Shown: positions 1-64,000 of the stretch, in pieces
How positions within the stretch are numbered: position 1 is the first letter of the stretch
How the letters are laid out: each line of letters begins with the position of its first letter
Origin: Methanococcoides methylutens
GTDB taxonomy: Archaea; Halobacteriota; Methanosarcinia; Methanosarcinales; Methanosarcinaceae
Direction of reading: 5' to 3'
DNA: 64,000 nt
NCBI RefSeq assembly: GCF_000765475.1
Contig: NZ_JRHO01000013.1
Location: 1-64,000, forward strand
Notes under the pieces: generated by a model
Told to the model about the DNA's origin: nothing
Seen by the model: only the letters and a program-made list of their open reading frames with translations
Databases searched by the model: none
Program-made: the position numbers and the translations under genes

Positions 1-21
1 TATCAATTACTTGTAACTACA

Positions 22-120
22 AATTTGCAAAATGGAGTGAAAGAAACGAACTCATTTGCAAATTATGTGTGAGGGAAATGTCATCAAATTAGAATGGGAA
101 AAATTATGAACTAATTTGAT
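22..120. repeat. Two adjacent AT-rich inverted repeats
   Basis: The first arms are at 22-34 and 53-64 (AATTTGCAAAATG against CATTTGCAAATT, one base bulged). The second are perfect 10-bp arms at 83-92 (ATCAAATTAG) and 111-120. They lie beyond the 3' end of the minus-strand secreted-protein gene, so they could form hairpins in its transcript or be remnants of a small mobile element. No coding sequence is seen here. Confidence 0.5.
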
Positions 121-272
121 AATCTCAATCCAATAGATATTTGGATGGAAAAAAGCTTAATTATATAAATTAAAATTTGGGCTTTAAAGATAACCTGGAA
201 ATCAAAAATGTTAAAGTGGTATGGATTTATGCCACACCACTGCAATGGACTTCCTTATTCTTGGCTTTTTGT

Positions 273-785
273 TTATTTAGGTCCCTTTCCTGGATTCATC
301 ACCCTGATCTCATCCCACGTTGACTCCTCCCACTCCACAGGATCGGATCCATTTACCTGCCATCCAACATTCATTTGGTGTACGAATGTAGCAAGACCTG
401 CACTGACGAGATCCTGAACCTTAACTTTCACGACCAGATCCATGTAACCATCTCCTGTAGTTACTGGAGTAGGGGTGCCAAGATCTGCAAGTGGAGAAGC
501 ATTGATGACATCATCAAATCTGTATGTTACATTTGTAACATTCTTCTGCCCATTAGCATTGAACTGGACCTGCAACGTATCTAAATCAATTGTACTCAGA
601 TCAGTACCATTCACCCCATCAAAACCTGCGACAGCAATTGTCAGTACCCCACGTTCCTTCATATTGATTGGGTTTGGATCTGAACCTGGTTTTACGTCGG
701 TGTTTCCATGAGCCATTACAGCTGGAATGGAGACTAGCAAGGCTAACATCGTCAGGACTATTAAAGTATATTTTACGATTTTCAT
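273..785 (-). CDS. Small secreted protein, paralogue A
   Basis: A 170-residue protein with an N-terminal signal peptide (Lys-containing start, hydrophobic stretch to about residue 25 ending PAVMA). The mature part is Asn/Asp/Thr-rich with several possible N-glycosylation sequons. It contains DVKPGSDPNPIN and a STIDLDTLQVQFN segment typical of secreted beta-sandwich repeats in methanogens. No catalytic motif is seen, so a structural or surface role is only inferred. It is a close paralogue of the gene at 1833-2354, with the same signal peptide and segment order. Both sit immediately downstream, on the same strand, of NosD-type 3' ends, consistent with duplication of a two-gene unit. Function unknown. 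Confidence 0.8.
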   Translation of the reverse strand: MKIVKYTLIVLTMLALLVSIPAVMAHGNTDVKPGSDPNPINMKERGVLTIAVAGFDGVNGTDLSTIDLDTLQVQFNANGQKNVTNVTYRFDDVINASPLADLGTPTPVTTGDGYMDLVVKVKVQDLVSAGLATFVHQMNVGWQVNGSDPVEWEESTWDEIRVMNPGKGPK

Positions 786-1063
786 ACCTTTACCACCCCT
801 TATTATTTCCTTTTATTAGATGCTCTTAATCAGATCATCTAATTTCAATTATAAGTTATGTATTTATTATTATATAAACTCTTTGTAAAAATAAAAACAG
901 ATACGCATAATAATCATAATAATCTTTGGGAACTGACAGAATCATATTGAGCCGACGGTGCTGATCGATCATGAATGTAATATGCTGTAGTAAAAAATCA
1001 GATGTTGTCAAAACAGATTACCTCACAATCAGGAAAAATAAAAAAGATAAAAAGGATTATTTA

Positions 1064-1461
1064 TCAATCCTTCTTTCTGTAAACAACATATGCTGTTAGC
1101 AGAATACCAGCTGCAAGCATCATGCTAAATCCTGGGGTGGTTTCAAGTTCTTTTTGCGAATCCTGCGTTTCTTTAACAACCCCTTCTTCAGGAGCTACTA
1201 AGGTTGCATTATTGGTAGCATGTGAAACAGAGGTAGTATTTTTTTCTTCAGATTCTTCTTGAATTGGTATGATCATCGCAGTGCCAACAGCTTTGGAGGA
1301 ACCACCAGTTTTTCGAATATTTATAGATGCTGTATTAGTGTTTCCAGCAGCATCGGTGACGTTTGCATAAATGGTATTCGCACCTCTGACAAGGCGTACC
1401 TTCGCTGTGAAAGTGTCATTGAAGTCGGTTAGAGTTGTTTCAGCAGCAATGTCATTCACAG
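1064..1461 (-). pseudogene. 3' fragment of a NosD/Ig-like surface protein gene
   Basis: About 132 codons matching the last Ig-like repeat and the C-terminus of the large gene at 2629-5547 (NDIAAETTL, NTIYANVTDAAGN, then an ETTPGF motif, a hydrophobic helix and a YRKKD tail). The tail looks like a PGF-CTERM sorting signal. Homology stops abruptly at about 1461, inside the repeat, where unrelated CBS-domain coding sequence begins on the other strand. There is no signal peptide or beta-helix, so it cannot make a functional surface protein. It is a relic of a tandem duplication. Confidence 0.8.
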
Positions 1462-1727
1462 GTTTCGGTGATCGACAATGGCGTACCTGTTGGAAGTATT
1501 TCAGAGGATACTATCATGAAATATATGGCAGACAGGAAAGCTTCGACCATATCCCAGATGAAGATCAAGGATATGATGGGAGATGCATTCCCGACTGTCT
1601 CACCAGCTACTGAACTTGATGTTATATCACACATGCTTGACGAAATCCCGCGGTCCTGGTACTTGAGAAGGGAGTTACAACCGGATTTGTGACAAAGCAT
1701 GATGTGATCAAGTTGTTGCATGGTTAA
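1462..1727 (+). pseudogene. CBS-domain regulator fragment, frameshifted
   Basis: Read from 1462 the sequence encodes a CBS-domain C-terminus (VSVIDNGVPVGSISED, then MKIKDMM and TVSPATELDVIS). Near 1650 the frame is lost: adding one C in the run at about 1649-1652 restores AVLVLEKGVTTGFVTKHDV and an in-frame stop at 1725-1727. The start is missing because the fragment abuts the NosD remnant at 1461/1462. In archaea such CBS pairs often follow an HTH domain; that part is absent. It is a broken gene joined to another broken gene. Confidence 0.75.
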
Positions 1728-1832
1728 GAATGATTAATCCAACAGGGATTGAATGCTAAAACAGCTAGTGTATAAATTGAAACTTGCATTTAAACTATTA
1801 TGGGAAATAAAAAATGTAAAAGTGGTGTGGAT

Positions 1833-2354
1833 TTATTTCCCACTACATTTAGGTTTGGGGACTTCCGGTGGCTCAAAGACCTGAATCTGATCCCACGATG
1901 ATCCGCTCCATTGATCTGATCCATCTACCTGCCAGATAACCCTCATTTGAGTTGTGGCTGGTATAATATGCTCTTTGAGATTCGCCATCTTTACTTTCAC
2001 GACCAGATCATCGACACCATCTCCCTCTGTTATTGGGTTACAACAAGGAAATCCTGGTGCTGCGGAGTCATTGATCACATCTTCAAAGCTGTATCTCTCG
2101 ATAGAAACATTCTTTACCCCATTAGCATTGAACTGGACCATCAATGTATCTAAATTAATAGTGCTCAGATCCGTACCATTGAAACCATTATAGCCTGCGA
2201 CAGCTATTGATACTACCCCATTGCTCTTCAGGTTGATTGGATTTGGACATGAGCCCGGTTTTACATCGGTGTATCCTGTGCCCATTACAGCTGGAATGGA
2301 AACCAGCAAAGCTAACATTGTCAAGAAAGTTACACTTACTTTTACTATTTTCAT
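1833..2354 (-). CDS. Small secreted protein, paralogue B
   Basis: A 173-residue secreted protein, paralogue of the one at 273-785. It shares the signal peptide (MLALLVSIPAVM), the DVKPGS-PNPIN segment and GFNGTDLSTINLDTL. It differs by a Cys pair in its middle (FPCCNP) and a Cys near the C-terminus. It lies 274 bases downstream of the NosD-like gene on the same strand. The intergenic sequence also matches that around paralogue A, so the duplication covered more than the coding region. No enzyme motif is visible; a surface or extracellular structural role is inferred. Confidence 0.8.
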   Translation of the reverse strand: MKIVKVSVTFLTMLALLVSIPAVMGTGYTDVKPGSCPNPINLKSNGVVSIAVAGYNGFNGTDLSTINLDTLMVQFNANGVKNVSIERYSFEDVINDSAAPGFPCCNPITEGDGVDDLVVKVKMANLKEHIIPATTQMRVIWQVDGSDQWSGSSWDQIQVFEPPEVPKPKCSGK

Positions 2355-2628
2355 AACTTAACCACCCCTTTATCCATATTATTAGACTGCCTTATTTTGG
2401 TCATCTAATATCAAATATAACTTATGTGATTATAAATATAAATACTATTCGCAAAATTGAAAACAGATGCTCATTATGAGCATAATTAGTCCATGGTTAG
2501 AAAAGGTAAGCACATTGAGCTAATGGTGTTGAAACAATCATGAATGTGATAAGCTTTAGTAATAATCAAAGACATTCAAAATGATTTACGTCACACTCAA
2601 GAAAAATAAAAATATGAGAAGGATGTCA

Positions 2629-5547
2629 TCAATCCTTCTTTCTGTACATAACATATGCAGCTAGCATAATACCAGTTGCAAACATCATGCTGAATCCCGG
2701 AGTTGTTTCAAGTTCTTCCTGTGATTCCTGCGTATATTCAACAAATCCTTCTTCAGGAACTGCTACGCTTGAATTATTTGTAGCATTTGAAGTGGAAGTA
2801 GTATTCTCCTCTTCAGATTCTTCTTGAATTGGTATGATTACCGCAGTGCCAACACCTTTGGAGGAACCACCAGTTTTTCGAACATTTATAGATGCTGTAT
2901 TAGTGTTTCCAGCAGCATCGGTGACGTTTGCATAAATGGTATTCGCACCTCTGACAAGGCTTACCTTTGCTGTGAAAGTGCCATTGAAGTCGGTTAGAGT
3001 GGTTTCAGCAGCAATGTCATTCACAGTAACCAATGGCAACGATCCGGTTCCATTGACAAGACCTGAGACATTAATGTATCTTGAAGATGTGGAGGAACCA
3101 TTCACAGGAGAAGCTATAATTATCGTTGGCATGAGGTTGTCAGATGTAACAGTTACAGATGTTGTGTTGGTGTTTCCAGCGGCATCGGTTACGTTTGCAT
3201 AAATGGTGTTCACACCAGTTACAAGAGGTACTGTTGCCGTGAAAGTGCCGTTGAAGTCGATAAGAGTGGTTTCAGCAGCAATGTCATTCACAGTAACCAA
3301 CGGTGCAGATCCGGTTCCATCGACAAGGCCAGAGACAATAATAGAGCTTGAAGATGTGGAGAAACTATCCACAGGAGAAATTATGCCGATTACTGGCATG
3401 AGGTTGTCAGATGTAACAGTTACAGATGTTGTGTTGGTGTTCCCAGCGGCATCGGTTACGTTTGCATAAATGGTGTTCACACCACTTACAAGAGGTACTG
3501 TTGCCGTGAAAGTGCCGTTGAAGTCGATAAGAGTGGTTTCAGCAGCAATGTCATTCACAGTAACCAACGGTGCAGATCCGGTTCCATCGACAAAGCCAGA
3601 GACAATAATAGAGCTTGAAGATGTGGAGGAACTATCCACAGGAGAATCTATAATAATCGCTGGCATGAGATTGTCAGATGTAACAGTTACAGATGTTGTG
3701 TTGGTGTTCCCAACAACATCGGTTACGTTTGCATAAATGGTGTTCACACCACTTACAAGAGGTACTGTTGCTGTGAAAGTGCCGTTGAAGTCGATAAGAG
3801 TGGTTTCAGCAGCAATGTCATTCACAGTAACCAACGGGGTAGATCCGGTTCCATTAACAAGGCCAGAGACAGTAATAGAACTTGAAGGTGTGGAGGAACC
3901 ATCCATAGGAGAAACTATACTGATTACTGGCATAAACTCATCAACTATAATACTAAGCGGCAGGTAATCAAATTCGGTTTCAGAAATGTTGTATTGCTCG
4001 TCACAGATTCCATCTTTGTTAGAATCTGCTGTATCAACACTGAATCCAGCTCCATTAGGATGTACCCAGTAGTTACCACCAAGGAAAGGACCTCCAACAA
4101 TGTTCATTTCCATCGTTTTGGTGACATTCCAGAGATTACCGGTATTGACACCATAATATCCAACGTTGTTTGTATTGTTGAAGTAATTGTTATAGAGAAG
4201 GTTACTACTGGAATTCTCAAGATGAACACCATCATCAGAGTTAGTCGATACAATATTGTCTTTCAGCGTATTATCATTGGAATTCAACAGAACAATACCG
4301 GAGTCAGTATTTGAGCTTGCAATGTTATCATTCAGCGTATTGTTATTGCTGGATGATTCCAGTCTAACACCATAAACGTTGTCTGACACTATATTACTGT
4401 TTAACATATTATTGCTGGAATATATCAGAATTCCGGTGACGGAATTCGAGCTTGCAGTGTTATCGTTCAGTGTGTTGTAATTGCTGGACTGCTCCAGTCT
4501 GATTCCGTAATCGTTGCTAGACGCAAGATTATTGCTCAGCATGTTGGTGTTGGATTCATCCAGATATATACCGCAATCGGAGTTCAAATTTGCAATGTTA
4601 TCGTTGAGCGTATTGTCGCTGGAACTCAATAGGGATATGCCATTGTCAGAGTTAAAGCTTGCATTGTTATTGCCAAGAGTATTGTTCTTACTGAACTGTT
4701 CCAACCTGATACCATAAATGTTGGCCAACACTATGTTACTGCTCAACATGCTGTTGTTGGACCCGGTCAAACATATTCCGCAATCGCCGTTCGAACTTGC
4801 AACGTTATTATTGAGAGTATTATCACTGGAATTCAATAGAACGATACCTGTATCAGTGTTAAAACTTGCAGTGTTATCGTTCAGTGTATTGTAATTGCTG
4901 GATTGGCTTATCCTGATGCCGTAAACGTTGTTGGAAGCGATGTTATTTTCCAATACGTTGTTGTTGGAATATATCAGAATACCAGTAAGAGTACTCGAGA
5001 TTGCAGAGTTATTGCTCAGAGTATTGTTATCGTTGTACTGTTGCAGTCTGATTCCGTAATAGTTGTCAGACATAATATTATTGCTCAGAGTATTGTCATT
5101 GCTGAAGTTATCGTTGATTGAATCCAGTCTGATTCCGCAATTGTTGTTCGAGATGTCATTTTCGGCAATATTACAGTCATCGACTCCAATGAGACGTATT
5201 CCAAAGTTATCAGTTGCGCCTGTTACATTAAAACCTTTTATAGTGACGTTATTTGCAGTTACGTAAAACACGGCATCGCTTGGATTCTCAGCCTGGACAA
5301 TTGTATCATCCGGATTTAAAGATTGTGAGATGATCATTAGCTCCTTATCCACAACAATATTCTCAGTGTAGGTACCCGGATAAACAGTAAGTGTATCATT
5401 ATCCATTGCAGCAGCCACGGCATCCTTTATCGAAGTGAAATCTGCATCTTGCCCGGTGCTGTCGTTCACTGTGAATGTATCGGCAGATGCTGTTCCAATG
5501 GTCATTACAATCAAAAATACTACAAAAATCATTAAATATGTTTTCAT
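2629..5547 (-). CDS. NosD-like beta-helix surface protein with Ig-like repeats and PGF-CTERM
   Basis: 972 residues. Residues 1-22 form a signal peptide. About residues 30-460 are a right-handed parallel beta-helix of the NosD/CASH type, built of short repeats around NNTLNDNTASSN and YGIRLE. After a linker come four Ig-like repeats of 89 residues. The end is a Glu/Thr-rich stretch, ETTPGF, one hydrophobic helix and a YRKKD tail, matching the PGF-CTERM pattern processed by archaeosortase A. It is probably a lipid-anchored cell-surface protein. The beta-helix fold is common in carbohydrate-binding surface proteins, but the ligand is not evident. It appears to be the intact parent of the remnant at 1064-1461. 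Confidence 0.85.
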   Translation of the reverse strand: MKTYLMIFVVFLIVMTIGTASADTFTVNDSTGQDADFTSIKDAVAAAMDNDTLTVYPGTYTENIVVDKELMIISQSLNPDDTIVQAENPSDAVFYVTANNVTIKGFNVTGATDNFGIRLIGVDDCNIAENDISNNNCGIRLDSINDNFSNDNTLSNNIMSDNYYGIRLQQYNDNNTLSNNSAISSTLTGILIYSNNNVLENNIASNNVYGIRISQSSNYNTLNDNTASFNTDTGIVLLNSSDNTLNNNVASSNGDCGICLTGSNNSMLSSNIVLANIYGIRLEQFSKNNTLGNNNASFNSDNGISLLSSSDNTLNDNIANLNSDCGIYLDESNTNMLSNNLASSNDYGIRLEQSSNYNTLNDNTASSNSVTGILIYSSNNMLNSNIVSDNVYGVRLESSSNNNTLNDNIASSNTDSGIVLLNSNDNTLKDNIVSTNSDDGVHLENSSSNLLYNNYFNNTNNVGYYGVNTGNLWNVTKTMEMNIVGGPFLGGNYWVHPNGAGFSVDTADSNKDGICDEQYNISETEFDYLPLSIIVDEFMPVISIVSPMDGSSTPSSSITVSGLVNGTGSTPLVTVNDIAAETTLIDFNGTFTATVPLVSGVNTIYANVTDVVGNTNTTSVTVTSDNLMPAIIIDSPVDSSSTSSSSIIVSGFVDGTGSAPLVTVNDIAAETTLIDFNGTFTATVPLVSGVNTIYANVTDAAGNTNTTSVTVTSDNLMPVIGIISPVDSFSTSSSSIIVSGLVDGTGSAPLVTVNDIAAETTLIDFNGTFTATVPLVTGVNTIYANVTDAAGNTNTTSVTVTSDNLMPTIIIASPVNGSSTSSRYINVSGLVNGTGSLPLVTVNDIAAETTLTDFNGTFTAKVSLVRGANTIYANVTDAAGNTNTASINVRKTGGSSKGVGTAVIIPIQEESEEENTTSTSNATNNSSVAVPEEGFVEYTQESQEELETTPGFSMMFATGIMLAAYVMYRKKD
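2870..3937 (-). repeat. Four tandem 267-bp Ig-like repeats
   Basis: Inside the NosD-like gene, four units of 267 bp (89 codons) follow each other. Long stretches are identical at DNA level, for example the segment coding VTVNDIAAETTL and NTIYANVTDA in each unit. Such near-identity suggests recent expansion or gene conversion, and the unit number may vary between strains. The last unit before the C-terminus is the most diverged and is the one duplicated at 1064-1461. Confidence 0.85.
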
Positions 5548-5931
5548 TTAAATAAATCCCCCTTATACATGTAATATCTACAATTTAGTAGATATTCTTT
5601 TCTATTTACCCTGATAATAATAGAATAAGTCAAAAGTTACAGTTATTGCTCAAGCTGGCATATATTGATCAGAACCGCAGGAATAGGAACGCAATATTAT
5701 AAACTTCAATTCAAACTATATGAGATATATACTTGGAACGAATGCGTTTGTGATTTGTAGCAGTGCATTCAAGAAAACACATCTCTCCTGTAAAATATCG
5801 AGACTACATATTATATAATTGCCCATAAGGATGGCTGATTACTTTCAACTCCATGAAACCAGTTATATACTAGGTTTACATTAGATACGACATTCACTTA
5901 CGTTTATTAATAAAAATACCAGGAGAATTAT
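5548..5931. other. Intergenic region with promoters of diverging genes
   Basis: 384 AT-rich bases between the NosD-like gene (minus) and the aminotransferase (plus). A TATA-like element GTTATATAC lies at about 5862-5870, some 60 bases before the plus-strand start, so transcription would begin near 5890. No gene or stable hairpin is seen. Confidence 0.5.
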
Positions 5932-7544
<1,613 letters not shown>

Positions 7545-7635
7545 GATCGTTTCTTTATTCTTTTTTTTGAGATAGTGAAGAGGTAGAGAGAAATCTCTTG
7601 CTATGATTAATTGGATACTTGATGGTTTTAATTAA

Positions 7636-7800
7636 TGGGAAATCTACGAGAAAATCGAAAGTAACATGCAAAGAGATGAAAGGAACTGCACGTTATTAAA
7701 AGAACTCGGTTGGAAGTATTTGATTGTCTGGGAATGTGAAACCAAAAATAAAGATCAAACACCATTGTGGAATAAAATTAAAGAATTTCTCGATGATTAA
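7636..7800 (+). pseudogene. C-terminal remnant of a Vsr mismatch endonuclease
   Basis: 55 codons, opening immediately after an in-frame TAA at 7633-7635, encode NMQRDERNC, then LLKELGWKYLIVWECET and a C-terminal IKEFLDD. This matches the end of very-short-patch-repair endonucleases (RN, LGW and VWECE motifs). The N-terminal metal-binding half and start codon are missing. Vsr genes normally accompany cytosine methyltransferases, so this is likely the last trace of a lost restriction-modification locus. Confidence 0.75.
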
Positions 7801-7810
7801 TTTCAAGCTC

Positions 7811-7846
7811 TCACAAATACAGGTGCTGCCTATCCGAGCAGTACAT
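7811..7846 (-). pseudogene. Gene 3'-end relic, copy 1 (MYCSDRQHLYL)
   Basis: On the minus strand 12 codons read MYCSDRQHLYL-stop directly after the stop of the HEPN-like gene. A second copy lies at 9711-9779. The two DNA copies match at about 25 of 33 positions and most differences are synonymous, the signature of decayed coding sequence from one protein family. I do not recognise the family. Confidence 0.5.
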
Positions 7847-7853
7847 ATCCAAT

Positions 7854-8549
7854 TCAATAGTCGTTACTAAGAATATTTGCACTCATTTGTTGCCAAAATA
7901 TTTCTAATAACTTTAAATTGTTCTGACAAAATTCAGATATTTCTTTTGAATCATCATTTTTCAAAGGTACAAATTTTTTTACAACACTTTTATCGATTAC
8001 ATTACCATCTTCATCTTTTTCACCCCTGAAAATAAGATAAGCTTCAATAAAGTCTTGTACTGGTTGATGCTGTATAGTATTTCGAATTTCCTTTATTTCT
8101 TCTATCCACTCAGAATTGTTGAAAATAAAGTTGTGGGAAATAGAGGATTTAGAAGGCGATAATTTTTTTTGGACTTTTGGATTCATATATTGGCCAAAAG
8201 AAAAAGAATGTGAGTCAGAATAACCATCAACAATTCGACACTTTAGATCTATGATACTATTTACAGCTGCCATTATAGAATTAATGAAAGAATAGAATTC
8301 ATAAAGTTCAATTGCATAACCACTCTGAAAGCCAATTGTCACTGGAATCGGTATTTCGCGCCTTTTGGAGCTTTGCATGAATACTCCAAAATTATTTAGA
8401 TCAATACTTGGTTGATTCCCTTCATTTAGTTCCTTTATTAAATTTTTTTGATGATACTTTGCTGCATCGATGAAGAAACGAATTGTAGCAACTTTTTTAT
8501 CAAACGTGTTTTCACTTTCCATCTCTGAAATCTCCAAAGTAGTCTTCAT
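7854..8549 (-). CDS. Unrecognised protein with HEPN-like RNxxxH motif
   Basis: 231 residues, mostly helical in appearance, no signal peptide. Residues around 150 read EIRNTIQHQP, fitting the R-x4-H motif of HEPN ribonuclease-type domains. The rest is not recognised. Two starts are possible: ATG at 8549, or ATG at 8519, which has GGAG 9 bases upstream and is the better supported. Base composition is more AT-rich than the neighbouring metabolic genes. It lies 77 bases downstream of a second unknown gene on the same strand, with gene relics on both sides. HEPN proteins are frequent in toxin-antitoxin and abortive-infection systems; that role here is inference. Confidence 0.6.
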   Translation of the reverse strand: MKTTLEISEMESENTFDKKVATIRFFIDAAKYHQKNLIKELNEGNQPSIDLNNFGVFMQSSKRREIPIPVTIGFQSGYAIELYEFYSFINSIMAAVNSIIDLKCRIVDGYSDSHSFSFGQYMNPKVQKKLSPSKSSISHNFIFNNSEWIEEIKEIRNTIQHQPVQDFIEAYLIFRGEKDEDGNVIDKSVVKKFVPLKNDDSKEISEFCQNNLKLLEIFWQQMSANILSNDY

Positions 8550-8626
8550 TCTTAGAAGTCTGAGTACTAAGCACTAACAAAATATCGATCCTGTCTATTG
8601 GGATCGCGATAACTTATTTTAGATAT

Positions 8627-9604
8627 TCATTTACTCTTTTTTATTCGCTGGTATGGTTCCAATATTTCTTCCTTAGTGAAGATCTCAATATCTTCTTGAC
8701 GAATGGTGGGACCATAACTCATATGGAAAACTCCACCTTGAAATGCAAATGCTTTCTCAAATAATTCTAAATCTGATGGCCAACTAAACTTTACAGTGTC
8801 TGGTTTAATTCCATTTACGATTCTTAAAAATGATAGGATATTTTGAATTGAATATCTTAACAAAATGACTCGCATACCAATGGTATTAGGATCCCAATTG
8901 ACATTATGTTTTTTCAACTTGAAATGATGCTTGCCATGTGGAACACCTTTTTGGCAAATATTTTCTCGCATAAAAAAAGAAGTGCCAAATTCACTTCTTC
9001 CCATTGATTTAAAATCTTCGGGAGGAGGAGATACACCATGTATATTTTCTGTTGCCATAGACAAATGGAATCCTCCCGGTCGAATTCTAAACCCATGCTT
9101 TAAGTTGTTATATTCAGAAACCAGAGTTTCATTTGTGAAGTCGTCAGCTAGTATTCTCCATAATTTAGTAAATTTTGTTTTAACCTTTGTTTCTTTATCC
9201 TTATCCTCAAGTACAAAAGAATTTAATGTATTTGATAAATCTTCCCATGATAACTGTTGTTTTCCAAGTCCTGTCATTATTTCTTTTCCATCACCAATAT
9301 CCTTTACCATTTTTTGCAAACTGCCCGGTGGATATTTTTGTAACCAAGCCACAACACAATTTGAAGCTTGCAAAGTTGCACAAAGCAATGAAAAAAAGGT
9401 TTCCATTGCGTGAAAATATGTTAATCGAATTGAAATAGCTGCAAGATTCTTTTCTTCACTTTCAAGTAATTCAAGGTTATTTTGTACCACATTTTCAAAG
9501 TACTCTGGTTTCATTGATTCAATAAATTCAAGATTTACTTGTGCCAAATCAACGTCCCAAATACAATAAGGTTCATCGTAAACTACAAATTTATAATACT
9601 GCAA
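8627..9604 (-). CDS. Unrecognised protein, partner of the HEPN-like gene
   Basis: 325 residues, soluble. The start is TTG at 9604 with GAGGTGG 6-7 bases upstream. It contains a helix-rich middle with YNNLKHGFR, a pattern resembling HEPN-like unknown families in which the first Arg of R-x4-H is absent. No other motif is recognised. It precedes the HEPN-like gene on the same strand by 77 bases, so the two may be cotranscribed. AT-rich codon use and flanking gene relics suggest acquisition by transfer. Function unknown. Confidence 0.6.
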   Translation of the reverse strand: MQYYKFVVYDEPYCIWDVDLAQVNLEFIESMKPEYFENVVQNNLELLESEEKNLAAISIRLTYFHAMETFFSLLCATLQASNCVVAWLQKYPPGSLQKMVKDIGDGKEIMTGLGKQQLSWEDLSNTLNSFVLEDKDKETKVKTKFTKLWRILADDFTNETLVSEYNNLKHGFRIRPGGFHLSMATENIHGVSPPPEDFKSMGRSEFGTSFFMRENICQKGVPHGKHHFKLKKHNVNWDPNTIGMRVILLRYSIQNILSFLRIVNGIKPDTVKFSWPSDLELFEKAFAFQGGVFHMSYGPTIRQEDIEIFTKEEILEPYQRIKKSK

Positions 9605-9710
9605 CTAACCACCTCAAGTAAAAATTTAAATATAAATTTATACAAACATCGAATACATATTAAGGTATTTCAAAAACATATGGAAGTTGTGGTATATGCG
9701 GATTGAACCG

Positions 9711-9779
9711 TTAGTTTTTAACAAAATACAAATGCTGCCTGTCTGGACAATACATGTTTTCATACCCGTTATCTTTTTA
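9711..9779 (-). pseudogene. Gene 3'-end relic, copy 2 (MYCPDRQHLYF)
   Basis: The minus strand reads KDNGYENMYCPDRQHLYF and a few more residues to a stop at 9711-9713, with a stop immediately upstream at 9777-9779. It repeats the relic at 7811-7846 in the same orientation, so the two unknown genes between are bracketed by imperfect direct repeats. Parent gene not recognised. Confidence 0.5.
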
Positions 9780-9828
9780 GGTCTAATTGTCATACCTCTA
9801 ACTGTTTAAATATTAGGGAGTGGAATAT

Positions 9829-10022
9829 ATGAAATTCGGTTTAACGCGTAGGGGTCCCTCTGGATTATCCCGCTGGGATCCATTTGAAGAAATAAAGCAG
9901 ACACAGGAACACCTCAACCAGTTATTCAGAGAGATTCCTCCGTTCGGGGGTTGGCTCGAGGGCAAATCAATTGCCCCCTGATGAATATAAAGGAAAAGGG
10001 TGACAATGTCATGTTACACTGA
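9829..10022 (+). pseudogene. Hsp20 small heat-shock protein remnant, frameshifted
   Basis: A normal start (AGGGAG at about 9815, ATG at 9829) leads into MKFGLTRRGPSGL and WDPFEEIKQTQEHL, the typical N-terminus of archaeal Hsp20/alpha-crystallin proteins. A one-base loss in the C run at 9974-9978 creates a stop at 9979-9981. In the corrected frame PLMNIKEKGDNV follows, then a stop at 10020-10022. The alpha-crystallin core is absent. This is a truncated, dead gene. Confidence 0.75.
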
Positions 10023-10116
10023 ACAATTATCCACGTTGCAACAATGTACTTCGTCTTTGTGAGAGGAATCATTATATGCCAGTAATGTAAAATTTTAATT
10101 AGTTAATGGGAGTTAC

Positions 10117-10647
10117 ATGAAACTAATTATTTTATCAGATACACATATCAAAGCCGGGCAGTCGCTACTGGAGTTGTTGCCGGGTGACTTGTTCACAATT
10201 ATGAAAAACAGTGATATCTTGATCCATGCAGGGGATTTTGAGACAATGGAATGTTACAATGAACTGGCAGGTCTGGGTGAACTTGTTGCAGTTCGCGGGG
10301 ACACCGATGTACCTGAATTGATGGAGCTTTTGCCTGAAAGGCAGGTCATTGAGGTTGAAGGTGTCAAAATAGGTGTCATTCACAAAGGACAGCTGACCTC
10401 TGATAACCCGGACGGTCTGCGCTATCTGGCAAAAGAGATGGGCGTGGATGTTCTGATCTTCGGGCATTTTCACCATCCGATCATCGAGGATTATGAGGTA
10501 CTTCTGCTCTCACCAGGCAGTGCGATCGTGCCTGGAGTTGCTGAACCCAGCGCCATAGAACTTGACATATTTGAGGGAAAGGTAAAGGGGAGTGTGATAA
10601 GGTGCGATGGGGATGTGTGTAGTTATTTTGAGTATGAAAGGAAGTGA
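10117..10647 (+). CDS. YfcE/MJ0936-type metallophosphoesterase
   Basis: 176 residues, standard for the small calcineurin-like phosphodiesterases. Metal ligands are visible as LSDTH at residues 6-10, HAGD near 37-40, GHFHHP near 116, and a late His in FGHFHH. The usual GNCD motif is written RGDTD here, so one ligand is Asp instead of Asn. Members hydrolyse phosphodiester model substrates; the cellular substrate is not known. It is convergent with the glucan cluster and has no evident functional link with it. Confidence 0.85.
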   Translation: MKLIILSDTHIKAGQSLLELLPGDLFTIMKNSDILIHAGDFETMECYNELAGLGELVAVRGDTDVPELMELLPERQVIEVEGVKIGVIHKGQLTSDNPDGLRYLAKEMGVDVLIFGHFHHPIIEDYEVLLLSPGSAIVPGVAEPSAIELDIFEGKVKGSVIRCDGDVCSYFEYERK

Positions 10648-10686
10648 GTTCAAAGTTCCTTATGTCTTTATTCCATACTTCCGGTG

Positions 10687-12669
10687 TTAATTTTGACAAT
10701 TCAGATCTTCAACATAGGCCCGCAGTATTTCGGCAACACTCCATGCCTGTGAGATACATCCACCGGGTCTGTGTGGCGAATCGCCATCAAATACCTCTGA
10801 GATCGTTCCTATTCCGGCCTCATCAAGATGAGCTTCAAAATTAATCAGCAATTGCCTGCAATATTCCCGGCCTAATGGAGACCTGTTGTTGACCTTTGCA
10901 TGTGCAGTAATAAATGGTCCGAGTAACCATGACCAGACAGTTCCGTTATGGTATGCACGGTCCCGGCAATCTCTATTTCCCCGGTATCTTCCATTGTAGC
11001 GGCTGTCCTTTGGTGATAAGGACCTCAGTCCATAGGGGGTTAATAGATCTTCCTTCACCTTTTCAACGATCATTATTTTCTTTTCATGATCAAGCATCGT
11101 GTAGGGAAGTGAGACTGCAAATATCTGGTTCGGTCTAACTGTTGCATCTTTAGTGACCGACATATCCTCATTTACAGAAACGCAGTCATAAAGGCACAGG
11201 TCCGTTTGATTCCAGAAAGTTTCAGTGAAGTTGCTCTTTGCCAGTTGAGCAATTTTCTGATACTTTTTTGTGTCTTCACCTAATATTTTCCCCAGCCGGA
11301 TAGCAGTACATAGAGCATTATACCACAAAGCGTTTATTTCGCATGCTTTTCCAGCCCTTGGTGTGATCTCCATGTCCCCGATCTTCACGTCCATCCAGGT
11401 AAGCTGACCCTCATGTTCAATGAGTCCGTCCTCATCCATACGAATTCCGTATAAGGTTCCTTCACTGTAATTCCGGATTATTGAAACAACAGTTTTCCAC
11501 ATTTCCCTGACAAAATCTACATCCTTAGTATAGGAATAATATCTTCCAAGTGAATGGATGAACCAAAGTGAAGCATCAACCGTATTATAATCCGGAGGGG
11601 AAATGCCGTCATCTGAAAAGCGGTTTGGTATAAGACCTGCTGAACAGTTCTCAGAAAAGGTCTTCAGGATCTCTTTTGCATCATTGAATCTTCCTGTTAC
11701 AAGAGTGAGTCCCGGAAGCGATATCATCGCATCTCTTCCCCAATCTGCAAACCAGTGATAACCTGCAATGATCGATCCTGAGCTGGTAGAACTGCGTTTA
11801 ACAATGAAAGAATCTGCAGCATTAACGAGCTTCTGTGTGAAGTCACCCTTTAAATTGGCATGATCATGCAAATTTTTTTGTCTTAGAAGCTCCCTTTGAT
11901 ATTCGGAATTAACAAATTCATCATCGATATCCTTACTTTTCAGGATGCTGTCCGAGGCAACAACATATAACTCACTCGAAGGCCCAGGAATTTGTTTTTC
12001 AAAATATCCTGGGTTATAGAGATCTTCCTGATAAGCTTCTCCTCTTTCACGCTCAACGTCATACTCGATATTATAGTTCCAGTATGGTTTGTGTCTGTAG
12101 TGCATATTGGACTGTATCTGGAGATCACAATCAGCAGTTCCAATCTGAATTTCGTTAGGATAAAATATTTTACTAAAATTGATGTGTCCTGCCTTCCCAA
12201 GATGGTGAAAGTCCCTGTTTGTCACAAGAGGCAATATCCGGAAAACGATGTCTTCATTATCAGGATTGAACAGTTTGTACTTTACAACCGTCGTGTTCTG
12301 TCCATAGATCATGAAAATGGTCTTTATGATTCTGATGTTCCTGATGCTGTACTCAAAGGTAGGTAACGGGGAAGCAGAAAAACGATCGAGATATTCGAAA
12401 CCCGATGGATACAGCGTATCGGGGTACCTGTGATTTGCAAGATGATATGTCTCATCACCAACTATTATCTCTTCATCAAGGGAGGAAAGCAGGACCCTTC
12501 GGTCAACCGGAGGATTTGCAGAAGCTATCAGAAGACCATGGTATTTTCTTGAATTTTCACCAATGACAGTGGATGATGCATATCCTCCAATTCCGTTCGT
12601 GATAAGCCATTCATGGGAAATGGTGGAAGCATGATCAAATTCAGCATTGTATGTTGCAGATGGGAACAT
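10687..12669 (-). CDS. Glycogen debranching enzyme (amylo-alpha-1,6-glucosidase, GH133 type)
   Basis: 660 residues, typical of the archaeal single-domain debranching family. The N-terminal domain carries EWLITNGIGGYASST and RKYHGLLIA; the catalytic (alpha/alpha)6 barrel contains AGYHWFADWGRDAMISLPGL, GLIPNRF, and TVDASLWF. It should remove alpha-1,6-branches from stored glucan in the cytoplasm (no signal peptide). It lies at the 3' end of a same-strand run of glucan genes reaching back to 21315, 46 bases after the glucoamylase gene, so cotranscription is likely. Confidence 0.9.
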   Translation of the reverse strand: MFPSATYNAEFDHASTISHEWLITNGIGGYASSTVIGENSRKYHGLLIASANPPVDRRVLLSSLDEEIIVGDETYHLANHRYPDTLYPSGFEYLDRFSASPLPTFEYSIRNIRIIKTIFMIYGQNTTVVKYKLFNPDNEDIVFRILPLVTNRDFHHLGKAGHINFSKIFYPNEIQIGTADCDLQIQSNMHYRHKPYWNYNIEYDVERERGEAYQEDLYNPGYFEKQIPGPSSELYVVASDSILKSKDIDDEFVNSEYQRELLRQKNLHDHANLKGDFTQKLVNAADSFIVKRSSTSSGSIIAGYHWFADWGRDAMISLPGLTLVTGRFNDAKEILKTFSENCSAGLIPNRFSDDGISPPDYNTVDASLWFIHSLGRYYSYTKDVDFVREMWKTVVSIIRNYSEGTLYGIRMDEDGLIEHEGQLTWMDVKIGDMEITPRAGKACEINALWYNALCTAIRLGKILGEDTKKYQKIAQLAKSNFTETFWNQTDLCLYDCVSVNEDMSVTKDATVRPNQIFAVSLPYTMLDHEKKIMIVEKVKEDLLTPYGLRSLSPKDSRYNGRYRGNRDCRDRAYHNGTVWSWLLGPFITAHAKVNNRSPLGREYCRQLLINFEAHLDEAGIGTISEVFDGDSPHRPGGCISQAWSVAEILRAYVEDLNCQN

Positions 12670-12715
12670 TCGAATTACACCTCGATATATTCACTTCGAA
12701 CTTAATCTGTCATTC

Positions 12716-14662
12716 TTATTTCAACTGGTCCAGAAGCAATGCATTTTCAATAAACAGTGCACAACTCCAGCCCAAAGGCCTGGCCCATGCAGCTTTTCCT
12801 GTATTCCTGTCCACCTGCTCGGATAGTAGGCCGGTACTCGTTGCACTCTTCATTGTCCATTTTATATATTCAAGTGCCTTCTTCACCAGCAGGTCATATT
12901 CATCATCCTTGTTCTCCATGGATATGGCAAGAGTGAGCAAGGCACGGGAAAGCCATAATGTTGTGACTACCCACGGGTTGCCACCGATATAATCATCATT
13001 TTCATAACGTTTGATCCCAAAATACCCGTTGACCGAAACCCTGAGGGAGCTTTCAATATGATCTATCATTGAGAGTATCATGGCTCTTTCATCAGGATCA
13101 TTCGGTGAAAGGAGACCAAAAGGAATGAAAGTCCCGATCATGCTCGAATCTATAGTTCTGTGGACATTGTTGTCAATAATCCCCCGGGAAAAATAGCCTT
13201 CATCAAGCCACAGCTTATCAATAGTCTCTTTCCTGACAAGGTCAGCCCTGTCAGACCATTTTTTAGAGAGCATGTGCTCATCAGCCTCTTCGGCCAGATG
13301 AGCAGCACCTTTTAGACCTGCATAGATAGCAGCATTTGTATAACTGAATATTCCTATCTCAGATTCCCACAGGCATCTGCAAGGATCATGGAGCCCCTGT
13401 TCTGTCCTTTTTATCAGATATTCTGCACCCTTCCGGACAGTTTCCCGGATGTTTCCCAGAAAATCATCCCTTTTAGTTCCTTCCAGTTCTCGATAATAGC
13501 GATCGATTGCATAAAGCGTTGAACCGGTCTCATCGATCTGGATAGTATCGTCAAAATTACCCCATGAGGGGGCTTCCTTTCCATCAAGCCAGTATCTCTG
13601 GAACCATGAACCATCAGGAAGCTGTGCTTTTTTGCACCAGCCAAAGAACTTTCCGGCATATTCGGGATAGTCGGCATTCATAAGGGCAAGAACAGATTCT
13701 GCTGCATCCCTGTTCCAGCAAAATCCATATCCACCACACATCTCAAAAGCAGGATCGAACTCAGGAGCAGCTACAATTGCCCCCCCCTCGGGATCGGTAA
13801 GTAATTTCAGAGAGAGTAATGAACGATCGTATAAGGCTTTGACCTTATTTTTGAATAGTGGATCATCATCAAGTGCTGATAACTCCAGAGATCTCTTTTT
13901 TGATAGCCAGCGAATGGAGTCATTTTCAGATCCGTGAATTATGTCATCAGAGGACTGCTTCCGAACATCAGCCATCAGGTCGTATATCAACTGCCTTTCC
14001 GAAGCGATGCCGATTAAAACTGTGATCGTGACCGTTTCACCAGATTGAAGGTCAAGGTCCCAGCCTATGGAACTGTCCATGTCACCTATATCTTCCAAAT
14101 TTTGCTGAAGCTGGCCATCTTCCATATCATTTCTGGCACTTGCGACCCAGCCTTCTTCCTGTATCTTACCGACCTGCCAATCTTCAAATCCCGGATTACT
14201 TACCAGGCCAATGTAGAAGTTCTGCATGTATTGAACAAGCAGACCGTTGTTCACATCACAAAAAGCAGAGTTCATTCTATGGGTTCCCCCTGCCTGGAAA
14301 TTAGAATAATAATAAAATTTGCCTTCAAAATGTTCTTTTGAAGTGATCTCATACTTCCTTACAAGAACCGGACTGGATCGATGCACAAGATCATGAATTG
14401 ATACTTCGATACCGGAAAAATGAGAAAGGTGTGTCCTTATCACGTTTGTGTCATCTGATGGTGCCTGTTTTACATTCCATTCAGGAGAATCCAGCCATAG
14501 TAATTTTCCACCTTTGTAAATGCAAGCTTTGGACTCTCCAACGTGTTGTGCCCAATCTCTGCGGGGATAAAAAAATCCCCGTAGATCGCCCTTTTCACCC
14601 AGTGACACAAGCAATTTATCATTGCCAAGTATTGCATTTGGATGCCGGATCAGATATTTCAC
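12716..14662 (-). CDS. Glucoamylase-type glycoside hydrolase (GH15)
   Basis: 648 residues. The N-terminal beta-sandwich domain is followed by a GH15 (alpha/alpha)6 barrel with GYGFCWNRDAA, the DGSWFQRYWLDG segment, IQIDETG, and LWESEIGIFSYTNA, which holds the expected general acid glutamate; a second Glu is expected in the LSEQVDRNTGKA region near the C-terminus. It should release glucose from alpha-1,4-glucan ends. No signal peptide, so it works on internal glycogen. Neighbours are the debranching enzyme downstream and a GH57 enzyme upstream, all on one strand. Confidence 0.9.
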   Translation of the reverse strand: MKYLIRHPNAILGNDKLLVSLGEKGDLRGFFYPRRDWAQHVGESKACIYKGGKLLWLDSPEWNVKQAPSDDTNVIRTHLSHFSGIEVSIHDLVHRSSPVLVRKYEITSKEHFEGKFYYYSNFQAGGTHRMNSAFCDVNNGLLVQYMQNFYIGLVSNPGFEDWQVGKIQEEGWVASARNDMEDGQLQQNLEDIGDMDSSIGWDLDLQSGETVTITVLIGIASERQLIYDLMADVRKQSSDDIIHGSENDSIRWLSKKRSLELSALDDDPLFKNKVKALYDRSLLSLKLLTDPEGGAIVAAPEFDPAFEMCGGYGFCWNRDAAESVLALMNADYPEYAGKFFGWCKKAQLPDGSWFQRYWLDGKEAPSWGNFDDTIQIDETGSTLYAIDRYYRELEGTKRDDFLGNIRETVRKGAEYLIKRTEQGLHDPCRCLWESEIGIFSYTNAAIYAGLKGAAHLAEEADEHMLSKKWSDRADLVRKETIDKLWLDEGYFSRGIIDNNVHRTIDSSMIGTFIPFGLLSPNDPDERAMILSMIDHIESSLRVSVNGYFGIKRYENDDYIGGNPWVVTTLWLSRALLTLAISMENKDDEYDLLVKKALEYIKWTMKSATSTGLLSEQVDRNTGKAAWARPLGWSCALFIENALLLDQLK

Positions 14663-14750
14663 CCCACACTAAGGACTGTTGTCAGGTTATTTATTAGTTC
14701 GTCTATCAATCCAATTGTTCGTCAATTGATATGTTCATCCGCACATTCGA

Positions 14751-15950
14751 TCATGCATCCATTTCTGCCAGTTTCCTGAAAACACAGGATTTGAAATCCA
14801 ATAATACTGCAATGAAATTTATTGCTGCATCATAAGGTGATGTATGGATACTGAAATACGAATGGACATCTCCATCACCTAACCATTTTGTGCTCATGTA
14901 GTAATAGTGGTCGGATGTCAGAAGATGTTTCCATATATTGATAAGTTCGGGGTCTTTCGTTTTTTTCACGTAAGGTCCAAGCCGCTTTGCCTCTTCGAAG
15001 CATCTGCGTTGCATATCGTTACCAAGCCATGCACTTGTATCTCTCTCCATATCTGCCCATGAGATCGTGTTAAAGTCCCCAACATCGATCTCATCTACAG
15101 GATCATATTTCTCAATGACCTCTGAAGGAGTATTGAACTCAATACCTTTGCTAAGAACCTCATTCGGCAAAGCCCGGAGGAAATCAAAGATACCTGAATC
15201 AGCCCATTGATGTTCACCAAAGGTCTCGTAATCCATGAAGATATTAAGGCAATCTCCTTGTTCCTTAGATGCCCAGCATGCCCATTTGTCAGCAGTTAAT
15301 GGATACTCTTCCCACCATTTTGCGGAGAAACGATATCCGATATCATCACTCATCTTATAGTTCCTCATAAGAACGGCGATGTCACAGTCCTTTGCCTTGT
15401 AGACATGATTGGGAGAACGGGATTCAAGTAGCTGGTCAACACCTTCTGTAAGGATGGCTTTGTAACCCAGAGATGAGACGGTCTCTGCAACACTATTGTT
15501 GTACAGAAGTTCCGTATTTCTGAAGATCTGTGGTTTTACACCCATTAGGTCTGAAGTAAGGTCATGGTGGGCCTTTATCTCTTCCCTGAATTCATCCTTG
15601 CTATCGAAAAGACCTGCAAGTGAATGATAATTTGTCTCATCAAGGAATTCCACACACTTTGAATCAGCAAGCTGCCTGAAAATTTCAAGGACATCAGGAT
15701 TCCATTTTTCACACTGGCTCAGAAGAGTTCCGGTTATTGAGACACTGAACTTGAAGTCGCCTTCATGCTGGTCAACGAGTTCTGCCAGGAGAGTTGTAGC
15801 TGGAAGGTAACACTTGCTGGCAACCTTCTCAAAGATGCTCCTGTTTATTGCAACATCAAAATATCTTTCAAATCCTTTAGAGTCATCCGGCCAGAACCAC
15901 TTTAAACGATATGGCTGGTGGAGCTGGAAGTACATACACACAGATCTCAT
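14751..15950 (-). CDS. GH57 alpha-amylase-type enzyme
   Basis: 399 residues, intracellular. Conserved GH57 regions are visible: HQPYR at residues 10-14, YHSLAGL, FRNTELLYNN with the probable nucleophile Glu, and MDYETFGEHQW with the acid/base Asp. These support an active alpha-1,4-glucan hydrolase or transferase. The start overlaps the end of the upstream GH57 paralogue by four bases (15947-15950), indicating translational coupling. GH57 members include amylases, branching enzymes and 4-alpha-glucanotransferases; the short length fits alpha-amylase types better than branching enzymes. Confidence 0.88.
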   Translation of the reverse strand: MRSVCMYFQLHQPYRLKWFWPDDSKGFERYFDVAINRSIFEKVASKCYLPATTLLAELVDQHEGDFKFSVSITGTLLSQCEKWNPDVLEIFRQLADSKCVEFLDETNYHSLAGLFDSKDEFREEIKAHHDLTSDLMGVKPQIFRNTELLYNNSVAETVSSLGYKAILTEGVDQLLESRSPNHVYKAKDCDIAVLMRNYKMSDDIGYRFSAKWWEEYPLTADKWACWASKEQGDCLNIFMDYETFGEHQWADSGIFDFLRALPNEVLSKGIEFNTPSEVIEKYDPVDEIDVGDFNTISWADMERDTSAWLGNDMQRRCFEEAKRLGPYVKKTKDPELINIWKHLLTSDHYYYMSTKWLGDGDVHSYFSIHTSPYDAAINFIAVLLDFKSCVFRKLAEMDA

Positions 15951-17077
15951 ACTTTCACCTCCAGTATTGCACGCTTAAAGTCCGAGATCGCGGAGAATAT
16001 ATTGACAGCCTTTTCATAGCCATGATTATTGTTTTCAGACCCCATCTCCAGTAAGATCTCACTTTGCTGCAAGTATCGATAGATACAATTTAATTTATCA
16101 TATTCCGGAGCACCCTTTATGGACTCCATGATCTTTCCGATCTCGATCAGTTCATGCAGGTACAGATGCTGGGGATGATTTCCCATCAGATTATGCATTC
16201 CATAACGGGAGGTTGACCTGTTCATGATAGAAGGAAGTTCTTTTGGCTTGAATTTCTTCAAAGCTTCTTCAGGTGTTACCATGGAAATTCCATATTTCTC
16301 GAAACTTGCCGGAAGATCGATCAGGAACTGGAGTATATCGCTCCTGCTTTGCTGATGGGCAAGCATAGAACTATATTTGAAATGCAATGTCGTGATATCT
16401 CCTTCCATATTAGCTATCCAGGAAGCAAATTTATCGGCTATCAAAGGATAACCTATCCATTTCTGGTCTGAGAAGCGCGATTCGATATCTTCGCTAAGGG
16501 AGATATGACGCAATAGCGTTGGTATTTGATCGCCATAAATGTGTTTTGGATCACTTCCATATAAGAGATTCTCCGAACCTTCTGAAATTAGACACTTAAA
16601 CTTCATTTCCTTAAGGATAGTACTGAGTTCTTTTGTAAGTATCAGTTCCGAATTTATGAAGGTCAGGGGATTAATATTGAAGATATCTTTGATCTTGTTC
16701 CGATGCATTGAAACCTGTTCTTTAAATTCTTTATTATCAGGGAAAAGGGATGACACTGAATGGTAATAGGGTGAAGCTGAAAAACTGGCACCCCTGTCCT
16801 TTAACTCCTGAAATGATCCTATTAAAGCAGGATTCCATTTACATTGATCTAAAAATATTCCGGATATATCAAACGTATACTTTGCACCATTATCGATGGA
16901 ATCCAGCAAAGCTTCATTCATACTAATTATTTGTGGGATATTTTTTTCTAAAGTAGAGTATATATGCGGCTGATCAAAATATGTTTCAAACTCCGGAGAA
17001 TGATATCCCTCAGATGGCCAGTACCATTTTAATACACACGGAAGATGTACTTCCGAACAGATGCAAACTGACTGCAT
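15947..17077 (-). CDS. GH57 paralogue lacking catalytic residues
   Basis: 376 residues aligning along its length with the downstream GH57 enzyme (same start CxxxxxHxPxxLKWxWP, same YHSxxxLF and RFSxxxWxxYPL segments). Active-site motifs are eroded: HQPYR is HLPCV, and DYETFGEHQ is KYSSMLAHQ, losing the acid/base Asp. FINSELIL keeps the nucleophile-position Glu. The frame is intact over the whole length and coupled to the active gene by a four-base overlap, so it is not a simple pseudogene. A regulatory or binding partner role for the active enzyme is an inference. Confidence 0.8.
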   Translation of the reverse strand: MQSVCICSEVHLPCVLKWYWPSEGYHSPEFETYFDQPHIYSTLEKNIPQIISMNEALLDSIDNGAKYTFDISGIFLDQCKWNPALIGSFQELKDRGASFSASPYYHSVSSLFPDNKEFKEQVSMHRNKIKDIFNINPLTFINSELILTKELSTILKEMKFKCLISEGSENLLYGSDPKHIYGDQIPTLLRHISLSEDIESRFSDQKWIGYPLIADKFASWIANMEGDITTLHFKYSSMLAHQQSRSDILQFLIDLPASFEKYGISMVTPEEALKKFKPKELPSIMNRSTSRYGMHNLMGNHPQHLYLHELIEIGKIMESIKGAPEYDKLNCIYRYLQQSEILLEMGSENNNHGYEKAVNIFSAISDFKRAILEVKV

Positions 17078-17139
17078 TCAAAAGCCTCGTATTTTATTAT
17101 ATTTTCAAGACATTAGTTATTTACTAATGCTATTGCAAT

Positions 17140-18309
17140 TTAATTTTTGAGAGCATCAAGGTACGCTTCACTTGTTTGTTCTGCGATCTTGTGCCAGTTG
17201 TATTTAGTGTCGATAAGTTCTTTACCGGCTTGTCTCATGCTGCCATTGGAGAGATCATCAAGCACGTGCTTTAAACCCCATGCAATAGAATCCGGGTTTT
17301 TGTAGACAAGGATACCATCGACAAAATTATTGATTATCTGAACGGCATCTGTTGCAACGATGGTCCTTTCAGCATCCCAGCCTTCAAGAACAACTATGCC
17401 AAAAGGCTCGTTCCTGCTTGGGATACAGAGAATATCGCATGCATTGTACCAGTCCCTGGCTGTTTCATCATCCGCATACCCCAGGAAATGACAACGATCT
17501 GAAACATTTTCTGCATTTACGAGATGTTCACAGTGAGGGCGCATTTCACCTTCACCAATGAAAACAAACTGAGTATCCCATCGGTGATTCAATACTTCAG
17601 GGATCGCTTCAGCAAGGATATCCGGACCTTTTTGGTAGCTCATACGTCCTATGAACAGAACAACCGGTGCAAGAGGATGGATGCCAAATCTTTCTTTTAC
17701 TTCACCGGGGTCAACGTCCTTTTTCATTTTGCCATGGAAGATCCCGTTTGGAATGATGGAGATCTTCTCATCAGGTATCTGGTATAAGAACTTGATCTCA
17801 TCTGTAAGTTGTTGTGAAGTGGATATGACCTTTATGGATTCATAGCCAGCTTTCCATTCCCGGTGTGATATTTCCTTTGCTTCCCACCAATCCCCATGGA
17901 CATTACCGTTTCTTCCCCATTCGGTACTGTGATATGTGAACATAAAAGGGATTCCAAATTCATATTTGATCCTTGAGACCACATTGAAGGGATGCCAGTC
18001 ATGGGCATGCAATATATCGAACTTTCCATATTCCTTCGTGACATCAAGGAATCTCGAGTACATTGAATCGCACATACTGTCCATTTGCTGGACAATGCCT
18101 CCGTCAAGAGAATGGTATACACGATGGTAGTGAACCCCATTTACTTTCTCATATGGTTCAAGTTCATGATTTCTTGTAAATATATGAACCGAATGTCCCT
18201 TCTCAGCAAGAGCTTCTGCAAGTTCGGAAACATGCGGTGCTATACCGCCTACTTTGACCGAGTGTAAACTTTCCCAGGAAAACATCCCGATGTTTAAATT
18301 TTTCCCCAT
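17140..18309 (-). CDS. GT-B glycosyltransferase (GT4/GT5 type)
   Basis: 389 residues. N-terminal GGIAPHVSELAEALAEKGH is the nucleotide-sugar-enzyme glycine loop of GT-B glycosyltransferases; LHAHDWH follows. The C-terminal half has FIGRMSYQKGPD and the donor-binding E-x7-E in NEPFGIVVLEG. Placement inside a glucan cluster suggests it elongates or primes alpha-glucan, like GT5 starch synthases or GT4 maltose-forming enzymes; donor and acceptor are not fixed by sequence. No signal peptide or membrane segment. Confidence 0.85.
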   Translation of the reverse strand: MGKNLNIGMFSWESLHSVKVGGIAPHVSELAEALAEKGHSVHIFTRNHELEPYEKVNGVHYHRVYHSLDGGIVQQMDSMCDSMYSRFLDVTKEYGKFDILHAHDWHPFNVVSRIKYEFGIPFMFTYHSTEWGRNGNVHGDWWEAKEISHREWKAGYESIKVISTSQQLTDEIKFLYQIPDEKISIIPNGIFHGKMKKDVDPGEVKERFGIHPLAPVVLFIGRMSYQKGPDILAEAIPEVLNHRWDTQFVFIGEGEMRPHCEHLVNAENVSDRCHFLGYADDETARDWYNACDILCIPSRNEPFGIVVLEGWDAERTIVATDAVQIINNFVDGILVYKNPDSIAWGLKHVLDDLSNGSMRQAGKELIDTKYNWHKIAEQTSEAYLDALKN

Positions 18310-18383
18310 ATTCTAACCCTAAATATTTTATATATGTCTGTAAATATGTCTATGTATATTTAATATTATCATCTACAGTAGCT

Positions 18384-19358
18384 TCAAAATTTACCCTGAA
18401 GATAATTAACAGCCGTTTCCGGCGGCATTGTATTGATGAATACCTCGGTATTCTTCTCAAATCCTGCTTTCTTAGTTGTAACCGGCTCGATCTTTAAGTT
18501 AAAGTGATATTCAGTTTCATCCCTTAGCTGATAGAACATGTAGTTGTAAGGTATCTCTCCAATATTGTCCCATAGGCCAGATAGAGCATAATGAATTGCT
18601 TTTCCAAGAGAGTTCAACTGGTCCTGGTTGAAACATGAGATGTGATTTGTATGTACCCTAGGCAGAACCCACATCTCATACGGAACTTTTGAGCAATAAG
18701 GCGCAATAACCAGAAAATGATCATTTTCATATAAGAGTCTCTCACTTTTACTTTCTTTCTCTATAATATCACAATAAGGACATCCTGAATATGAATCGAT
18801 GGCCTTCATTTCTTCCATTAAAGCCGGAGGTTTGATCGGCATTGCTATTAACTGGGAATGTGTATGTTCCAGAGATGCACCTGCCTTTTCTCCCCAATTC
18901 TTGAAAAGTGAAACATATTCTATCTTGTCCATGGATTCATAGTGAACTACACGGTCCTGATAGACCTTCATAAGTAATGCCATCTTTTCTTCGGAAAGAT
19001 CAGGTATCACATTCTCATGCAAAGGCGTTTCGACTATAACCTCATGGAAACCATAGCCTGGAACCACCTCGAGATCTGAATGAACTTCACTGGCATCCGG
19101 GGAAAGTGCAGGATAAAGATTTGGTATGCAACGCACATCCCATCCTGTTATCCTTGAACCTTCGGAATCCTTCAGGATGCTACCATTTTTATAAACAGCA
19201 GTTGCAAGTGGTGTTTTATCTTCTTCACCAGCACAAAAAACACATTTGTTGGACGCCCCTTCTTTCTTTTCTGCTTTGAAGACCGATGGTCTCTTGCTTC
19301 TTCCTGGTGCAATTATGCAATATTCATTCCGAAAATAATGTTTACGTATCTCTGACAT
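18384..19358 (-). CDS. galT: Galactose-1-phosphate uridylyltransferase (HIT superfamily)
   Basis: 324 residues. Two zinc-site Cys pairs (KCVFCAGEE near residue 37 and GCPYCDII near residue 194) and the HIT motif EHTHSQLIA near residue 165, whose His-x-His-x-Gln is the catalytic signature, identify the GalT family. It transfers UMP (or another NMP) between UDP-glucose and hexose 1-phosphate. In methanogens the physiological role may be nucleotide-sugar supply rather than galactose catabolism; its position before a glycogen synthase fits the supply of UDP- or ADP-glucose, which is inference. Confidence 0.87.
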   Translation of the reverse strand: MSEIRKHYFRNEYCIIAPGRSKRPSVFKAEKKEGASNKCVFCAGEEDKTPLATAVYKNGSILKDSEGSRITGWDVRCIPNLYPALSPDASEVHSDLEVVPGYGFHEVIVETPLHENVIPDLSEEKMALLMKVYQDRVVHYESMDKIEYVSLFKNWGEKAGASLEHTHSQLIAMPIKPPALMEEMKAIDSYSGCPYCDIIEKESKSERLLYENDHFLVIAPYCSKVPYEMWVLPRVHTNHISCFNQDQLNSLGKAIHYALSGLWDNIGEIPYNYMFYQLRDETEYHFNLKIEPVTTKKAGFEKNTEVFINTMPPETAVNYLQGKF

Positions 19359-19491
19359 TTACCCAACATCCCCAATATAATATTCCAGGTTTATCCTTCC
19401 TGGTATCTTTCAAGTTAGATCTTAATTAAATTTCCAAGCTCAGTCCTGAATGAAGATCATACAGTTGTTCACATAAGGCAATTTATATCCA

Positions 19492-21315
19492 TTAGAGATC
19501 TTTCATTTCATGTTTTGCTTTTATGCCTGTAAGCATCTCGTAGTATTGCTTAGTAGGTTCCTGCCAGTTCATATCCTTGGCAAGGAGATTTGCTTCCTGG
19601 CAGAGGAAGTTGTATTTTGTCTTATCGTCAGTGTAAGTGTCGATGAAGTAATCCATGGTAAGTGCATAATCTGCTATGGTCTCAAGATAAGACTGATCGA
19701 TATTGTCAACTACCAATACTCCCCCCATTCCCATTACAAGACGCTTGACGGTTTTTAGTGCATCACTGAACCCACAAACTTTGCTTACAATGCTTGGTGT
19801 TGCTTCTTTTCCTGCCTCAAGACCGGTTAACAGGAATGGCTCATATTTGGAAGGGAATATGCCGGCAATGCAACCAGCCATGAACTCATCCACCGTCATG
19901 TTGAAACCACCATCGTTGCTCGACAACCATTGAGGATAAAGAACAGCAGAAACATACCTGCTAGCACTTGGAAGTCTGGAACATTCAAGTCCTCTCTCTT
20001 CGATCATTCTTTGGATCCGCAGCTCTTCACCGATCAGCACCTCTTCATCGAGCATTATCGGGAAGTTTTCCGGCAGATTAGTTTTCGGACCATGAGCAGT
20101 TATGATGAAACAAACAACCCTGTAGTTCTCATCAAGCCTGCCTGCTTCGACCTCTATTCTGACCATCCTGTCAAGAATAAGAAGTGAATCCAGCAGGTCA
20201 GGATAACCTTTATTTTCAATTTCGATCCTTGAGATCGAGAAGATAGGAATTATTCTTTCAGGTGAAAGTTCTACGCTGTTATAGGTCTTGTAGATCTTTT
20301 CGGAAGTCAATTCCTGGATCTTAGTACGGAGCTTTAGTTTTTTATCCCATAGCTCATCAATGTCCTCGATCTCAATATCGATGCCGTTCCTCACAATTAT
20401 GGAATCAATATCATAGAACAATTTGATCTCTTTTTTAGTAGAATCCCCTACGGCAGTTACAACATCTGCATATGAGGATAACGACTCAAGGGTTGCCATA
20501 TTCTTTGGAACCCCATCTCCCCATGAACGGTCATTATCACGTATTTTCTGGATGGAAAGATGTCCTGCAACTCTGCCGGGAATAGTTGCATGATAAGTTG
20601 CAACTGAATTGATAGGAACACCGATCTTCTTGAGCCTGGCAATTGCATAAAAGACACCGAATTCATGACAGTGCAATGAAACATGCCATGAAGGCATCAA
20701 AGAACTGGCAAATTCGGATATTAGTTCATCTTCATAGGTCTTGGCCTTTTCTTCCCTGAGAGCTACAAGAGTATGAACAAATTCTGATATTGCGTACGAA
20801 AGATTAAGGTAATGTGTATATTCGGTCCTGTTACCCATTTCCTCATATGAAAGGGAATCAAGACCTGTGAGCTCATATGCTTCGGCTTTTATCTTATTTT
20901 CCAGACAGACATGTTTTCCTTTATAATCAACACCAGTCCTGCAAAAATCATTGGTCTTGAACATAAGGTAGAGGATCTCTATTCCTGAGATCTTTTTGGA
21001 TGCAACAATAAGTTCGATGCCTTTTTCCCGGAGCTTTTCAATGATAAGTGAAAGGCTTTCATCTGGCACGAAATCTTCGAACTCACTCATGTCTGTGATA
21101 CGGTTGAGTCCCTTGTTCCAATCCGAACCACTATAGCCATAATAAGGACACGCAACGAAGATCCTTGGAGTTGTTTCCTCGTCTATTGTTCCGTCTTCAA
21201 GCATTTTAGCAAGAGTTTTTACTTCTGCCTCAATAACATTCCATATACCGCCCATTTTGTTGGACTTCGGACCAGCTTCTTCACCCGCGATAATAATACA
21301 TTTACGTTCGAACAC
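19492..21315 (-). CDS. Glycogen synthase, GT3 (eukaryotic-like) type
   Basis: 607 residues, close to GT3 glycogen synthases. N-terminal GPKSNKMGGIWNVIEAE is the donor-binding glycine loop with Lys; ACPYYGYSG, HCHEFGVF, and TYHATIPGR follow, then the C-terminal SKYEPFLLTGLEAG that replaces the usual E-x7-E region. The start is GTG at 21315, with GGGGGT about 6 bases upstream. It should polymerise glucose from UDP- or ADP-glucose. It is the first gene of the minus-strand glucan cluster; no glgC or clear branching enzyme is in the window. Confidence 0.88.
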   Translation of the reverse strand: MFERKCIIIAGEEAGPKSNKMGGIWNVIEAEVKTLAKMLEDGTIDEETTPRIFVACPYYGYSGSDWNKGLNRITDMSEFEDFVPDESLSLIIEKLREKGIELIVASKKISGIEILYLMFKTNDFCRTGVDYKGKHVCLENKIKAEAYELTGLDSLSYEEMGNRTEYTHYLNLSYAISEFVHTLVALREEKAKTYEDELISEFASSLMPSWHVSLHCHEFGVFYAIARLKKIGVPINSVATYHATIPGRVAGHLSIQKIRDNDRSWGDGVPKNMATLESLSSYADVVTAVGDSTKKEIKLFYDIDSIIVRNGIDIEIEDIDELWDKKLKLRTKIQELTSEKIYKTYNSVELSPERIIPIFSISRIEIENKGYPDLLDSLLILDRMVRIEVEAGRLDENYRVVCFIITAHGPKTNLPENFPIMLDEEVLIGEELRIQRMIEERGLECSRLPSASRYVSAVLYPQWLSSNDGGFNMTVDEFMAGCIAGIFPSKYEPFLLTGLEAGKEATPSIVSKVCGFSDALKTVKRLVMGMGGVLVVDNIDQSYLETIADYALTMDYFIDTYTDDKTKYNFLCQEANLLAKDMNWQEPTKQYYEMLTGIKAKHEMKDL

Positions 21316-21664
21316 GCAGTACCCCCGTACTTATCAGTTGTCTTCAGATATTGGCAGGAGTAGTATATTTAGGTTTGGTAAAAATATCAATTGTTTCATT
21401 AATTATACCATATATTCTGAAAAAATTTAGACGGAATATTTGATTTACTCCCTGATTGGCCAGATGGAAGAATCTATATCCTATTATTACAATTGTATGT
21501 ATAAATATGTTAAATGTTGAGAGTATGGGGGTAACATTATACTCAACAATGAAGTTCCTGATTGCGGGGTAAAAGGCGATGAGCATAACATCTCTCTCGA
21601 AGAATTTCTCAAAAGGTTCGATGCTGATGCTGAAGGATTAACATCAGCTGAAGCCCTGAGAAGG

Positions 21665-24301
21665 TTGGAGGTGTGTGGAAAGAACATTCTTGAAAACATG
21701 GGGAGCGAATCAGCTCTAAAAAAGTACCTAAAGCAATTCCGCAATTTTTTCTCGATCCTTCTGATCACAGGGGCTTTTCTTTCATATACAGCAGAACGCC
21801 TGGATCCCGGGAAAGGCAACCTCTACATATCGGTCGCACTTTTTGGAGTTGTCATTATTAATGCAACTTTTACTTTCATACAGGAATACCAGGCTGAACA
21901 GATAATGGCAAGTTTCCGCCAGCTTATACCTCCTGCTGCCAGGGTTTTGAGGGATGGGACAATTAAGGAAATATTGGCATCAGAACTGGTTGTAGGGGAT
22001 GTCATATTCATTGAGGAAGGTGACAAGGTACCTGCTGATGGCCGGCTCATTGAAGAGAATACCTTAAAGGTTGACAATTCTTCACTGACCGGAGAGGCTG
22101 AGCCGCAGTTACGCTCGCTTGAATGTACCCATCCAAACTTACTCGAATGCAGGAACATGGTATTCTCAGGTACGCTTGTATTAACGGGTAATGGAAAAGC
22201 TATTGTTTACGGAACCAGCCAGAACACACAGATGGGAAAGCTTGCAACCCTTACGGAACAGACAACATCCGTTGAAACTCCTCTTCGCAAAGAGCTTAAC
22301 ACTTTCATCAAGATCATTTCCGTAATAGCAATATTTCTGGGTATATCCTTCTTTGCGATTGGCTTTGTGATACAGGACCTGTTCCTATTGAACCTCATTT
22401 TTGCAATAGGTATCATCGTTGCCAATGTCCCGGAAGGATTGCTTCCAACTGTGACCCTTGCCTTAAGCCTGGCCTCAAAAAGGATGGCAAAAAGGAATGC
22501 GCTTATCAAACAGCTTGAATCAGTGGAAACGCTTGGATCCACCACGGTCATCTGTACTGATAAGACCGGGACACTGACACAGAACAAGATGGCCATACAT
22601 TCGGTAACTCTGGGTTTTGAACATATCGATGTGGCAAACGGGGAAGTGCCGCCGGAGATACTCCTGAAAGTAGCGGTCCTTTGTAATAATTCAAGGCTTA
22701 CTGAGGGACCTGCAGGATATAAGGGGGATCCTACTGAAGGTGCCTTGTTGATGTATGCATCAAAATTCGCGGATATTAATGCTATGCGGGAAAAGAATGC
22801 TCGTTTGAAGGAATATTCGTTCGACTCCCTGAAAGAAAGGATGCAGGTCATTTACCATTCTAATACTGATGCTGTTGCTGGTAATAATGCTGATACTGGT
22901 AATGATGTTGATACTGATGATAAGGAGTCCTACCTGAAAGGTGCAAGTGAAGTCGTTGTCAAAATGTGTGACCGCATCCTGATGAATGGGGATGAGGTAC
23001 CTATTACCGAAAATGACAGGAACGATCTCCTTGACATGCATCTAAAGATCGCTGAAAGGGGAGAGCGTGTTCTTGCTCTTGCCTATCGAAGGGCAGAAGA
23101 GGAGATGGAATATGATGCCGGCTTTACTTTCATCGGTTTTACCGGAGCTGTCGATCCTCCCAGGCCGGAGGTTAAAGATGCTATCAATAAATGCCACCGG
23201 GCTGGAATCAAGGTAGTAATGATAACCGGTGATCATCCGGTAACTGCCCTTTCGATCGCAAAGACCGTTGGTTTCAGTAACAATGGGCATGAGCCGGTGA
23301 TTATCACAGGAGCCGAGCTGGATGAACTCTCACTTGATGAACTTTCAGAAAAACTAAAGGCACCGGATATTATATTCGCACGAACATCCCCTGTCCAGAA
23401 ATTAAAGATAGTACAGGCATTCCAGTCAATGGGAGAGATCGTTACCATGACCGGGGATGGTGTCAATGATGCCCCTGCAATCAAGAATTCTGACATGGGA
23501 GTCGCTATGGGAAGCGGTACGGATGTTGCAAGGGAATCTGCTGACATGATACTTCTTGACGATAATTTTGCCACCATCGTCAGTGCAGTGGAAGAAGGAA
23601 GGACCGTCTTTGATAATATCAAGAAGTTCATTGCCTACATCCTTACAAGCAACATCCCGGAAATACTGCCGTTCATTGCATTCGTCCTTCTTGCGATCCC
23701 TCTGCCAATGAACGTACAACTGATCCTTGCCATCGATCTTGGTACGGACATACTCCCGGCACTGGCACTGGCTGTTGAGAAAGGTGAAGGTGACATAATG
23801 AACCGACCTCCTCGCTCTAAATATGAAAAGCTCCTGACACCACAGGTGCTTTTGACATCGTATGGAATGAAAGGACCCATCGAAGCTCTTGCAGGCTTTA
23901 CGTGTTACTTTGCAGTACTTCTGGACGGAGGATGGACATGGGGACAGGCTCTGCTAAGCACTGAACTTCTCTACAGACAGGCAATAATGGCGTTTTTCGC
24001 TGCGGTAATAATATGCCAGGTCGCAAACCTGCTAGTATCCCGTACAAGGGTGGAATCAGCATTGTCCAGGAACCTGTTCACTAACAAAATGATATTGCTG
24101 GCTATAGTGAGTGAATTACTGATACTTTCCATGATAATGTTCTATCCGTTCGCGAACACGATATTCGGAACAGCACCTGTTCCGGTGGAATACCTTTTGC
24201 TTGCACTACCATTTGCAATATTGCTGTTCTTGCAGGATGAGATCAGGAAATATTACATCAGAAAGGGATCATTACTTGCAAAAGCTTTCCTGAAGTGGTG
24301 A
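21665..24301 (+). CDS. P2C-type cation ATPase (Na,K-ATPase-like)
   Basis: A P-type ATPase with 878 residues from the first conventional start, TTG at 21665. The phosphorylated Asp is D299 in DKTGTLTQN, the hinge is TGDGVNDAP (about 596-604), and about ten membrane helices are predicted by eye. VANVPEGLLPTVT in M4, VDPPRP, NIPEILPF in M5 and AIDLGTDILPA in M6 match the P2C group (Na,K- and H,K-ATPases), so Na+ or K+ movement is likely. Homologous sequence continues upstream in frame to about 21560 (ISLEEFLKRFDADAEGLTSAEA), but no ATG, GTG or TTG exists there; see findings. An Asn/Asp-rich insert lies near residues 400-420. Confidence 0.88.
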   Translation: MEVCGKNILENMGSESALKKYLKQFRNFFSILLITGAFLSYTAERLDPGKGNLYISVALFGVVIINATFTFIQEYQAEQIMASFRQLIPPAARVLRDGTIKEILASELVVGDVIFIEEGDKVPADGRLIEENTLKVDNSSLTGEAEPQLRSLECTHPNLLECRNMVFSGTLVLTGNGKAIVYGTSQNTQMGKLATLTEQTTSVETPLRKELNTFIKIISVIAIFLGISFFAIGFVIQDLFLLNLIFAIGIIVANVPEGLLPTVTLALSLASKRMAKRNALIKQLESVETLGSTTVICTDKTGTLTQNKMAIHSVTLGFEHIDVANGEVPPEILLKVAVLCNNSRLTEGPAGYKGDPTEGALLMYASKFADINAMREKNARLKEYSFDSLKERMQVIYHSNTDAVAGNNADTGNDVDTDDKESYLKGASEVVVKMCDRILMNGDEVPITENDRNDLLDMHLKIAERGERVLALAYRRAEEEMEYDAGFTFIGFTGAVDPPRPEVKDAINKCHRAGIKVVMITGDHPVTALSIAKTVGFSNNGHEPVIITGAELDELSLDELSEKLKAPDIIFARTSPVQKLKIVQAFQSMGEIVTMTGDGVNDAPAIKNSDMGVAMGSGTDVARESADMILLDDNFATIVSAVEEGRTVFDNIKKFIAYILTSNIPEILPFIAFVLLAIPLPMNVQLILAIDLGTDILPALALAVEKGEGDIMNRPPRSKYEKLLTPQVLLTSYGMKGPIEALAGFTCYFAVLLDGGWTWGQALLSTELLYRQAIMAFFAAVIICQVANLLVSRTRVESALSRNLFTNKMILLAIVSELLILSMIMFYPFANTIFGTAPVPVEYLLLALPFAILLFLQDEIRKYYIRKGSLLAKAFLKW

Positions 24302-24470
24302 TCACACTGAACTATAATACATCCCAAAGTTGAATGTCAAAATTTGGATTTATGATAATTCATAATCTATTTTCAATTTTGAAAACGTACCCCATCTCTG
24401 TTAAAGGGTAGATAAAATATCTCTTAGATTTTCCAAAAAAAGTAAAAAAAGAATTTGTGAGGTGCTAACC

Positions 24471-25358
24471 TCACTGGTTCCCAAGAACCTCATCGATCTT
24501 TTCAGGGTTCTCTGCTAACCAATCTGCGGCAGCCTGTTCGGCTGATTTACCTTTATCGATATCGATCATCATGGATTCGATATCATAAAGGTCCATATTG
24601 TACCTCTTCATGATCTCATATATTTCAGGCCTGTCTTCCTGGAAGTCTTTCCTTGCAACGATCGCCAGATTATCGTTCTCACCATAGACACCTTCAGTGT
24701 CTTCGAGGAACTTCAAACCATCCATCCTTGCAAAGGACCAGTGTGGTCTCCAGAGGGTTACAACGATCCATTCTTCGTTATCAATAGCAGACTGGAGTTC
24801 AGTGACCATACCAACAGTACTGCTGGAGTAAAGTTCAAAGTTGCCCATTTCATAATTTACAAAGCATTTTTCTGTACTCTGCATGATACCGGATCCAGGT
24901 TCAATTCCATTTATAATTCCATCGAACTTGTCTGCATTTTCATTAAGTTCCTCGATGGTATCTATTGTAACATATTCAGGAACAACAAGTCCACATTTTG
25001 CACCCGTGGATACATTTGTTACATAATCCAGATCTTCTCCGTATTTATCCCAGTATGGTTTCTGTGTAATAGGTAACCATACGCCTACAATTGCATCGAT
25101 GTCACCCTGTGCAGCTGCCTGGTAAAGACCACCTACATCAGCATTTACAACTTCTACCTCATATCCGCCTGCTTCAAGTATCTGCTTGAAGACCTGGGAA
25201 TTTGCACGTGAATCATCCCACTGAATTATTCCCAGTGTTACTGGTTCTGACACGGTTTCTTCGACTGGATTTTCTTTACTTTCGGATATACATCCGCCCC
25301 CTATAATGGCCAGTGCAAGCATGAAACATGCTAACGCATATATTGATCGATTTTTCAA
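24471..25358 (-). CDS. Glycine betaine ABC transporter binding protein (second copy)
   Basis: 295 residues. A lipoprotein signal ends IIGGGC (Cys 23). The OpuAC/ProX-type fold is shown by IIQWDDSRANSQV, VGVWLPITQKPYWDKYG, and WRPHWSFARMDGLKFLED; the Trp residues line the betaine-binding cage in this family. It lies 178 bases downstream of the first binding protein, as the last gene after ATPase, permease and first binding protein. It is clearly paralogous to it but diverged, so it may broaden substrate range or affinity. Confidence 0.9.
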   Translation of the reverse strand: MKNRSIYALACFMLALAIIGGGCISESKENPVEETVSEPVTLGIIQWDDSRANSQVFKQILEAGGYEVEVVNADVGGLYQAAAQGDIDAIVGVWLPITQKPYWDKYGEDLDYVTNVSTGAKCGLVVPEYVTIDTIEELNENADKFDGIINGIEPGSGIMQSTEKCFVNYEMGNFELYSSSTVGMVTELQSAIDNEEWIVVTLWRPHWSFARMDGLKFLEDTEGVYGENDNLAIVARKDFQEDRPEIYEIMKRYNMDLYDIESMMIDIDKGKSAEQAAADWLAENPEKIDEVLGNQ

Positions 25359-25536
25359 CTTTTTTCCTCCTGGTATTTAAGTACAGGGATTTAATACAAA
25401 TATTGAAGATAGGGAAGGAAACCCTGTTTGATCCAACCCAAACATAAATTTGAAGAATGATAGAGAACACAGATCCTTTTTCAGGTCTGGTAGCTAAAAT
25501 GGGTATAGTAGCTAAAATAAAAAGTGGGGTGAGTAA

Positions 25537-26409
25537 TTACTCACCAAGCCACTCGTTTACCTTTTCTGGATTGTTCTCGATCCACTTTGCAGCTGCTTCC
25601 TCTGGAGACATGTCACTTTCCATGTCAAGCATTACTGACTGTATATCTTCATGTGACCAGTGGAACCTTGTAAGCACGCCATATACTTCCGGCATGTCCT
25701 CTTCAAGACCCATGCGTGCAAGGGTGTCCACATTATCTGCCTGACCAAATACATCTTCCGGATCATCGAGGTATTTGAGATCCCAGCGTCCAAATGCCCA
25801 GTGTGGTGACCAGAGTGTAACAATTATAGGTTCTTCATCAGCGATAGCCCTGCTAAGCTCAGCGGTCATTCCAGCTGTACTGCTTGAGATAAGTGTGTAA
25901 TCAAGTTCGTATGCTTCAATTGCATTCTCAGTGTTCTGCATGATACCTGCACCAGGATCGATGCCTATGATCTCAGAATCAAATGCTTCCTTGTTTGCAT
26001 TGAGCTCATCGATGGAATCAACTTCAACATATGTTGGAACTGCGAGTCCAAGCTGGCATTCTTCAAGGTTGTGTCTTACGTTGACTATCTGGTCACCATA
26101 CTGGTTCCAGTAGTTTTCCTGTGTAATAGGTAACCATGCAGAGGTTGTAAAATCAAAGTCTCCCTGTGAAAGACCCTGGTAAAGTGCACCTGCATCTACT
26201 GCTATGATCTCTACGTCATAGCCCTTCATCTCAAGTACCTGTTCTATCACATTGGTGCTTGCGATCTCTCCGTCCCAGAGGACGTATCCGACTGTAACCT
26301 CTTCGGAAACAGTTTCTTCTCCTGCATCATCCTGTCCGGTACAACCGGCTGCAACAAGACTCAGCATTACTACCATAATTAGCATTAATGATTTTATTTT
26401 GCCGTTCAA
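25537..26409 (-). CDS. Glycine betaine ABC transporter binding protein (first copy)
   Basis: 290 residues with a clear lipobox LVAAGC (Cys 23) and an acidic spacer. Family motifs are YVLWDGEIASTNV, TSAWLPITQENYWNQYG, and TLWSPHWAFGRWDLKYLDD, including the conserved Trp residues for quaternary amines. It follows the permease gene by about 80 bases. In Methanosarcina the equivalent system is named Ota (osmoprotectant transporter A); betaine uptake protects against salt stress. Confidence 0.92.
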   Translation of the reverse strand: MNGKIKSLMLIMVVMLSLVAAGCTGQDDAGEETVSEEVTVGYVLWDGEIASTNVIEQVLEMKGYDVEIIAVDAGALYQGLSQGDFDFTTSAWLPITQENYWNQYGDQIVNVRHNLEECQLGLAVPTYVEVDSIDELNANKEAFDSEIIGIDPGAGIMQNTENAIEAYELDYTLISSSTAGMTAELSRAIADEEPIIVTLWSPHWAFGRWDLKYLDDPEDVFGQADNVDTLARMGLEEDMPEVYGVLTRFHWSHEDIQSVMLDMESDMSPEEAAAKWIENNPEKVNEWLGE

Positions 26410-26488
26410 ATTATCACAAACTTTTTATTAAAATTTATTTTTCGAATGTGCCATGCGACGATTTGCCGCTATGAAAGAAAGATGCATC

Positions 26489-27319
26489 TTACTTAGGCGT
26501 AAGATGCTGTGTGAACCTGTCAAGTATGACTGCAATGATCACAATTCCAAGTCCTGCTTCGAATCCCTGGCCGATATCGACCCTCTGTATACCAATAAGG
26601 ACCTGATATCCCAGACCTCTCGCACCGATCATGGCAGCGATTACTACCATTGAAAGTGAAAGCATGATACACTGGTTGACACCTGCCATTATACTTGGCA
26701 GTGCAGTTGGAAGTTCCACCTTGACCAGTTTCTGCAATGGGGTCGAACCAAATGCATCGGCGACCTCTGTCAGTTCCTTTGGGACCTGTCTGATACCCAG
26801 GTTTGTAAGCCTGATGGCCGGAGGCATTGCGAAAACAATGGTTGCAACAAGTCCGGGGACATTTCCAAGTCCAAAGAATATGACGGCAGGAATAAGGTAC
26901 ACAAATGAAGGCATTGTCTGCATCAGATCAAGTATTGGCTTGATCACATGAAATGCCATTTCATTCTTTGCAGAGACAATTCCCAATGGTATTGCAATAA
27001 GTAATGCAAGGAAAGCAGATGCGAGTACAAGTGCAATAGTTTCCATCGACAACTCCCACAGTCCCATATTATCGACCAGGAGTAGACCAACAGCACTTCC
27101 AATTGCAAGCTTTCGATCTTTCTTACCAATGAAATATGCAGCAATTGCAATGATCAGCGTGAATAATATAGGGGGGAACAAAAGCAGTATATCATTAAGA
27201 CCGGTGATCATGTAATCGGTTACATCACTGAAAAGATCCAGCAATACTCCAAAATTACCTTCGATCCAGTTGACCAGAACTTCTATAGCCTCGCCCACCG
27301 GTATTTTAGTTATAGCCAT
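26489..27319 (-). CDS. Glycine betaine ABC transporter permease
   Basis: 276 residues, about six or seven membrane helices. The ABC permease contact loop is seen as EVADAFGSTPLQKLVKVELPTALPSIMAGVN (only key parts quoted: EVADAFG and LPTALPSI). It resembles ProW/OpuAB and sits three bases after the ATPase stop, so the two are tightly coupled. The permease forms the membrane channel through which betaine or related osmolytes enter. Confidence 0.93.
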   Translation of the reverse strand: MAITKIPVGEAIEVLVNWIEGNFGVLLDLFSDVTDYMITGLNDILLLFPPILFTLIIAIAAYFIGKKDRKLAIGSAVGLLLVDNMGLWELSMETIALVLASAFLALLIAIPLGIVSAKNEMAFHVIKPILDLMQTMPSFVYLIPAVIFFGLGNVPGLVATIVFAMPPAIRLTNLGIRQVPKELTEVADAFGSTPLQKLVKVELPTALPSIMAGVNQCIMLSLSMVVIAAMIGARGLGYQVLIGIQRVDIGQGFEAGLGIVIIAVILDRFTQHLTPK

Positions 27320-27322
27320 CGA

Positions 27323-28543
27323 TTACACCTCCTCGATCGCAAGTGCACCAAGTACACTTCCTCTTACAATTATTCCAATAAGTTTTCCATCATCCTTTGC
27401 GACTGCAAGGGGGGAACTATTCTCTATTATCGGGATAAGTTCGTTTAAAGGTGTATCAGGATGAATTATTGTGACATCATGAGACATAACATCTCTAAGG
27501 CCCTTTCCTTCCTTTGAGCCTTTTAATGCATCATCCACCTTAATGATACCTTCAACATGCTTTTCCCTGTTCACAACAAAAATAGAGGATATACCATGTT
27601 CCCTCATCAATTGCAAAGCAACTTTCGGACCGGAGTTTATTGATACCACTGGTTCGGCACGTTTCATTACCGCTTCTGCAGTAAATATCTTGGTCCGGTC
27701 AACACCTGCAACGAACCTTGAGACATAATCATCAGCAGGTTCTGTAAGGATCTCTTCAGCAGTGCCTATCTGTGCGATCTTACCATCATTCATTATCATG
27801 ATACGGTCACCCAGTTTCAGGGCTTCATCAAGGTCATGAGATACGAAAACTATAGTTTTCTGCATCTTGTCTTCCAGTGCAAGCAATTCATCCTGCATCT
27901 CGCTTCTTATAAGGGGATCAAGAGCGCTGAAAGCTTCATCCATCAGGAGGATATCGGGATCAGTTGCAAGTGCTCGTGCAAGTCCAACCCTTTGCTGCAT
28001 CCCTCCGCTAAGCTGTGATGTTCTGCTGTCTTCATAACCTTTGAGACCAACTGTCTCGATAGCTTCATTCGCTTTAGGATATCTTTTATCCTTTGATACG
28101 CCCTGTATCTCAAGACCGTATGCAACATTATCAAGAACAGTCCTGTGGGGAATAAGTGCAAAATTCTGGAAAACCATTCCCATTTTTTTCCTGCGCATCT
28201 CTCGCAGTTCCTCCGAACTTGCTGTGGCAACATCATCGCCATCAAGGAGAATATGTCCGTCAGTAGGATCTATAAGGCGATTTATGCATCGCAAAAGAGT
28301 GGATTTTCCTGAACCTGAAAGGCCCATTATTACAAAGATCTCGCTTTCGTAGATATCAAAATTAACGTTGTAAAGTCCAACGTTCTGTCCGGTTTTTTCA
28401 AAAATATCGCGCTTAGTGAATCCTTTTTCGATAAGAGAAAGGGCTTTCCGGGGTTTTTTCCCAAAAATTTTAGTTAGGTTTCGTACTTCAATTTTCTTTT
28501 TTGGCTTTTGGATATTAAAATCTCCAGTTAACATTGAATGCAT
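27323..28543 (-). CDS. Glycine betaine ABC transporter ATPase with CBS pair
   Basis: About 406 residues. The ATPase has Walker A GLSGSGKSTLL, the signature LSGGMQQR, and Walker B DILLMDEAFSALD. A C-terminal CBS pair (from about residue 285: AEAVMKRAEPVVS and RDVMSHDVTIIHPD) is the ionic-strength-sensing region known in OpuA-type importers. Starts at TTG 28549, ATG 28543 and ATG 28534 are all in frame and none has a strong ribosome site; a palindrome covers this region. First gene of the betaine operon. Confidence 0.92.
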   Translation of the reverse strand: MHSMLTGDFNIQKPKKKIEVRNLTKIFGKKPRKALSLIEKGFTKRDIFEKTGQNVGLYNVNFDIYESEIFVIMGLSGSGKSTLLRCINRLIDPTDGHILLDGDDVATASSEELREMRRKKMGMVFQNFALIPHRTVLDNVAYGLEIQGVSKDKRYPKANEAIETVGLKGYEDSRTSQLSGGMQQRVGLARALATDPDILLMDEAFSALDPLIRSEMQDELLALEDKMQKTIVFVSHDLDEALKLGDRIMIMNDGKIAQIGTAEEILTEPADDYVSRFVAGVDRTKIFTAEAVMKRAEPVVSINSGPKVALQLMREHGISSIFVVNREKHVEGIIKVDDALKGSKEGKGLRDVMSHDVTIIHPDTPLNELIPIIENSSPLAVAKDDGKLIGIIVRGSVLGALAIEEV

Positions 28544-28553
28544 TCTCAATGTT
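28530..28553. promoter_or_regulatory. Nested palindrome over the betaine-operon start
   Basis: Perfect 8-bp arms AACATTGA (28530-28537) and TCAATGTT (28546-28553) enclose 8 bases; the inner GAATGCATTC (28536-28545) is itself palindromic. The element covers all candidate start codons of the operon's first gene. It could be an operator for an osmotic or salt-responsive regulator, or fold in the mRNA to block initiation. Confidence 0.5.
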
Positions 28554-28857
28554 GAATAAAACTTATTGAGGTCTTAATTTCATTGGCTCTTATCAGTGAA
28601 ACAATGTGTTATATATTTTGTGGGTTGCAAAATTTATGGATCAGAGTGTCCGCAGATCATTTACAAATCAAATAACATGATTTCTATGGTACCTTTTTGC
28701 AGAATTTATTTTCATCAATTTAAAAATAATCAGTAAGTAATCTTAAATGATAAGTCTATTTTGATAAATATTTAATTAATGCCGAATCAGTCAATTGATT
28801 GCAGATTATCAGGCAATAGATGATATCTCAATTGAAAAATTAATGATTGTTCGATGA
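28550..28857. other. Intergenic region upstream of the betaine operon
   Basis: 308 very AT-rich bases between two minus-strand genes. Apart from the palindrome at its left edge it shows only A/T runs that could supply a TATA box for the betaine operon. No gene seen. Confidence 0.45.
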
Positions 28858-29925
28858 TCAAAATGCCACTTCGGACTTGAATAATGATATGAGGAAGAGC
28901 GCATAAAGCACTATCAGTGCTATTCCTTCTATTCTCCTGATCTCCCAGTGAGTGTTAATGAACCATAACAGAACCACGCTGATCATTATCATGAACGGGA
29001 TCGTGAACATGATACTGAGTCCTGTTATTTCGAGAGGGAATACAAACGCAGAGATTCCCAGTACCAGGAAAATGTTGGTGATGTTGGAGCCGATCACATT
29101 TCCGATCGCAATGTTTCCATAACCTTTGCGTGCAGCAGATATTGTCACCATCAGTTCAGGAAGGGAAGTGCCTACTGCAACAAGCGTGACACCAACAAAG
29201 GTATCAGGCAACTGAAATAGTTGTGCAAAGAATATTGCTTCGTTGACAAAGTACTTGGCACCGAATATCACTGCTATTCCGCTAACAGCAAGAATTAGAA
29301 GGTCTCTGGAAATGCTTCCGCGTTCCTTTTCAGTCTCTTTTTTACCATCGGAGTTAAAGCCATTGATCCCTTCTCTGATACGATTGTTCATCGACCCTAC
29401 ATATTTGAATTTAACAAAATAACCAATAAACTCCACGAAATAGGACTTATCTTTATATTTTGACTTGTCCTCGAACAAAAAGAAAACATAAGCTACATAA
29501 AAAAGGATAAGTATAACTGCTTCACCTCTTGATAGTTGCAGATCAAATGCAAAAAGCAGGAAAAGGGTGGTAGCAAAAAGCATAATGTATCCATCTCTTT
29601 TCAGCATATCTGAATCTGTCTTCACCACCGAAATGATCGCAGCACAGCCGACTATAAGAGCTATGTTCGCAATGTTCGAACCGACAATATTTCCTACAAC
29701 AATTCCGCTTGATTGTGAAAGTGATGCTGCTATGGAAGAAGCAAGCTCAGGTATGGAAGTTCCAATAGCAACAAGAGTTAGTCCTATTATAAACTCTGAA
29801 ACCCCAAGTTTTTTTGCAATAGCAGATGCTGAACTGACAAAAAGGTCTGAGCCTTTTACCAGCAGTATTAGGCCGACAAGCAGTATGGCAACATTTGATA
29901 GCATCAGCTTGTTATTTGAAAGCAT
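28858..29925 (-). CDS. Na+/Ca2+ exchanger family protein (CaCA)
   Basis: 355 residues, ten or so membrane helices arranged as two homologous halves. Each half carries the alpha-repeat ion-binding motif: VAIGTSIPELASSI near residue 57 and VAVGTSLPELMVTI near residue 254, the latter after a hydrophilic loop of about 60 residues. The family exchanges Ca2+ (or other cations) for Na+ or H+. With the P2C ATPase and the betaine importer nearby, it fits an ion-homeostasis neighbourhood, though it is not obviously cotranscribed with them. Confidence 0.9.
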   Translation of the reverse strand: MLSNNKLMLSNVAILLVGLILLVKGSDLFVSSASAIAKKLGVSEFIIGLTLVAIGTSIPELASSIAASLSQSSGIVVGNIVGSNIANIALIVGCAAIISVVKTDSDMLKRDGYIMLFATTLFLLFAFDLQLSRGEAVILILFYVAYVFFLFEDKSKYKDKSYFVEFIGYFVKFKYVGSMNNRIREGINGFNSDGKKETEKERGSISRDLLILAVSGIAVIFGAKYFVNEAIFFAQLFQLPDTFVGVTLVAVGTSLPELMVTISAARKGYGNIAIGNVIGSNITNIFLVLGISAFVFPLEITGLSIMFTIPFMIMISVVLLWFINTHWEIRRIEGIALIVLYALFLISLFKSEVAF

Positions 29926-30020
29926 TTCTATTAATCTTTGTGTATCATGACTTCATTTTTGTGTATCAAATCGTGCATAATAAGAATCCGGAATTGGGTG
30001 AAATGATGCCCTATACGTAT

Positions 30021-30030
30021 ATTTATATGC
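30021..30030 (+). promoter_or_regulatory. TATA box of the ribH operon
   Basis: ATTTATATGC lies about 65-75 bases before the ribH start, so transcription would start near 30047-30050. A GGAG ribosome site is at 30082-30085. Confidence 0.5.
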
Positions 30031-30094
30031 AAGATTGATGTTTAATGAATAATAGAAGTTAGACATTATATACATTATAAAGGAGTTATATGCT

Positions 30095-30514
30095 TTGAGT
30101 GATAGTGAACCTATTAGATTGGGATTTGTTGTAGCTGAGTTTAACAGGGACCTGACATACCAGATGGAGCTTTTGGGAACAGAGCATGCAAAGTTCCTTG
30201 GCGCTGAGGTCATAGACACAATTCTGGTACCCGGCGTATATGATATGCCTCTTGCTATCAAGAAACTTTGCAAGAGAGACGACATCGATGCTGTGATCAC
30301 AATTGGCATTGTGATCGAAGGTGCTACAAAGCACGACGAGATTGTTGTCCAGCATGCTGCAAGGAAGATCACCGATCTTTCACTTGAATTTGACAAACCA
30401 GTGACACTTGGTATTGCAGGACCTGGCATGACACGCATGGAAGCACACCAGCGCGTGGATTATGCAAAGCGTGCAGTTGAAGCTGCAGTAAAGCTTGTCA
30501 GACGCCTGAAATAA
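30095..30514 (+). CDS. ribH: 6,7-Dimethyl-8-ribityllumazine synthase
   Basis: 139 residues. Lumazine synthase condenses 5-amino-6-ribitylaminouracil with 3,4-dihydroxybutanone 4-phosphate, giving the substrate of riboflavin synthase (ribC at 7080). Motifs: [11 protein letters not shown] at the N-terminus, [14 protein letters not shown], and [16 protein letters not shown] with the catalytic His. The start is TTG at 30095; the ATG at 30090 reads only ATG-CTT-TGA. Spacing from AGGAG to TTG is about 9 bases. It is followed by an aminotransferase gene after 36 bases. Confidence 0.92.
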
Positions 30515-30550
30515 CCTGTACAATTCCAACTTGAATTCAAAAACGATATA

Positions 30551-31708
30551 ATGAGGGTAATTCCTATGCCATCATCAAGACTTGAGCGTGTAGAAGAATC
30601 GGCAACGATAAAGATCGCAAACGCTGCCAACAAGCTGAAAAGTGAAGGTATCGATATCATCAGTTTCAGTCTCGGAGAACCGGACTTTGACACTCCTGAA
30701 CACATCTGCAAGGCAGCTGCTGACGCAATGTACCGTGGTGAAACACATTATGCACCATCAAACGGTATTCCGGAACTCAGGGAAGCAATTGCAAACAAGC
30801 TGGTAAATGAGAACAAGCTTGATCTTACACCAAATGACGTACTTGTCACTCCTGGTGCAAAGCAGGCGATCTTTGAGATCATTATGTCTGTCCTCGATGA
30901 CAATGATGAGGCTATCCTTCCTGATCCTTCATGGGTATCCTACAGCCCCTGCATCAAATTTGCAGGTGCAAACCCTGTATGGGCACCTACTGATCCGGAC
31001 AACGGATTCATGCCTTACGGAATTGAGGAACTCATAACTGACAAGACAAAGCTCATCATCGTTAATTCCCCTTGCAATCCAACAGGTGGAGTGTATGATA
31101 AAGAGATGCTTAAGACAGTTGCAGACCTTGCTATCGACCACGACCTGCTTGTGATATCCGATGAGATCTACGAGAAGATCATCTATGATAAAAAGCACAT
31201 CAGCATGGGTTCAATGGATGGTATGCACGACCGCACCATAACAGTTAACGGTTTCTCAAAAGCATATGCAATGACTGGCTGGAGACTTGGTTATGTGGCA
31301 GCTATACCAGAACTAATGAGTGGCTTTAAGAAGATCCATTCCCACTCCGTAAGCAGTGCTACGACCTTCGCACAGTTTGGTGGCGTAGCAGCACTGGAAG
31401 GACCACAGGAACCTGTCAATAACATGATCACGGAGTTCAAGGCAAGACGTGATATCCTTATCGATGGACTGAACAAGATCGGCTTTAAGTGCAAGAAGCC
31501 AGACGGTGCTTTCTATGCATTTGCCGATGTAAGCGCGTTCGGTAACGGTGATGAAATAGCAGACAAACTGTTGCAGGAAGCACACGTAGCTGTAACTCCA
31601 GGATCAGGATTCGGAGCAAGCAGCAAGGATTTCATCAGGATATCCTATGCTACATCACAGGAAAGGATAAGGGAAGCACTCCAGAGGATAGAGGACACAC
31701 TCCTCTAA
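30551..31708 (+). CDS. Class I aspartate/aromatic-type aminotransferase
   Basis: 385 residues. PLP-dependent fold type I with the cofactor lysine at about residue 237 in GFSKAYAMTGWRLGY, the SPCNPTGGVYD motif, SDEIYEKIIYD, and FIRISYATS near the end, whose Arg binds the substrate carboxylate. Transfers an amino group between amino acids and 2-oxoglutarate; aspartate is the likeliest substrate for this subgroup. The start may be the second ATG at 30566 (MPSSRLERVEES). Cotranscription with ribH is likely. Confidence 0.88.
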   Translation: MRVIPMPSSRLERVEESATIKIANAANKLKSEGIDIISFSLGEPDFDTPEHICKAAADAMYRGETHYAPSNGIPELREAIANKLVNENKLDLTPNDVLVTPGAKQAIFEIIMSVLDDNDEAILPDPSWVSYSPCIKFAGANPVWAPTDPDNGFMPYGIEELITDKTKLIIVNSPCNPTGGVYDKEMLKTVADLAIDHDLLVISDEIYEKIIYDKKHISMGSMDGMHDRTITVNGFSKAYAMTGWRLGYVAAIPELMSGFKKIHSHSVSSATTFAQFGGVAALEGPQEPVNNMITEFKARRDILIDGLNKIGFKCKKPDGAFYAFADVSAFGNGDEIADKLLQEAHVAVTPGSGFGASSKDFIRISYATSQERIREALQRIEDTLL

Positions 31709-31740
31709 ACCTTTTATTTTTAGGTTGCTTCTATTTTTTA
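31708..31740 (+). terminator. Probable terminator after the aminotransferase gene
   Basis: A short hairpin (AACCT at 31708-31712, AGGTT at 31722-31726) overlaps the stop codon and is followed by a T-rich stretch to about 31742. Confidence 0.45.
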
Positions 31741-31774
31741 TTTTAACAATTTTGAATTAGATCAGGTAGATTCG

Positions 31775-31806
31775 TTAGTTAACCAGTTACTTAGTTAACC
31801 AGTTAC
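31775..31806. repeat. Two tandem 16-bp repeats
   Basis: The unit TTAGTTAACCAGTTAC occurs twice without gap (31775-31790, 31791-31806), followed by a partial unit reading TTAGGTAGTTAG. Each unit holds the palindrome GTTAAC. It lies between converging genes; a similar degenerate array is at 49430-49505. Confidence 0.7.
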
Positions 31807-31814
31807 TTAGGTAG

Positions 31815-32249
31815 TTAGTCCTGACTTTCACAATATCGCTCGAGTATCTTATTGACTATTCTTCCACTGCTGTATAGTGGACACTTCAGTGATTCATCGA
31901 TGCGTATGACTTTTGCCTTAAAACCTTTTTCTTTCAGGCTTTTCTGAAGTTCCTCAATATCAAAGGTCTGGTCATGACCAAGAACTATGATGTCGGGATC
32001 TATCTCATATAGCGGGTCGAAGATGTCCTTTTCACTTCCAAGCATTGCTTTATCTACGACCTTCAATGAACTGATCATTTCAAGTCTCTGAATTTCAGGA
32101 ACAATAGGCTTTGCCTTGTGTCTTATCATGGAATCCCTTGCGACCAGGACATAAAGCTCATCACCAAGAGCACGGGCACTACTTAAGAAGAAAACATGTC
32201 CGGGATGTAAAATATCAAAAGTTCCTGTGGCAAGTACTCGTTTCAACAA
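31815..32249 (-). CDS. ribL: FAD synthetase, archaeal RibL type
   Basis: 144 residues of the nucleotidyltransferase (cytidylyltransferase-like) family. The N-terminal GTFDILHPGHVFFL holds the HxGH nucleotide-binding motif, and the C-terminal half has YSSGRIVNKI, which corresponds to the family's second motif. Archaeal RibL adenylates FMN to FAD. The start is TTG (32249 or the adjacent TTG 32246) after GGGTGATC. With ribH and ribC it makes the third flavin-cofactor gene in this window, though it is on the opposite strand. Confidence 0.87.
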   Translation of the reverse strand: MLKRVLATGTFDILHPGHVFFLSSARALGDELYVLVARDSMIRHKAKPIVPEIQRLEMISSLKVVDKAMLGSEKDIFDPLYEIDPDIIVLGHDQTFDIEELQKSLKEKGFKAKVIRIDESLKCPLYSSGRIVNKILERYCESQD

Positions 32250-32365
32250 AGATCACCCTGAAGATATGGATTAATGGATAGAGATAGATGGATTATGCAG
32301 TTCAGGTAATACACAACAACATTAATAATATTACGCCGGGAATGAACAACAGCCCATTCTGCTGA

Positions 32366-33163
32366 TCATTGTTCCCTTTTCAGGACTTCATTACGGAACT
32401 TCCTGTAACAGCCTTCAATGAGACCAAGCTCTCCCTCGATATTCAGGATATCAAAGTCAAATATCTCCGCAAACTCCTTCACGATGTCATCGAACTTCTT
32501 TTCATAACGCAGTCCGGTATCCAATTTTGCTACTTTCTTGTACCCCACCGCATCAAAAACGAATTTAGAAGTTTCAGTATCATTTGGGTCCTTTCCAAAA
32601 CCACCGGCAACAAGCATATCTCCCCAGTTCGCAGCCCACATGGGTGTCAGGAAAAAGGTGCCTATTCCTTTGAAGCTCTTGAGGTGATGCAGGTATGCCT
32701 CTCTGCCTCCAAGCACTGCGCCTATGCAATCATCGATGATCTCACCGTTCTCTTCCTTGAGAATACATATCTTGCACTCAATATCCTCGAGATCCTTTTC
32801 AACATCCCCCAGAACATTACCGCAAAGCCCATAGAACAAAAGTATACCTTCCGAGTAAGGTGCCATTTCTTCGACTTTCGCATAGACCTCGGATTTGAGG
32901 TTGGTGGGTATAGCATGTAATGCAAATTCAAGTATATTTATGATACAACAATAGGAATCAGTACATTGTTCTGAGTACAGGGATGCCAGCTTACTTTCAG
33001 GTACTAGTTTGTAAGAAACCCCTATATCATCCAGCTTCTCTACAATGCCGGCACAGTCCTTGTTCTCTACTATGATCAGGTTATCTATCAAAGGATCATG
33101 TTCAACAAGATGAACGATCTCATCTTCGAACATCCTGCATCCTATCAGGCTTATTACAGGCAT
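32366..33163 (-). CDS. DUF1638 family protein
   Basis: 265 residues, soluble. It matches the pattern of DUF1638 proteins of methylotrophic methanogens: ISLIGCRMFEDEI at the start, LLFYGLCGNVLG in the middle, and TPMWAANWGDML. Several Cys residues (Cys 8, a YCC pair near 72, LCGN, and others) could bind metal or take part in redox chemistry. Members often occur near methylamine methyltransferase genes; none are here. Biochemical role unknown. Confidence 0.8.
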   Translation of the reverse strand: MPVISLIGCRMFEDEIVHLVEHDPLIDNLIIVENKDCAGIVEKLDDIGVSYKLVPESKLASLYSEQCTDSYCCIINILEFALHAIPTNLKSEVYAKVEEMAPYSEGILLFYGLCGNVLGDVEKDLEDIECKICILKEENGEIIDDCIGAVLGGREAYLHHLKSFKGIGTFFLTPMWAANWGDMLVAGGFGKDPNDTETSKFVFDAVGYKKVAKLDTGLRYEKKFDDIVKEFAEIFDFDILNIEGELGLIEGCYRKFRNEVLKREQ

Positions 33164-33398
33164 AGGTCTACTCCTCTTTTAACAGGTAAGTAATGTTGCA
33201 GGTCGGAACTATATAAGGATGCCTATAATAGTCGTTTTTATTGTTTTTCTATGGGAACTAGGCGACAATTTCGGGAAACAAATGCGGTGAAGAATCGCGC
33301 AAGTGGGGACGAGTAGTAAAGCAAAAAATCAAATTAAAAACGGTTTGTATTTGGACGTGATCTGCTTTGTATGAGCAAGTCACTCCACATATACGCTA

Positions 33399-34148
33399 TT
33401 AGAGTTTGTTCTTCTGAAAAATGTAGAACGCATAACCATATTCATCTGGGCGTTCTCTGAAGAGTTTTATCTCTTTTCTGTTAAACTCAAGTATCATTTC
33501 TGCCTCAGTGTTTCCTTTATAGTTATCACTGATTTCATCAACTCTTTTTTCCAGATTGTCATAAAACTCGTACCAGACAGAAACTGGCAGTTTAAAGTGA
33601 TCAATGACATCATATCCTACTGACGTAATAACTTTTTCAGTATCCGGTATATTCATGATACCAGGATATATTTCCTGCCAGAATTCAACAACTTCTGAAG
33701 AAGGTTCATCCGTGAACCATGTGTTCTCTGTCACTGCCATATAGCCCCCTTCTTTCAGGAACTGTTTCCAGTAGCTAATTCCTTTCTCAAAACCAAGGAT
33801 AAAGATGGAGCCTTCTGCCCATATGATGTCGAATTCATTTGCTTCAAAAGGCAGGTCATCCATGGAAGCACAAACCGTGGTAATTCTGTCATCAACTCCT
33901 TCTTTAACTGCATTTTCCATCAGCTTATCCAGAAAAGGCTGGTAAATGTCAGTTGCAGTGATGTGACAGTCGTTGCAGATCTTCGCAAGATGAATTGTCT
34001 GCATACCCACACCGCAACCAATGTCAAGGATCTTACTGCCTGCAGGAAGGGAAGAAAGCAAATTAAAGGCTTTTTCAGTACATTCATTGCTGCCAGGCCC
34101 CTGTCTGGGCAATCCATCAAATATCTCAAAAATCGGTGATTCTGCCAT
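33399..34148 (-). CDS. Class I SAM-dependent methyltransferase
   Basis: 249 residues. The SAM-binding motif I is ILDIGCGVGMQT near residue 40, motif II ITATDIYQPFLD, and a post-motif FDIIWAEGSIFILGF. No substrate signature is recognised. It is separated from neighbours by gaps of over 200 bases downstream, and it is divergent from a cas1 relic upstream. Confidence 0.82.
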   Translation of the reverse strand: MAESPIFEIFDGLPRQGPGSNECTEKAFNLLSSLPAGSKILDIGCGVGMQTIHLAKICNDCHITATDIYQPFLDKLMENAVKEGVDDRITTVCASMDDLPFEANEFDIIWAEGSIFILGFEKGISYWKQFLKEGGYMAVTENTWFTDEPSSEVVEFWQEIYPGIMNIPDTEKVITSVGYDVIDHFKLPVSVWYEFYDNLEKRVDEISDNYKGNTEAEMILEFNRKEIKLFRERPDEYGYAFYIFQKNKL

Positions 34149-34174
34149 AAGAATATCAAACAGAGATTAGCTTA

Positions 34175-34640
34175 AATCTGTTGTGGTATCCTGATAATGA
34201 TTGCGTTTTCATCGATGTGATGTTGAATTATGGCTATGCATTGCTTGAATCCGAATGTCTGAGAGCTATCAATTCAGTTGGTCTTGATGCTCATGTTGGT
34301 TTCCTTCATGAGATGAATCCAAGTAAGAACAGTTTAGCCTATGACCTCCAAGAGCCGTTCAGGTTTATTGTGGATCTTGCTGTTATGAATCTGATTGAAA
34401 AGGGAGCTATGGATAGTAAGGACTTTATCAGGACTGAGAGTTTTTCATTGAGGCTTAGACCAAGTGGAAGGAAAGTTACTGAAGAGTTTAATTCTTTGAT
34501 GAATGGCAAGGTTGAGTATAGGAAGAAGATGGGATTCTCCAAAGGTACTTTACACTACATGAAGCAGAATGCCAGAAGTGAGATGCCGTTTACCCTCAAT
34601 GCTCTTGTTAGGGAGAGATTGGAGATGTGGAGTGGGGTTC
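34175..34640 (+). pseudogene. C-terminal fragment of Cas1 (CRISPR integrase)
   Basis: The fragment opens just after a TAA at 34172-34174 and reads MLNYGYALLESECLRAINSV, then GFLHEMNPSKNSLAYDLQEPFR, then RPSGRKVTEEFN and LHYMKQNARSEMPF (shortened here). These are the conserved C-terminal half of Cas1, including the metal-binding His and Asp, but the N-terminal half with the catalytic Glu is missing. The frame then runs on into unrelated sequence to 34819, antisense to the next gene. No cas2, other cas gene or repeat array is present nearby. Confidence 0.82.
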
Positions 34641-34656
34641 GAATAATAAAAATAGG

Positions 34657-34677
34657 TCGCAGGCATAGTGCCTGCGA
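34657..34677. terminator. Hairpin between the cas1 relic and a convergent gene
   Basis: Perfect 9-bp arms TCGCAGGCA and TGCCTGCGA around a 3-base loop, with an AT-rich flank on both sides. It probably terminates the minus-strand gene that ends at 34693 and may act in both directions. Confidence 0.6.
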
Positions 34678-34692
34678 TTTATGCTGTATTAT

Positions 34693-35649
34693 TTATCCTT
34701 GTTTAGTGCGAAAAAACATACCTACAATTAATAGGGCTAACATTGAAAGTCCAAGTGTAAAACTGGGTGTTGTGTTTGAAGATTCAGTTGCTCCAATTCT
34801 ATCTAACATGGCTTCATAATGCCACTGTGTGTCACTTTCTAACATGTTTTCCATTGATTCCCAATATGCAATATTTGATTGAGTTACATCTTTTTCATAT
34901 TCCAAAAATGACACATCATCGCTTTTATAAATGTTCCATTCTGAGTCGCTAATTCCATACTTATAATTGTTATTCAAAATTGTGCTATAAATTATAGGAG
35001 TTCTTTCAATAGCATTGTTTATTTTGGGTAAAGCCTGTTTTTCGATATAGTAAGCTTTTTCTTCAGCTTCAATTATCTTTTCTGCATCTTTAAGTGTTCC
35101 ACCAGATTTTATTCTTGTCTGGATATCAATTATTTCTTCAATTACCTCAACTTTGTTTTCACAAATGGTTTTCATATCAAGCGAAATATCTGCGGCTTCT
35201 TTTGCATTTTGTTTTTGTTCTTGTGTATTTGCAATATCCCGAAGATCAATCCAAAAATTGTAATCTTCTTCAAGGGATACAACATCTTGCCTGTAAACGT
35301 CCGCATTCTGCATATTTAAGCTGTAACTTTCCTCATCAAACAAATAGTAAAGAGCTAAATCATGTTTTATTAGGTATTTAGCTACAGGTTCACTTGTAAC
35401 TAAATCACCACTATTCGCGTCAATAACAATTTCAGCTTTTACATTGTCTCCCTCAGAGATTGTACAAACATAATACATATTGTTGTTATATTCATATGGC
35501 CCATATGCCTCACATAGTTCTCCATCATAAGTATAAGATGATGTTATTTTTGAAGCTTCATATTCACTTATTTGTGCTGCATTTGCCGAAAAAGAACTCA
35601 ATATTAGAATAAAGAGAGCTATATTTAATATTTTCCAAATATTCATCAA
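34693..35649 (-). CDS. Secreted, membrane-anchored protein with PGF-CTERM-like tail
   Basis: 318 residues. A signal peptide (to about residue 24, SANAA) precedes a region with EASKITSSYTYDG and EIVIDANSGDLV, resembling PepSY-like beta-hairpins. A long helical, acidic middle (about 120-240) looks coiled-coil. The C-terminus has NTTPSFTLGLSML, one hydrophobic helix and FRTKQG, close to the PGF-CTERM plan. It should sit on the cell surface. Function unknown; no operon partner. Confidence 0.75.
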   Translation of the reverse strand: MMNIWKILNIALFILILSSFSANAAQISEYEASKITSSYTYDGELCEAYGPYEYNNNMYYVCTISEGDNVKAEIVIDANSGDLVTSEPVAKYLIKHDLALYYLFDEESYSLNMQNADVYRQDVVSLEEDYNFWIDLRDIANTQEQKQNAKEAADISLDMKTICENKVEVIEEIIDIQTRIKSGGTLKDAEKIIEAEEKAYYIEKQALPKINNAIERTPIIYSTILNNNYKYGISDSEWNIYKSDDVSFLEYEKDVTQSNIAYWESMENMLESDTQWHYEAMLDRIGATESSNTTPSFTLGLSMLALLIVGMFFRTKQG

Positions 35650-36285
35650 ATTTCTCCATCAAAGGCTATAAAATAATTGAATGTGTTATCATAATATGAA
35701 TTATATAACACTTCTTATTTTTGTTTGGTTGCTTAAAAAATAAAATAATAAAATTTGATAATAATTAGTTACTAAATATAAACCAAACATTTTTCAGAAA
35801 AAAGTTAACAAGTAAATAGGACAACTCTAAAAAATAAACAATGTTCATCTTTAAATATGAAATTTTTGGGAGTTTGGTTTTTCGTGCTTACCTATATCCC
35901 CGATTTTATGTGTGGGGATATATACAACGTGAAAAAAGTGTACGGGATAGTGTTGTCCCCTTGCACAACCCTGATCAAAACGTCTAGTAAAAAGGAAACT
36001 CGTTTTTTTGTACGCTAGATGACAATGATAACTGTATGAATATTTGATATTCTACTTATTTTCTAGTTTTCCTAGCAACTTTCAAATATATTCATATAAG
36101 TTACATTAAAAGAGCCTCTGAACTTTATATAAGCACAGATACAATTCAAAAATTTTATATACTACTGTACAGTTACCAATTAGCGTTCGGTTCAGTTAAA
36201 CATAACGCTCTTGCTACCATTTATAGAAATAAAGCATGGAGTCTGATGAATAAAATTTCAATCTCTATACTCTAAGTATACGAAA
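35650..36285. other. Long AT-rich control region upstream of modA
   Basis: 636 bases without a gene. It contains an inverted repeat TATATCCCC (35893-35901) / GGGGATATA (35914-35922), a shorter GTTGT/ACAAC pair near 35952-35968, two TATA-like elements (about 36129-36136 and 36154-36162), and AGCGTT (36182-36187) / AACGCT (36204-36209), which falls at the expected start of transcription of modA and could be an operator. Confidence 0.5.
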
Positions 36286-36300
36286 ATGAAGGTGCTTTTT

Positions 36301-37113
36301 ATGAATACAAGAAATCAAACGTTAATGGTTGCCATAGCAATCATTATTGTCATAGTTCTTTCGGCTTTCTCAATTAACTCGAATGATGACGAACAGAAAC
36401 CGACCTCCATCACCATATCTGCATCAGCAGTGTTGACTGAAGTTTTCACAGATATGGAAGAAGAATTTGAGGCTGAAAATCCTGATATAGATGTCATAAT
36501 GAACTTTGCAAATGCTGGTTCTCTAAGGATGCAAATTGAAGGAGGGGCACCTATAGATGTGTATGCTCCAGCAGATAGAGTCCAAATGGATATTCTGGCT
36601 TCTGATGGATTCGTTTACAACGATTCCCGAAAAGACTTTGCAGGTAGTTACCTTGTGATAATAGTTCCAAAAGGCAATGTTCTTAACCTAACAACAATGG
36701 AGGACCTTTCAAAGCCTGAAGTAAAAAAGATAGCATCCACCGATACACAGATTTCAACAGTGGGTAAGTATGCAAAACAAACGCTGATTGAAAATGGCTT
36801 ATGGAATAACGTGCAAAATAAGATGATAGTAGGTGACACGGTAAAATCCGCAATGGTTCATGTAGAGAGGGGAGAAGTTGATGCCGGATTTGTCTTCATG
36901 ACAGATGTCAAGACTGCAAAACCAGATACCATAGAAGTGATAAATTCTGTACCGATGAGTGAAACTATTTATTATCCCATAGCTGTAGTTACATCAACCC
37001 AACACCAGAAAGAATCACAGATGTTCGTAGATTTTGTCACGGGAGAAAAAGGTAGCTCAATATTGGATCAGTACGTTTTCACAATTCCAAAACATGATTT
37101 AGAAGGTATCTAA
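36301..37113 (+). CDS. modA: Molybdate/tungstate-type ABC binding protein
   Basis: About 270 residues (an upstream in-frame ATG at 36286 is possible). A single N-terminal hydrophobic helix without lipobox anchors or exports it. Family motifs: ITISASAVLTEVFTDM, NFANAGSLRMQIEGGAPIDVYAPAD (shortened: AGSLRMQIEGGAP), and SAMVHVERGEVDAGFVFMTD. These match ModA/WtpA-type oxyanion-binding proteins. No modB or modC is adjacent, so the permease and ATPase must be elsewhere, or this copy is an orphan. Confidence 0.85.
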   Translation: MNTRNQTLMVAIAIIIVIVLSAFSINSNDDEQKPTSITISASAVLTEVFTDMEEEFEAENPDIDVIMNFANAGSLRMQIEGGAPIDVYAPADRVQMDILASDGFVYNDSRKDFAGSYLVIIVPKGNVLNLTTMEDLSKPEVKKIASTDTQISTVGKYAKQTLIENGLWNNVQNKMIVGDTVKSAMVHVERGEVDAGFVFMTDVKTAKPDTIEVINSVPMSETIYYPIAVVTSTQHQKESQMFVDFVTGEKGSSILDQYVFTIPKHDLEGI

Positions 37114-37221
37114 TAAGGTCTTTTTTTGTGGTTAGATAGATTTCCTACAATATATCGTTTATCACGTTACCTATATCCCAAAACAATCATGCGGGGGATT
37201 TGATTCGAACTTAATACAATA

Positions 37222-37289
37222 ATATCTAAAGGAAAAATAAAATAAAATAAAATAAAAAAAGCCAGATGCAGGCTTTGAGATCGCCTGCA
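37222..37289 (-). terminator. Terminator of the symporter gene (minus strand)
   Basis: On the minus strand, arms TGCAGGC and GCCTGCA (37267-37273 and 37283-37289) form a 7-bp hairpin with a 9-base loop, followed by a long T-rich run made of TTTTA units (37222-37260). It lies 27 bases beyond the symporter stop. Confidence 0.65.
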
Positions 37290-37315
37290 ACTCATAATAT
37301 CCCAGTAATATACTC

Positions 37316-38908
37316 TCAATTCTTAGTTCCGTAGCACTTCTCAAGGTGATCCACTGCTGGTGGGGTCGTAACAAGACTTACACCAATTGCAACCAGCATT
37401 GCCAGAGGGGTTGCCACAAGGATCGGATCAATAACTGTCCATGTGCCTGTGAGCAATGTCTCTGTGCCAAAGAGTGCCTGACAGATTCCAAGAGGAGCTG
37501 CTTCTTTTGCATGGACGAAAGTTAGCCAGAAAAGGCTGCTGAAAGTACCAACGATAAGACTTGCAATTGCACCTTCTTTTGTCATTCTCTTCCAGAAGAG
37601 TGCACCCATATAAGTTGGGAGGAAAGCTGCTGCACAAAGTCCGAAGAAGATCGCAGTAGCCCTTGCAATGATGCTAATAGGCAAAATGTATGCAAGGATA
37701 ACACTGACCAGGATGGCCACTGAGATACCGATCTTTGTAACATCCACGGTCTTTCCTGCATTCCCTCTCATCATGAACTCGCGATAGAAGTCGTGTCCGA
37801 TGGCTGTTCCCATTGTGTGGAACTGTGAGCTAAGGGTTGACATTGCAGCTGCAAGCAAGGTGATCATGAAGACGATGACGAACATCTCAGGCATTGCAGT
37901 GTTGATGTATTCAGGCATGATGACGTCCATGTTTCCTTTTGCAACTTCAATGGCAAGCATTCCGGTAGTATTAAAGAAGTAAACGTTTGAAAGTCCACCT
38001 ACAATGTATGCGACACCTGCCATCATGAAGATGAAAGGACCACCAGCGAAGACTGCCCTGTTCAGGGATTTCTTACTGTCAACGGTCATGAACCTGACCG
38101 CAAGCTGTGGCTGTGCAAGCACACCTATGCCAACACCGAGGATGATGGTTGACACCATTGTCCACCAGATGGGTGAACCGAAGGCCGGCATTGCTGTCCA
38201 TCCCTGATGGCCACCTGCAGCCAGGTTTTCAGGTACAAGTGGTGCAAGATTAGTGAGTGCCTGATGAGCTTCAACGATACCGCCAAGCTTTGCATAGGTA
38301 AGTGCGAGAAGAACTGCCATACCACCAAGCATAAGGGTTCCCTGCAACGCATCGGTATACATAACAGCAAGCAATCCGCCTGTGATAACATAGGCAGCAA
38401 CAATAACTGTCAGGATAAGGACAGCAATATTATAGTCAACGGAAAGTGCAGTTTCCATGAATCTTGCACCACCGATAAGGACAATTCCTGCATAAAGAGG
38501 CATGAACAAAGCGATAAGAGCTCCGGAATAACCCTGAATGAAACGTGACTGGAACCGTCTTCCCAGAAGTTCAGGGAATGTAACAGCATTAAGGTTCACG
38601 CCAATGCTTCTTGTCCTTTTTCCAAATACGACAAAAGCGATGAAAATACCTACAAATATGTTCATGAATACGAGCCAGAGGGTTCCCAGGCCAAGCGTTC
38701 CTGTCACACCGCCAAAACCGATGATCGCAGCTGTACTGATAAATGCTGCACCATAGGAAAGTGCGAGAATGTAAGGATTGACCTTCCTTCCTGCGAGCAT
38801 ATAGTCGTCGACCTCTTTAGTTCTCCTGTATGCAAGCCAGCCGCAATAGAAAACGGCGAGCATATAGATCAGGACAAATATTCCCAGGGTTGAAGTACTG
38901 ACCGCCAT
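37316..38908 (-). CDS. Sodium:solute symporter (SSS family)
   Basis: 530 residues, about 13 membrane helices. The family pattern is shown by DYMLAGRKVNPYILALSYGAAFIST (shortened: DYMLAGRKVNP, ALSYGAAFIST), IGFGGVTGTLG, and ITGGLLAVMYTDALQGTLM, plus TLLAAAMSTLSSQFHTMG in the sodium-site region. It resembles the PanF/PutP/ActP group; the substrate cannot be called. The gene for a 39-residue companion precedes it by one base, and a terminator follows it. Confidence 0.88.
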   Translation of the reverse strand: MAVSTSTLGIFVLIYMLAVFYCGWLAYRRTKEVDDYMLAGRKVNPYILALSYGAAFISTAAIIGFGGVTGTLGLGTLWLVFMNIFVGIFIAFVVFGKRTRSIGVNLNAVTFPELLGRRFQSRFIQGYSGALIALFMPLYAGIVLIGGARFMETALSVDYNIAVLILTVIVAAYVITGGLLAVMYTDALQGTLMLGGMAVLLALTYAKLGGIVEAHQALTNLAPLVPENLAAGGHQGWTAMPAFGSPIWWTMVSTIILGVGIGVLAQPQLAVRFMTVDSKKSLNRAVFAGGPFIFMMAGVAYIVGGLSNVYFFNTTGMLAIEVAKGNMDVIMPEYINTAMPEMFVIVFMITLLAAAMSTLSSQFHTMGTAIGHDFYREFMMRGNAGKTVDVTKIGISVAILVSVILAYILPISIIARATAIFFGLCAAAFLPTYMGALFWKRMTKEGAIASLIVGTFSSLFWLTFVHAKEAAPLGICQALFGTETLLTGTWTVIDPILVATPLAMLVAIGVSLVTTPPAVDHLEKCYGTKN

Positions 38909-38909
38909 C

Positions 38910-39029
38910 TTAGCACTCCTCGTCCTCTTCTTCGTTCCACTTTAAAAGCCCATATACCATACATCCCAGTGCACTTACGATGCACAGGACATAGGCCAAC
39001 CATATCTGAGGGTCATCAATACCTAACAT
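38910..39029 (-). CDS. Small accessory protein of the symporter
   Basis: 39 residues: MLGIDDPQIWLAYVLCIVS, then LGCMVYGLLKW and an acidic NEEEDEEC end. One membrane helix with a charged C-terminus matches the small companion proteins found directly before SSS symporters in prokaryotes. Its stop is one base before the symporter start, so they are translationally coupled. The start is set at ATG 39029; a longer reading to 39110 lacks plausible coding content. It probably stabilises or regulates the symporter. Confidence 0.75.
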   Translation of the reverse strand: MLGIDDPQIWLAYVLCIVSALGCMVYGLLKWNEEEDEEC

Positions 39030-39058
39030 AAATACCACTTGCCATTTTTTTGTTTGAC

Positions 39059-39079
39059 GCTTGCTAACATGTAGCAAGC
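39059..39079 (-). promoter_or_regulatory. Inverted repeat in the symporter leader
   Basis: Perfect 8-bp arms GCTTGCTA (39059-39066) and TAGCAAGC (39072-39079) with a 5-base spacer, about 30 bases before the small accessory protein. It could be an operator or an mRNA leader hairpin. The rest of the 302-base gap up to 39331 shows only AT-rich promoter-like sequence, including a TATA-like stretch near 39289-39298 for the plus-strand gene. Confidence 0.45.
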
Positions 39080-39331
39080 TCGGATAATGGTAATTGTTAA
39101 CAAGGACCATACTTTAATGTTTCGAAGTTATTCGTAAAAAATAATACAATTGATTGAATGTAAACAGACATCAATGGAGCTAAAAGTGCATAGACGTTTT
39201 AGAGTGAACAGACTTGGGTTGTGAGCATATCGTAAAGGAAAAAATGATGAGTGCGTAACAAAACACCACATAATAAACTTTAGAAATATACAAATATAGT
39301 AAAGCTCTATTAGTGTGCCTGTGATTATTCG

Positions 39332-40237
39332 ATGAAAAAAATAACAGGCATTTTAATTTTTATTCTACTTATATCAACCCTGGGGATGGGTTGTGTTGAA
39401 TCAACTGAAGATACGGACGCCAGTGAACAGGAAGATATATTGCTAGCAGAAGAGCAGAGTGAGCTATATTCCCAGAAACAGGAAAGAATAGACCTGGTCA
39501 ATGCTGCTATTGAACTTATAGATGAAAAAGGAGAACTTGCATTTCCTGAATTCAGAGAAAAGGACAGCCAGTGGTACAATAATAATTCCTACATCACCGT
39601 CTGGAAGACTGAAGGAATACGTGTTGTCTTCCCTCCTAAAGTAAGTGGTGAAGGCGGAAGTGTGCTCGATCTTGAAGATTATAACGGTGAACCATTAGGC
39701 AGGATGATTATAGACACTGCTTTAAGCGAAGATGGCGAGGGATGGGTAAATTATTACTGGCCAAAACCAGGTGAGACCGCTCCTTCCAAGAAATCTACTT
39801 TCGTCAAGAGAACTACCATCGGTAACGAGACATATCTTGTGCATTCCGGCTTTTACGTCAATGACTACACCTATAATAAAAACCTTGAAGACATTGAAGA
39901 TATCAACCACTTTGGAGAAGCAACCATTAGAAATCTGATCAACCCGAACAGAGTTGATATGGGTCTGGATATAGACTACAGCATTGCACATTTTATAATT
40001 AAACCAGGTGATTTCCTTGAGCCCCTTATTATGAAGAACCCGGAAACATATTATGTTCTTGAGGGTGAAGGTATTCTCTACATAGAAGATGTGCCGTTTG
40101 AACTTAGGAAAGGACAACTTGTCCTTGTACCTGAAAACGCAAAGCAGCACATGGAGAACACCGGAGATGTTGACCTCGAGTTCCTTGCTATAAACGAGCC
40201 TGCCTGGAAACCAGAGCACGAGATAATTCTGGAGTGA
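39332..40237 (+). CDS. Cache-cupin surface lipoprotein, copy 1
   Basis: 301 residues. The hydrophobic start ends in GMGC (Cys 21), a weak lipobox. Residues about 45-165 resemble an extracellular single Cache sensor domain (AIELIDEKGELAFPEF, then YITVWKTEGIRVVFPP, then GWVNYYWPKPGE). A C-terminal cupin follows (about 225-295) with IIKPGDFLEPLIMKNPETYYVLEGEG and QLVLVPENAKQHMEN (shortened). The cupin motif 1 lacks the usual His pair: HxH is LxI here, though a His is present in motif 2. Tandem with a close paralogue. Sensing or binding a small ligand outside the cell is inferred. Confidence 0.75.
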   Translation: MKKITGILIFILLISTLGMGCVESTEDTDASEQEDILLAEEQSELYSQKQERIDLVNAAIELIDEKGELAFPEFREKDSQWYNNNSYITVWKTEGIRVVFPPKVSGEGGSVLDLEDYNGEPLGRMIIDTALSEDGEGWVNYYWPKPGETAPSKKSTFVKRTTIGNETYLVHSGFYVNDYTYNKNLEDIEDINHFGEATIRNLINPNRVDMGLDIDYSIAHFIIKPGDFLEPLIMKNPETYYVLEGEGILYIEDVPFELRKGQLVLVPENAKQHMENTGDVDLEFLAINEPAWKPEHEIILE

Positions 40238-40256
40238 TTTCTCACTCCACTTTTTT
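40231..40256 (+). terminator. Terminator overlapping the stop of cupin copy 1
   Basis: GGAGTGA (40231-40237) pairs with TCACTCC (40242-40248), loop 4 bases, then ACTTTTTT. The hairpin includes the TGA stop codon. Confidence 0.65.
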
Positions 40257-40413
40257 AAAGAAGTAGGCATTAGTAACTTTTACAGATAACCGGATCTTGT
40301 ATTTAATTTGGAATGAAGCAGAGAAGAGATAAAAGAACATCCTTGCTTTTTTGTTGATCTATTATATGTAAAATTTTAAACTTTCTCCTTAAATATTCAA
40401 TAGGTTTGATAAT

Positions 40414-41322
40414 ATGAGTGAACTAAAAAAGATACTTTGCGTTCTGTCCATGGCAATTCTGTTGCTGGTAGCTGCAGGCTGTGTGCAGCCAGATAATACA
40501 GAAATGAGTGAACAGGAAGATCAAATCATCATAGAAGCACATAATGAGCTATTATCCCAGAAACAGGATAGAATTGCTCTGGTCAATGCCGCTATTGAAC
40601 TGATCGATGAAAAAGGAGAGCTTGCATTTCCTGAATTCAGAGAGAACAACAGTCAGTGGTATCATGATGATTCCTACATCACCGTCTGGAAGGCTGAAGG
40701 AATACGGGTTGTTTACCCTCCTAAAGCAAGCGGTGAGGGCGAGGATGTGAAAGATCTTGAAGATTATAACGGTAAACCGTTCGGCAGGATGTTCATAGAC
40801 ACTGCTTTAAGTGAAGAGGGTGAGGGATGGGTCGATTATTACTGGCCAAAACCTGGCGAGACTTCTCCTTCCAAGAAGTATACATTCGTCAAGAGAACTA
40901 CGATCGATAACCAGACATACCTTGTGAATTCCGGCTTTTATCTCGATGACTACATCTACACCAATGATCTTGAAGATCTTGAACACTTCAGCCGTTTTGG
41001 AGACGTGTTTATTGGTAATTTATTCCACCCTGAAACAACTGATAAAGAACTGGAAGTCAATTACAGTATTGCTCATGTGATAATTAAGCCAGGTAAGTCC
41101 ATTGAATCTCATATGATGAAGAACCCCGAGGTATATTATGTCCTTGAAGGTGAAGGTGTGCTTTACATAGAAGATATGCCAGTTGAGCTGAGCAAAGGAA
41201 AGCTTGTCCACATACCTGCAAACTCAAAACAATCCACGGAGAACACCGGACATGTTGACCTTGAATTCTTTGCTATAAACGAGCCTGCCTGGGCAGAGGG
41301 GAATGAGGAAATGGTGGAGTGA
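40414..41322 (+). CDS. Cache-cupin surface lipoprotein, copy 2
   Basis: 302 residues, paralogue of the preceding gene over its whole length. Its lipobox LVAAGC (Cys 23) is textbook. The Cache-like part keeps AIELIDEKGELAFPEF, ITVWKAEGIRVVYPP, and GWVDYYWPKPGE. The cupin has IIKPGKSIESHMMKNPEVYYVLEGEG (shortened), so here a His (ESHMM) is present in motif 1, unlike copy 1. Each copy has its own terminator and an intergenic region of about 175 bases, so they may be expressed separately. Confidence 0.78.
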   Translation: MSELKKILCVLSMAILLLVAAGCVQPDNTEMSEQEDQIIIEAHNELLSQKQDRIALVNAAIELIDEKGELAFPEFRENNSQWYHDDSYITVWKAEGIRVVYPPKASGEGEDVKDLEDYNGKPFGRMFIDTALSEEGEGWVDYYWPKPGETSPSKKYTFVKRTTIDNQTYLVNSGFYLDDYIYTNDLEDLEHFSRFGDVFIGNLFHPETTDKELEVNYSIAHVIIKPGKSIESHMMKNPEVYYVLEGEGVLYIEDMPVELSKGKLVHIPANSKQSTENTGHVDLEFFAINEPAWAEGNEEMVE

Positions 41323-41345
41323 TCCACCATCACCCCTTTTCTTTT
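41311..41345 (+). terminator. Terminator overlapping the stop of cupin copy 2
   Basis: Perfect 8-bp arms ATGGTGGA (41311-41318) and TCCACCAT (41323-41330) around GTGA, which contains the stop, then CACCCCTTTTCTTTT. Confidence 0.7.
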
Positions 41346-41366
41346 AACACTTTCAAAGGAAGGCAT
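41333..41366 (-). pseudogene. Remnant of a sixth DUF1673-type leader
   Basis: On the minus strand, right after the stop of the 243-residue gene, an ATG (41366) begins MPSFESVKRK, nearly identical in DNA to MVSFESVKRM at 43410. The homology ends within the plus-strand terminator. The stop-start junction also resembles the one at 43411/43410, so a downstream unit was once duplicated and then truncated. Confidence 0.6.
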
Positions 41367-41367
41367 T

Positions 41368-42099
41368 TTACGGTGTCTTCCTGTAATGCTCAATCGCATC
41401 CTGTATTTCGGATGCTGTCACCTCATCAGTTATAAGCGAATAATAAGGGCTCAATTTATACCATTTCTTATTTTTGTATTCGATGTATAATTGTGTATCC
41501 AAATTGTAGTAATCTTTTTTCTGTTTTTGATATGCAAAAAGGGATAATGGCAACAGTGGGACCATTGATATAATTGTTCGCCATTCCCCCAGCATAACCA
41601 TATGTGTGACGAATGCAAAAATTATTAGAAAAGCTATGATTTTCAACATCAGGAGTGTTTTCTTTGAGTGCTGTACAAGCTTGTTGGCAATGATGGAACC
41701 AATCTCACTGTGGTTTAATGTAATTTTTTTAAGCCCGATGGAACTTAAATGCACACCAGAACCATTGACCAAAATACTTGCCTGAAAGCTCCTGGCCACA
41801 AGGAAATAGCATAAAAGATACGTCACTGACAGAATTATCAAATAATTCAAAAGACCAAGACGTGAAGGAAGGCGAAGCAATACACTAAATCCTATCATTA
41901 AGAAAGCAGTGTACAAGTTGCTATTGGTTGGAAAGATTACGTTAGCAGATTGGACCTGTCGAACATTAACTGTTTTACCCAAAGAACTTGCAGACTGGAA
42001 ATCCGGTGAGCAATTTTTTTGCGTTTGTCTAAACTCTATATCTTTCATCGGACACCACCCCATCATTTTCTTAATATTTTCTGCAAAACTATCAATCAT
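41368..42099 (-). CDS. DUF1673-type membrane protein with MGWCP leader (1)
   Basis: 243 residues. The N-terminal leader is FAENIKKMMGWCPMKDIEF; a hydrophilic linker with QSANVIFPTNSNL follows, then two pairs of membrane helices (about 62-105 and 145-190) and a cytosolic-looking tail ending EIQDAIEHYRKTP. The body is close to the 246-residue protein at 43411-44151, whereas the leader and linker (MKDIEFRQTQKNCSPD) are close to the one at 42096. It is therefore a mosaic. Last gene of the operon; its start overlaps the upstream stop by four bases. DUF1673 function is unknown. Confidence 0.75.
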   Translation of the reverse strand: MIDSFAENIKKMMGWCPMKDIEFRQTQKNCSPDFQSASSLGKTVNVRQVQSANVIFPTNSNLYTAFLMIGFSVLLRLPSRLGLLNYLIILSVTYLLCYFLVARSFQASILVNGSGVHLSSIGLKKITLNHSEIGSIIANKLVQHSKKTLLMLKIIAFLIIFAFVTHMVMLGEWRTIISMVPLLPLSLFAYQKQKKDYYNLDTQLYIEYKNKKWYKLSPYYSLITDEVTASEIQDAIEHYRKTP

Positions 42100-42824
42100 T
42101 TCTCCAATATCTCCTTCAGAGTTTGATACTCAATATCATTTCTTGGAAATAGCGTGATGGCCTTATTTTCAGCATGTATCTTAATCGCTTTTGGACAATG
42201 GGATCTCCGATGATTTTTATAAACCATATATATATAAAGAAAATAAGGGAACACAACCATTGTGGTATTTGATCTTATGTCTTCCAATAATAGAGATTTT
42301 GTTGACAAGTTGTATAAGTACCGGGTATGCACAAAAAAGGCCAGTAGCATAACTATAATGAGAACAATATAGAGCGGCTTTTTCCTGTACACGGTATTGT
42401 CAATAGTCTTTACTTCTTTAATCTTCTGTTTTGGAATGTTTATCGGTTTGAACAGAGGTGTTTTTATCATCAGTATTTCGGAACCAATGGAAACCCGGTT
42501 GTGATCGAACAGGAAGAAAAATGCCATCAACATAATGAGAACTAACACAAGGATAAGATGGCCTACCGGTGTTATGGTAAACTGATCGTTAAAAACTAAA
42601 ATCAGAAAAGACAAACTAAGGGTGAGTAAAATCGTTAACTGACGCCAATCTATCATTTGGAGGGGAATATCTTTTTCTTTGATTGATTGGTTATCCATTT
42701 GACTCAAATTCCCATTTTCAGATTTTAAATCCGGTGAGCAGTTGTTTTGAGTCGGTTTAAACTCTATATCTTTCATTGGACACCATCCCATGACTTTACG
42801 TATAGTTTCGATTAAAACAGTCAT
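42096..42824 (-). CDS. DUF1673-type membrane protein with MGWCP leader (2)
   Basis: 242 residues from ATG 42824, chosen because it lies one base after the upstream stop and begins MTVLIETIRKVMGWCPMKD. The linker (IEFKPTQNNCSPD) is shared with protein 1. The membrane part has two helix pairs (about 60-105 and 140-190); the soluble tail ends TLKEILEK. The body differs from proteins 1 and 4. Second to last in the operon. Confidence 0.72.
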   Translation of the reverse strand: MTVLIETIRKVMGWCPMKDIEFKPTQNNCSPDLKSENGNLSQMDNQSIKEKDIPLQMIDWRQLTILLTLSLSFLILVFNDQFTITPVGHLILVLVLIMLMAFFFLFDHNRVSIGSEILMIKTPLFKPINIPKQKIKEVKTIDNTVYRKKPLYIVLIIVMLLAFFVHTRYLYNLSTKSLLLEDIRSNTTMVVFPYFLYIYMVYKNHRRSHCPKAIKIHAENKAITLFPRNDIEYQTLKEILEK

Positions 42825-42825
42825 T

Positions 42826-43410
42826 TTATTCAGTCCTGAGGGTATTGATATCCACAGCAAAAAAGGATATTTTGTGAATGATCAATGTCTTCCCGTTCTT
42901 CTGCTCCCAATAGAGCACTCCGAGGATTTTTATCCAGACAAAGAGCATGGTACCCGATACAAATGCCATTCCTCCGGTAATATTAGTTACCAAAAATACA
43001 ACGAAAGCAATCAGGCTAATAATAACCAGAAATGTTATCGCTTTTTGTTTTCGGGTGGTTTGTGGTTGTACGCTCCCTCTGCAAGCAGCCTTATTAAATC
43101 TGTGCCAGTCATTCATTCCCATGAGAAAATGGAAGAACAAACCACTGATGGCGCCTATGAGGTACATGTCCAGATTAACTTTTCCATACTCATCAAAAGT
43201 AAAAACAGCCAGATACATGAGCAACAGTAATTCCATTAAGACTCTGTTGTGGTATTTATTCCACCACCCGTTATCCCTATGAGTCCTTTTACCTCTGTTA
43301 TTAGGCGTATTTATTGCCAGATTCTCGAATTGTACTGCATTTCGGGCTTCCATGGCACCCACATTTGGACACCATCCCATCATTCTTTTGACACTTTCAA
43401 AGGATACCAT
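42826..43410 (-). CDS. MGWCP-leader membrane protein (3)
   Basis: 194 residues. Leader SFESVKRMMGWCPNVGAME, a linker, then about four helices (from NRVLMELLLLMYLAVF to VTNITGGMAFVSGTMLFVWI). The tail is short. Its start directly follows the TAA of the upstream gene. Body unlike those of the neighbours apart from the helix layout. Function unknown. Confidence 0.7.
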   Translation of the reverse strand: MVSFESVKRMMGWCPNVGAMEARNAVQFENLAINTPNNRGKRTHRDNGWWNKYHNRVLMELLLLMYLAVFTFDEYGKVNLDMYLIGAISGLFFHFLMGMNDWHRFNKAACRGSVQPQTTRKQKAITFLVIISLIAFVVFLVTNITGGMAFVSGTMLFVWIKILGVLYWEQKNGKTLIIHKISFFAVDINTLRTE

Positions 43411-44151
43411 TTACTGTGTCCTCCTATAATGTTCAATAGCATTCTGTATTTTAGATGCTGTCATCTCGTCTGTCATAATTGAATAATCAGAAGTAAGTTC
43501 ATACCATCTTGTATACCGATTTTTGTTTTCATATTTGATGGATAATTGTGTATCTATGTCGTGATATTTCCCATTCAATTTATGTTTTACAAGTAAATAT
43601 CCGGGCACTAATGAGGCAATTGATATGATCATTTGCCACTCACCGCGTATCGTTGCTGAATAAACAGCCAATGAAACAAGAGCTGATAGTGGTATTGCCA
43701 GTAGTAGAATGATCAGAACTGTAGATCTAATACGCTTATTTGCTCTGACTGATCTTATTTCGTTGTACTTTAATGTAATATGCTTCAGCTCAAAAGATTG
43801 TAAATGAATCCCACTTTCATCAATTAATACGTTTGATTGAAGAAATTTTGTTACAAGGAAGTAATATATGAAATACATTGCAACGATGGTAGGAATCAGG
43901 ATTGTAGAACTCTCACCCCTGACTAAAAACAGAACCGCATTTAAAACTGATACAACGATAATGAAAAACAGGGAAGTATTTGCAGGGAACATCACGTTTT
44001 CAGATTGAACAAGTTCAATATTTGATCTTCTGGAAGGTTCGAGTGAAGTGTTTACAAAATCAAGATCCTGATTTGATCTCAATTTCATTGAAGGTGTATT
44101 CGGGCACCATCCCATGACTTTCCGTATAGTTTCTGCCACATTTATTGTCAT
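43411..44151 (-). CDS. DUF1673-type membrane protein with MGWCP leader (4)
   Basis: 246 residues. Leader VAETIRKVMGWCPNTPSMK; linker with VQSENVMFPANTSL; helix pairs at about 60-105 and 150-195; tail with STWYELTSDYSIMTDEMT-like sequence ending IQNAIEHYRRTQ. The archetype of the body shared with protein 1. It lies 33 bases after the stop of the leader-PLDc_N gene. Confidence 0.75.
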   Translation of the reverse strand: MTINVAETIRKVMGWCPNTPSMKLRSNQDLDFVNTSLEPSRRSNIELVQSENVMFPANTSLFFIIVVSVLNAVLFLVRGESSTILIPTIVAMYFIYYFLVTKFLQSNVLIDESGIHLQSFELKHITLKYNEIRSVRANKRIRSTVLIILLLAIPLSALVSLAVYSATIRGEWQMIISIASLVPGYLLVKHKLNGKYHDIDTQLSIKYENKNRYTRWYELTSDYSIMTDEMTASKIQNAIEHYRRTQ

Positions 44152-44184
44152 ACCAAATCCTCAACTTCTCAAACTGTTCCTCTG

Positions 44185-44604
44185 TCAGTTTTGTAGGTTC
44201 GTCTTGTTTTCCTGAATCTTTACCAGATAGTAATACAACACTGCACCTATGAAATTCAGGATTATCAGGACAGCCGACCAGATCAATTTATCATATTCGC
44301 CTTTACCGGGAAAACGATCTGTGCTTCTTTGCAGACAGTCGGCTAACATGAAAAACCAAAAAACAAGGGCCATTGCAATGATTCCCCATAATAGCTGACC
44401 GATGTGAAATGTGAATACGAATATCGCGAAAAATACTATAAGTCCAACGATTGTCCATTCTGAATTTCTTTTATTCACCTTTCCTGATGGTTTCAGTGAA
44501 GTGTTTGCAAAATCAATCTGCTGAGATGATTTTAATCTCCCCATATTTGCATTGGGACACCATCCCATGATTCTCCGTATCGTTTCTGCCACATTTATTG
44601 TCAT
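44185..44604 (-). CDS. MGWCP leader fused to PLDc_N-like membrane domain (5)
   Basis: 139 residues. Residues 1-44 are the leader (VAETIRRIMGWCPNANMGRL) and a linker with DFANTSLKPS; residues 45-139 are three hydrophobic segments with FHIGQLLWGIIAMALVFWFFML and DYDKLIWSAVLIILNFIGAVLYY-like sequence (shortened), the pattern of PLDc_N-type small membrane proteins. The same membrane domain without leader is encoded divergently at 45306-45596. First structural gene after the regulator, with an ATGA start-stop overlap (44601-44604). Confidence 0.75.
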   Translation of the reverse strand: MTINVAETIRRIMGWCPNANMGRLKSSQQIDFANTSLKPSGKVNKRNSEWTIVGLIVFFAIFVFTFHIGQLLWGIIAMALVFWFFMLADCLQRSTDRFPGKGEYDKLIWSAVLIILNFIGAVLYYYLVKIQENKTNLQN

Positions 44605-45047
44605 ACTAACTCCCTCAACTTCTCAAACAGTTCCTCTGCCAGTTTTGTTGGATCGTCCGTTTGTTCGAGCTTGATCTTCATCTCATCTGCAAAATCCCAG
44701 AGCAATTCCATGCACTCCTTGTACCTGCTGCATTCATTGCAATCTCCCTCGTGCTCATACCACACCTGAACACCATATTTTTCAGACACAAAGATCAAGG
44801 CATCAACATTCAGGGGAATTGACTGACCGAACAATATTCCTCTTTCAATGTTCATACTCTCCACATGAATCTGGTTTGATCTCGCCATCTCAAGCAATAT
44901 ATTTTCAACACGTTTGTCCATGCCAATAAGTGCCCTGGATACTGCCTGTCTGGATATGTTGAATGAGTGTGCGATATTGATGTTGCGGGATCCACTCCTT
45001 CGCAGTTTCCAGAACTCGAACTGTTTATCTCCTGTTGGAAGGAACAT
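44601..45047 (-). CDS. Helix-turn-helix regulator heading the MGWCP operon
   Basis: 148 residues. An HTH is seen at about residues 20-42 (NINIAHSFNISRQAVSRAL). A helical segment follows, then residues around 95-110 carry CNECSRYKEC, a possible metal site. Four-base overlap with the next gene shows coupling. There is no Shine-Dalgarno sequence. A TATA box (TATTTATAG, 45069-45077 minus strand) lies about 26 bases before the ATG, so a leaderless mRNA is likely. The start codon lies inside a pair of ACATATGT palindromes, suggesting autoregulation. Confidence 0.75.
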   Translation of the reverse strand: MFLPTGDKQFEFWKLRRSGSRNINIAHSFNISRQAVSRALIGMDKRVENILLEMARSNQIHVESMNIERGILFGQSIPLNVDALIFVSEKYGVQVWYEHEGDCNECSRYKECMELLWDFADEMKIKLEQTDDPTKLAEELFEKLRELV

Positions 45048-45061
45048 ATGTCAACATATGT
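45044..45061 (-). promoter_or_regulatory. Twin ACATATGT palindromes at the regulator start
   Basis: ACATATGT occurs at 45044-45051 and 45054-45061, 10 bp apart, so both face the same side of the helix. They overlap the regulator's start codon and the expected transcription start set by the TATA box at 45069-45077. A likely operator for the HTH protein. Confidence 0.55.
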
Positions 45062-45305
45062 ATGTTTACTATAAATACATTGCTAATTTATTTTGCTATT
45101 ATACAAAACAAATCGTCAAATGTATAATTAATTTCATCTCATGCAACTATTAATGTATGTCTCTAATAATCAAAAATCCCATTAAACTTAATAATTTGAT
45201 GAAATGGACATAAAATTATTATAATGAAATGCTCTGCTATAAAGTAAAGACGTTTAAAATGAATAAATGATGAAATTGAATATAATCAGAAGGGAAGGCA
45301 TGCAA

Positions 45306-45596
45306 ATGAGCAAAAGTGATTCAGAATGGATGCTTGCCGGACTTATTGTATTCTTTGCGATAATTGTTTTTGCATATCACATAGGCCAACCGTTATGGGG
45401 AATCATCTTAATAGCCCTTGTTTTCTGGATATTCATGTTGGTCGACTGTATACAAAGGAGCATAGATCGTTTTCCTGGCAAAGGTGATTATGATAAACTT
45501 ATCTGGTCGGCTGCCTTAATTTTTCTGAATTTTATAGGTGCGATCTTGTATTACTATCTGGTCAGGAAGCAGGATATCATTGGAGAAATATCATGA
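45306..45596 (+). CDS. PLDc_N-like small membrane protein
   Basis: 96 residues from ATG 45306 (MSKSDSEWMLAG), preceded by AAGGGAAGG; in-frame ATGs at 45300 and 45267 are alternatives. Three hydrophobic segments, with HIGQPLWGII, FMLVDCIQRS, and RFPGKGDYDKLIWSA. It is the leaderless counterpart of residues 45-139 of the protein at 44185-44604. Divergent from the MGWCP operon and first of three overlapping genes. Confidence 0.75.
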   Translation: MSKSDSEWMLAGLIVFFAIIVFAYHIGQPLWGIILIALVFWIFMLVDCIQRSIDRFPGKGDYDKLIWSAALIFLNFIGAILYYYLVRKQDIIGEIS

Positions 45597-45967
45597 GCAA
45601 GGAAACTGCAATAATATTGGGGGCAAGTGGAGGAATCTTCGGAGTTGCTGCTTCTGCAATTGCATTTTTGGTTGCAGCGTACAATTTCGGATTTGGAAGC
45701 AGGATAATAGACTATGCTCCCAGTCAGGTTTTTGGAATTGCAAACTTTATAGTCTTGGGTTTAGGTCTCATAGCACTGGCATTGAGCATGATTGGAATTG
45801 CAGGCTCGGTTGTTGCTAGAACGGAAAAGAAGAAAGGTGCTAAATTAATGCTGGCATCAGGTATATTTGGTTTCTTCCTGCTCTTTGCATTGTGGATCAT
45901 CCCGGGAATACTGCTAACTGCCGGTGGAATTATAGCAATGAGGGATATCGGGGAAGAAATGTCATGA
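45593..45967 (+). CDS. DUF4064-like membrane protein 1
   Basis: 124 residues, four membrane helices. ILGASGGIFGVAASAIAFL at the start, then LGLGLIALALSMIGIAGSVVA, and a C-terminal WIIPGILLTAGGIIAM. The GGIFG and final IPGxLLTxGGI patterns resemble DUF4064-type proteins of Gram-positives and archaea. Start and upstream stop overlap (ATGA), as do its stop and the next start. Function unknown. Confidence 0.7.
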   Translation: MSKETAIILGASGGIFGVAASAIAFLVAAYNFGFGSRIIDYAPSQVFGIANFIVLGLGLIALALSMIGIAGSVVARTEKKKGAKLMLASGIFGFFLLFALWIIPGILLTAGGIIAMRDIGEEMS

Positions 45968-46284
45968 GCATAAAGGTTGAAACCGCGTTGGGATTTGTTG
46001 GAGGATCCTTAGGAGTAATCACATCATTGGTCATATTCTACGACACGATGTTCGCACTGTCTGATTCTTTGCTGGCAATGGTATTTTTTGGGCTGGTTTC
46101 ACTGGTAGTGGGTTTGGTAGGAATTGCCGGAGGAAATATTGCCAGAACTGACATGAAAAAAGGAGGGAAATTAATGCTTGTATCCGGCATAATCGGATTT
46201 GGCCTATTCTTCTGGATGTGGTGGATAATTCCCGGAGCTTTACTTACAGTTGGCGGAGTTCTTGCAATATGGGATGAAAATTAA
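45964..46284 (+). CDS. DUF4064-like membrane protein 2
   Basis: 106 residues, four helices, paralogue of the upstream protein: ALGFVGGSLGVITSL, GLVGIAGGNIARTDMKKGGKLML, and WWIIPGALLTVGGVLAI (shortened). The ATG at 45964 overlaps the previous stop. Third and last gene of the divergent membrane-protein operon. Confidence 0.7.
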   Translation: MSIKVETALGFVGGSLGVITSLVIFYDTMFALSDSLLAMVFFGLVSLVVGLVGIAGGNIARTDMKKGGKLMLVSGIIGFGLFFWMWWIIPGALLTVGGVLAIWDEN

Positions 46285-46358
46285 ATTAATCACATCAACC
46301 AGCCCCCCATTACAACACAGATAGTGAAAATAGGAATGCAAATCTTAACCCTTCCCTT

Positions 46359-46880
46359 TTATAATGCCATTTCCTCTAGAGCACGGGAATAGCTCTCAAA
46401 AGCTCTTTCATTAAAACAAACTAAAAGAACCTTCTCGATAGAACTACCTTTTCCAAGAAAACCAGCGATCTCAGCTAACGCGATTCTGGAAGCCCTATCT
46501 ACAGGGAATCCGTAAGCACCTGTGCTTATTGATGGAAAGGCGATAGTTCTCACACTATTCCTTACCGCTACTTTCAGGCTGTTGCGATAGCATCGAGCCA
46601 GCATTTCATCTTCCCCGGAAGTTCCTCCCCTCCATATCGGACCGACGGTGTGTATCACCCACTTTGCAGGAAGATGATAACCGGAGGTGATCTTTGCCTC
46701 TCCTGTTGGACAGCCCTTCAGGCTCCTGCATTCCTCAAGAAGCTCAGGTCCCGCTGCAGCATGGATAGCACCATCCACTCCGCCACCTCCCAGAAGGGAA
46801 TTATTAGCAGCATTTACGATGGCATCAACATCCAGTTCTACAATATCACCTTTGATCACAACAACCCTGTCAGACAGCAT
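46359..46880 (-). CDS. Macro-domain protein (ADP-ribose deacetylase type)
   Basis: 173 residues, one macro domain. [22 protein letters not shown] is the ADP-ribose-binding and catalytic loop of the MacroD/YmdB group; VIHTVGPIW and [13 protein letters not shown] follow. Members remove ADP-ribose from proteins or hydrolyse O-acetyl-ADP-ribose. It stands alone, convergent with the membrane-protein operon. Confidence 0.9.
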
Positions 46881-46964
46881 AGATTATAGTTTGGCCTGAT
46901 GGGATTTTAGAATTGTCCTGCTTTTTCTTTCTTTTCCTTTCCGCTTTGTTCCTTAATCAAGGCT

Positions 46965-48224
46965 TCAGCCAAGCACGAAAAGTACCATGGCACAGCAGAA
47001 GATCAGAATCCCGGCACCTGCAAGAGGAAGCGTGAACCTGCGAACGACAGTTGGTATAGAATCTCCTGTAGAGCGTTGTATCAGCCAGAAATAAGGGTCA
47101 CTGACATATGAAACGACCAGTGTGCCGGCTGAGATCATCAGTATGAGAGGGATCGTTGGAATTGAAGCAACAATATCTGTGCCAGCGAGGATTGTTGCTG
47201 TGATGACTGCTGTGACCACACGGGAGCCCTGTGCCGTCTGAATGAGGACTGCAAGTACGAAGGGTATTACTACAACCGGGAGAATGCCGGATATCAATGC
47301 AAAGACCTCATCCGGGAAACTGCTTGCCGATATTACGAAACCAAGGGCCCCTGCGCCACAGAGGTCAAAGAGTATGATGCCTGCATTCTTTGTCCCTTTC
47401 TCAAGTGCGAGCCTTCGTGGCCCTTCGCTTACCAGCAGAAGTGAGGCGAATACTGAGATCACAAGAGCGATGTTCACGTCACTGATCATTGATAGCGGTG
47501 AGAACAAATAGCCTATTGTGATCAGGAGGACTGGTAGTGCAATTGGTAGCCAGATCTTCCATCTGGGAATGGATAACATGACTGGTTCCACCAGTCCTTC
47601 AAGTTCCGGAACCGGGTGTTGCTGGCCTCTGCTAAGCCTTTTCGAGACAACGTAACCGATGCCTAGCAGGAATATGGAAAGAGGGACTGTTATTAGATTG
47701 ATGCTGAAACTCTCTGATGGCGGGACGCTGAAAGTCGTGGTCATGCTATAAACAACCGGCAATGGCAAAATGAGCACGAATGAGAGAACACTTCCAAAGG
47801 CTGCCATGTAGAAAAGCCTTCCATTTGATGAATGTTCCTTCTCCATCTGTTCAATAAGGGGAAGCATCACCACATATGCAGTAAGACAGCACATGAGTGG
47901 AATGGAAAGAAGGTAGCCTACAACTCCTGCAGCCATATCAGGTGCTTTGATGGCTCGTTTCACATCATCCACGATCCTTTCAATAAAGTGTCCGTGTCTC
48001 AGGATCTGGGCTATCACTGCTCCACAATATATGGGGATTCCCAGAAGAGAAAATATTCGACCGGCACCCCCGGTAACATACTGCACCAGCCATTCGGTCA
48101 TGCCATTGAGTATTCCAAATATGAATGTAGCTGCTATCAGGGTAAGGAAAGGGGTGACGTGAAATCTTATAGTGAGGATACTGATGAAAATAATAATAAA
48201 TATAAAGATGAGCAGCGATTCCAT
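46965..48224 (-). CDS. GntP/DUF401-like permease
   Basis: 419 residues, about 11-12 membrane helices, no signal peptide. The layout and motifs such as FGILNGMTEWLVQYVTGG (shortened), GYLLSIPLMCCLTAYVVMLP, and TAQGSRVVTAVITATI fit the GntP-like (gluconate/organic acid) permeases and the related DUF401 proteins. The final half has DPYFWLIQRSTGDS. Substrate unknown. It is divergent from the Fe-S protein gene at 48284, with 60 bases between the start codons. Confidence 0.75.
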   Translation of the reverse strand: MESLLIFIFIIIFISILTIRFHVTPFLTLIAATFIFGILNGMTEWLVQYVTGGAGRIFSLLGIPIYCGAVIAQILRHGHFIERIVDDVKRAIKAPDMAAGVVGYLLSIPLMCCLTAYVVMLPLIEQMEKEHSSNGRLFYMAAFGSVLSFVLILPLPVVYSMTTTFSVPPSESFSINLITVPLSIFLLGIGYVVSKRLSRGQQHPVPELEGLVEPVMLSIPRWKIWLPIALPVLLITIGYLFSPLSMISDVNIALVISVFASLLLVSEGPRRLALEKGTKNAGIILFDLCGAGALGFVISASSFPDEVFALISGILPVVVIPFVLAVLIQTAQGSRVVTAVITATILAGTDIVASIPTIPLILMISAGTLVVSYVSDPYFWLIQRSTGDSIPTVVRRFTLPLAGAGILIFCCAMVLFVLG

Positions 48225-48283
48225 ACAAGGCTTGATGTATCAGAAGATATATGATGCCATCGGAAGATCAAAGGAGCAATAAT

Positions 48284-49369
48284 ATGGATGAAGACCTGCT
48301 TGCTGTGGATTATTGTATCGATTGTGGAAAATGTTATGATGTTTGTCATATTTCAAAAGTGACGGACAACAAGTATACTCCAAGATCGAAGATAATGCTG
48401 CTGCAGAAGCTGCTCGATGGAGATGAACTTGATCAGGAAGAAATTAATGATATTTATCTTTCAACCCGCTGTGGTGCCTGCGATGATGTATGCCCCGTGA
48501 ACATTCCGATCACAGATATTATCCAGAGGGAAAGAGCAATACTGGCACAACATGGAAAAGAGCCTGCTAGGACATCACAGATATGCAGGAATATTCTAGA
48601 AGCAGGAAGTCCGGGAAGGAAGGATGCTTCAATTCGAAATTCCTGGATCAAAGACGAACTTGAGCTTAATGATAGCTCTGATGTGGCTTACATGGCAGGT
48701 TGCTGGATAGCATTTGCACATCAGGATATCGCCAGCTCCACCATTAAGATACTCAATGCAGGAGGTATAACTCCAATGGCTATTCCGGAAGAGAAATGCT
48801 GTGGTCTTTTCCTGATAGACAATGGCCATCTTGAAGAAGCTAAGGAATATGCAAAAGAGTATGTTGAATATCTTGAATCCCTCGGGATAAAAAAGGTCAT
48901 TGCTTCATGTCCGGGATGTTATCTTGTTCTTAAGGAAGAATATCCGAAGCTCTTCCGTGAACCTGAATTTGAGGTCATATATTCACTTTCACTTTTCGAC
49001 CAGCTCATTGATGAAGGAAAACTCATTCCAAAGAAGCTGAACAAGACCGTATCCATAAGGGATGCCTGTGCAATTATGGAAATGTCAGACATCCCAAGAA
49101 AGATCCTCTCTGAAATGGGAGTTGAGGTCAGGGAGATGTTCGACAGAAAAAGAGCATGCTGTGGTGGTCCTGCCGGAGTGAAACCAAATTTCCCGGAAAT
49201 TTCATCGAAGACTGCAATGCTTACCATCGAACATTTCAAGGACACTCCTGATGGAACTGTTTCCTACTGTCCGTTCTGTTACCATCATCTGGAAAACGTG
49301 TGCCAGGAAAAAAATGAAGAGATGGATATGCGTGACATCTCACTACTGCTTTTGGAGAGCATACTTTGA
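48284..49369 (+). CDS. HdrD/GlpC-like Fe-S protein with two CCG domains
   Basis: 361 residues from ATG 48284 (AAGGAG 8 bases upstream; an earlier in-frame ATG at 48251 is less likely). The N-terminus has two 4Fe-4S motifs, CIDCGKCYDVC and CGACDDVCPVNIP. Two Cys-rich CCG domains follow: CCGLFLIDNGHL near residue 178 with CPGCY, and CCGGPAG near 294 with CPFCYHH. This plan is that of HdrD and related heterodisulfide-reductase-like or glycolate/lactate-oxidase partner subunits. No flavin partner is adjacent, so its electron donor and acceptor are open. Confidence 0.82.
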   Translation: MDEDLLAVDYCIDCGKCYDVCHISKVTDNKYTPRSKIMLLQKLLDGDELDQEEINDIYLSTRCGACDDVCPVNIPITDIIQRERAILAQHGKEPARTSQICRNILEAGSPGRKDASIRNSWIKDELELNDSSDVAYMAGCWIAFAHQDIASSTIKILNAGGITPMAIPEEKCCGLFLIDNGHLEEAKEYAKEYVEYLESLGIKKVIASCPGCYLVLKEEYPKLFREPEFEVIYSLSLFDQLIDEGKLIPKKLNKTVSIRDACAIMEMSDIPRKILSEMGVEVREMFDRKRACCGGPAGVKPNFPEISSKTAMLTIEHFKDTPDGTVSYCPFCYHHLENVCQEKNEEMDMRDISLLLLESIL

Positions 49370-49429
49370 ATTTGAATAATTGATGGCTTAATAGAAGGCT
49401 ACTTTAAAATTAAACTTCAATTTAGTTAG

Positions 49430-49505
49430 TAGCCATCCAGTTGGTCAGCAAGTAAAAAGTAAGCGGATAAGTTGGCCAACCGAGCAGCCAGCTAAGTAGT
49501 AAGTA
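49430..49505. repeat. Degenerate AGTT/AAGTA-rich array
   Basis: Between two converging genes, short words such as AGTTGG, CAGCMAG and AAGTAA recur irregularly, including the palindrome TTGGCCAA near 49473-49480. It resembles the tidier 16-bp array at 31775-31806, but no fixed unit can be set. Confidence 0.35.
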
Positions 49506-49506
49506 A

Positions 49507-50937
49507 TTAAGTCAATTGTATGATCTTCAGAAGGTTTGTACCACCTTCATGGCCCTGGGTCAGGACGATCATATCTTTGGATTTGCCTATGCCCTTTGCT
49601 CTCATGGTATTGTTTACCTTATCTTCAAGGCCTTCAAACCCATCCATCACTTTGATGGGATATACGCCATAGGAATATGCCAGCTGCTCACATGTCAGGT
49701 CCAGATGGCTCATGGCAATTATCCATTCTTCTGGCTTGAACCTTGAGATGCGTCTTGGGGTGCCACCGGAATACGTAGGTGTGACAACATATTCTATGGG
49801 AAGCCTGTTGATAGCTTCGTGTACCTGAAGTGAAATAACATCACTTATGTTCATGATGGTCTCATCGATGCCTTTTCTGATAAGGTCAAGGCCAAAGCTT
49901 TTCTTTGTCCGCCACTTCTCTGTCTGCTTTGCTATATTGACCATTGTCCTTACGGTCTCGACAGGGTATTTTCCAACGGCCGTTTCACCGGATAGCATTA
50001 CAGCATCGGTTCCGTCAAGGATGGCATTTGCCACATCAGTAGCCTCGGCGCGTGTTGGTCGGATATTCTCGGTCATTGATTCAAGCATGTGGGTTGCAGT
50101 TATTACCGGTATCCCGCGAAGATTAGCTTTTTGGATCAGCTCCTTCTGGACTATCGGGACCTCTTCTATTGGGATCTCTACGCCAAGATCACCACGTGCG
50201 ACCATCAGTCCATCTGTCATGTCAAGTATGCCATCAATGTGCTTCAAGCTCTGGCTTCTTTCGATCTTTGCCACAAGGAAGACGGAATGGCCCTTTTTCT
50301 CAGCATGATATCTTACTTTCTCTATATCGGAACCACGCTCGATGAAAGATACACTGAAACAATTGACTCCTTCACCTAAGGCAAAATCCACGATCTCAAG
50401 ATCCCTTTCTGTAACAGGATCAAGTAAAAGATCAGTTCCTGGCAGGTTCACACCTTTATGGGAGGAAAGCAGGCCTCCTACAACGACCTCACATTCAGCT
50501 TCATTGTTGCAGACACCACTACATCTCATCTGGATGAAGCCGTCATTGAAGTAAACATCTGTGGTCTTTGCAATACAGTAAGGAAGCTTATCAAAATCTA
50601 CAGGTATCAGATTTCCTGAGCCTACGATCTTATCCGTTGTCAGTTTTATCTTATCTCCTTTCTGTAAGGTAAGAGGCTCATCCTGAAGCTGACCTACACG
50701 GATCTTTGGGCCAGGAAGATCTGCCATAATGGAAATGACAACATCCAGTTCTTTGCATAGCTTTTTGATCGTACGGATGACTTTTCCATGGCTTTCAAAA
50801 CTGCCATGGGAAAAGTTGATCCTCGCAACGTTCATTCCATTCAGTATAAGTTCACGCAAGACCTCTTCCGATGAAGAAGCAGGTCCTATGGTGCATACTA
50901 TCTTGGTTTTGTGATCAGGCAGCTTCAGAAAAGTCAT
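49507..50937 (-). CDS. pyk: Pyruvate kinase
   Basis: 476 residues, the normal length. Converts phosphoenolpyruvate and ADP to pyruvate and ATP. Motifs: KIVCTIGPASSSEE at the start, MADLPGPKIRVG near residue 75, the catalytic-Lys region FLVAKIERSQSL, and DGLMVARGDLGVEIP near residue 245; ATDVANAILDGTDAVMLSGETA (shortened) follows. In a glycogen-storing methanogen it serves glucan breakdown, linking the glucan cluster to acetyl-CoA metabolism. Stands alone. Confidence 0.95.
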   Translation of the reverse strand: MTFLKLPDHKTKIVCTIGPASSSEEVLRELILNGMNVARINFSHGSFESHGKVIRTIKKLCKELDVVISIMADLPGPKIRVGQLQDEPLTLQKGDKIKLTTDKIVGSGNLIPVDFDKLPYCIAKTTDVYFNDGFIQMRCSGVCNNEAECEVVVGGLLSSHKGVNLPGTDLLLDPVTERDLEIVDFALGEGVNCFSVSFIERGSDIEKVRYHAEKKGHSVFLVAKIERSQSLKHIDGILDMTDGLMVARGDLGVEIPIEEVPIVQKELIQKANLRGIPVITATHMLESMTENIRPTRAEATDVANAILDGTDAVMLSGETAVGKYPVETVRTMVNIAKQTEKWRTKKSFGLDLIRKGIDETIMNISDVISLQVHEAINRLPIEYVVTPTYSGGTPRRISRFKPEEWIIAMSHLDLTCEQLAYSYGVYPIKVMDGFEGLEDKVNNTMRAKGIGKSKDMIVLTQGHEGGTNLLKIIQLT

Positions 50938-51042
50938 ACTCTAATTATACATTGGCTGCCTTAAAGCATTAACTATGTGGAATTTATTTTTTAGTATTAA
51001 ATATATAATTAGTTATTTCATTAAAAAAAGAATTGAAAGGTA

Positions 51043-51300
51043 TTATTTTGTTTCTTCGGATTCGGACTGATACACAATTGAATCCCTTGCATATGTTCCA
51101 CGCTTTTTGGAAGGATTGGACTCAAATAGTTCGCCCATTTCCAGAGAAAGCCCGGTGAACCTTTCATGAAGCATATTAATGTAAGCTGTCAATTCAGTAA
51201 TCTGACCATCCAGGTCCATGATCATTTCATCTTTTTCCTGCAGTTGACGTTTAAGCCCTTCGATCTGTCTCTGAATTTCCTTGAATGGATCATTTTCCAT
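51043..51300 (-). CDS. Small coiled-coil protein
   Basis: 85 residues from ATG 51300 (GAGGTGC upstream). Residues 5-50 form a heptad-rich helix (EIQRQIEGLKRQLQEKDEMI-type sequence), and the tail is basic then acidic (KKRGTYARDS, SESEETK). No enzyme motif. Probably an oligomeric adaptor or nucleic-acid-associated protein, but this is a guess. Confidence 0.65.
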   Translation of the reverse strand: MENDPFKEIQRQIEGLKRQLQEKDEMIMDLDGQITELTAYINMLHERFTGLSLEMGELFESNPSKKRGTYARDSIVYQSESEETK

Positions 51301-51443
51301 AAATAGCACCTCTTAAGAGATCATGAATAATAGATAATCGAAATTTGATGTATCTTTAATACAAGCTTAATGGATAAAGCTTATTGTTCGTTAAAATGTA
51401 TGGGAATTTTTTAAAAATACTATTCGACATTATAAAAAAAGGT

Positions 51444-51866
51444 TTACAATATTTCTCCAAGAAACCTTCTTTTTGCACGTACTTCTACAGGTCGGTCTTC
51501 AAGCCTGAAATGGTTGATGGCCTTTTTCCCCTGTTTTTTTCTTGTATAACGCAATTCTCCTCCGTAGAGGAGAAAATCATTCATTACATCTTCGAACTGG
51601 ATGCGTTCTGTGTGAGATAGTTCTATTACACTTATTCCATCAAGAAACCAATTGTATACTTTAAGAAGAAATACCTCACGCACACGTTTAAGCTTTTCAG
51701 GATCATAATTGCATGGTGCAGTAAGGTAGATGGTCCTTTTAAGTTCAGGTGACCATCCAGCGATCTTTTCTTCCAGTTCAATAAATTGTATGGGGATTTC
51801 CTCCCCTTCTTCTGGTTTTGGCCGGTATCTTGAAAGGTGGCGTTTATCAGTTTTCAGATTCACCAC
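51444..51866 (-). CDS. Conserved unknown protein coupled to the rhomboid gene
   Basis: 140 residues, basic, soluble. The start is GTG at 51866, overlapping the rhomboid stop (GTGGTGA). Segments include RYRPKPEEGEEIPIQFIEL, TIYLTAPCNYDPEKLKRV, and LLYGGELRYTRKK. I do not recognise a domain. Coupling to the protease suggests a shared function, not yet defined. Confidence 0.65.
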   Translation of the reverse strand: MVNLKTDKRHLSRYRPKPEEGEEIPIQFIELEEKIAGWSPELKRTIYLTAPCNYDPEKLKRVREVFLLKVYNWFLDGISVIELSHTERIQFEDVMNDFLLYGGELRYTRKKQGKKAINHFRLEDRPVEVRAKRRFLGEIL

Positions 51867-52753
51867 CTTCGAGGATCATACTCTGCTCTTCTGCGTTGTT
51901 TTCTGGAATTCCTGATCCGAAGTCCCATGTAAAGTCCAACCAGAACACCACTAAGATGAGCGGTATGGGCGATCATGTCAGGAGCTCCTATCAATGCAAA
52001 GTCAAGCAGTACAAAGAGCATGAGGGCGTATTTTATCCTCATTGGTATGAAGTATACATATACCTGCATATCCGGGGCTAATATAGTTAGTGTGGCGAAA
52101 ACTCCCATGATGGCACCACTGGCTCCGACCATAGGATAGTAGCTGACACTGGTGGTAAGTGCATATCCAATGGCTGCAACAACTCCCGAAATGAAGTACA
52201 CATACAGGAACATGTCTTTTCCTATACGTTTTTCCAGTTCTCTTCCAAAGAAGAATAGTACCAGCATATTGAAGAATATGTGCCCGAAACTGGCATGCAG
52301 GAACATGTGTGTTATCAAGGTCCATGGTTTCAGGAAAACAGTGCTCGGGACAAGCTGGAATAGTTCCACATAACCTGGTATCAGCTCAAGGAAGAATGAA
52401 ATGATGCAGATGAATATAATGGCCATTGAAGGACTTGTTGATATTGATGACCTTGTCCTGTGAACTGCACCTGTGGCTGCTCCTTTTGCAGCAGTTTTGG
52501 CTGCATCTTTCATCATATTCTTTATAACGTCATCAATTTCCGTTCCCGCTCCGTATGCCTGACCTCCGGTAGTGCTTCCGTTATAGTTTCCTGATGTTCC
52601 GGAAGTCCCTGAAGAATATCCTGCATTGCGATCAAGTCCCTCGCAGGCATGTCTTTCAGGAAGTCTGTGGTCTGAGCAGAATGTCTTACCACAATGACGA
52701 CAGGTAAACATCATAGGTTCCTGTTTGCCACATATCCAGCATTTATTATCCAA
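51860..52753 (-). CDS. Rhomboid intramembrane protease with AN1-type zinc finger
   Basis: 297 residues from TTG 52753, chosen because GGGAGG (52759-52764) sits 5 bases upstream; a longer reading to 52813 has no ribosome site. Residues 1-35 form an AN1-like finger (CWICGKQ, FTCRHCGKTFCSDHRLPERHAC, shortened). A Gly/Ser-rich linker follows. The six-helix rhomboid core has the catalytic Ser in VGASGAIMG and the His in AHTAHLSG. It cleaves membrane proteins within the bilayer. The zinc finger may bind substrates or ubiquitin-like partners; that is inference. Confidence 0.87.
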   Translation of the reverse strand: MDNKCWICGKQEPMMFTCRHCGKTFCSDHRLPERHACEGLDRNAGYSSGTSGTSGNYNGSTTGGQAYGAGTEIDDVIKNMMKDAAKTAAKGAATGAVHRTRSSISTSPSMAIIFICIISFFLELIPGYVELFQLVPSTVFLKPWTLITHMFLHASFGHIFFNMLVLFFFGRELEKRIGKDMFLYVYFISGVVAAIGYALTTSVSYYPMVGASGAIMGVFATLTILAPDMQVYVYFIPMRIKYALMLFVLLDFALIGAPDMIAHTAHLSGVLVGLYMGLRIRNSRKQRRRAEYDPRRW

Positions 52754-53118
52754 AGTATCCTCCCGATCACAAATTACATTATTATGATCTAATATGTCAA
52801 TATCTGCTATCAAATAAAATGATTTCTAAAGGTACGTCCAAACATAGGATATTATATTTAACTGTGAGCACGATTTTTATAATTTAATGGGTTTGCATAT
52901 CGTTTTTAGTTTTTGTAACGGTGTAAACTCACAAAAGAATTATCTAGTATAATCATGACAAATAGCCAAAATATTTATATATGAGATTCACATACTAAAC
53001 CCACATTCAAAAGACTATATGTCAGTTATTACGTTTTAGATAATTCGTAACACCCTCGGGGAATAGTCTATATACCCCTCTAACTATGAAATGTTCAATC
53101 CAGGAGGAGAGAAAACAT
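52754..53118. promoter_or_regulatory. cdh operon promoter and leader
   Basis: 365 bases before cdhA. A strong archaeal TATA element, TTTATATA, is at 52974-52981, so transcription should start near 53005 and give a leader of about 110 bases. In the leader, GGGG at 53058-53061 and CCCC at 53075-53078 could form a weak stem. A GGAGGAG ribosome site is at 53103-53109. Confidence 0.6.
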
Positions 53119-55527
53119 ATGAGTGAGCTAACTACAGGTAGCTTTTCTATCGATGACCTTGAAAATGTTCAGATCACCATCAACAACATTGTAGGTGCTA
53201 TTGAAAAGGAAGCTGAAAGCATTGATGCTGAAATGGGGCCTACAGTTAAGCCCGGTGTCTCATCACTAAGAGATTGGGATCACAATATTCTGGACAGGTA
53301 CAATCCGGTCTATACTCCAATGTGTGACCAGTGTTGTTACTGTACTTTCGGACCATGTGATCTTAGCGGTAACAAAGAAGGAGCATGTGGTATCAACCTT
53401 GAAGGCCACAATGCACGTGAGTTCATGCTTCGTGTCATCACAGGTGCAGCAGCGCACTCCGGACACGGAAGACATCTTCTTCACCACCTGATCGACCTGC
53501 ATGGAAGGGATTTCGCTCTCGATGTTGGTGCTACTAATATTATTGCTCCAAATGTCCAGCTTGTCACAGGTGTTCAGCCAAAAACGCTCGGAGACCTTGA
53601 TGATGTTCTAAGCTATGTTGAAGAACAGCTTACGCAATTGCTTGCAGCGATTCACGTGGGTCAGGAAGGAGCAGCAATTGATTTCGAATCAAAGGCACTT
53701 CATGGTGGTATGCTTGACCATGTTGGTATGGAGATCTCAGATATCGCACAGATATCCTGTCTCGATTTCCCCAAATCTGATGAGGAACCACCTCTTGCTG
53801 ATATCGGAATGGGATGTCTTGATGCTTCAAAACCCACACTGATCGTTATCGGACACAACGTTGCAGCTATCACTGATATCATTGATTACATGGATGAAAA
53901 GGGCCTTAACGATAAGATGGAGCTCGGAGGCCTGTGCTGTACTGCACTTGACATGACTCGTTACAAAGCAGGCGACAGGACCCCTCCACGAGCAAAGATC
54001 GTTGGTACTCTTGCAAAAGAGCTTAAGACCATCAGGTCCGGAATTCCTGACGTTATCATTGTCGATGAACAGTGTATCCGCGCTGATGTTCTTGAAGAAG
54101 CAAGTAAGCTCATGATACCTGTCATTACAACTAACGACAAGGTCATGTACGGACTTAAGGACCGTTCCAATGATAGCATCGAAGACATCATTGAAGACCT
54201 TACCACCGGTAAGGAGAAAGGTGTTCTCATGTTCGATTATGAGAAGCTCGGAGAGCTTGCACCCCGTCTTACCATGATGATGTCCGAGATAAGGGAACAG
54301 AAAGGTATCAAGGCACTTCCTACAGAGGAAGAGCTAAAGGAACAGGTCGACAAATGTGTTCACTGTCTTGCCTGTGAGGTAGCATGTCCTGATAACCTGC
54401 CAATAAGCGAAGCAATGAAACTCGCAAAAGAGGGTGACTTCGCAAAGTTCGAGTGGATCCATGACAAATGTATCGCATGTGGACGCTGTGAATACGCATG
54501 TCCAAAGGATATCGATATCGTTAACGTTATCGAGAAATCTTCACAGCATTTGATCAGTGAAGAAGTTGGAAAAGTTCGTGCCGGTAGAGGACCTATCAGT
54601 GATCCGGAGATCAGGGAAGAAGGTGTTAACCTTGTTCTTGGTACAACACCTGGTATCATTGCACTTGTCGGATGTTCCAACTATCCTGATGGTACGAAGG
54701 ACCTTTACACAGTCGCAGATGAAATGCTTAGAAGGAACTACATTGTTGTTGTTTCCGGTTGTTCTGCAATGGACCTTGGTATGTACAAGAACGAGGATGG
54801 CCAGACACTTTATGAGCAATATCCTTCAAGGTTCAGGAGCGGAGGCCTGATGAACGTAGGTTCATGTGTTTCCAACTCCCATATCACCGGAGCGGTCATC
54901 AAGGTCGCAGCTATCTTTGCACAGAAGAATATCTCCGGTAACTATGAAGAGATCGCAGATTATACACTCAACCGTGTTGGTGCTGTTGGTGTTGCATGGG
55001 GTGCATATTCCCAGAAGGCAGCTTCCATTGGAACAGGCTGCTCAAGGCTTGGTATCCCGGTAATTCTCGGGCCTCATGGTTCAAAGTACCGCAGGGCACT
55101 TATCTCAAAGCCTTATGAGGAGGATAAGTGGAGTGTCTACGATGCAAGGGATGGAAGTGAAATAAAGATCCCGGCCGCTCCGGAATATCTGCTTACTACT
55201 GCAGAGACCGTTGAGGAAATGATGCCAATGCTTGCAAAGAGCTGTATCCGCCCAAGTGATAACAACATGGGAAGGATGATCAAACTGACACATTACATTG
55301 AGCTTAGCCAGAAATATCTTGGTGTCATGCCTGAAGACTGGTACAAGTTCGTCAGGACAGAGACAGATCTTCCGCTTGCAAAACGTGAAAAGCTGCTTAA
55401 GATACTGGAAGAAGAACATGGTTGGGAGATCGACTGGAAGAGGAAGAAGATCCTTTCAGGACCAGTGATGAAATCAGATGTTTCAGCACAGCCGACCAAC
55501 CTTAAGAGACTTTGCAAGGAGGCTTAA
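53119..55527 (+). CDS. cdhA: CODH/ACS complex alpha subunit (CO dehydrogenase)
   Basis: 802 residues from ATG 53119 (GGAGGAG upstream; an earlier ATG at 53086 is less likely). This Ni-Fe-S subunit oxidises CO or reduces CO2 in the acetyl-CoA decarbonylase/synthase complex. N-terminal [14 protein letters not shown] holds the B/D-cluster ligands; [12 protein letters not shown] and [12 protein letters not shown] are ferredoxin-type sites near residues 413 and 452; Cys residues of the Ni-containing C-cluster lie further on ([30 protein letters not shown]). First gene of the cdh operon. Confidence 0.95.
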
Positions 55528-55529
55528 TC

Positions 55530-56045
55530 ATGGTCGACGTAATTAAGAACACGCAGATGCACTGCTCATATGGCTGCAAGACCTCAAAAGCGGTCCAGCC
55601 AAATGTTGCAGGAAAATTGATATCAAAATCAAAGCGCCCTCTTTTCGTTGTAGGATCCCAGATCCTCAAAGACGAAGAGTTGTTGAAACGTGCTATTGAG
55701 ATCGCAAAGAAAGCTGATATGCCGGTAGCTGCTACCGGCCATTCTATCAAGGGCTTCGTAGATGCAGGTGTGGATGCAAAATACATCAACGTCCACGCTC
55801 TTGCAACATATCTTTGTGATCCTAACTGGACCGGTCTTGATGGCAAAGGCCAGTATGACACAATAATTTCACTGGGACATTTCAAGTACTATATCAACCA
55901 GGTATATTCAGGTCTGAAGAGCTTCTCTAAACTCAAAACTATCTCTATTGACAGACATTATCTCCAGAATGCTACCATGTCTTTTGGTAACATAACTCCG
56001 GAGGTCCACGTCGAAGCACTGGATGAACTGATCGAGAATTTATAA
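55530..56045 (+). CDS. cdhB: CODH/ACS complex epsilon subunit
   Basis: 171 residues. The start is ATG 55530, two bases after the cdhA stop, with AAGGAGG inside the cdhA end. It has a Rossmann-like, DHS-type fold with [11 protein letters not shown] and [13 protein letters not shown]-like segments (shortened). It binds the alpha subunit and may bind a flavin. No catalytic residues of its own are known for the family. Confidence 0.92.
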
Positions 56046-56107
56046 GACCCGACAAAATCACATAAATCATATTACAAACATTAGGTTACAATTACGGAGG
56101 ACAAAAT

Positions 56108-57517
56108 ATGGCAGAGGAATTCCCCTTTGAGATATCCCCTATGTTCGAAGGGGAAAGGATTAGAAAGGACGGCATGCATGTCGAACTCTCAGGACCGAAA
56201 TCAAAAGGTTACGAGCTTGTAAGAGCTACACCTATGGATGAAGTGGAAGATGGTAAGTTCACACTTATCGGTCCTGATCTTTCAGAAATGGAAGAGGGAT
56301 CAAGACATCCGTTCGCAATGATCTACAAGATCGCAGGAGAACTTGTGGAAGAAGACCTTGAGTCTATAGTCGAACGTAGGAACCACGATTTCCAGAACTA
56401 CATCCAGGGCTTAATGCACCTGAATCAGCGTTACGATGTATGGATACGTGTCAGCAAGGATGCTGTGGCTAAGGGCTTAACATCCTTTGAGCCAATAGCA
56501 CAGGCTGTTATGATGCTCTTCAAGAACGAACTTCCATTCATAGAGAAGGTCGAAGCTGTCTATGTGACAGATCTTGCAGAGATCGAGAAAGAGATGGACA
56601 ACGTAAAGGCCATCTACAAGTCAAGGGATGACAGGACACGTGACCTGCACGATGAGGATGTAGACACATTCTATGGCTGCAGTCTCTGTCAGTCATTTGC
56701 TCCATCCAACGTCTGTGTTATCACACCAGACAGGATCTCACTTTGTGGTGCTATTAACTGGTTCGACGGCCGCGCAGCAGCAAAGGTCGATCCTGAGGGT
56801 CCACAGTTCGCAATCCCTAAGGGCGATGTGATCGATGCTGAATCCGGTGAGTTCTCCGGTGTGAACGATATCGCAAAGTCACTTTCAAGCGGTGAATATG
56901 ACCGTATCAAACTTCACTCTTTCTTTGAATATCCGCACACATCATGTGGTTGCTTCGAGGTAGTAGGTTTCTACATACCTGAGGTAGATGGTATTGGCTG
57001 GGTAGACAGGGATTATGCAGGCACTGCACCAAATGGTCTTCCATTCTCTACAATGGCAGGTCAGACCGGTGGTGGAAAACAGGTAGTTGGTTTCCTTGGT
57101 ATAGGTATCAATTATTTCAGGTCACCAAAGTTCATTCAGTCTGATGGCGGATGGGATCGTGTTGTATGGATGCCAAAACACCTGAAAGATCGTGTGCTTT
57201 CTGACATACCTGCTGATATTGCTGATAAGGTTGCAACTGAAGAAGATGCTCCGGATCTTGATTCACTGAGAAGTTTCCTTACTGACAAGGAACATCCAAT
57301 AGTCGAGAGATGGGAAGCAGAGGAAGAACCTGAGGCCGAAGAAGAGGCAGAGGAAGAAGCAGCAACATTTGCAGCACCGGCTATGATGCAGGCAGCAATG
57401 CCAATGCAGGGTATGCCAATGATGATGCCACCTTCATCCGGAACTGGCGGTGTCAAGATCATCCTCAAGAATGCAAAGGTCAGCATAGACAAAGTGATTA
57501 TCCAGAAAAAGGAGTAA
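56108..57517 (+). CDS. cdhC: CODH/ACS complex beta subunit (acetyl-CoA synthase)
   Basis: 469 residues. Carries the A-cluster that makes and breaks the C-C and C-S bonds of acetyl-CoA. The cluster ligands are seen as YGCSLCQSFAPSNVC, ISLCGAINW, and HTSCGCFEV. The C-terminus has an acidic EEEAEEEA run and a Met-rich segment (MMQAAMPMQGMPMM), ending with the usual GTGGVKIILKNAKV. ATG at 56108 follows GGAGG by 6 bases. 62 bases after cdhB. Confidence 0.95.
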   Translation: MAEEFPFEISPMFEGERIRKDGMHVELSGPKSKGYELVRATPMDEVEDGKFTLIGPDLSEMEEGSRHPFAMIYKIAGELVEEDLESIVERRNHDFQNYIQGLMHLNQRYDVWIRVSKDAVAKGLTSFEPIAQAVMMLFKNELPFIEKVEAVYVTDLAEIEKEMDNVKAIYKSRDDRTRDLHDEDVDTFYGCSLCQSFAPSNVCVITPDRISLCGAINWFDGRAAAKVDPEGPQFAIPKGDVIDAESGEFSGVNDIAKSLSSGEYDRIKLHSFFEYPHTSCGCFEVVGFYIPEVDGIGWVDRDYAGTAPNGLPFSTMAGQTGGGKQVVGFLGIGINYFRSPKFIQSDGGWDRVVWMPKHLKDRVLSDIPADIADKVATEEDAPDLDSLRSFLTDKEHPIVERWEAEEEPEAEEEAEEEAATFAAPAMMQAAMPMQGMPMMMPPSSGTGGVKIILKNAKVSIDKVIIQKKE

Positions 57518-57529
57518 AAGAGGCCTTCT

Positions 57530-58282
57530 GTGACAAAAGTAATTGCAATAACAGGTAAGGGTGGAACGGGGAAGACTGCAATAACCAGTCTTCTCATCCG
57601 CCATCTTACAAGAACTGATAAGCTTGTCCTCGCTATCGACGCAGACCCGGATACAAATCTTCCGGAGACCCTTGGTTGCGAAACTATCAAGACAGTCGGT
57701 GATATGAAACAGTTCATGCAGGATGAAAGGGACAATTTCCCTCCTGACATTAACAAGGAATCCATCTTCGAATCAAAGATCTATGAGATCCTTGAGGAGA
57801 TGCCAAAGTACGACCTTATCGTAATGGGTCGTCCTGAAGGCTCAGGATGCTACTGTTATGTCAATAACCTGCTTCGTGGTATCATGGACAAGGTCGTAAA
57901 GAATTATGATGTTGTCATTCTCGATACGGAAGCAGGTCTTGAGCATTTCAGTCGTAAGATCATTCGTGATGTTGATGATCTCATCGTGGTTACCGATGGC
58001 TCAAGGCGTGGTCTGAGGACTGCCGAGCGCATAAGGGAACTTACCGAGGAACTTGAGACCAATATAAAGAATATCTATGTTGTTGCGAACAAGGTCACAG
58101 ATGTCAATAAGGAAGAAATCAAGAAAACTGCAAAAGATCTTGATCTCGAACTCATCGGAACTGTTCCGATGGACAGCATGATCGCAGAAAGAGACCTTAA
58201 AGGGTTACCCCTTTTCGACCTTCCCGACGAGTCTGTTGCTGTACAAGAGGTTGGAAGGATCGCAGAGAAACTTGGTTTGTAA
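57530..58282 (+). CDS. cooC: CooC-type nickel-insertion ATPase of the cdh operon
   Basis: 250 residues, a MinD/ParA-like P-loop ATPase. The deviant Walker A is GKGGTGKTAITS at residues 9-20; a GCYCYVNNLLRG segment carries the paired Cys of CooC proteins, which bind metal and drive nickel insertion into the C-cluster. GTG start at 57530. It lies between cdhC and cdhD, 12 bases after cdhC, in the order usual for Methanosarcinales. Confidence 0.9.
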   Translation: MTKVIAITGKGGTGKTAITSLLIRHLTRTDKLVLAIDADPDTNLPETLGCETIKTVGDMKQFMQDERDNFPPDINKESIFESKIYEILEEMPKYDLIVMGRPEGSGCYCYVNNLLRGIMDKVVKNYDVVILDTEAGLEHFSRKIIRDVDDLIVVTDGSRRGLRTAERIRELTEELETNIKNIYVVANKVTDVNKEEIKKTAKDLDLELIGTVPMDSMIAERDLKGLPLFDLPDESVAVQEVGRIAEKLGL

Positions 58283-58322
58283 GAACTTTCATTACTTCAC
58301 TTAATTAAATGGTGGAACTCAT

Positions 58323-59639
58323 ATGTCAAATAAGATGAAATTATCAGGTCTTACTGATATCCTTAAAGATCTTGATGTCGAGTCACTTGAAGGAGTGACC
58401 ATAGAAGGAGACATTGAGCTTGATATCAGTGGAGGCGGAGGTCTTAATCCTGCTATGGCCTATGCACTTGGTCATGAAGCTGCACAGATCTCATTACATG
58501 TCGCAAATATCGCAAGGATGCTGGGATACCCTGTAGACCAGCTTTTCGCTGCATCCATGGGCGGACTTCCACAGGCACCTGTAGCCGGACAGTCCAGGAT
58601 ACAGGACCTCATTCCTGCAAAGTTCGATGTTTCTAAGATGAGCGAATGGGCAACTCCTATTCAGGAAGTGACCCTTGGTGCTACATCAGCAGATGGTGGT
58701 TCAAGGAAGAGCACTGTCACTCTTGGTGGAGAGAATGCACTTCCATATTACTTCGATGCTGAAATGCCACATCGCAACTACGTTACAATGGATGTCTTCG
58801 ATATGCCTATCGGAATGGCAAAATCTGTCAAAGGCAACTATGAAGATGTTATCAACGATCCTGCAGAATGGGCAAAGAAGGTCGTACGTGACTTCAACGC
58901 AGATATGGTAACAATACACCTTATCTCAACAGACCCTCTGATTAACGACACTCCTGCAAGGGAAGCAGCAAAGGTCGTAGAGGATGTCCTTCAGGCAGTT
59001 GACGTACCTATCGTCATCGGTGGCTCAGGTAACCCGCAGAAGGACCCCGAGGTTCTTGAAAAGGCAGCTGAGGTCGCAGAAGGCGAGCGTGTGCTTCTGG
59101 CATCTGCAAGTCTCAACCTTGATTACGAAAGGGTTGCAAAGGCTGCAACAGACCATGGTCATGCAGTACTTTCCTGGACACAGCTTGAGATCAACGCACA
59201 GAAGGAACTCAACAGGAAGCTCATGAAGCAATGTGGTGTCCCAAGGGACAGCATCGTAATGGACCCAACAACTGCAGCTCTTGGTTACGGTCTTGATTAT
59301 GCTTACACTAACATGGAACGTATAAGGCTTGCAGGTCTTATGGGTGATGAAGAACTGACATTCCCAATGTCTTCCGGTACTACCAATGCATGGGGTGCCC
59401 GTGAGTCATGGATGAAGGAATCACCACTCAACCAGGATTCCGACTGGGGTCCACGTGAGTACAGAGGTCCTATCTGGGAGATCGTTACAGGTCTTACACT
59501 CTCACTTGCAGGAAACGATATGTTCATGATGATGCATCCAACATCTGTACAGGTTCTCAAAGAGATCACACAGACACTCTATGGTTCCATTGAGGCAGAT
59601 GAGATCGACATTACCAACTGGATCGGAGCGGAGGTGTGA
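58323..59639 (+). CDS. cdhD: CODH/ACS complex delta subunit (corrinoid protein small subunit)
   Basis: 438 residues. With CdhE it forms the corrinoid Fe-S protein that carries the methyl group between tetrahydrosarcinapterin and the A-cluster. TIM-barrel-like, with [29 protein letters not shown], and [13 protein letters not shown]; the N-terminus is the short conserved [13 protein letters not shown]. It follows cooC by 40 bases and overlaps the ribosome site of cdhE. Confidence 0.93.
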
Positions 59640-59642
59640 AAA

Positions 59643-61052
59643 ATGAAAATTAACAGCCCTCTTGAAGCTTATAAATTCCTTCCGGGCACCAACTGTGGTG
59701 AGTGTGGCGAAACATCCTGTATGGCATTTGCATCCCACCTTATTGACAGGTCATTGAAAGCTACTGATTGTACTCCTCTTGTAAGTGAAGAGAAGTACAA
59801 GAAGAAATATGCTGAGCTTGAGGCACTTCTTGCACCTGAGATCAGGGAAGTTGTGATCGGTGTCGGTGAAAATGCAGTAAGCATCGGTGGCGATGATGTA
59901 TTACACCGCCATAAACTTACATTCTTCAACAAGACAGCATTCGCATATGATGTCTGGGACACCATGGATGAGAAGGACCTTGTTGAAAGGGTAAACAAGA
60001 TACAGGACTTCAAGAAATTCTATGTCGGAGATTTCCTGACACTTGATATGATCGCAGTGCGCAGCATTTCAGACGATCCTGCAAAGTTCGCAGCAGCAGT
60101 AAAGAAAGTAATGGAAACCACTGATTTCCCAATGGTCCTCTGTTCATTCAACCCTGAAGTTCTCAAAGCAGGACTTGAGGTGGCAGCAGAAAAGAGACCA
60201 CTTCTTTATGCAGCTAACAAGGACAACTGGAAGGATGTTGCAGCTCTTGCACAGGAATACAATGTTCCTGTGACAGTGTTCGCACCAAACGATCTTGACA
60301 TGCTCAAGTCACTGGCCAAGACATTCTCAGAAAATGGTATTGAGGATGTTGTCCTTGATCCGGGAACATTCCCAACAGGCAAGGGACTGAGAACAACCTT
60401 CCAGAACTTCCTGAAGATCAGAAGGGCAGGCATCAACGGTGACCGTGACATTGCATTCCCTATCATGGCAGTACCTCTTACAGCATGGATGGCACACGAT
60501 GACGATGTCAGTGCATCCTACTGGGAAACCGTGGTCGCATCAGTGTTCACTGTCAAGTACGGCGATATCATGATACTCCACAGTATCGAGCCATACGCAC
60601 AGCTTCCGGAAGTTCACATCCGTGACACCATCTACACCGACCCACGTAAGCCGGTCACAGTAGATCCGGCAGTCTATGAGGTAGGTTCACCAACAGCAGA
60701 TTCACCTCTGCTTGTCACAACCAACTTCGCACTGACGTACTATACTGTAGAGAGCGATCTTTCATCAAATGGCATTGACTGTTACCTCACAGCTATCGAC
60801 ACCGATGGTATTGGTGTGGAAGCTGCTGTAGCAGGCGGTCAGCTCACAGCTGCAAAGATCAAGAAGGGACTGGAAGATGCAGGCTTCGACATGAAGGAGA
60901 AGCTCAACAACAATGTTATTGTACTTCCGGGACTTGCAGCACGTCTTCAGGGTGATGTGGAAGACGAGACTGGTGCCGCTGTTATGATCGGTCCGGCAGA
61001 TTCAGGAAGACTTCCTGGCTGGATGGAACAGAACTGGCCACCACAGAAATAA
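59643..61052 (+). CDS. cdhE: CODH/ACS complex gamma subunit (corrinoid Fe-S protein large subunit)
   Basis: 469 residues. The N-terminal Fe-S motif is TNCGECGETSCMAFA with four Cys, followed by a central TIM-like domain and a C-terminal B12-binding part (LVTTNFALTYYTVESDL, VLPGLAARLQGDVEDE). It binds the corrinoid that shuttles the methyl group. Last gene of the operon, four bases after cdhD; a strong terminator follows 16 bases later. Confidence 0.93.
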   Translation: MKINSPLEAYKFLPGTNCGECGETSCMAFASHLIDRSLKATDCTPLVSEEKYKKKYAELEALLAPEIREVVIGVGENAVSIGGDDVLHRHKLTFFNKTAFAYDVWDTMDEKDLVERVNKIQDFKKFYVGDFLTLDMIAVRSISDDPAKFAAAVKKVMETTDFPMVLCSFNPEVLKAGLEVAAEKRPLLYAANKDNWKDVAALAQEYNVPVTVFAPNDLDMLKSLAKTFSENGIEDVVLDPGTFPTGKGLRTTFQNFLKIRRAGINGDRDIAFPIMAVPLTAWMAHDDDVSASYWETVVASVFTVKYGDIMILHSIEPYAQLPEVHIRDTIYTDPRKPVTVDPAVYEVGSPTADSPLLVTTNFALTYYTVESDLSSNGIDCYLTAIDTDGIGVEAAVAGGQLTAAKIKKGLEDAGFDMKEKLNNNVIVLPGLAARLQGDVEDETGAAVMIGPADSGRLPGWMEQNWPPQK

Positions 61053-61067
61053 ATCAATTTATCCTAT

Positions 61068-61103
61068 CCGTGTCAGCTTTGGCACGGAAAACCTTTTTTT
61101 TAT
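61068..61103 (+). terminator. Terminator of the cdh operon
   Basis: CCGTGTC (61068-61074) pairs with GGCACGG (61081-61087, one G-U) around a 6-base loop, followed by AAAACC and an 8-T run. Confidence 0.8.
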
Positions 61104-61124
61104 TGTACTACCATTTGTCTAGCT

Positions 61125-62060
61125 ATGGCTAAGATCGAACCAAAGCGAACTTTTCTAAAACGTCACAACAACATTGTACTTCTCATCGGTGTTTCACTCC
61201 TACTTGCAGGTTTTTATGGTCTCTTCTATAGTGGTCAGGAAGATCAATGGACAATGACAGATAATGGCTTGCTGTCATATCCGGAACGCGAAGGACTTGA
61301 GTATTCTGTTATTAATGTTGACGACTCCAACCCCGGTTATGTTGTAAATACCATCACATACACAAGCAGAGAAACAGAGGTAGATTCCCTCTTAACGATC
61401 CCTGCAACAGATGACAACAACAGTGATCCTGTTCCTGCGGTTGTTATCCTGCCGGGAGCAGGCGTTACTAAAGAAGGTGAACATAGCCTTTCTGTGCTTC
61501 TGGCTGATATGGGTTATGCATCTATAATCCTCGATCAGCGCAATCTTGGTGCGGTGAATGTGGAAAACGATATAATGCTCTTCAGGAACGGTGCTGAGCC
61601 TGTTGAATTCCTCATGGTCTACGATGCATTGATGGCATCAGATGTACTGCGTGACCAGCCTGAGATTGATGGCTCGAAAATAGCAATGCTCGGTTCAAGT
61701 AACGGTGGCAGGTTCGCTATCATCGCAACATCCATCGATGAGTCCATCTCTGGAGTTATCGGGATTAGTACAAGTGGTTATGATTCCGATTCTCTCGATC
61801 GGGAAGATGTTATTGACCAGGCAGCCTATGATCTTTACACATCCATTGACCCTGACAACTATGTTGGTGGTATATTTCCACGTCCTTTTGTGATGATACA
61901 CTCGCTCAATGACACCATCATTCCTTACGATGCTGCAATGAACACATTCGAAAAGGCCGAAGAACCTAAGTCATTCGGAACTGTTGATGGCACAGCACAT
62001 GGTTATACTGACGCGATGTATCCATATCTGGAAAGCGGATTGGAAGATATCTTTGCTTAA
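61125..62060 (+). CDS. Membrane-anchored alpha/beta hydrolase
   Basis: 311 residues. An N-terminal membrane helix (about 16-34, IVLLIGVSLLLAGFYGLF-type) anchors the protein; the catalytic domain should lie outside. The nucleophile elbow is GSSNGGR near residue 192, preceded by VVILPGAG, which supplies the oxyanion hole. Asp (SLNDTIIP) and His (GTAHGYTD) complete the triad. It resembles dienelactone-hydrolase-like or acyl-peptide hydrolases; substrate unknown. Confidence 0.82.
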   Translation: MAKIEPKRTFLKRHNNIVLLIGVSLLLAGFYGLFYSGQEDQWTMTDNGLLSYPEREGLEYSVINVDDSNPGYVVNTITYTSRETEVDSLLTIPATDDNNSDPVPAVVILPGAGVTKEGEHSLSVLLADMGYASIILDQRNLGAVNVENDIMLFRNGAEPVEFLMVYDALMASDVLRDQPEIDGSKIAMLGSSNGGRFAIIATSIDESISGVIGISTSGYDSDSLDREDVIDQAAYDLYTSIDPDNYVGGIFPRPFVMIHSLNDTIIPYDAAMNTFEKAEEPKSFGTVDGTAHGYTDAMYPYLESGLEDIFA

Positions 62061-62128
62061 TATATCTATTGATGAATGATTTATGGATAAATAAGCAATT
62101 AAGCAATCAAAAAAGTAAAAAAGAAACA

Positions 62129-62148
62129 GGCATCCATCTAAGGATGCC
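62129..62148. terminator. Bidirectional terminator between converging genes
   Basis: Arms GGCATCC (62129-62135) and GGATGCC (62142-62148), loop 6. T-rich runs follow in both directions (ACTTATTTTT on plus; TTTCTTTTTTACTTTTTT on minus). Confidence 0.75.
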
Positions 62149-62156
62149 ACTTATTT

Positions 62157-64000
62157 TTAGAGTCTTTGTCTGCGGAATCCGTAGATGATAGTTCCTACGG
62201 CAACCAGAACAACTGCTGTAGCGATCACGTCAGATCCTGAGAATCCACTTGAGGATGCATTCTCTTCAGAAGTTGTTTCCTTTGTCATCTCGTATCCTTC
62301 CACGTAGTTATCATCCACTGCAGATGCCTGTTCTGTAGCAGTTCCATAACCTGCAGTATCAGTGTTTGTGCTTGTAGTATTGATTATGTTTGCAGAAGGT
62401 GTGTTCGAGTTGCTCTTACTGCTGGTACTGGTTTCAGGATAACGATGTGTTGCTTCCTGCATAAGTTCATTGTACTTCTCGAGAGTATCCCTATCTACAT
62501 CTACTCCCAGAAGGGATATCTGTCCGGAGATGAACTGGTCGAGTGAAGGATTGCCACAAGTGTGATGGCAGCAGGTAACACCGTTCTCAGCAACGGACTC
62601 AACATAATCTTTAATGAGGTTCTTAAGCACTTCATCAGATGCATCCCAGTTACCCTTTCTTGCAGTTTCGATCATTCTTGCGTTCATAGACTGGTATGCA
62701 TACGGGTTGTTGTCTTTGATCCACTCCGCATTATCTCCGGTCATGTATGTGTCATATACACTGTCCCATACATGTTCATCTATCAGGTCAGGACATACAG
62801 CTTCCCATCCCCAGAGATTCTCTATGAAGTCACCCATTGCACCTGCACCTTCGAAACCATGCTGCTGCATACCTTCGATCCATGTTGGGTTGAGGTACCT
62901 TGTAACGATCTCCCTTGAGAGATATGTCTTCAGTGTCTCTATGGTTTCAGCATCCGGGTTCTGCAGGTTCATTATATATGTGTCTGGGGTTGTACCGGAA
63001 GCTTCTCCTACAACAAGCATCAATCCGCCCATGTACTGGAAGAAGTCATCTGTATCAAGGGATCCATAGGTGTTCGAACTGCGGCTGTGCAAGATCGCAT
63101 TTACGTCTTCGAGGTTTTCTTTGAAGACGTCTTCGTTATCTATGGAGCTATCAGCAACATCCCACTGGCTGACAATTTCCTCAATGCTTTCTCCCCAGAC
63201 GTATTCACCATAGGCATGGCTCATCCTTTCCATGTAAAGATCTGCAAGAACGGTGTTGTCTTCCCAGGTGTCACTTGCAGAGATCGCATTTGCCATACCT
63301 GTTCCATAGGCACCGTCCTCTGGACCGAATATCCTGAGCAGGGAAACGGTCATGGAAGCAGTTTCATTCTGGAATGTTGTATTCAGTCCTTCATAGATGT
63401 TGTTGGTATTTTCCCTGACATAGTTTGTGTTATCTGCGGGGTTATATGGAATATATTCAGGTGTAGGTCGCACCACATCCTCTTCCGCACTGTAGCCATT
63501 AGCAGGTGCATTATATGCCAGATAGACTGCCTTATCGATCAGCTCTACTTTATGTGGGAAGCTATCTCTGTAAAGGCCTGATATCTGTACAAGCACATCT
63601 ATACGTGGTCTATTTAATTCGGATGAATTGATCAGCTCAACGTCTACTACCTCACCGTTATCCCAGACAGGCTTGACTCCGAGTAGGTATAGGATCTCTG
63701 ATTCCATCACACCTTCATGACGCGTGGATTCTCCTGCCCAGAGTATAAATGCAACCTTGTTTGGATATTCATCATCATTTTCAGCTTTGTACATGTCAAT
63801 GGTCTCGTTGGCAAGATCCGTTCCGAGATCCCATGCTTGTTTGGTCGGTATGAGTTGTTCATCAAAAGCATAGAAATTACTTCCTGATGGAAGTGTATTC
63901 GGACGAAGTATCGGATCTCCTCCAAGGTTAGATTCAATATACTTACCATCCATAGCCTTGAGAACCTGCTGTATCTCATCCTCACTCTGACCAAGATTAT
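62157..64000 (-). CDS. CobN-like cobaltochelatase family protein, C-terminal part, membrane-anchored
   Basis: The frame is open to the window edge, so the N-terminal part is missing (the first Met seen, at 63953, is internal). Residues in view match the C-terminal half of CobN/Mg-chelatase H: GDPILRPNTLPSGSNFYAFD, LWAGESTRHEGVMESEILYLLG (shortened), VSLLRIFGPEDGAYG, and HGFEGAGAM. It ends in a Ser/Thr/Asn-rich linker (about 495-570), one hydrophobic helix and a FRRQRL tail, unlike cytosolic CobN. It may act at the cell surface, perhaps in cobalt or corrinoid handling. Confidence 0.85.
   Translation of the reverse strand, partial: NLGQSEDEIQQVLKAMDGKYIESNLGGDPILRPNTLPSGSNFYAFDEQLIPTKQAWDLGTDLANETIDMYKAENDDEYPNKVAFILWAGESTRHEGVMESEILYLLGVKPVWDNGEVVDVELINSSELNRPRIDVLVQISGLYRDSFPHKVELIDKAVYLAYNAPANGYSAEEDVVRPTPEYIPYNPADNTNYVRENTNNIYEGLNTTFQNETASMTVSLLRIFGPEDGAYGTGMANAISASDTWEDNTVLADLYMERMSHAYGEYVWGESIEEIVSQWDVADSSIDNEDVFKENLEDVNAILHSRSSNTYGSLDTDDFFQYMGGLMLVVGEASGTTPDTYIMNLQNPDAETIETLKTYLSREIVTRYLNPTWIEGMQQHGFEGAGAMGDFIENLWGWEAVCPDLIDEHVWDSVYDTYMTGDNAEWIKDNNPYAYQSMNARMIETARKGNWDASDEVLKNLIKDYVESVAENGVTCCHHTCGNPSLDQFISGQISLLGVDVDRDTLEKYNELMQEATHRYPETSTSSKSNSNTPSANIINTTSTNTDTAGYGTATEQASAVDDNYVEGYEMTKETTSEENASSSGFSGSDVIATAVVLVAVGTIIYGFRRQRL

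Follow-up and report, generated by a model that had tools for sequence, protein, structure and literature searches.

Tandem Cache-cupin lipobox proteins of Methanococcoides methylutens, candidate extracytoplasmic ligand-binding proteins without a signalling module

Introduction

Cache domains are counted as the principal sensors that prokaryotes direct to the outside of the cell, and have been described attached to signalling outputs; an excerpt of the domain-architecture analysis by Upadhyay and others reports known signalling outputs for the Cache families except SMP_2 (PMC4822843). In archaeal kinases, according to part of a census of two-component systems, Cache domains occur almost only in Methanomicrobia (PMC5847659). 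In PscD of Pseudomonas syringae, propionate is held by Tyr90, His103, Tyr143 and Lys156, with Trp92 and Trp145 flanking the ligand and Phe126 behind it, and the excerpted account names Tyr90, His103 and Lys156 as the carboxylate-binding, critical residues (PMC5062169). Metal-dependent cupin enzymes of the DddK and TM1287 type are characterized by two His and a Glu in motif 1 together with a His in motif 2.

In a literature search whose coverage mostly excluded subscription journals, we found no paper pairing a Cache domain with a cupin domain, none on Cache-domain lipoproteins in methanogens and no relevant one on solitary Cache proteins. The individual parts of the proteins described here are known; the Cache-cupin combination, a clade of cupins lacking the motif-1 His and the use of Cache domains without an output are new.

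Results and Discussion

Two neighboring lipobox proteins combine a Cache domain with a cupin

We analyzed a stretch of 64,000 nucleotides from M. methylutens (contig NZ_JRHO01000013.1, positions 1 to 64,000; referred to as the window), in which two genes, copy 1 and copy 2, encode lipobox proteins with 65% identity over 301 compared positions (Table 1). In copy 1, the Pfam profiles dCache_2 (E 3.7e-15), sCache_2 (9e-12) and Cupin_2 (2.6e-11) all score above their curated cut-offs, and the same holds for sCache_2 (5.8e-15), dCache_2 (1.8e-14) and Cupin_2 (1.6e-12) in copy 2. For the two Cache profiles, the scores of 45.6-56.3 bits in both copies compare with cut-offs of 25 and 26.5. No signalling output domain was matched in either copy by Pfam or NCBIfam models, nor is there room for one: at the C-terminus, where a Cache receptor carries an MCP, kinase or cyclase module, both proteins have the cupin.

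Table 1. Positions of the genes, domains and sites discussed in the text.
Feature	Position in window	Strand	Basis
SSF sodium:solute symporter, divergent neighbor, outside the system on present evidence	37316..38908	-	
Small accessory protein of the symporter, NF045580	38910..39029	-	Start inferred at internal Met where family match begins
Copy 1, lipobox protein, 301 aa, Cache + cupin, motif-1 His absent from cupin	39332..40237	+	ORF, Pfam, AlphaFold model
Copy 1, lipobox Cys21	39392..39394	+	Read off sequence (..LGMGC)
Copy 1, Cache domain, residues 44-177	39461..39862	+	Pfam; 4k08 structure match, Z 18.5
Copy 1, cupin domain, residues 181-296	39872..40219	+	Pfam, alignment, structure match
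Copy 1, codon of Leu232	40025-40027	+	Alignment
Copy 1, codon of Gln272	40145-40147	+	Alignment
Terminator-like hairpin and T run, overlapping copy 1 stop	40230..40257	+	Folding, pattern scan
Copy 2, lipobox protein, 302 aa, Cache + cupin	40414..41322	+	ORF, Pfam, AlphaFold model
Copy 2, lipobox Cys23	40480..40482	+	Read off sequence (..VAAGC)
Copy 2, Cache domain, residues 43-178	40540..40947	+	Pfam; 4k08 structure match, Z 18.1
Copy 2, cupin domain, residues 180-302	40951..41319	+	Pfam, alignment, structure match
Copy 2, codon of His233	41110-41112	+	Alignment
Copy 2, codon of Gln273	41230-41232	+	Alignment
Hairpin over copy 2 stop, followed by T-rich sequence	41311..41330	+	Folding

AlphaFold2 models of copy 1 (mean pLDDT 84.8, 33 sequences) and copy 2 (mean pLDDT 83.1, 22 sequences) are confident in both domains. 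The modeled Cache part consists of a long N-terminal helix (H45-76) followed by a sheet, and the cupin part forms a double-stranded beta-helix. Among the best 50 matches of the structure searches (VIA, Foldseek), the Cache parts of both copies align over 129 residues with Adeh_3718 (4k08) and over 132 residues with PscD-SD (5g4y; Z 17.2 and 17.6), the fold shared with the sCache_2 domains of chemoreceptors (Z 17-18.5 overall). The cupin parts match the DMSP lyase DddK with Z 17.9 in both cases, over 121 residues in copy 2 (5tfz) and 119 in copy 1 (6a55), at about 24% identity; 6a53 is a further DddK match. Sequence searches gave the same domain assignments as these fold matches. Unlike chemoreceptors with an sCache_2 domain, the Cache-cupin proteins have neither a transmembrane nor an MCP part, and carry a lipobox anchor and a C-terminal cupin instead.

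The first-pass annotation had described a Cache-like domain joined to a cupin on a lipoprotein devoid of a signalling module, and had named an N-terminal fold unrelated to Cache as the outcome that would speak against it. Sequence, profiles and predicted fold agree with its description, and the predicted N-terminal fold is that of a Cache domain (4k08, Z about 18). The pairing of Cache and cupin is real, if unusual.

The N-termini of both copies are hydrophobic and lead into the lipobox Cys, which suggests that both proteins are exported and anchored to the membrane. In the models, pLDDT is low until about residue 43. Across the family (33 aligned members, see below), the lipobox Gly-Cys is present in 23 and absent in 10.

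The hairpins at the stop codons of copy 1 and copy 2 have minimum free energies of -11.5 and -12.3 kcal/mol (z -3.05 and -2.64). A terminator pattern scan scored the former and not the latter; it found two sites where 1.5 were expected in the stretch. Given the terminator-like hairpin that closes copy 1, it is likely, though not certain, that the two genes are transcribed separately. In the closest relative (G001, L036:6505-12239), three more genes sit between the two Cache-cupin genes; their products are a papain-like protease that also has lectin-like, PKD and NosD parts, a protein of TPR type and one of 249 aa.

Full-length fusions are confined to Methanosarcinaceae among the archaea sampled

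Proteins matching both domains were found in 17 of the 99 relatives searched, all of them among the 60 that belong to the same family and none among 39 others of the order (counted by hand). Within the genus, hand counting of 11 genomes gave a full-length gene in five, a cupin-side remnant in two, a Cache-only protein in two and neither in two. Recoding at the stops inside the Cache-only matches could be ruled out, as these stops are the natural ends of Cache-only proteins and their codons differ. One genus member (G005, L039:9793-10377) carries a second Cache-cupin gene in which a TAA separates the Cache half from the cupin half; it adjoins genes for a further SSF symporter and for a lipoprotein of 2xCache type. 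In a phylum-wide sample, at least 28 of 392 genomes have a both-domain match, which among the matches listed are only Methanosarcinaceae (counted by hand). Full-length fusions are thus limited to this family among the archaea sampled.

A scan of 84,980 species genomes yielded 79 loci, of which eight Cache proteins and one cupin were analyzed with Pfam. Our alignment of 33 family members is a selection from these loci that leaves out truncated, broken, Cache-only, cupin-only, bacterial and near-duplicate rows. Apart from the methanogen fusions, the 79 loci mostly encode proteins in which the Cache domain occurs once, twice or four times, without an output domain and, in most cases, behind a signal-like N-terminus. 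Such exported, output-free Cache proteins occur in many bacterial and archaeal lineages; examples such as L108, L119, L127 and L140 share with the Cache-cupins an sCache_2/dCache_2 domain lacking a signalling output, and differ in the number of Cache domains (one, two or four) and the absence of a cupin. In the window genome itself, all four above-cut-off dCache_2 matches lie outside receptors: copy 1, copy 2 and Cache-only lipoproteins on contigs 15 and 2. The single MCP of this genome is not among them, and a fifth match, in a 745-aa frame, falls below the cut-off. The premise that a Cache domain is normally part of a receptor therefore does not hold for this sub-family. Its output-free members above the cut-off in the window genome, two of them joined to a cupin, suggest a split design with sensing and signalling on different proteins. 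At two other archaeal loci, L107:5854-6744 (a Bathyarchaeota MAG) and L115:5716-6678 (Methanomethylicus), a hydrophobic, membrane-type region replaces the cupin after the same type of Cache domain.

The scan also retrieved two bacterial loci, L126 (a Bacteroidota MAG) and L130 (a Verrucomicrobiales MAG), both encoding 4xCache+Cupin_2 proteins; in L126 (2463-7179) two such genes stand in tandem. They are rare: two phylum samples contained one each among 395 and 288 genomes, in each case the already known genome. Like the methanogen proteins, they unite Cache and Cupin_2 on one polypeptide behind a signal-like N-terminal stretch, but they differ in having four Cache repeats, a cupin of another sub-lineage and a full metal motif (His-x-His, Glu, His; read from one protein per locus, the second gene in L126). 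Given the intact motif and the different sub-lineage, the bacterial fusion is probably independent.

The Cache pocket and a possible role in ligand binding

We favor, with middling confidence, the view that Cache-cupins are membrane-tethered extracytoplasmic ligand-binding lipoproteins that are read out in trans and use the cupin as a second module. Both proteins would be anchored on the outer face of the cytoplasmic membrane, where the Cache domain may capture a small metabolite; its probable ligand is a short organic acid or a comparable molecule. The cupin, its classical metal site lost before the fusion, would act as a second, non-metal binding module or dock a partner, and the bound state might be read by a separate membrane protein, kinase or transporter; a read-out in trans is proposed because the proteins have no output module.

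We mapped the PscD contacts by sequence alignment onto the 33 family members. Four of the columns are retained: Tyr at Tyr90 in 28, Tyr at Tyr143 in 32, Trp at Trp145 in all 33, and at Lys156 Lys in 28 and Arg in four. The Trp92 column holds Thr, Phe, Ser or Leu, and that of His103 Tyr, Phe, Cys or Ser (Tyr in copy 2, Phe in copy 1). At Phe126, 31 of 33 members have Gly, although the alignment is possibly out of register there. The Cache-cupins thus keep the Tyr and Lys of a PscD-type site for C2/C3 carboxylates and have replaced its His, so that the pocket, as far as aligned residues can tell, resembles a carboxylate site minus its His. In a control with random columns, 2199 of 20000 sets were as conserved as the six mapped contact columns, which as a set are therefore not unusual; for the four retained columns, chosen post hoc, the figure was 356 of 20000.

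Retention of the four pocket residues, and of Glu239 and Gln273 in the cupin, across the alignment supports binding of a ligand. The purifying selection on both copies and the exchange of Cache halves described below are in line with the favored view, as are the setting of dCache_2 outside receptors in the window genome and the wide spread of related solitary Cache proteins. Against it count the replacement of Trp92 and His103, the unremarkable conservation of the six contact columns as a set, the loss or truncation of the genes in several species of the genus and the lack, in the neighborhoods compared, of a partner gene conserved beside the fusion across genera. Some of these observations would also fit structural or envelope lipoproteins that reuse two stable folds and have lost small-ligand binding. 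Positions 92 and 103 of PscD are replaced, the whole contact set is conserved no better than chance and gene loss within the genus is frequent; moreover, archaea of this kind commonly have small lipoproteins in abundance. Pure scaffolding, however, would not need a near-invariant aromatic/Lys pocket and cupin Glu/Gln pair, and we consider a structural role unlikely.

Loss of the classical cupin metal site probably preceded the fusion

Aligned with TM1287 (1o4t) and DddK, the metal positions of copy 2 are occupied by His233, Met235, Glu239 and Gln273 and those of copy 1 by Leu232, Met, Glu and Gln272, whereas DddK has His, His, Glu and His. The predicted export of the Cache-cupins is a further difference from DddK. 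In both copies Met stands in place of the second His of motif 1 and Gln in place of the motif-2 His, so that copy 2 retains at most one of three classical His residues and copy 1 retains none of them. The first-pass annotation had noted that the copies differ at the metal site, with a His in motif 1 of copy 2 only; this is correct for His233 but understates the change, which extends to Met and Gln in both proteins. Throughout the family, position 1 is His in 25 members, Leu in seven and Tyr in one, position 2 is never His (0/33), Glu occupies the Glu239 column in 32 and Gln the Gln273 column in all 33.

The closest cupin lineage consists of single-domain proteins from other archaea and Candidatus Brocadia (L064-L066, L131, L157-L163 and others), which, unlike the fusion, lack both a Cache domain and an evident export signal and mostly comprise one domain. 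Reading the motif by eye in the 19 rows recovered from 24 loci, we found the motif-2 Gln and the Glu in 19 of 19 and the first His in 18 of 19; as the homologues were collected with the family profile, these counts apply to this cupin lineage and not to cupins at large. Because the single-domain cupins already carry the Gln, the classical metal site was, on the aligned motifs, most simply gone before a Cache domain was joined to the cupin, and copy 1 would then have lost the last His.

These observations bear on whether the proteins are enzymes in which the cupin, as an isomerase, lyase or similar, converts a small substrate bound by the Cache domain. In the cupin cavity, Glu239 and Gln273 hardly vary; the solved cupin folds nearest to these proteins among the matches listed (DddK, phosphomannose isomerase, KdgF and Pac13) all belong to enzymes; and genes for predicted membrane glycosyltransferases (named by eye) adjoin a single-domain cupin in L162 (1598-3573) and L163 (1-2017) and lie nearby in L167. 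But neither copy has the 3-His/Glu site, the column aligned with Tyr64 of DddK is not an invariant Tyr, and a substrate pathway is not visible in the neighborhood. We therefore regard catalysis as quite unlikely, and a metal-dependent cupin enzyme as less likely than a non-metal binding module. Of the two roles suggested by the first-pass annotation, ligand binding is the best supported, while isomerization is not supported, the metal motif being mostly lost, a loss that preceded the fusion, and no neighbor pointing to a reaction. These methanogens can use dimethylsulfide; identity as a DddK-like DMSP lyase is ruled out by the metal motif. The glycosyltransferase neighbors, which come from three genomes of one family and are the only common partner among the single-domain cupin neighborhoods listed, may hint at a sugar-related role of single-domain cupins.

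Genomic neighbors and possible partners

Upstream of copy 1 lies a divergent SSF symporter gene, together with that of its small accessory protein, and the lipoproteins could be accessory subunits that deliver its substrate or gate it in the manner of a binding protein. The symporter is the divergent neighbor of the fusion in the window, and six genomes of the genus have it close to a full-length or remnant copy. In G004 and G005, Cache lipoproteins lie beside another SSF symporter, a more distant one. Among NCBIfam models, that of the kinase MctS comes closest to the Cache part, at scores far under its cut-off (31.9 and 40.9 bits against 700). The symporter orthologue is, however, present in 11 of 11 genus genomes, five of which (G003, G004, G006, G007 and G010) have no Cache-cupin gene adjoining it, and other genera carry the fusion elsewhere. 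The linkage in the window therefore reflects shared synteny, and amounts to one syntenic locus in the genus plus the second SSF locus in two species. On the basis of these five genomes, we reject an operon with the neighboring symporter as a general link. No requirement for a binding protein is known for SSF symporters, and we consider an accessory role distinctly improbable.

In other genera, the genes neighboring the fusion, identified by eye from their translations, encode MATE pumps, regulators of the MarR and TrmB types, exonuclease III, an M4-like protease and a rubrerythrin-like protein. Returning to the ligand-binding lipoproteins that we favor, a lead for sensing in trans comes from two genus members, G007 and G010 (L059:9209-12048 and L060:7599-10354), in which a Cache-only lipoprotein gene is located directly downstream of a PAS/HisKA/HATPase_c kinase gene. 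The G007 kinase also has a sub-cut-off Pfam match to MEDS. Lipoprotein and kinase are possibly a pair.

Downstream of copy 2, the opposite strand of the window (41368-44604) encodes a cluster of paralogous proteins whose starts read ...MGWCP...; the gene at 41368-42099 has at most a sub-cut-off match to DUF1673.

Both copies are maintained and their halves have separate histories

The 7 of 33 rows lacking the His fall into a single clade when the cupin halves are placed in a tree (support 100/100); this clade spans Methanococcoides-type, Methanolobus and Methanosarcina genomes. The same seven rows are not one clade in the tree of the Cache halves, where four label changes are needed and at least two of them are forced by well-supported branches. 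With the cupin clade intact and its Cache halves scattered, the Cache halves were exchanged or homogenized while the cupin halves stayed apart. Single proteins display this shuffling directly: that of G005 is copy-1-like to about residue 180 and copy-2-like beyond, and the G009 protein is a mosaic as well.

Extending the ligand-binding view to all exported Cache-cupins, these proteins of multiple origins could be unrecognized two-pocket, tethered co-receptors. An exchangeable Cache domain would sense a common molecule, diversified cupins, including the His-less clade, would set a second specificity, and kinases or transporters would read the state in trans. We rate this broader scheme as fairly unlikely.

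Between the two closest genomes (G000 and G001), the orthologues of copy 1 have a dN/dS of 0.20 and those of copy 2 one of 0.18; the copy 1 cupin has changed at 0 of 239 nonsynonymous and 6 of 67 synonymous sites. These values indicate that neither copy is decaying. The loss of its last motif-1 His might suggest that copy 1 is degenerating as a duplicate of copy 2, but this is highly improbable in view of the purifying selection and of the well-supported His-less clade that crosses genera. Should a ligand be identified, the natural pair, in which one copy has the cupin His and the other lacks it, would provide a ready comparison of the role of the cupin.

Follow-up and report, generated by a model that had tools for sequence, protein, structure and literature searches.

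Portable cytoplasmic domains that sit on membrane proteins and hold an adjacent regulator are familiar from anti-sigma factors and from membrane-bound antirepressor pairs. The system described here differs from these in having neither a sigma factor nor the zinc-binding anti-sigma motif, and its promoter is an archaeal TATA promoter.

In the HAAS-PadR systems a helical module is found on the N-terminus of varied multi-TM domains, always beside a stand-alone HTH gene, and kinase-free signalling from membrane to promoter has been proposed (PMC11237479). The stretch of DNA analysed here (64,000 nucleotides, hereafter the window) likewise pairs an adjacent HTH gene with diverse membrane payloads, but its portable part is a GWCP tag of about 15-18 residues and not a three-helix domain, and it is accompanied by a fixed operator-like repeat and a gene overlap. 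The leader proteins scanned with Pfam gave no match to HAAS, DUF1700 or DUF1129, and the HTH protein (P0007) gave no match to PadR in Pfam or NCBIfam. By analogy, the module would work like HAAS-PadR without being a member of it.

The HTH protein itself bears its best, but weak, likeness to EnfR (Tfx; PDB 8hno, 8hnp), with which it seems to share an N-terminal HTH, a long third helix and an alpha+beta head. The fold of the HTH protein is predicted with confidence (about half of the modelled residues at pLDDT > 90, AlphaFold2), and in a comparison for the eighth-note fold 8hno/8hnp were its best Foldseek matches at weak scores (E 0.07-0.21, probability <= 0.91, TM-score <= 0.36); the corresponding NCBIfam models were far below their cut-offs (TIGR00721, 15.2 vs 60.25 bits; EnfR, 12.9 vs 260). 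The two differ in an invariant site of one His and three Cys, which belongs to the window HTH protein. EnfR is described as having no effector domain, an antirepressor is suggested by its authors, and the text consulted mentions no tagged membrane partner for it (PMC10570040).

The membrane proteins belong by their N-terminal tag to DUF1673 (PF07895, arCOG06827), whose MGWCP motif and expansion in Methanosarcina have received a one-line mention (PMC4158269), as has its place in supercluster SC.00027 (PMC4390880). The membrane nature and the expansion of the family are already on record, but these mentions do not touch on a partner gene of the HTH kind, an operator, a gene overlap of 4 nt, payloads of unrelated families or an exchange of payloads at the motif. 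Searching full texts for MGWCP, with most subscription literature outside the scope, returned no further paper, and within the literature searched the HTH partnership, the operator, payload swapping across families and exchange at the motif were not found. DUF1673 has long been listed as unexplained "dark matter" expanded in Methanosarcina; with an HTH partner, a fixed operator and payload swapping it becomes a regulatory system that can be tested in methanogens amenable to genetics.

Organisation of the gene cluster

The minus strand of the window carries the HTH gene followed by five membrane-protein genes, each with a leader ending in MGWCP, and all five leader matches of this genome (G000) sit in this single cluster. 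GWCP lies near the N-terminus in 5/5 of them. The first is a fusion of the leader with a PLDc_N membrane domain, and the HTH gene separates it from a divergent, leaderless PLDc_N gene. The features are the following.

41339..41367, minus strand: remnant of a leader-gene start, 87% identity over 30 nt to 43383-43412, past the last gene of the cluster
41368..42099, minus strand: chimera of leader and cluster-2 payload with the linker seen in the adjacent cluster-1 gene
42096..42824, minus strand: leader with a multi-TM payload (cluster 1); ATG at 42824
42826..43410, minus strand: leader with the classic DUF1673 payload (cluster 0)
43411..44151, minus strand: leader with a multi-TM payload, PH-like by eye (cluster 2)
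44152..44203, minus strand: scar, an out-of-frame 3'-end remnant of a second HTH gene, 91% identity over 45 nt to 44613-44657, before the next leader gene
44185..44604, minus strand: leader and PLDc_N fusion protein, 139 aa, the first membrane gene after the HTH gene
44185..44478, minus strand: captured PLDc_N ORF within the fusion gene, from the DNA alignment of slot 1
44482..44604, minus strand: leader and linker (MTINVAETIRRIMGWCPN...SLKPSG), common to the slot-1 genes of G094/G095, which have another payload
44601..45047, minus strand: HTH regulator of 148 aa that contains the invariant site H-x3-C-x2-C-x5-C; its stop overlaps the ATG of the leader gene by 4 nt
45050..45069, unstranded: operator-like inverted repeat GT[CA]AAC-N8-GTT[GT]AC, positions -22 to -3 relative to the start codon of the HTH gene
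45070..45077, minus strand: TATA box of the HTH operon, abutting the operator-like repeat
45267..45596, plus strand: leaderless PLDc_N membrane protein, start possibly at 45306 (internal ATG), divergent from the HTH operon
45593..45967, plus strand: DUF4064-like membrane protein, below the Pfam cut-off; overlaps the 3' end of the leaderless PLDc_N gene
45964..46284, plus strand: second DUF4064-like protein (weak)
46359-46880, minus strand: macrodomain-like (ADP-ribose-binding) gene by sequence, adjoining the cluster

An earlier note on this DNA had claimed that the products of 44185-44604 and 45306-45596 match and had called for a pairwise alignment of the two. The positions of the reading frames and both kinds of comparison bear this out: residues 34-132 of the fusion align with residues 5-103 of the leaderless protein at 67/99 identities and 0 gaps (BLASTP, E = 3e-51), the membrane domain alone is 72-73% identical, and PLDc_N (PF13396, cut-off 23.3 bits) is above cut-off in both (fusion P0001, 29.6 bits; leaderless P0002, 34.7 bits). 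The fusion product also passes DUF1673 (PF07895, cut-off 30.4 bits) at 34.3 bits, and no other Pfam family was above cut-off in either protein. Both stop after the PLDc_N membrane segment, and the catalytic HKD domain of phospholipase D is absent from the Pfam results. The remaining leader proteins of the window scored 32.2 (P0003), 98.4 (P0004), 51.5 (P0005) and 20.0 bits (P0006, below cut-off) with DUF1673. The leader of the earlier note corresponds to the conserved N-terminal part of DUF1673 and is linked to the HTH gene.

The remnants at 44152-44203 and 41339-41367 are scars of earlier duplications.

The HTH partner and its promoter

In the order as a whole (186 genomes) the HTH gene was found in 87 genomes and the leader in 88, with both present in 86, one only in 3 and neither in 97 (Fisher p about 1e-49, phylogeny ignored). 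The genus of the window shows the same pattern, five genomes having both and six neither. The two are also linked in position, since a leader gene lies <= 1.3 kb downstream of 51/53 complete HTH genes and the HTH stop and leader start overlap by exactly 4 nt at 32/53 loci. Methanoculleus, Methanoregula, Methanospirillum and an Archaeoglobales MAG have the two genes paired in the same way. The number of leader proteins per single HTH gene rises to about 16, which is also compatible with simple co-regulation, and there are leader genes on contigs where no HTH gene is present; the f4 genomes and G006 have a single tagged protein, its gene still overlapping the HTH gene. No relative of the HTH protein was found in plasmids, phages or viral contigs, and six proteins searched with PADLOC gave no match to anti-phage defence.

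The HTH protein contains an invariant W-Y-x-H-x-G-x-C-x2-C-x5-C segment, which is probably a metal site. A metal site formed between proteins through the Cys of the tag was also considered and set aside as unneeded, the HTH protein having its own invariant set of one His and three Cys.

The pattern GT[CA]AA[CT]-N8-[AG]TT[GT]AC, or a close variant, is present at -22 to -3 in 63 HTH promoters (a 64th row, L113, was left out as a false start pick), with the TATA box at -30 to -23 directly before it and with half-sites that are near-invariant over several orders, from Methanococcoides to Methanoregula. In 0.78 Mb of gene neighbourhoods, 55/60 sites of the repeat were at HTH starts. The window has one site, 45050-45069, and a scan of its own genome gave three sites, a number equal to that of the reversed-pattern control, with the HTH promoter as the only convincing one. 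A position between TATA box and start codon would be a place for an archaeal repressor to act, and the HTH start codon is probably close to the start of the transcript. The repeat is likely to be an autoregulatory operator, and we find it quite probable, from this promoter arrangement, that the HTH protein regulates its own gene.

Capture of the PLDc_N reading frame

The DNA of slot 1, the first gene after the HTH gene, was aligned from five genomes (G000, which is that of the window, and G091, G094, G095 and G098). In slot 1 of G094/G095 a 2-TM payload comes after the same leader and linker (…SSQQIDF.NTSLKPSG), and 3' of this payload are a remnant of the 3'-end of an HTH gene and then the next leader gene. 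G098 has a 307-bp segment inserted between the linker and the 2-TM payload; it starts exactly at the PLDc_N ATG, ends 20 nt beyond the stop codon and is bordered by AATA on each side, where the empty site has AATA once, and the old 2-TM payload persists downstream as an open, now leaderless ORF. The window has the same insertion as G098 with the old 2-TM payload deleted, the junction being within the HTH remnant, and slot 1 of G091 is without insert and without 2-TM payload. The empty (G094/G095), filled (G098) and payload-deleted (G000) states therefore show that the PLDc_N fusion is a derived state, which arose when a complete ORF was captured behind a leader already in place. The fusion is not an assembly artefact, because the independent genome G098 has the same one. 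The window and its sister genomes thus show payload capture in its empty, intermediate and final states, a clear case of modular protein evolution, and we regard a portable header with payload capture as practically certain.

The insert, in L105 of G098 around 8460-8800, is ORF-sized.

The earlier note had proposed that the leader was grafted onto an independent small membrane protein. The joining of the two is upheld by the empty and filled sites in G094/G095, G098 and G000 and by the PLDc_N relatives, 27/29 of which are leaderless; the direction must be amended, as the PLDc_N gene moved behind a resident leader and the leader itself did not move.

The fusion was found only in G000 and G098. 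The leaderless divergent PLDc_N gene is present in G094/G095 while their slot 1 holds another payload, and leaderless relatives occur throughout the order, including G090, G093, G097 and G099, which are without HTH or leader. A tree of 29 PLDc_N domains (92 columns), the phylogeny for which the earlier note had called, has 27 leaderless rows and does not single out a donor of the insert. A clade (100/97) unites the divergent copies of G000, G094 and G098 and leaves the fusion copies outside, and a grouping of the two fusion copies together was not rejected (p-AU 0.19), and because of these two results the source of the insert may have been a paralogue rather than today's divergent neighbour.

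Payloads of the tag and exchange at the motif

The leader, the N-terminus of DUF1673 with its invariant GWCP (tag peptide VAETIRKVMGWCPN), was found in 184 genes from 60 regions, which fell into 19 payload clusters, some of them maybe distant relatives or fragments. From genome to genome, at least 8 kinds of payload occur in the one slot overlapping the HTH stop. Besides PLDc_N, tagged payloads above the Pfam cut-off were Yip1 (59.8 and 71.0 bits, cut-off 28.6) and Polysacc_synt_3 (74.4 bits, cut-off 23), and a tagged tail resembling the AglB/STT3 core was just under its cut-off (20.3 vs 23). The search for further families that the earlier note had recommended was in this way successful, and its view of the leader as a portable module is supported by the same leader on Yip1, on a polysaccharide flippase and on other payloads. 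The tag is also present on proteins below the PF07895 cut-off and in Methanomicrobiales and Archaeoglobales.

G, W, C and P do not vary in alignment A1, nor do they in a set of 185 distinct leader DNA segments, for the selection of which the motif had also served; alignment A1 and the profile search agree. The codons of GWCP vary freely, with all four Gly, all four Pro and both Cys codons in use, and selection therefore acts on the protein. The motif is broken in some first genes after the HTH gene (MSWCP, GWFP and GRCP in L216, L227 and L237). A cytoplasmic location of the tag is supported, but not shown, by positive-inside counts, in which a crude predictor placed the N-terminus in the cytoplasm in 126 vs 44 cases. 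The products of L112 and L114 carry the GWCP tag twice, at the N-terminus and again between two membrane halves.

Comparison of leader genes gave 105 pairs with >= 80% identity in the 90 nt 5' of MGWCP and < 45% in the 90 nt 3' of it (in one example, 99% vs 28%), and 78 pairs with the reverse pattern. The best change point was 0 to +45 nt from the M codon in 104/105 of the former and -30 to +15 nt in 78/78 of the latter, where the pairs are non-independent events and the invariant 15 nt prevent a finer placement of the joint. These patterns are consistent with exchange of payloads at the MGWCP codons, the 5' part staying with the gene in front. Window gene 41368 is a chimera in its linker. HTH-gene remnants stand before leader genes in G000, G094, G095, G098 and G071, which suggests that whole HTH-leader units were also duplicated and that the second HTH gene then decayed; G047 retains two complete units. 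In L134 of G071 (7941-8200) an HTH gene with residues about 53-118 deleted, apparently from a decaying second unit, still stands before a leader gene.

Proposed mechanism and alternative explanations

We regard the window as containing one copy of a two-part archaeal module, made up of a small HTH regulator and membrane proteins with an N-terminal tag ending in GWCP. The HTH protein would repress its own operon by predicted binding to the inverted repeat that lies after the TATA box and ahead of the start codon, and the membrane proteins would hold or release the HTH protein through their presumably cytoplasmic tag. Each payload would then be a membrane sensor or effector feeding back on the same promoter, and translational coupling through the 4-nt overlap would keep the HTH protein and the tagged protein in step. 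Through the PLDc_N fusion, a further membrane domain that is already present, leaderless, next door would come under this control. Taken whole, with portable tag, autoregulated repressor and membrane docking, we give this explanation a somewhat better than even chance, and we put the odds at even that the tag docks directly onto the HTH protein. More tentatively, and at rather less than even chances, the HTH gene and GWCP tag may form an undescribed membrane-to-promoter switch across several Halobacteriota orders, with an autoregulated repressor, interchangeable payloads and a common docking tag whose codons double as exchange joint. If so, a new membrane protein could be placed under control in one recombination step.

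Natural in-frame HTH-leader read-throughs from G158, G162, G166 and G078 were used as AlphaFold2 inputs. In two models (G162 and G078, which have different linkers) M/L-G-W-C was placed as a strand at low confidence (pLDDT 50-70), and GWCPN was the sole stretch of linker and leader at pLDDT >= 50; the partner of the strand was not seen. This placement gives a hint, and only a hint, in favour of docking between HTH protein and tag.

The main rival to this switch is an assembly or sorting tag, by which the tagged proteins would form complexes with each other or with another partner via GWCP while the HTH protein merely regulates the operon. It fits the presence of many tagged proteins but one HTH gene per genome, the tandem operons of tagged proteins and the two tags on the L112 and L114 products. 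However, in the f4 genomes and G006, which have a single tagged protein, assembly would have to be homotypic, tag and HTH gene are jointly present or absent in all but 3/186 genomes, and the remote flippase locus described below brings a second HTH copy with it. We consider the assembly tag unlikely, though a serious contender.

The other alternatives concern the origin of the shared segment. DNA processes alone (tandem duplication, translational coupling and a recombination joint) might keep it, the peptide being functionless, and the duplicated blocks do take in the 3' end of the HTH gene and the exchanges do map onto the MGWCP codons; yet GWCP persists, order-wide and beyond, with every Gly codon, every Pro codon and both Cys codons in use, which contradicts a functionless peptide, and we hold this alternative to be very improbable. 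A role of the motif at the DNA level can nevertheless hold in addition to a function of the peptide. A single full-length ancestor of all DUF1673-type proteins, whose payloads merely diverged with no module moved, would agree with a PF07895 model that spans the whole length and with the above-cut-off scores of most window members. Against it, the payloads PLDc_N, Yip1 and flippase each fall into a Pfam family of their own, PLDc_N and flippase have close leaderless relatives, the 105 gene pairs lose their similarity 3' of MGWCP, and the PLDc_N insertion, visible as empty vs filled sites, contradicts it; we hold it to be very improbable. That the divergent leaderless PLDc_N gene once carried a leader and lost it, the scenario that the earlier note had named as contrary to its own, is rejected as hardly credible. 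Leader loss does occur, as the leaderless 2-TM ORF of G098 illustrates, but the leaderless relatives, 27/29 in the tree, are spread over the order and include genomes without HTH or leader, and the fusion is confined to G000 and G098 while G094/G095 pair the leaderless divergent gene with another slot-1 payload.

Tagged and leaderless genes at other loci

The flippase family was present in 31/31 Methanosarcina genomes searched, and 18 of the 20 copies inspected were leaderless, the two with the leader being from G150 and G152. Many of the leaderless flippases start at about residue 54 of the fusion, which is the end of the linker. Both flippase fusions have a second HTH copy 304-340 nt upstream, and their neighbourhood (L126/L127, from G152/G150) comprises the HTH copy, the tagged flippase and an ABC-transporter-like gene (600 aa) preceded by an operator-like repeat of its own. 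This locus gives a hint of cell-surface glycan export.

The sites of the repeat away from HTH starts precede the ABC-transporter-like gene near this locus and a leaderless Yip1-like gene of G069. In the latter genome (L152, 4000-5936) a tagged Yip1 gene is followed by the leaderless Yip1-like gene with its own operator-like repeat, and the two may be members of one regulon with and without the tag.
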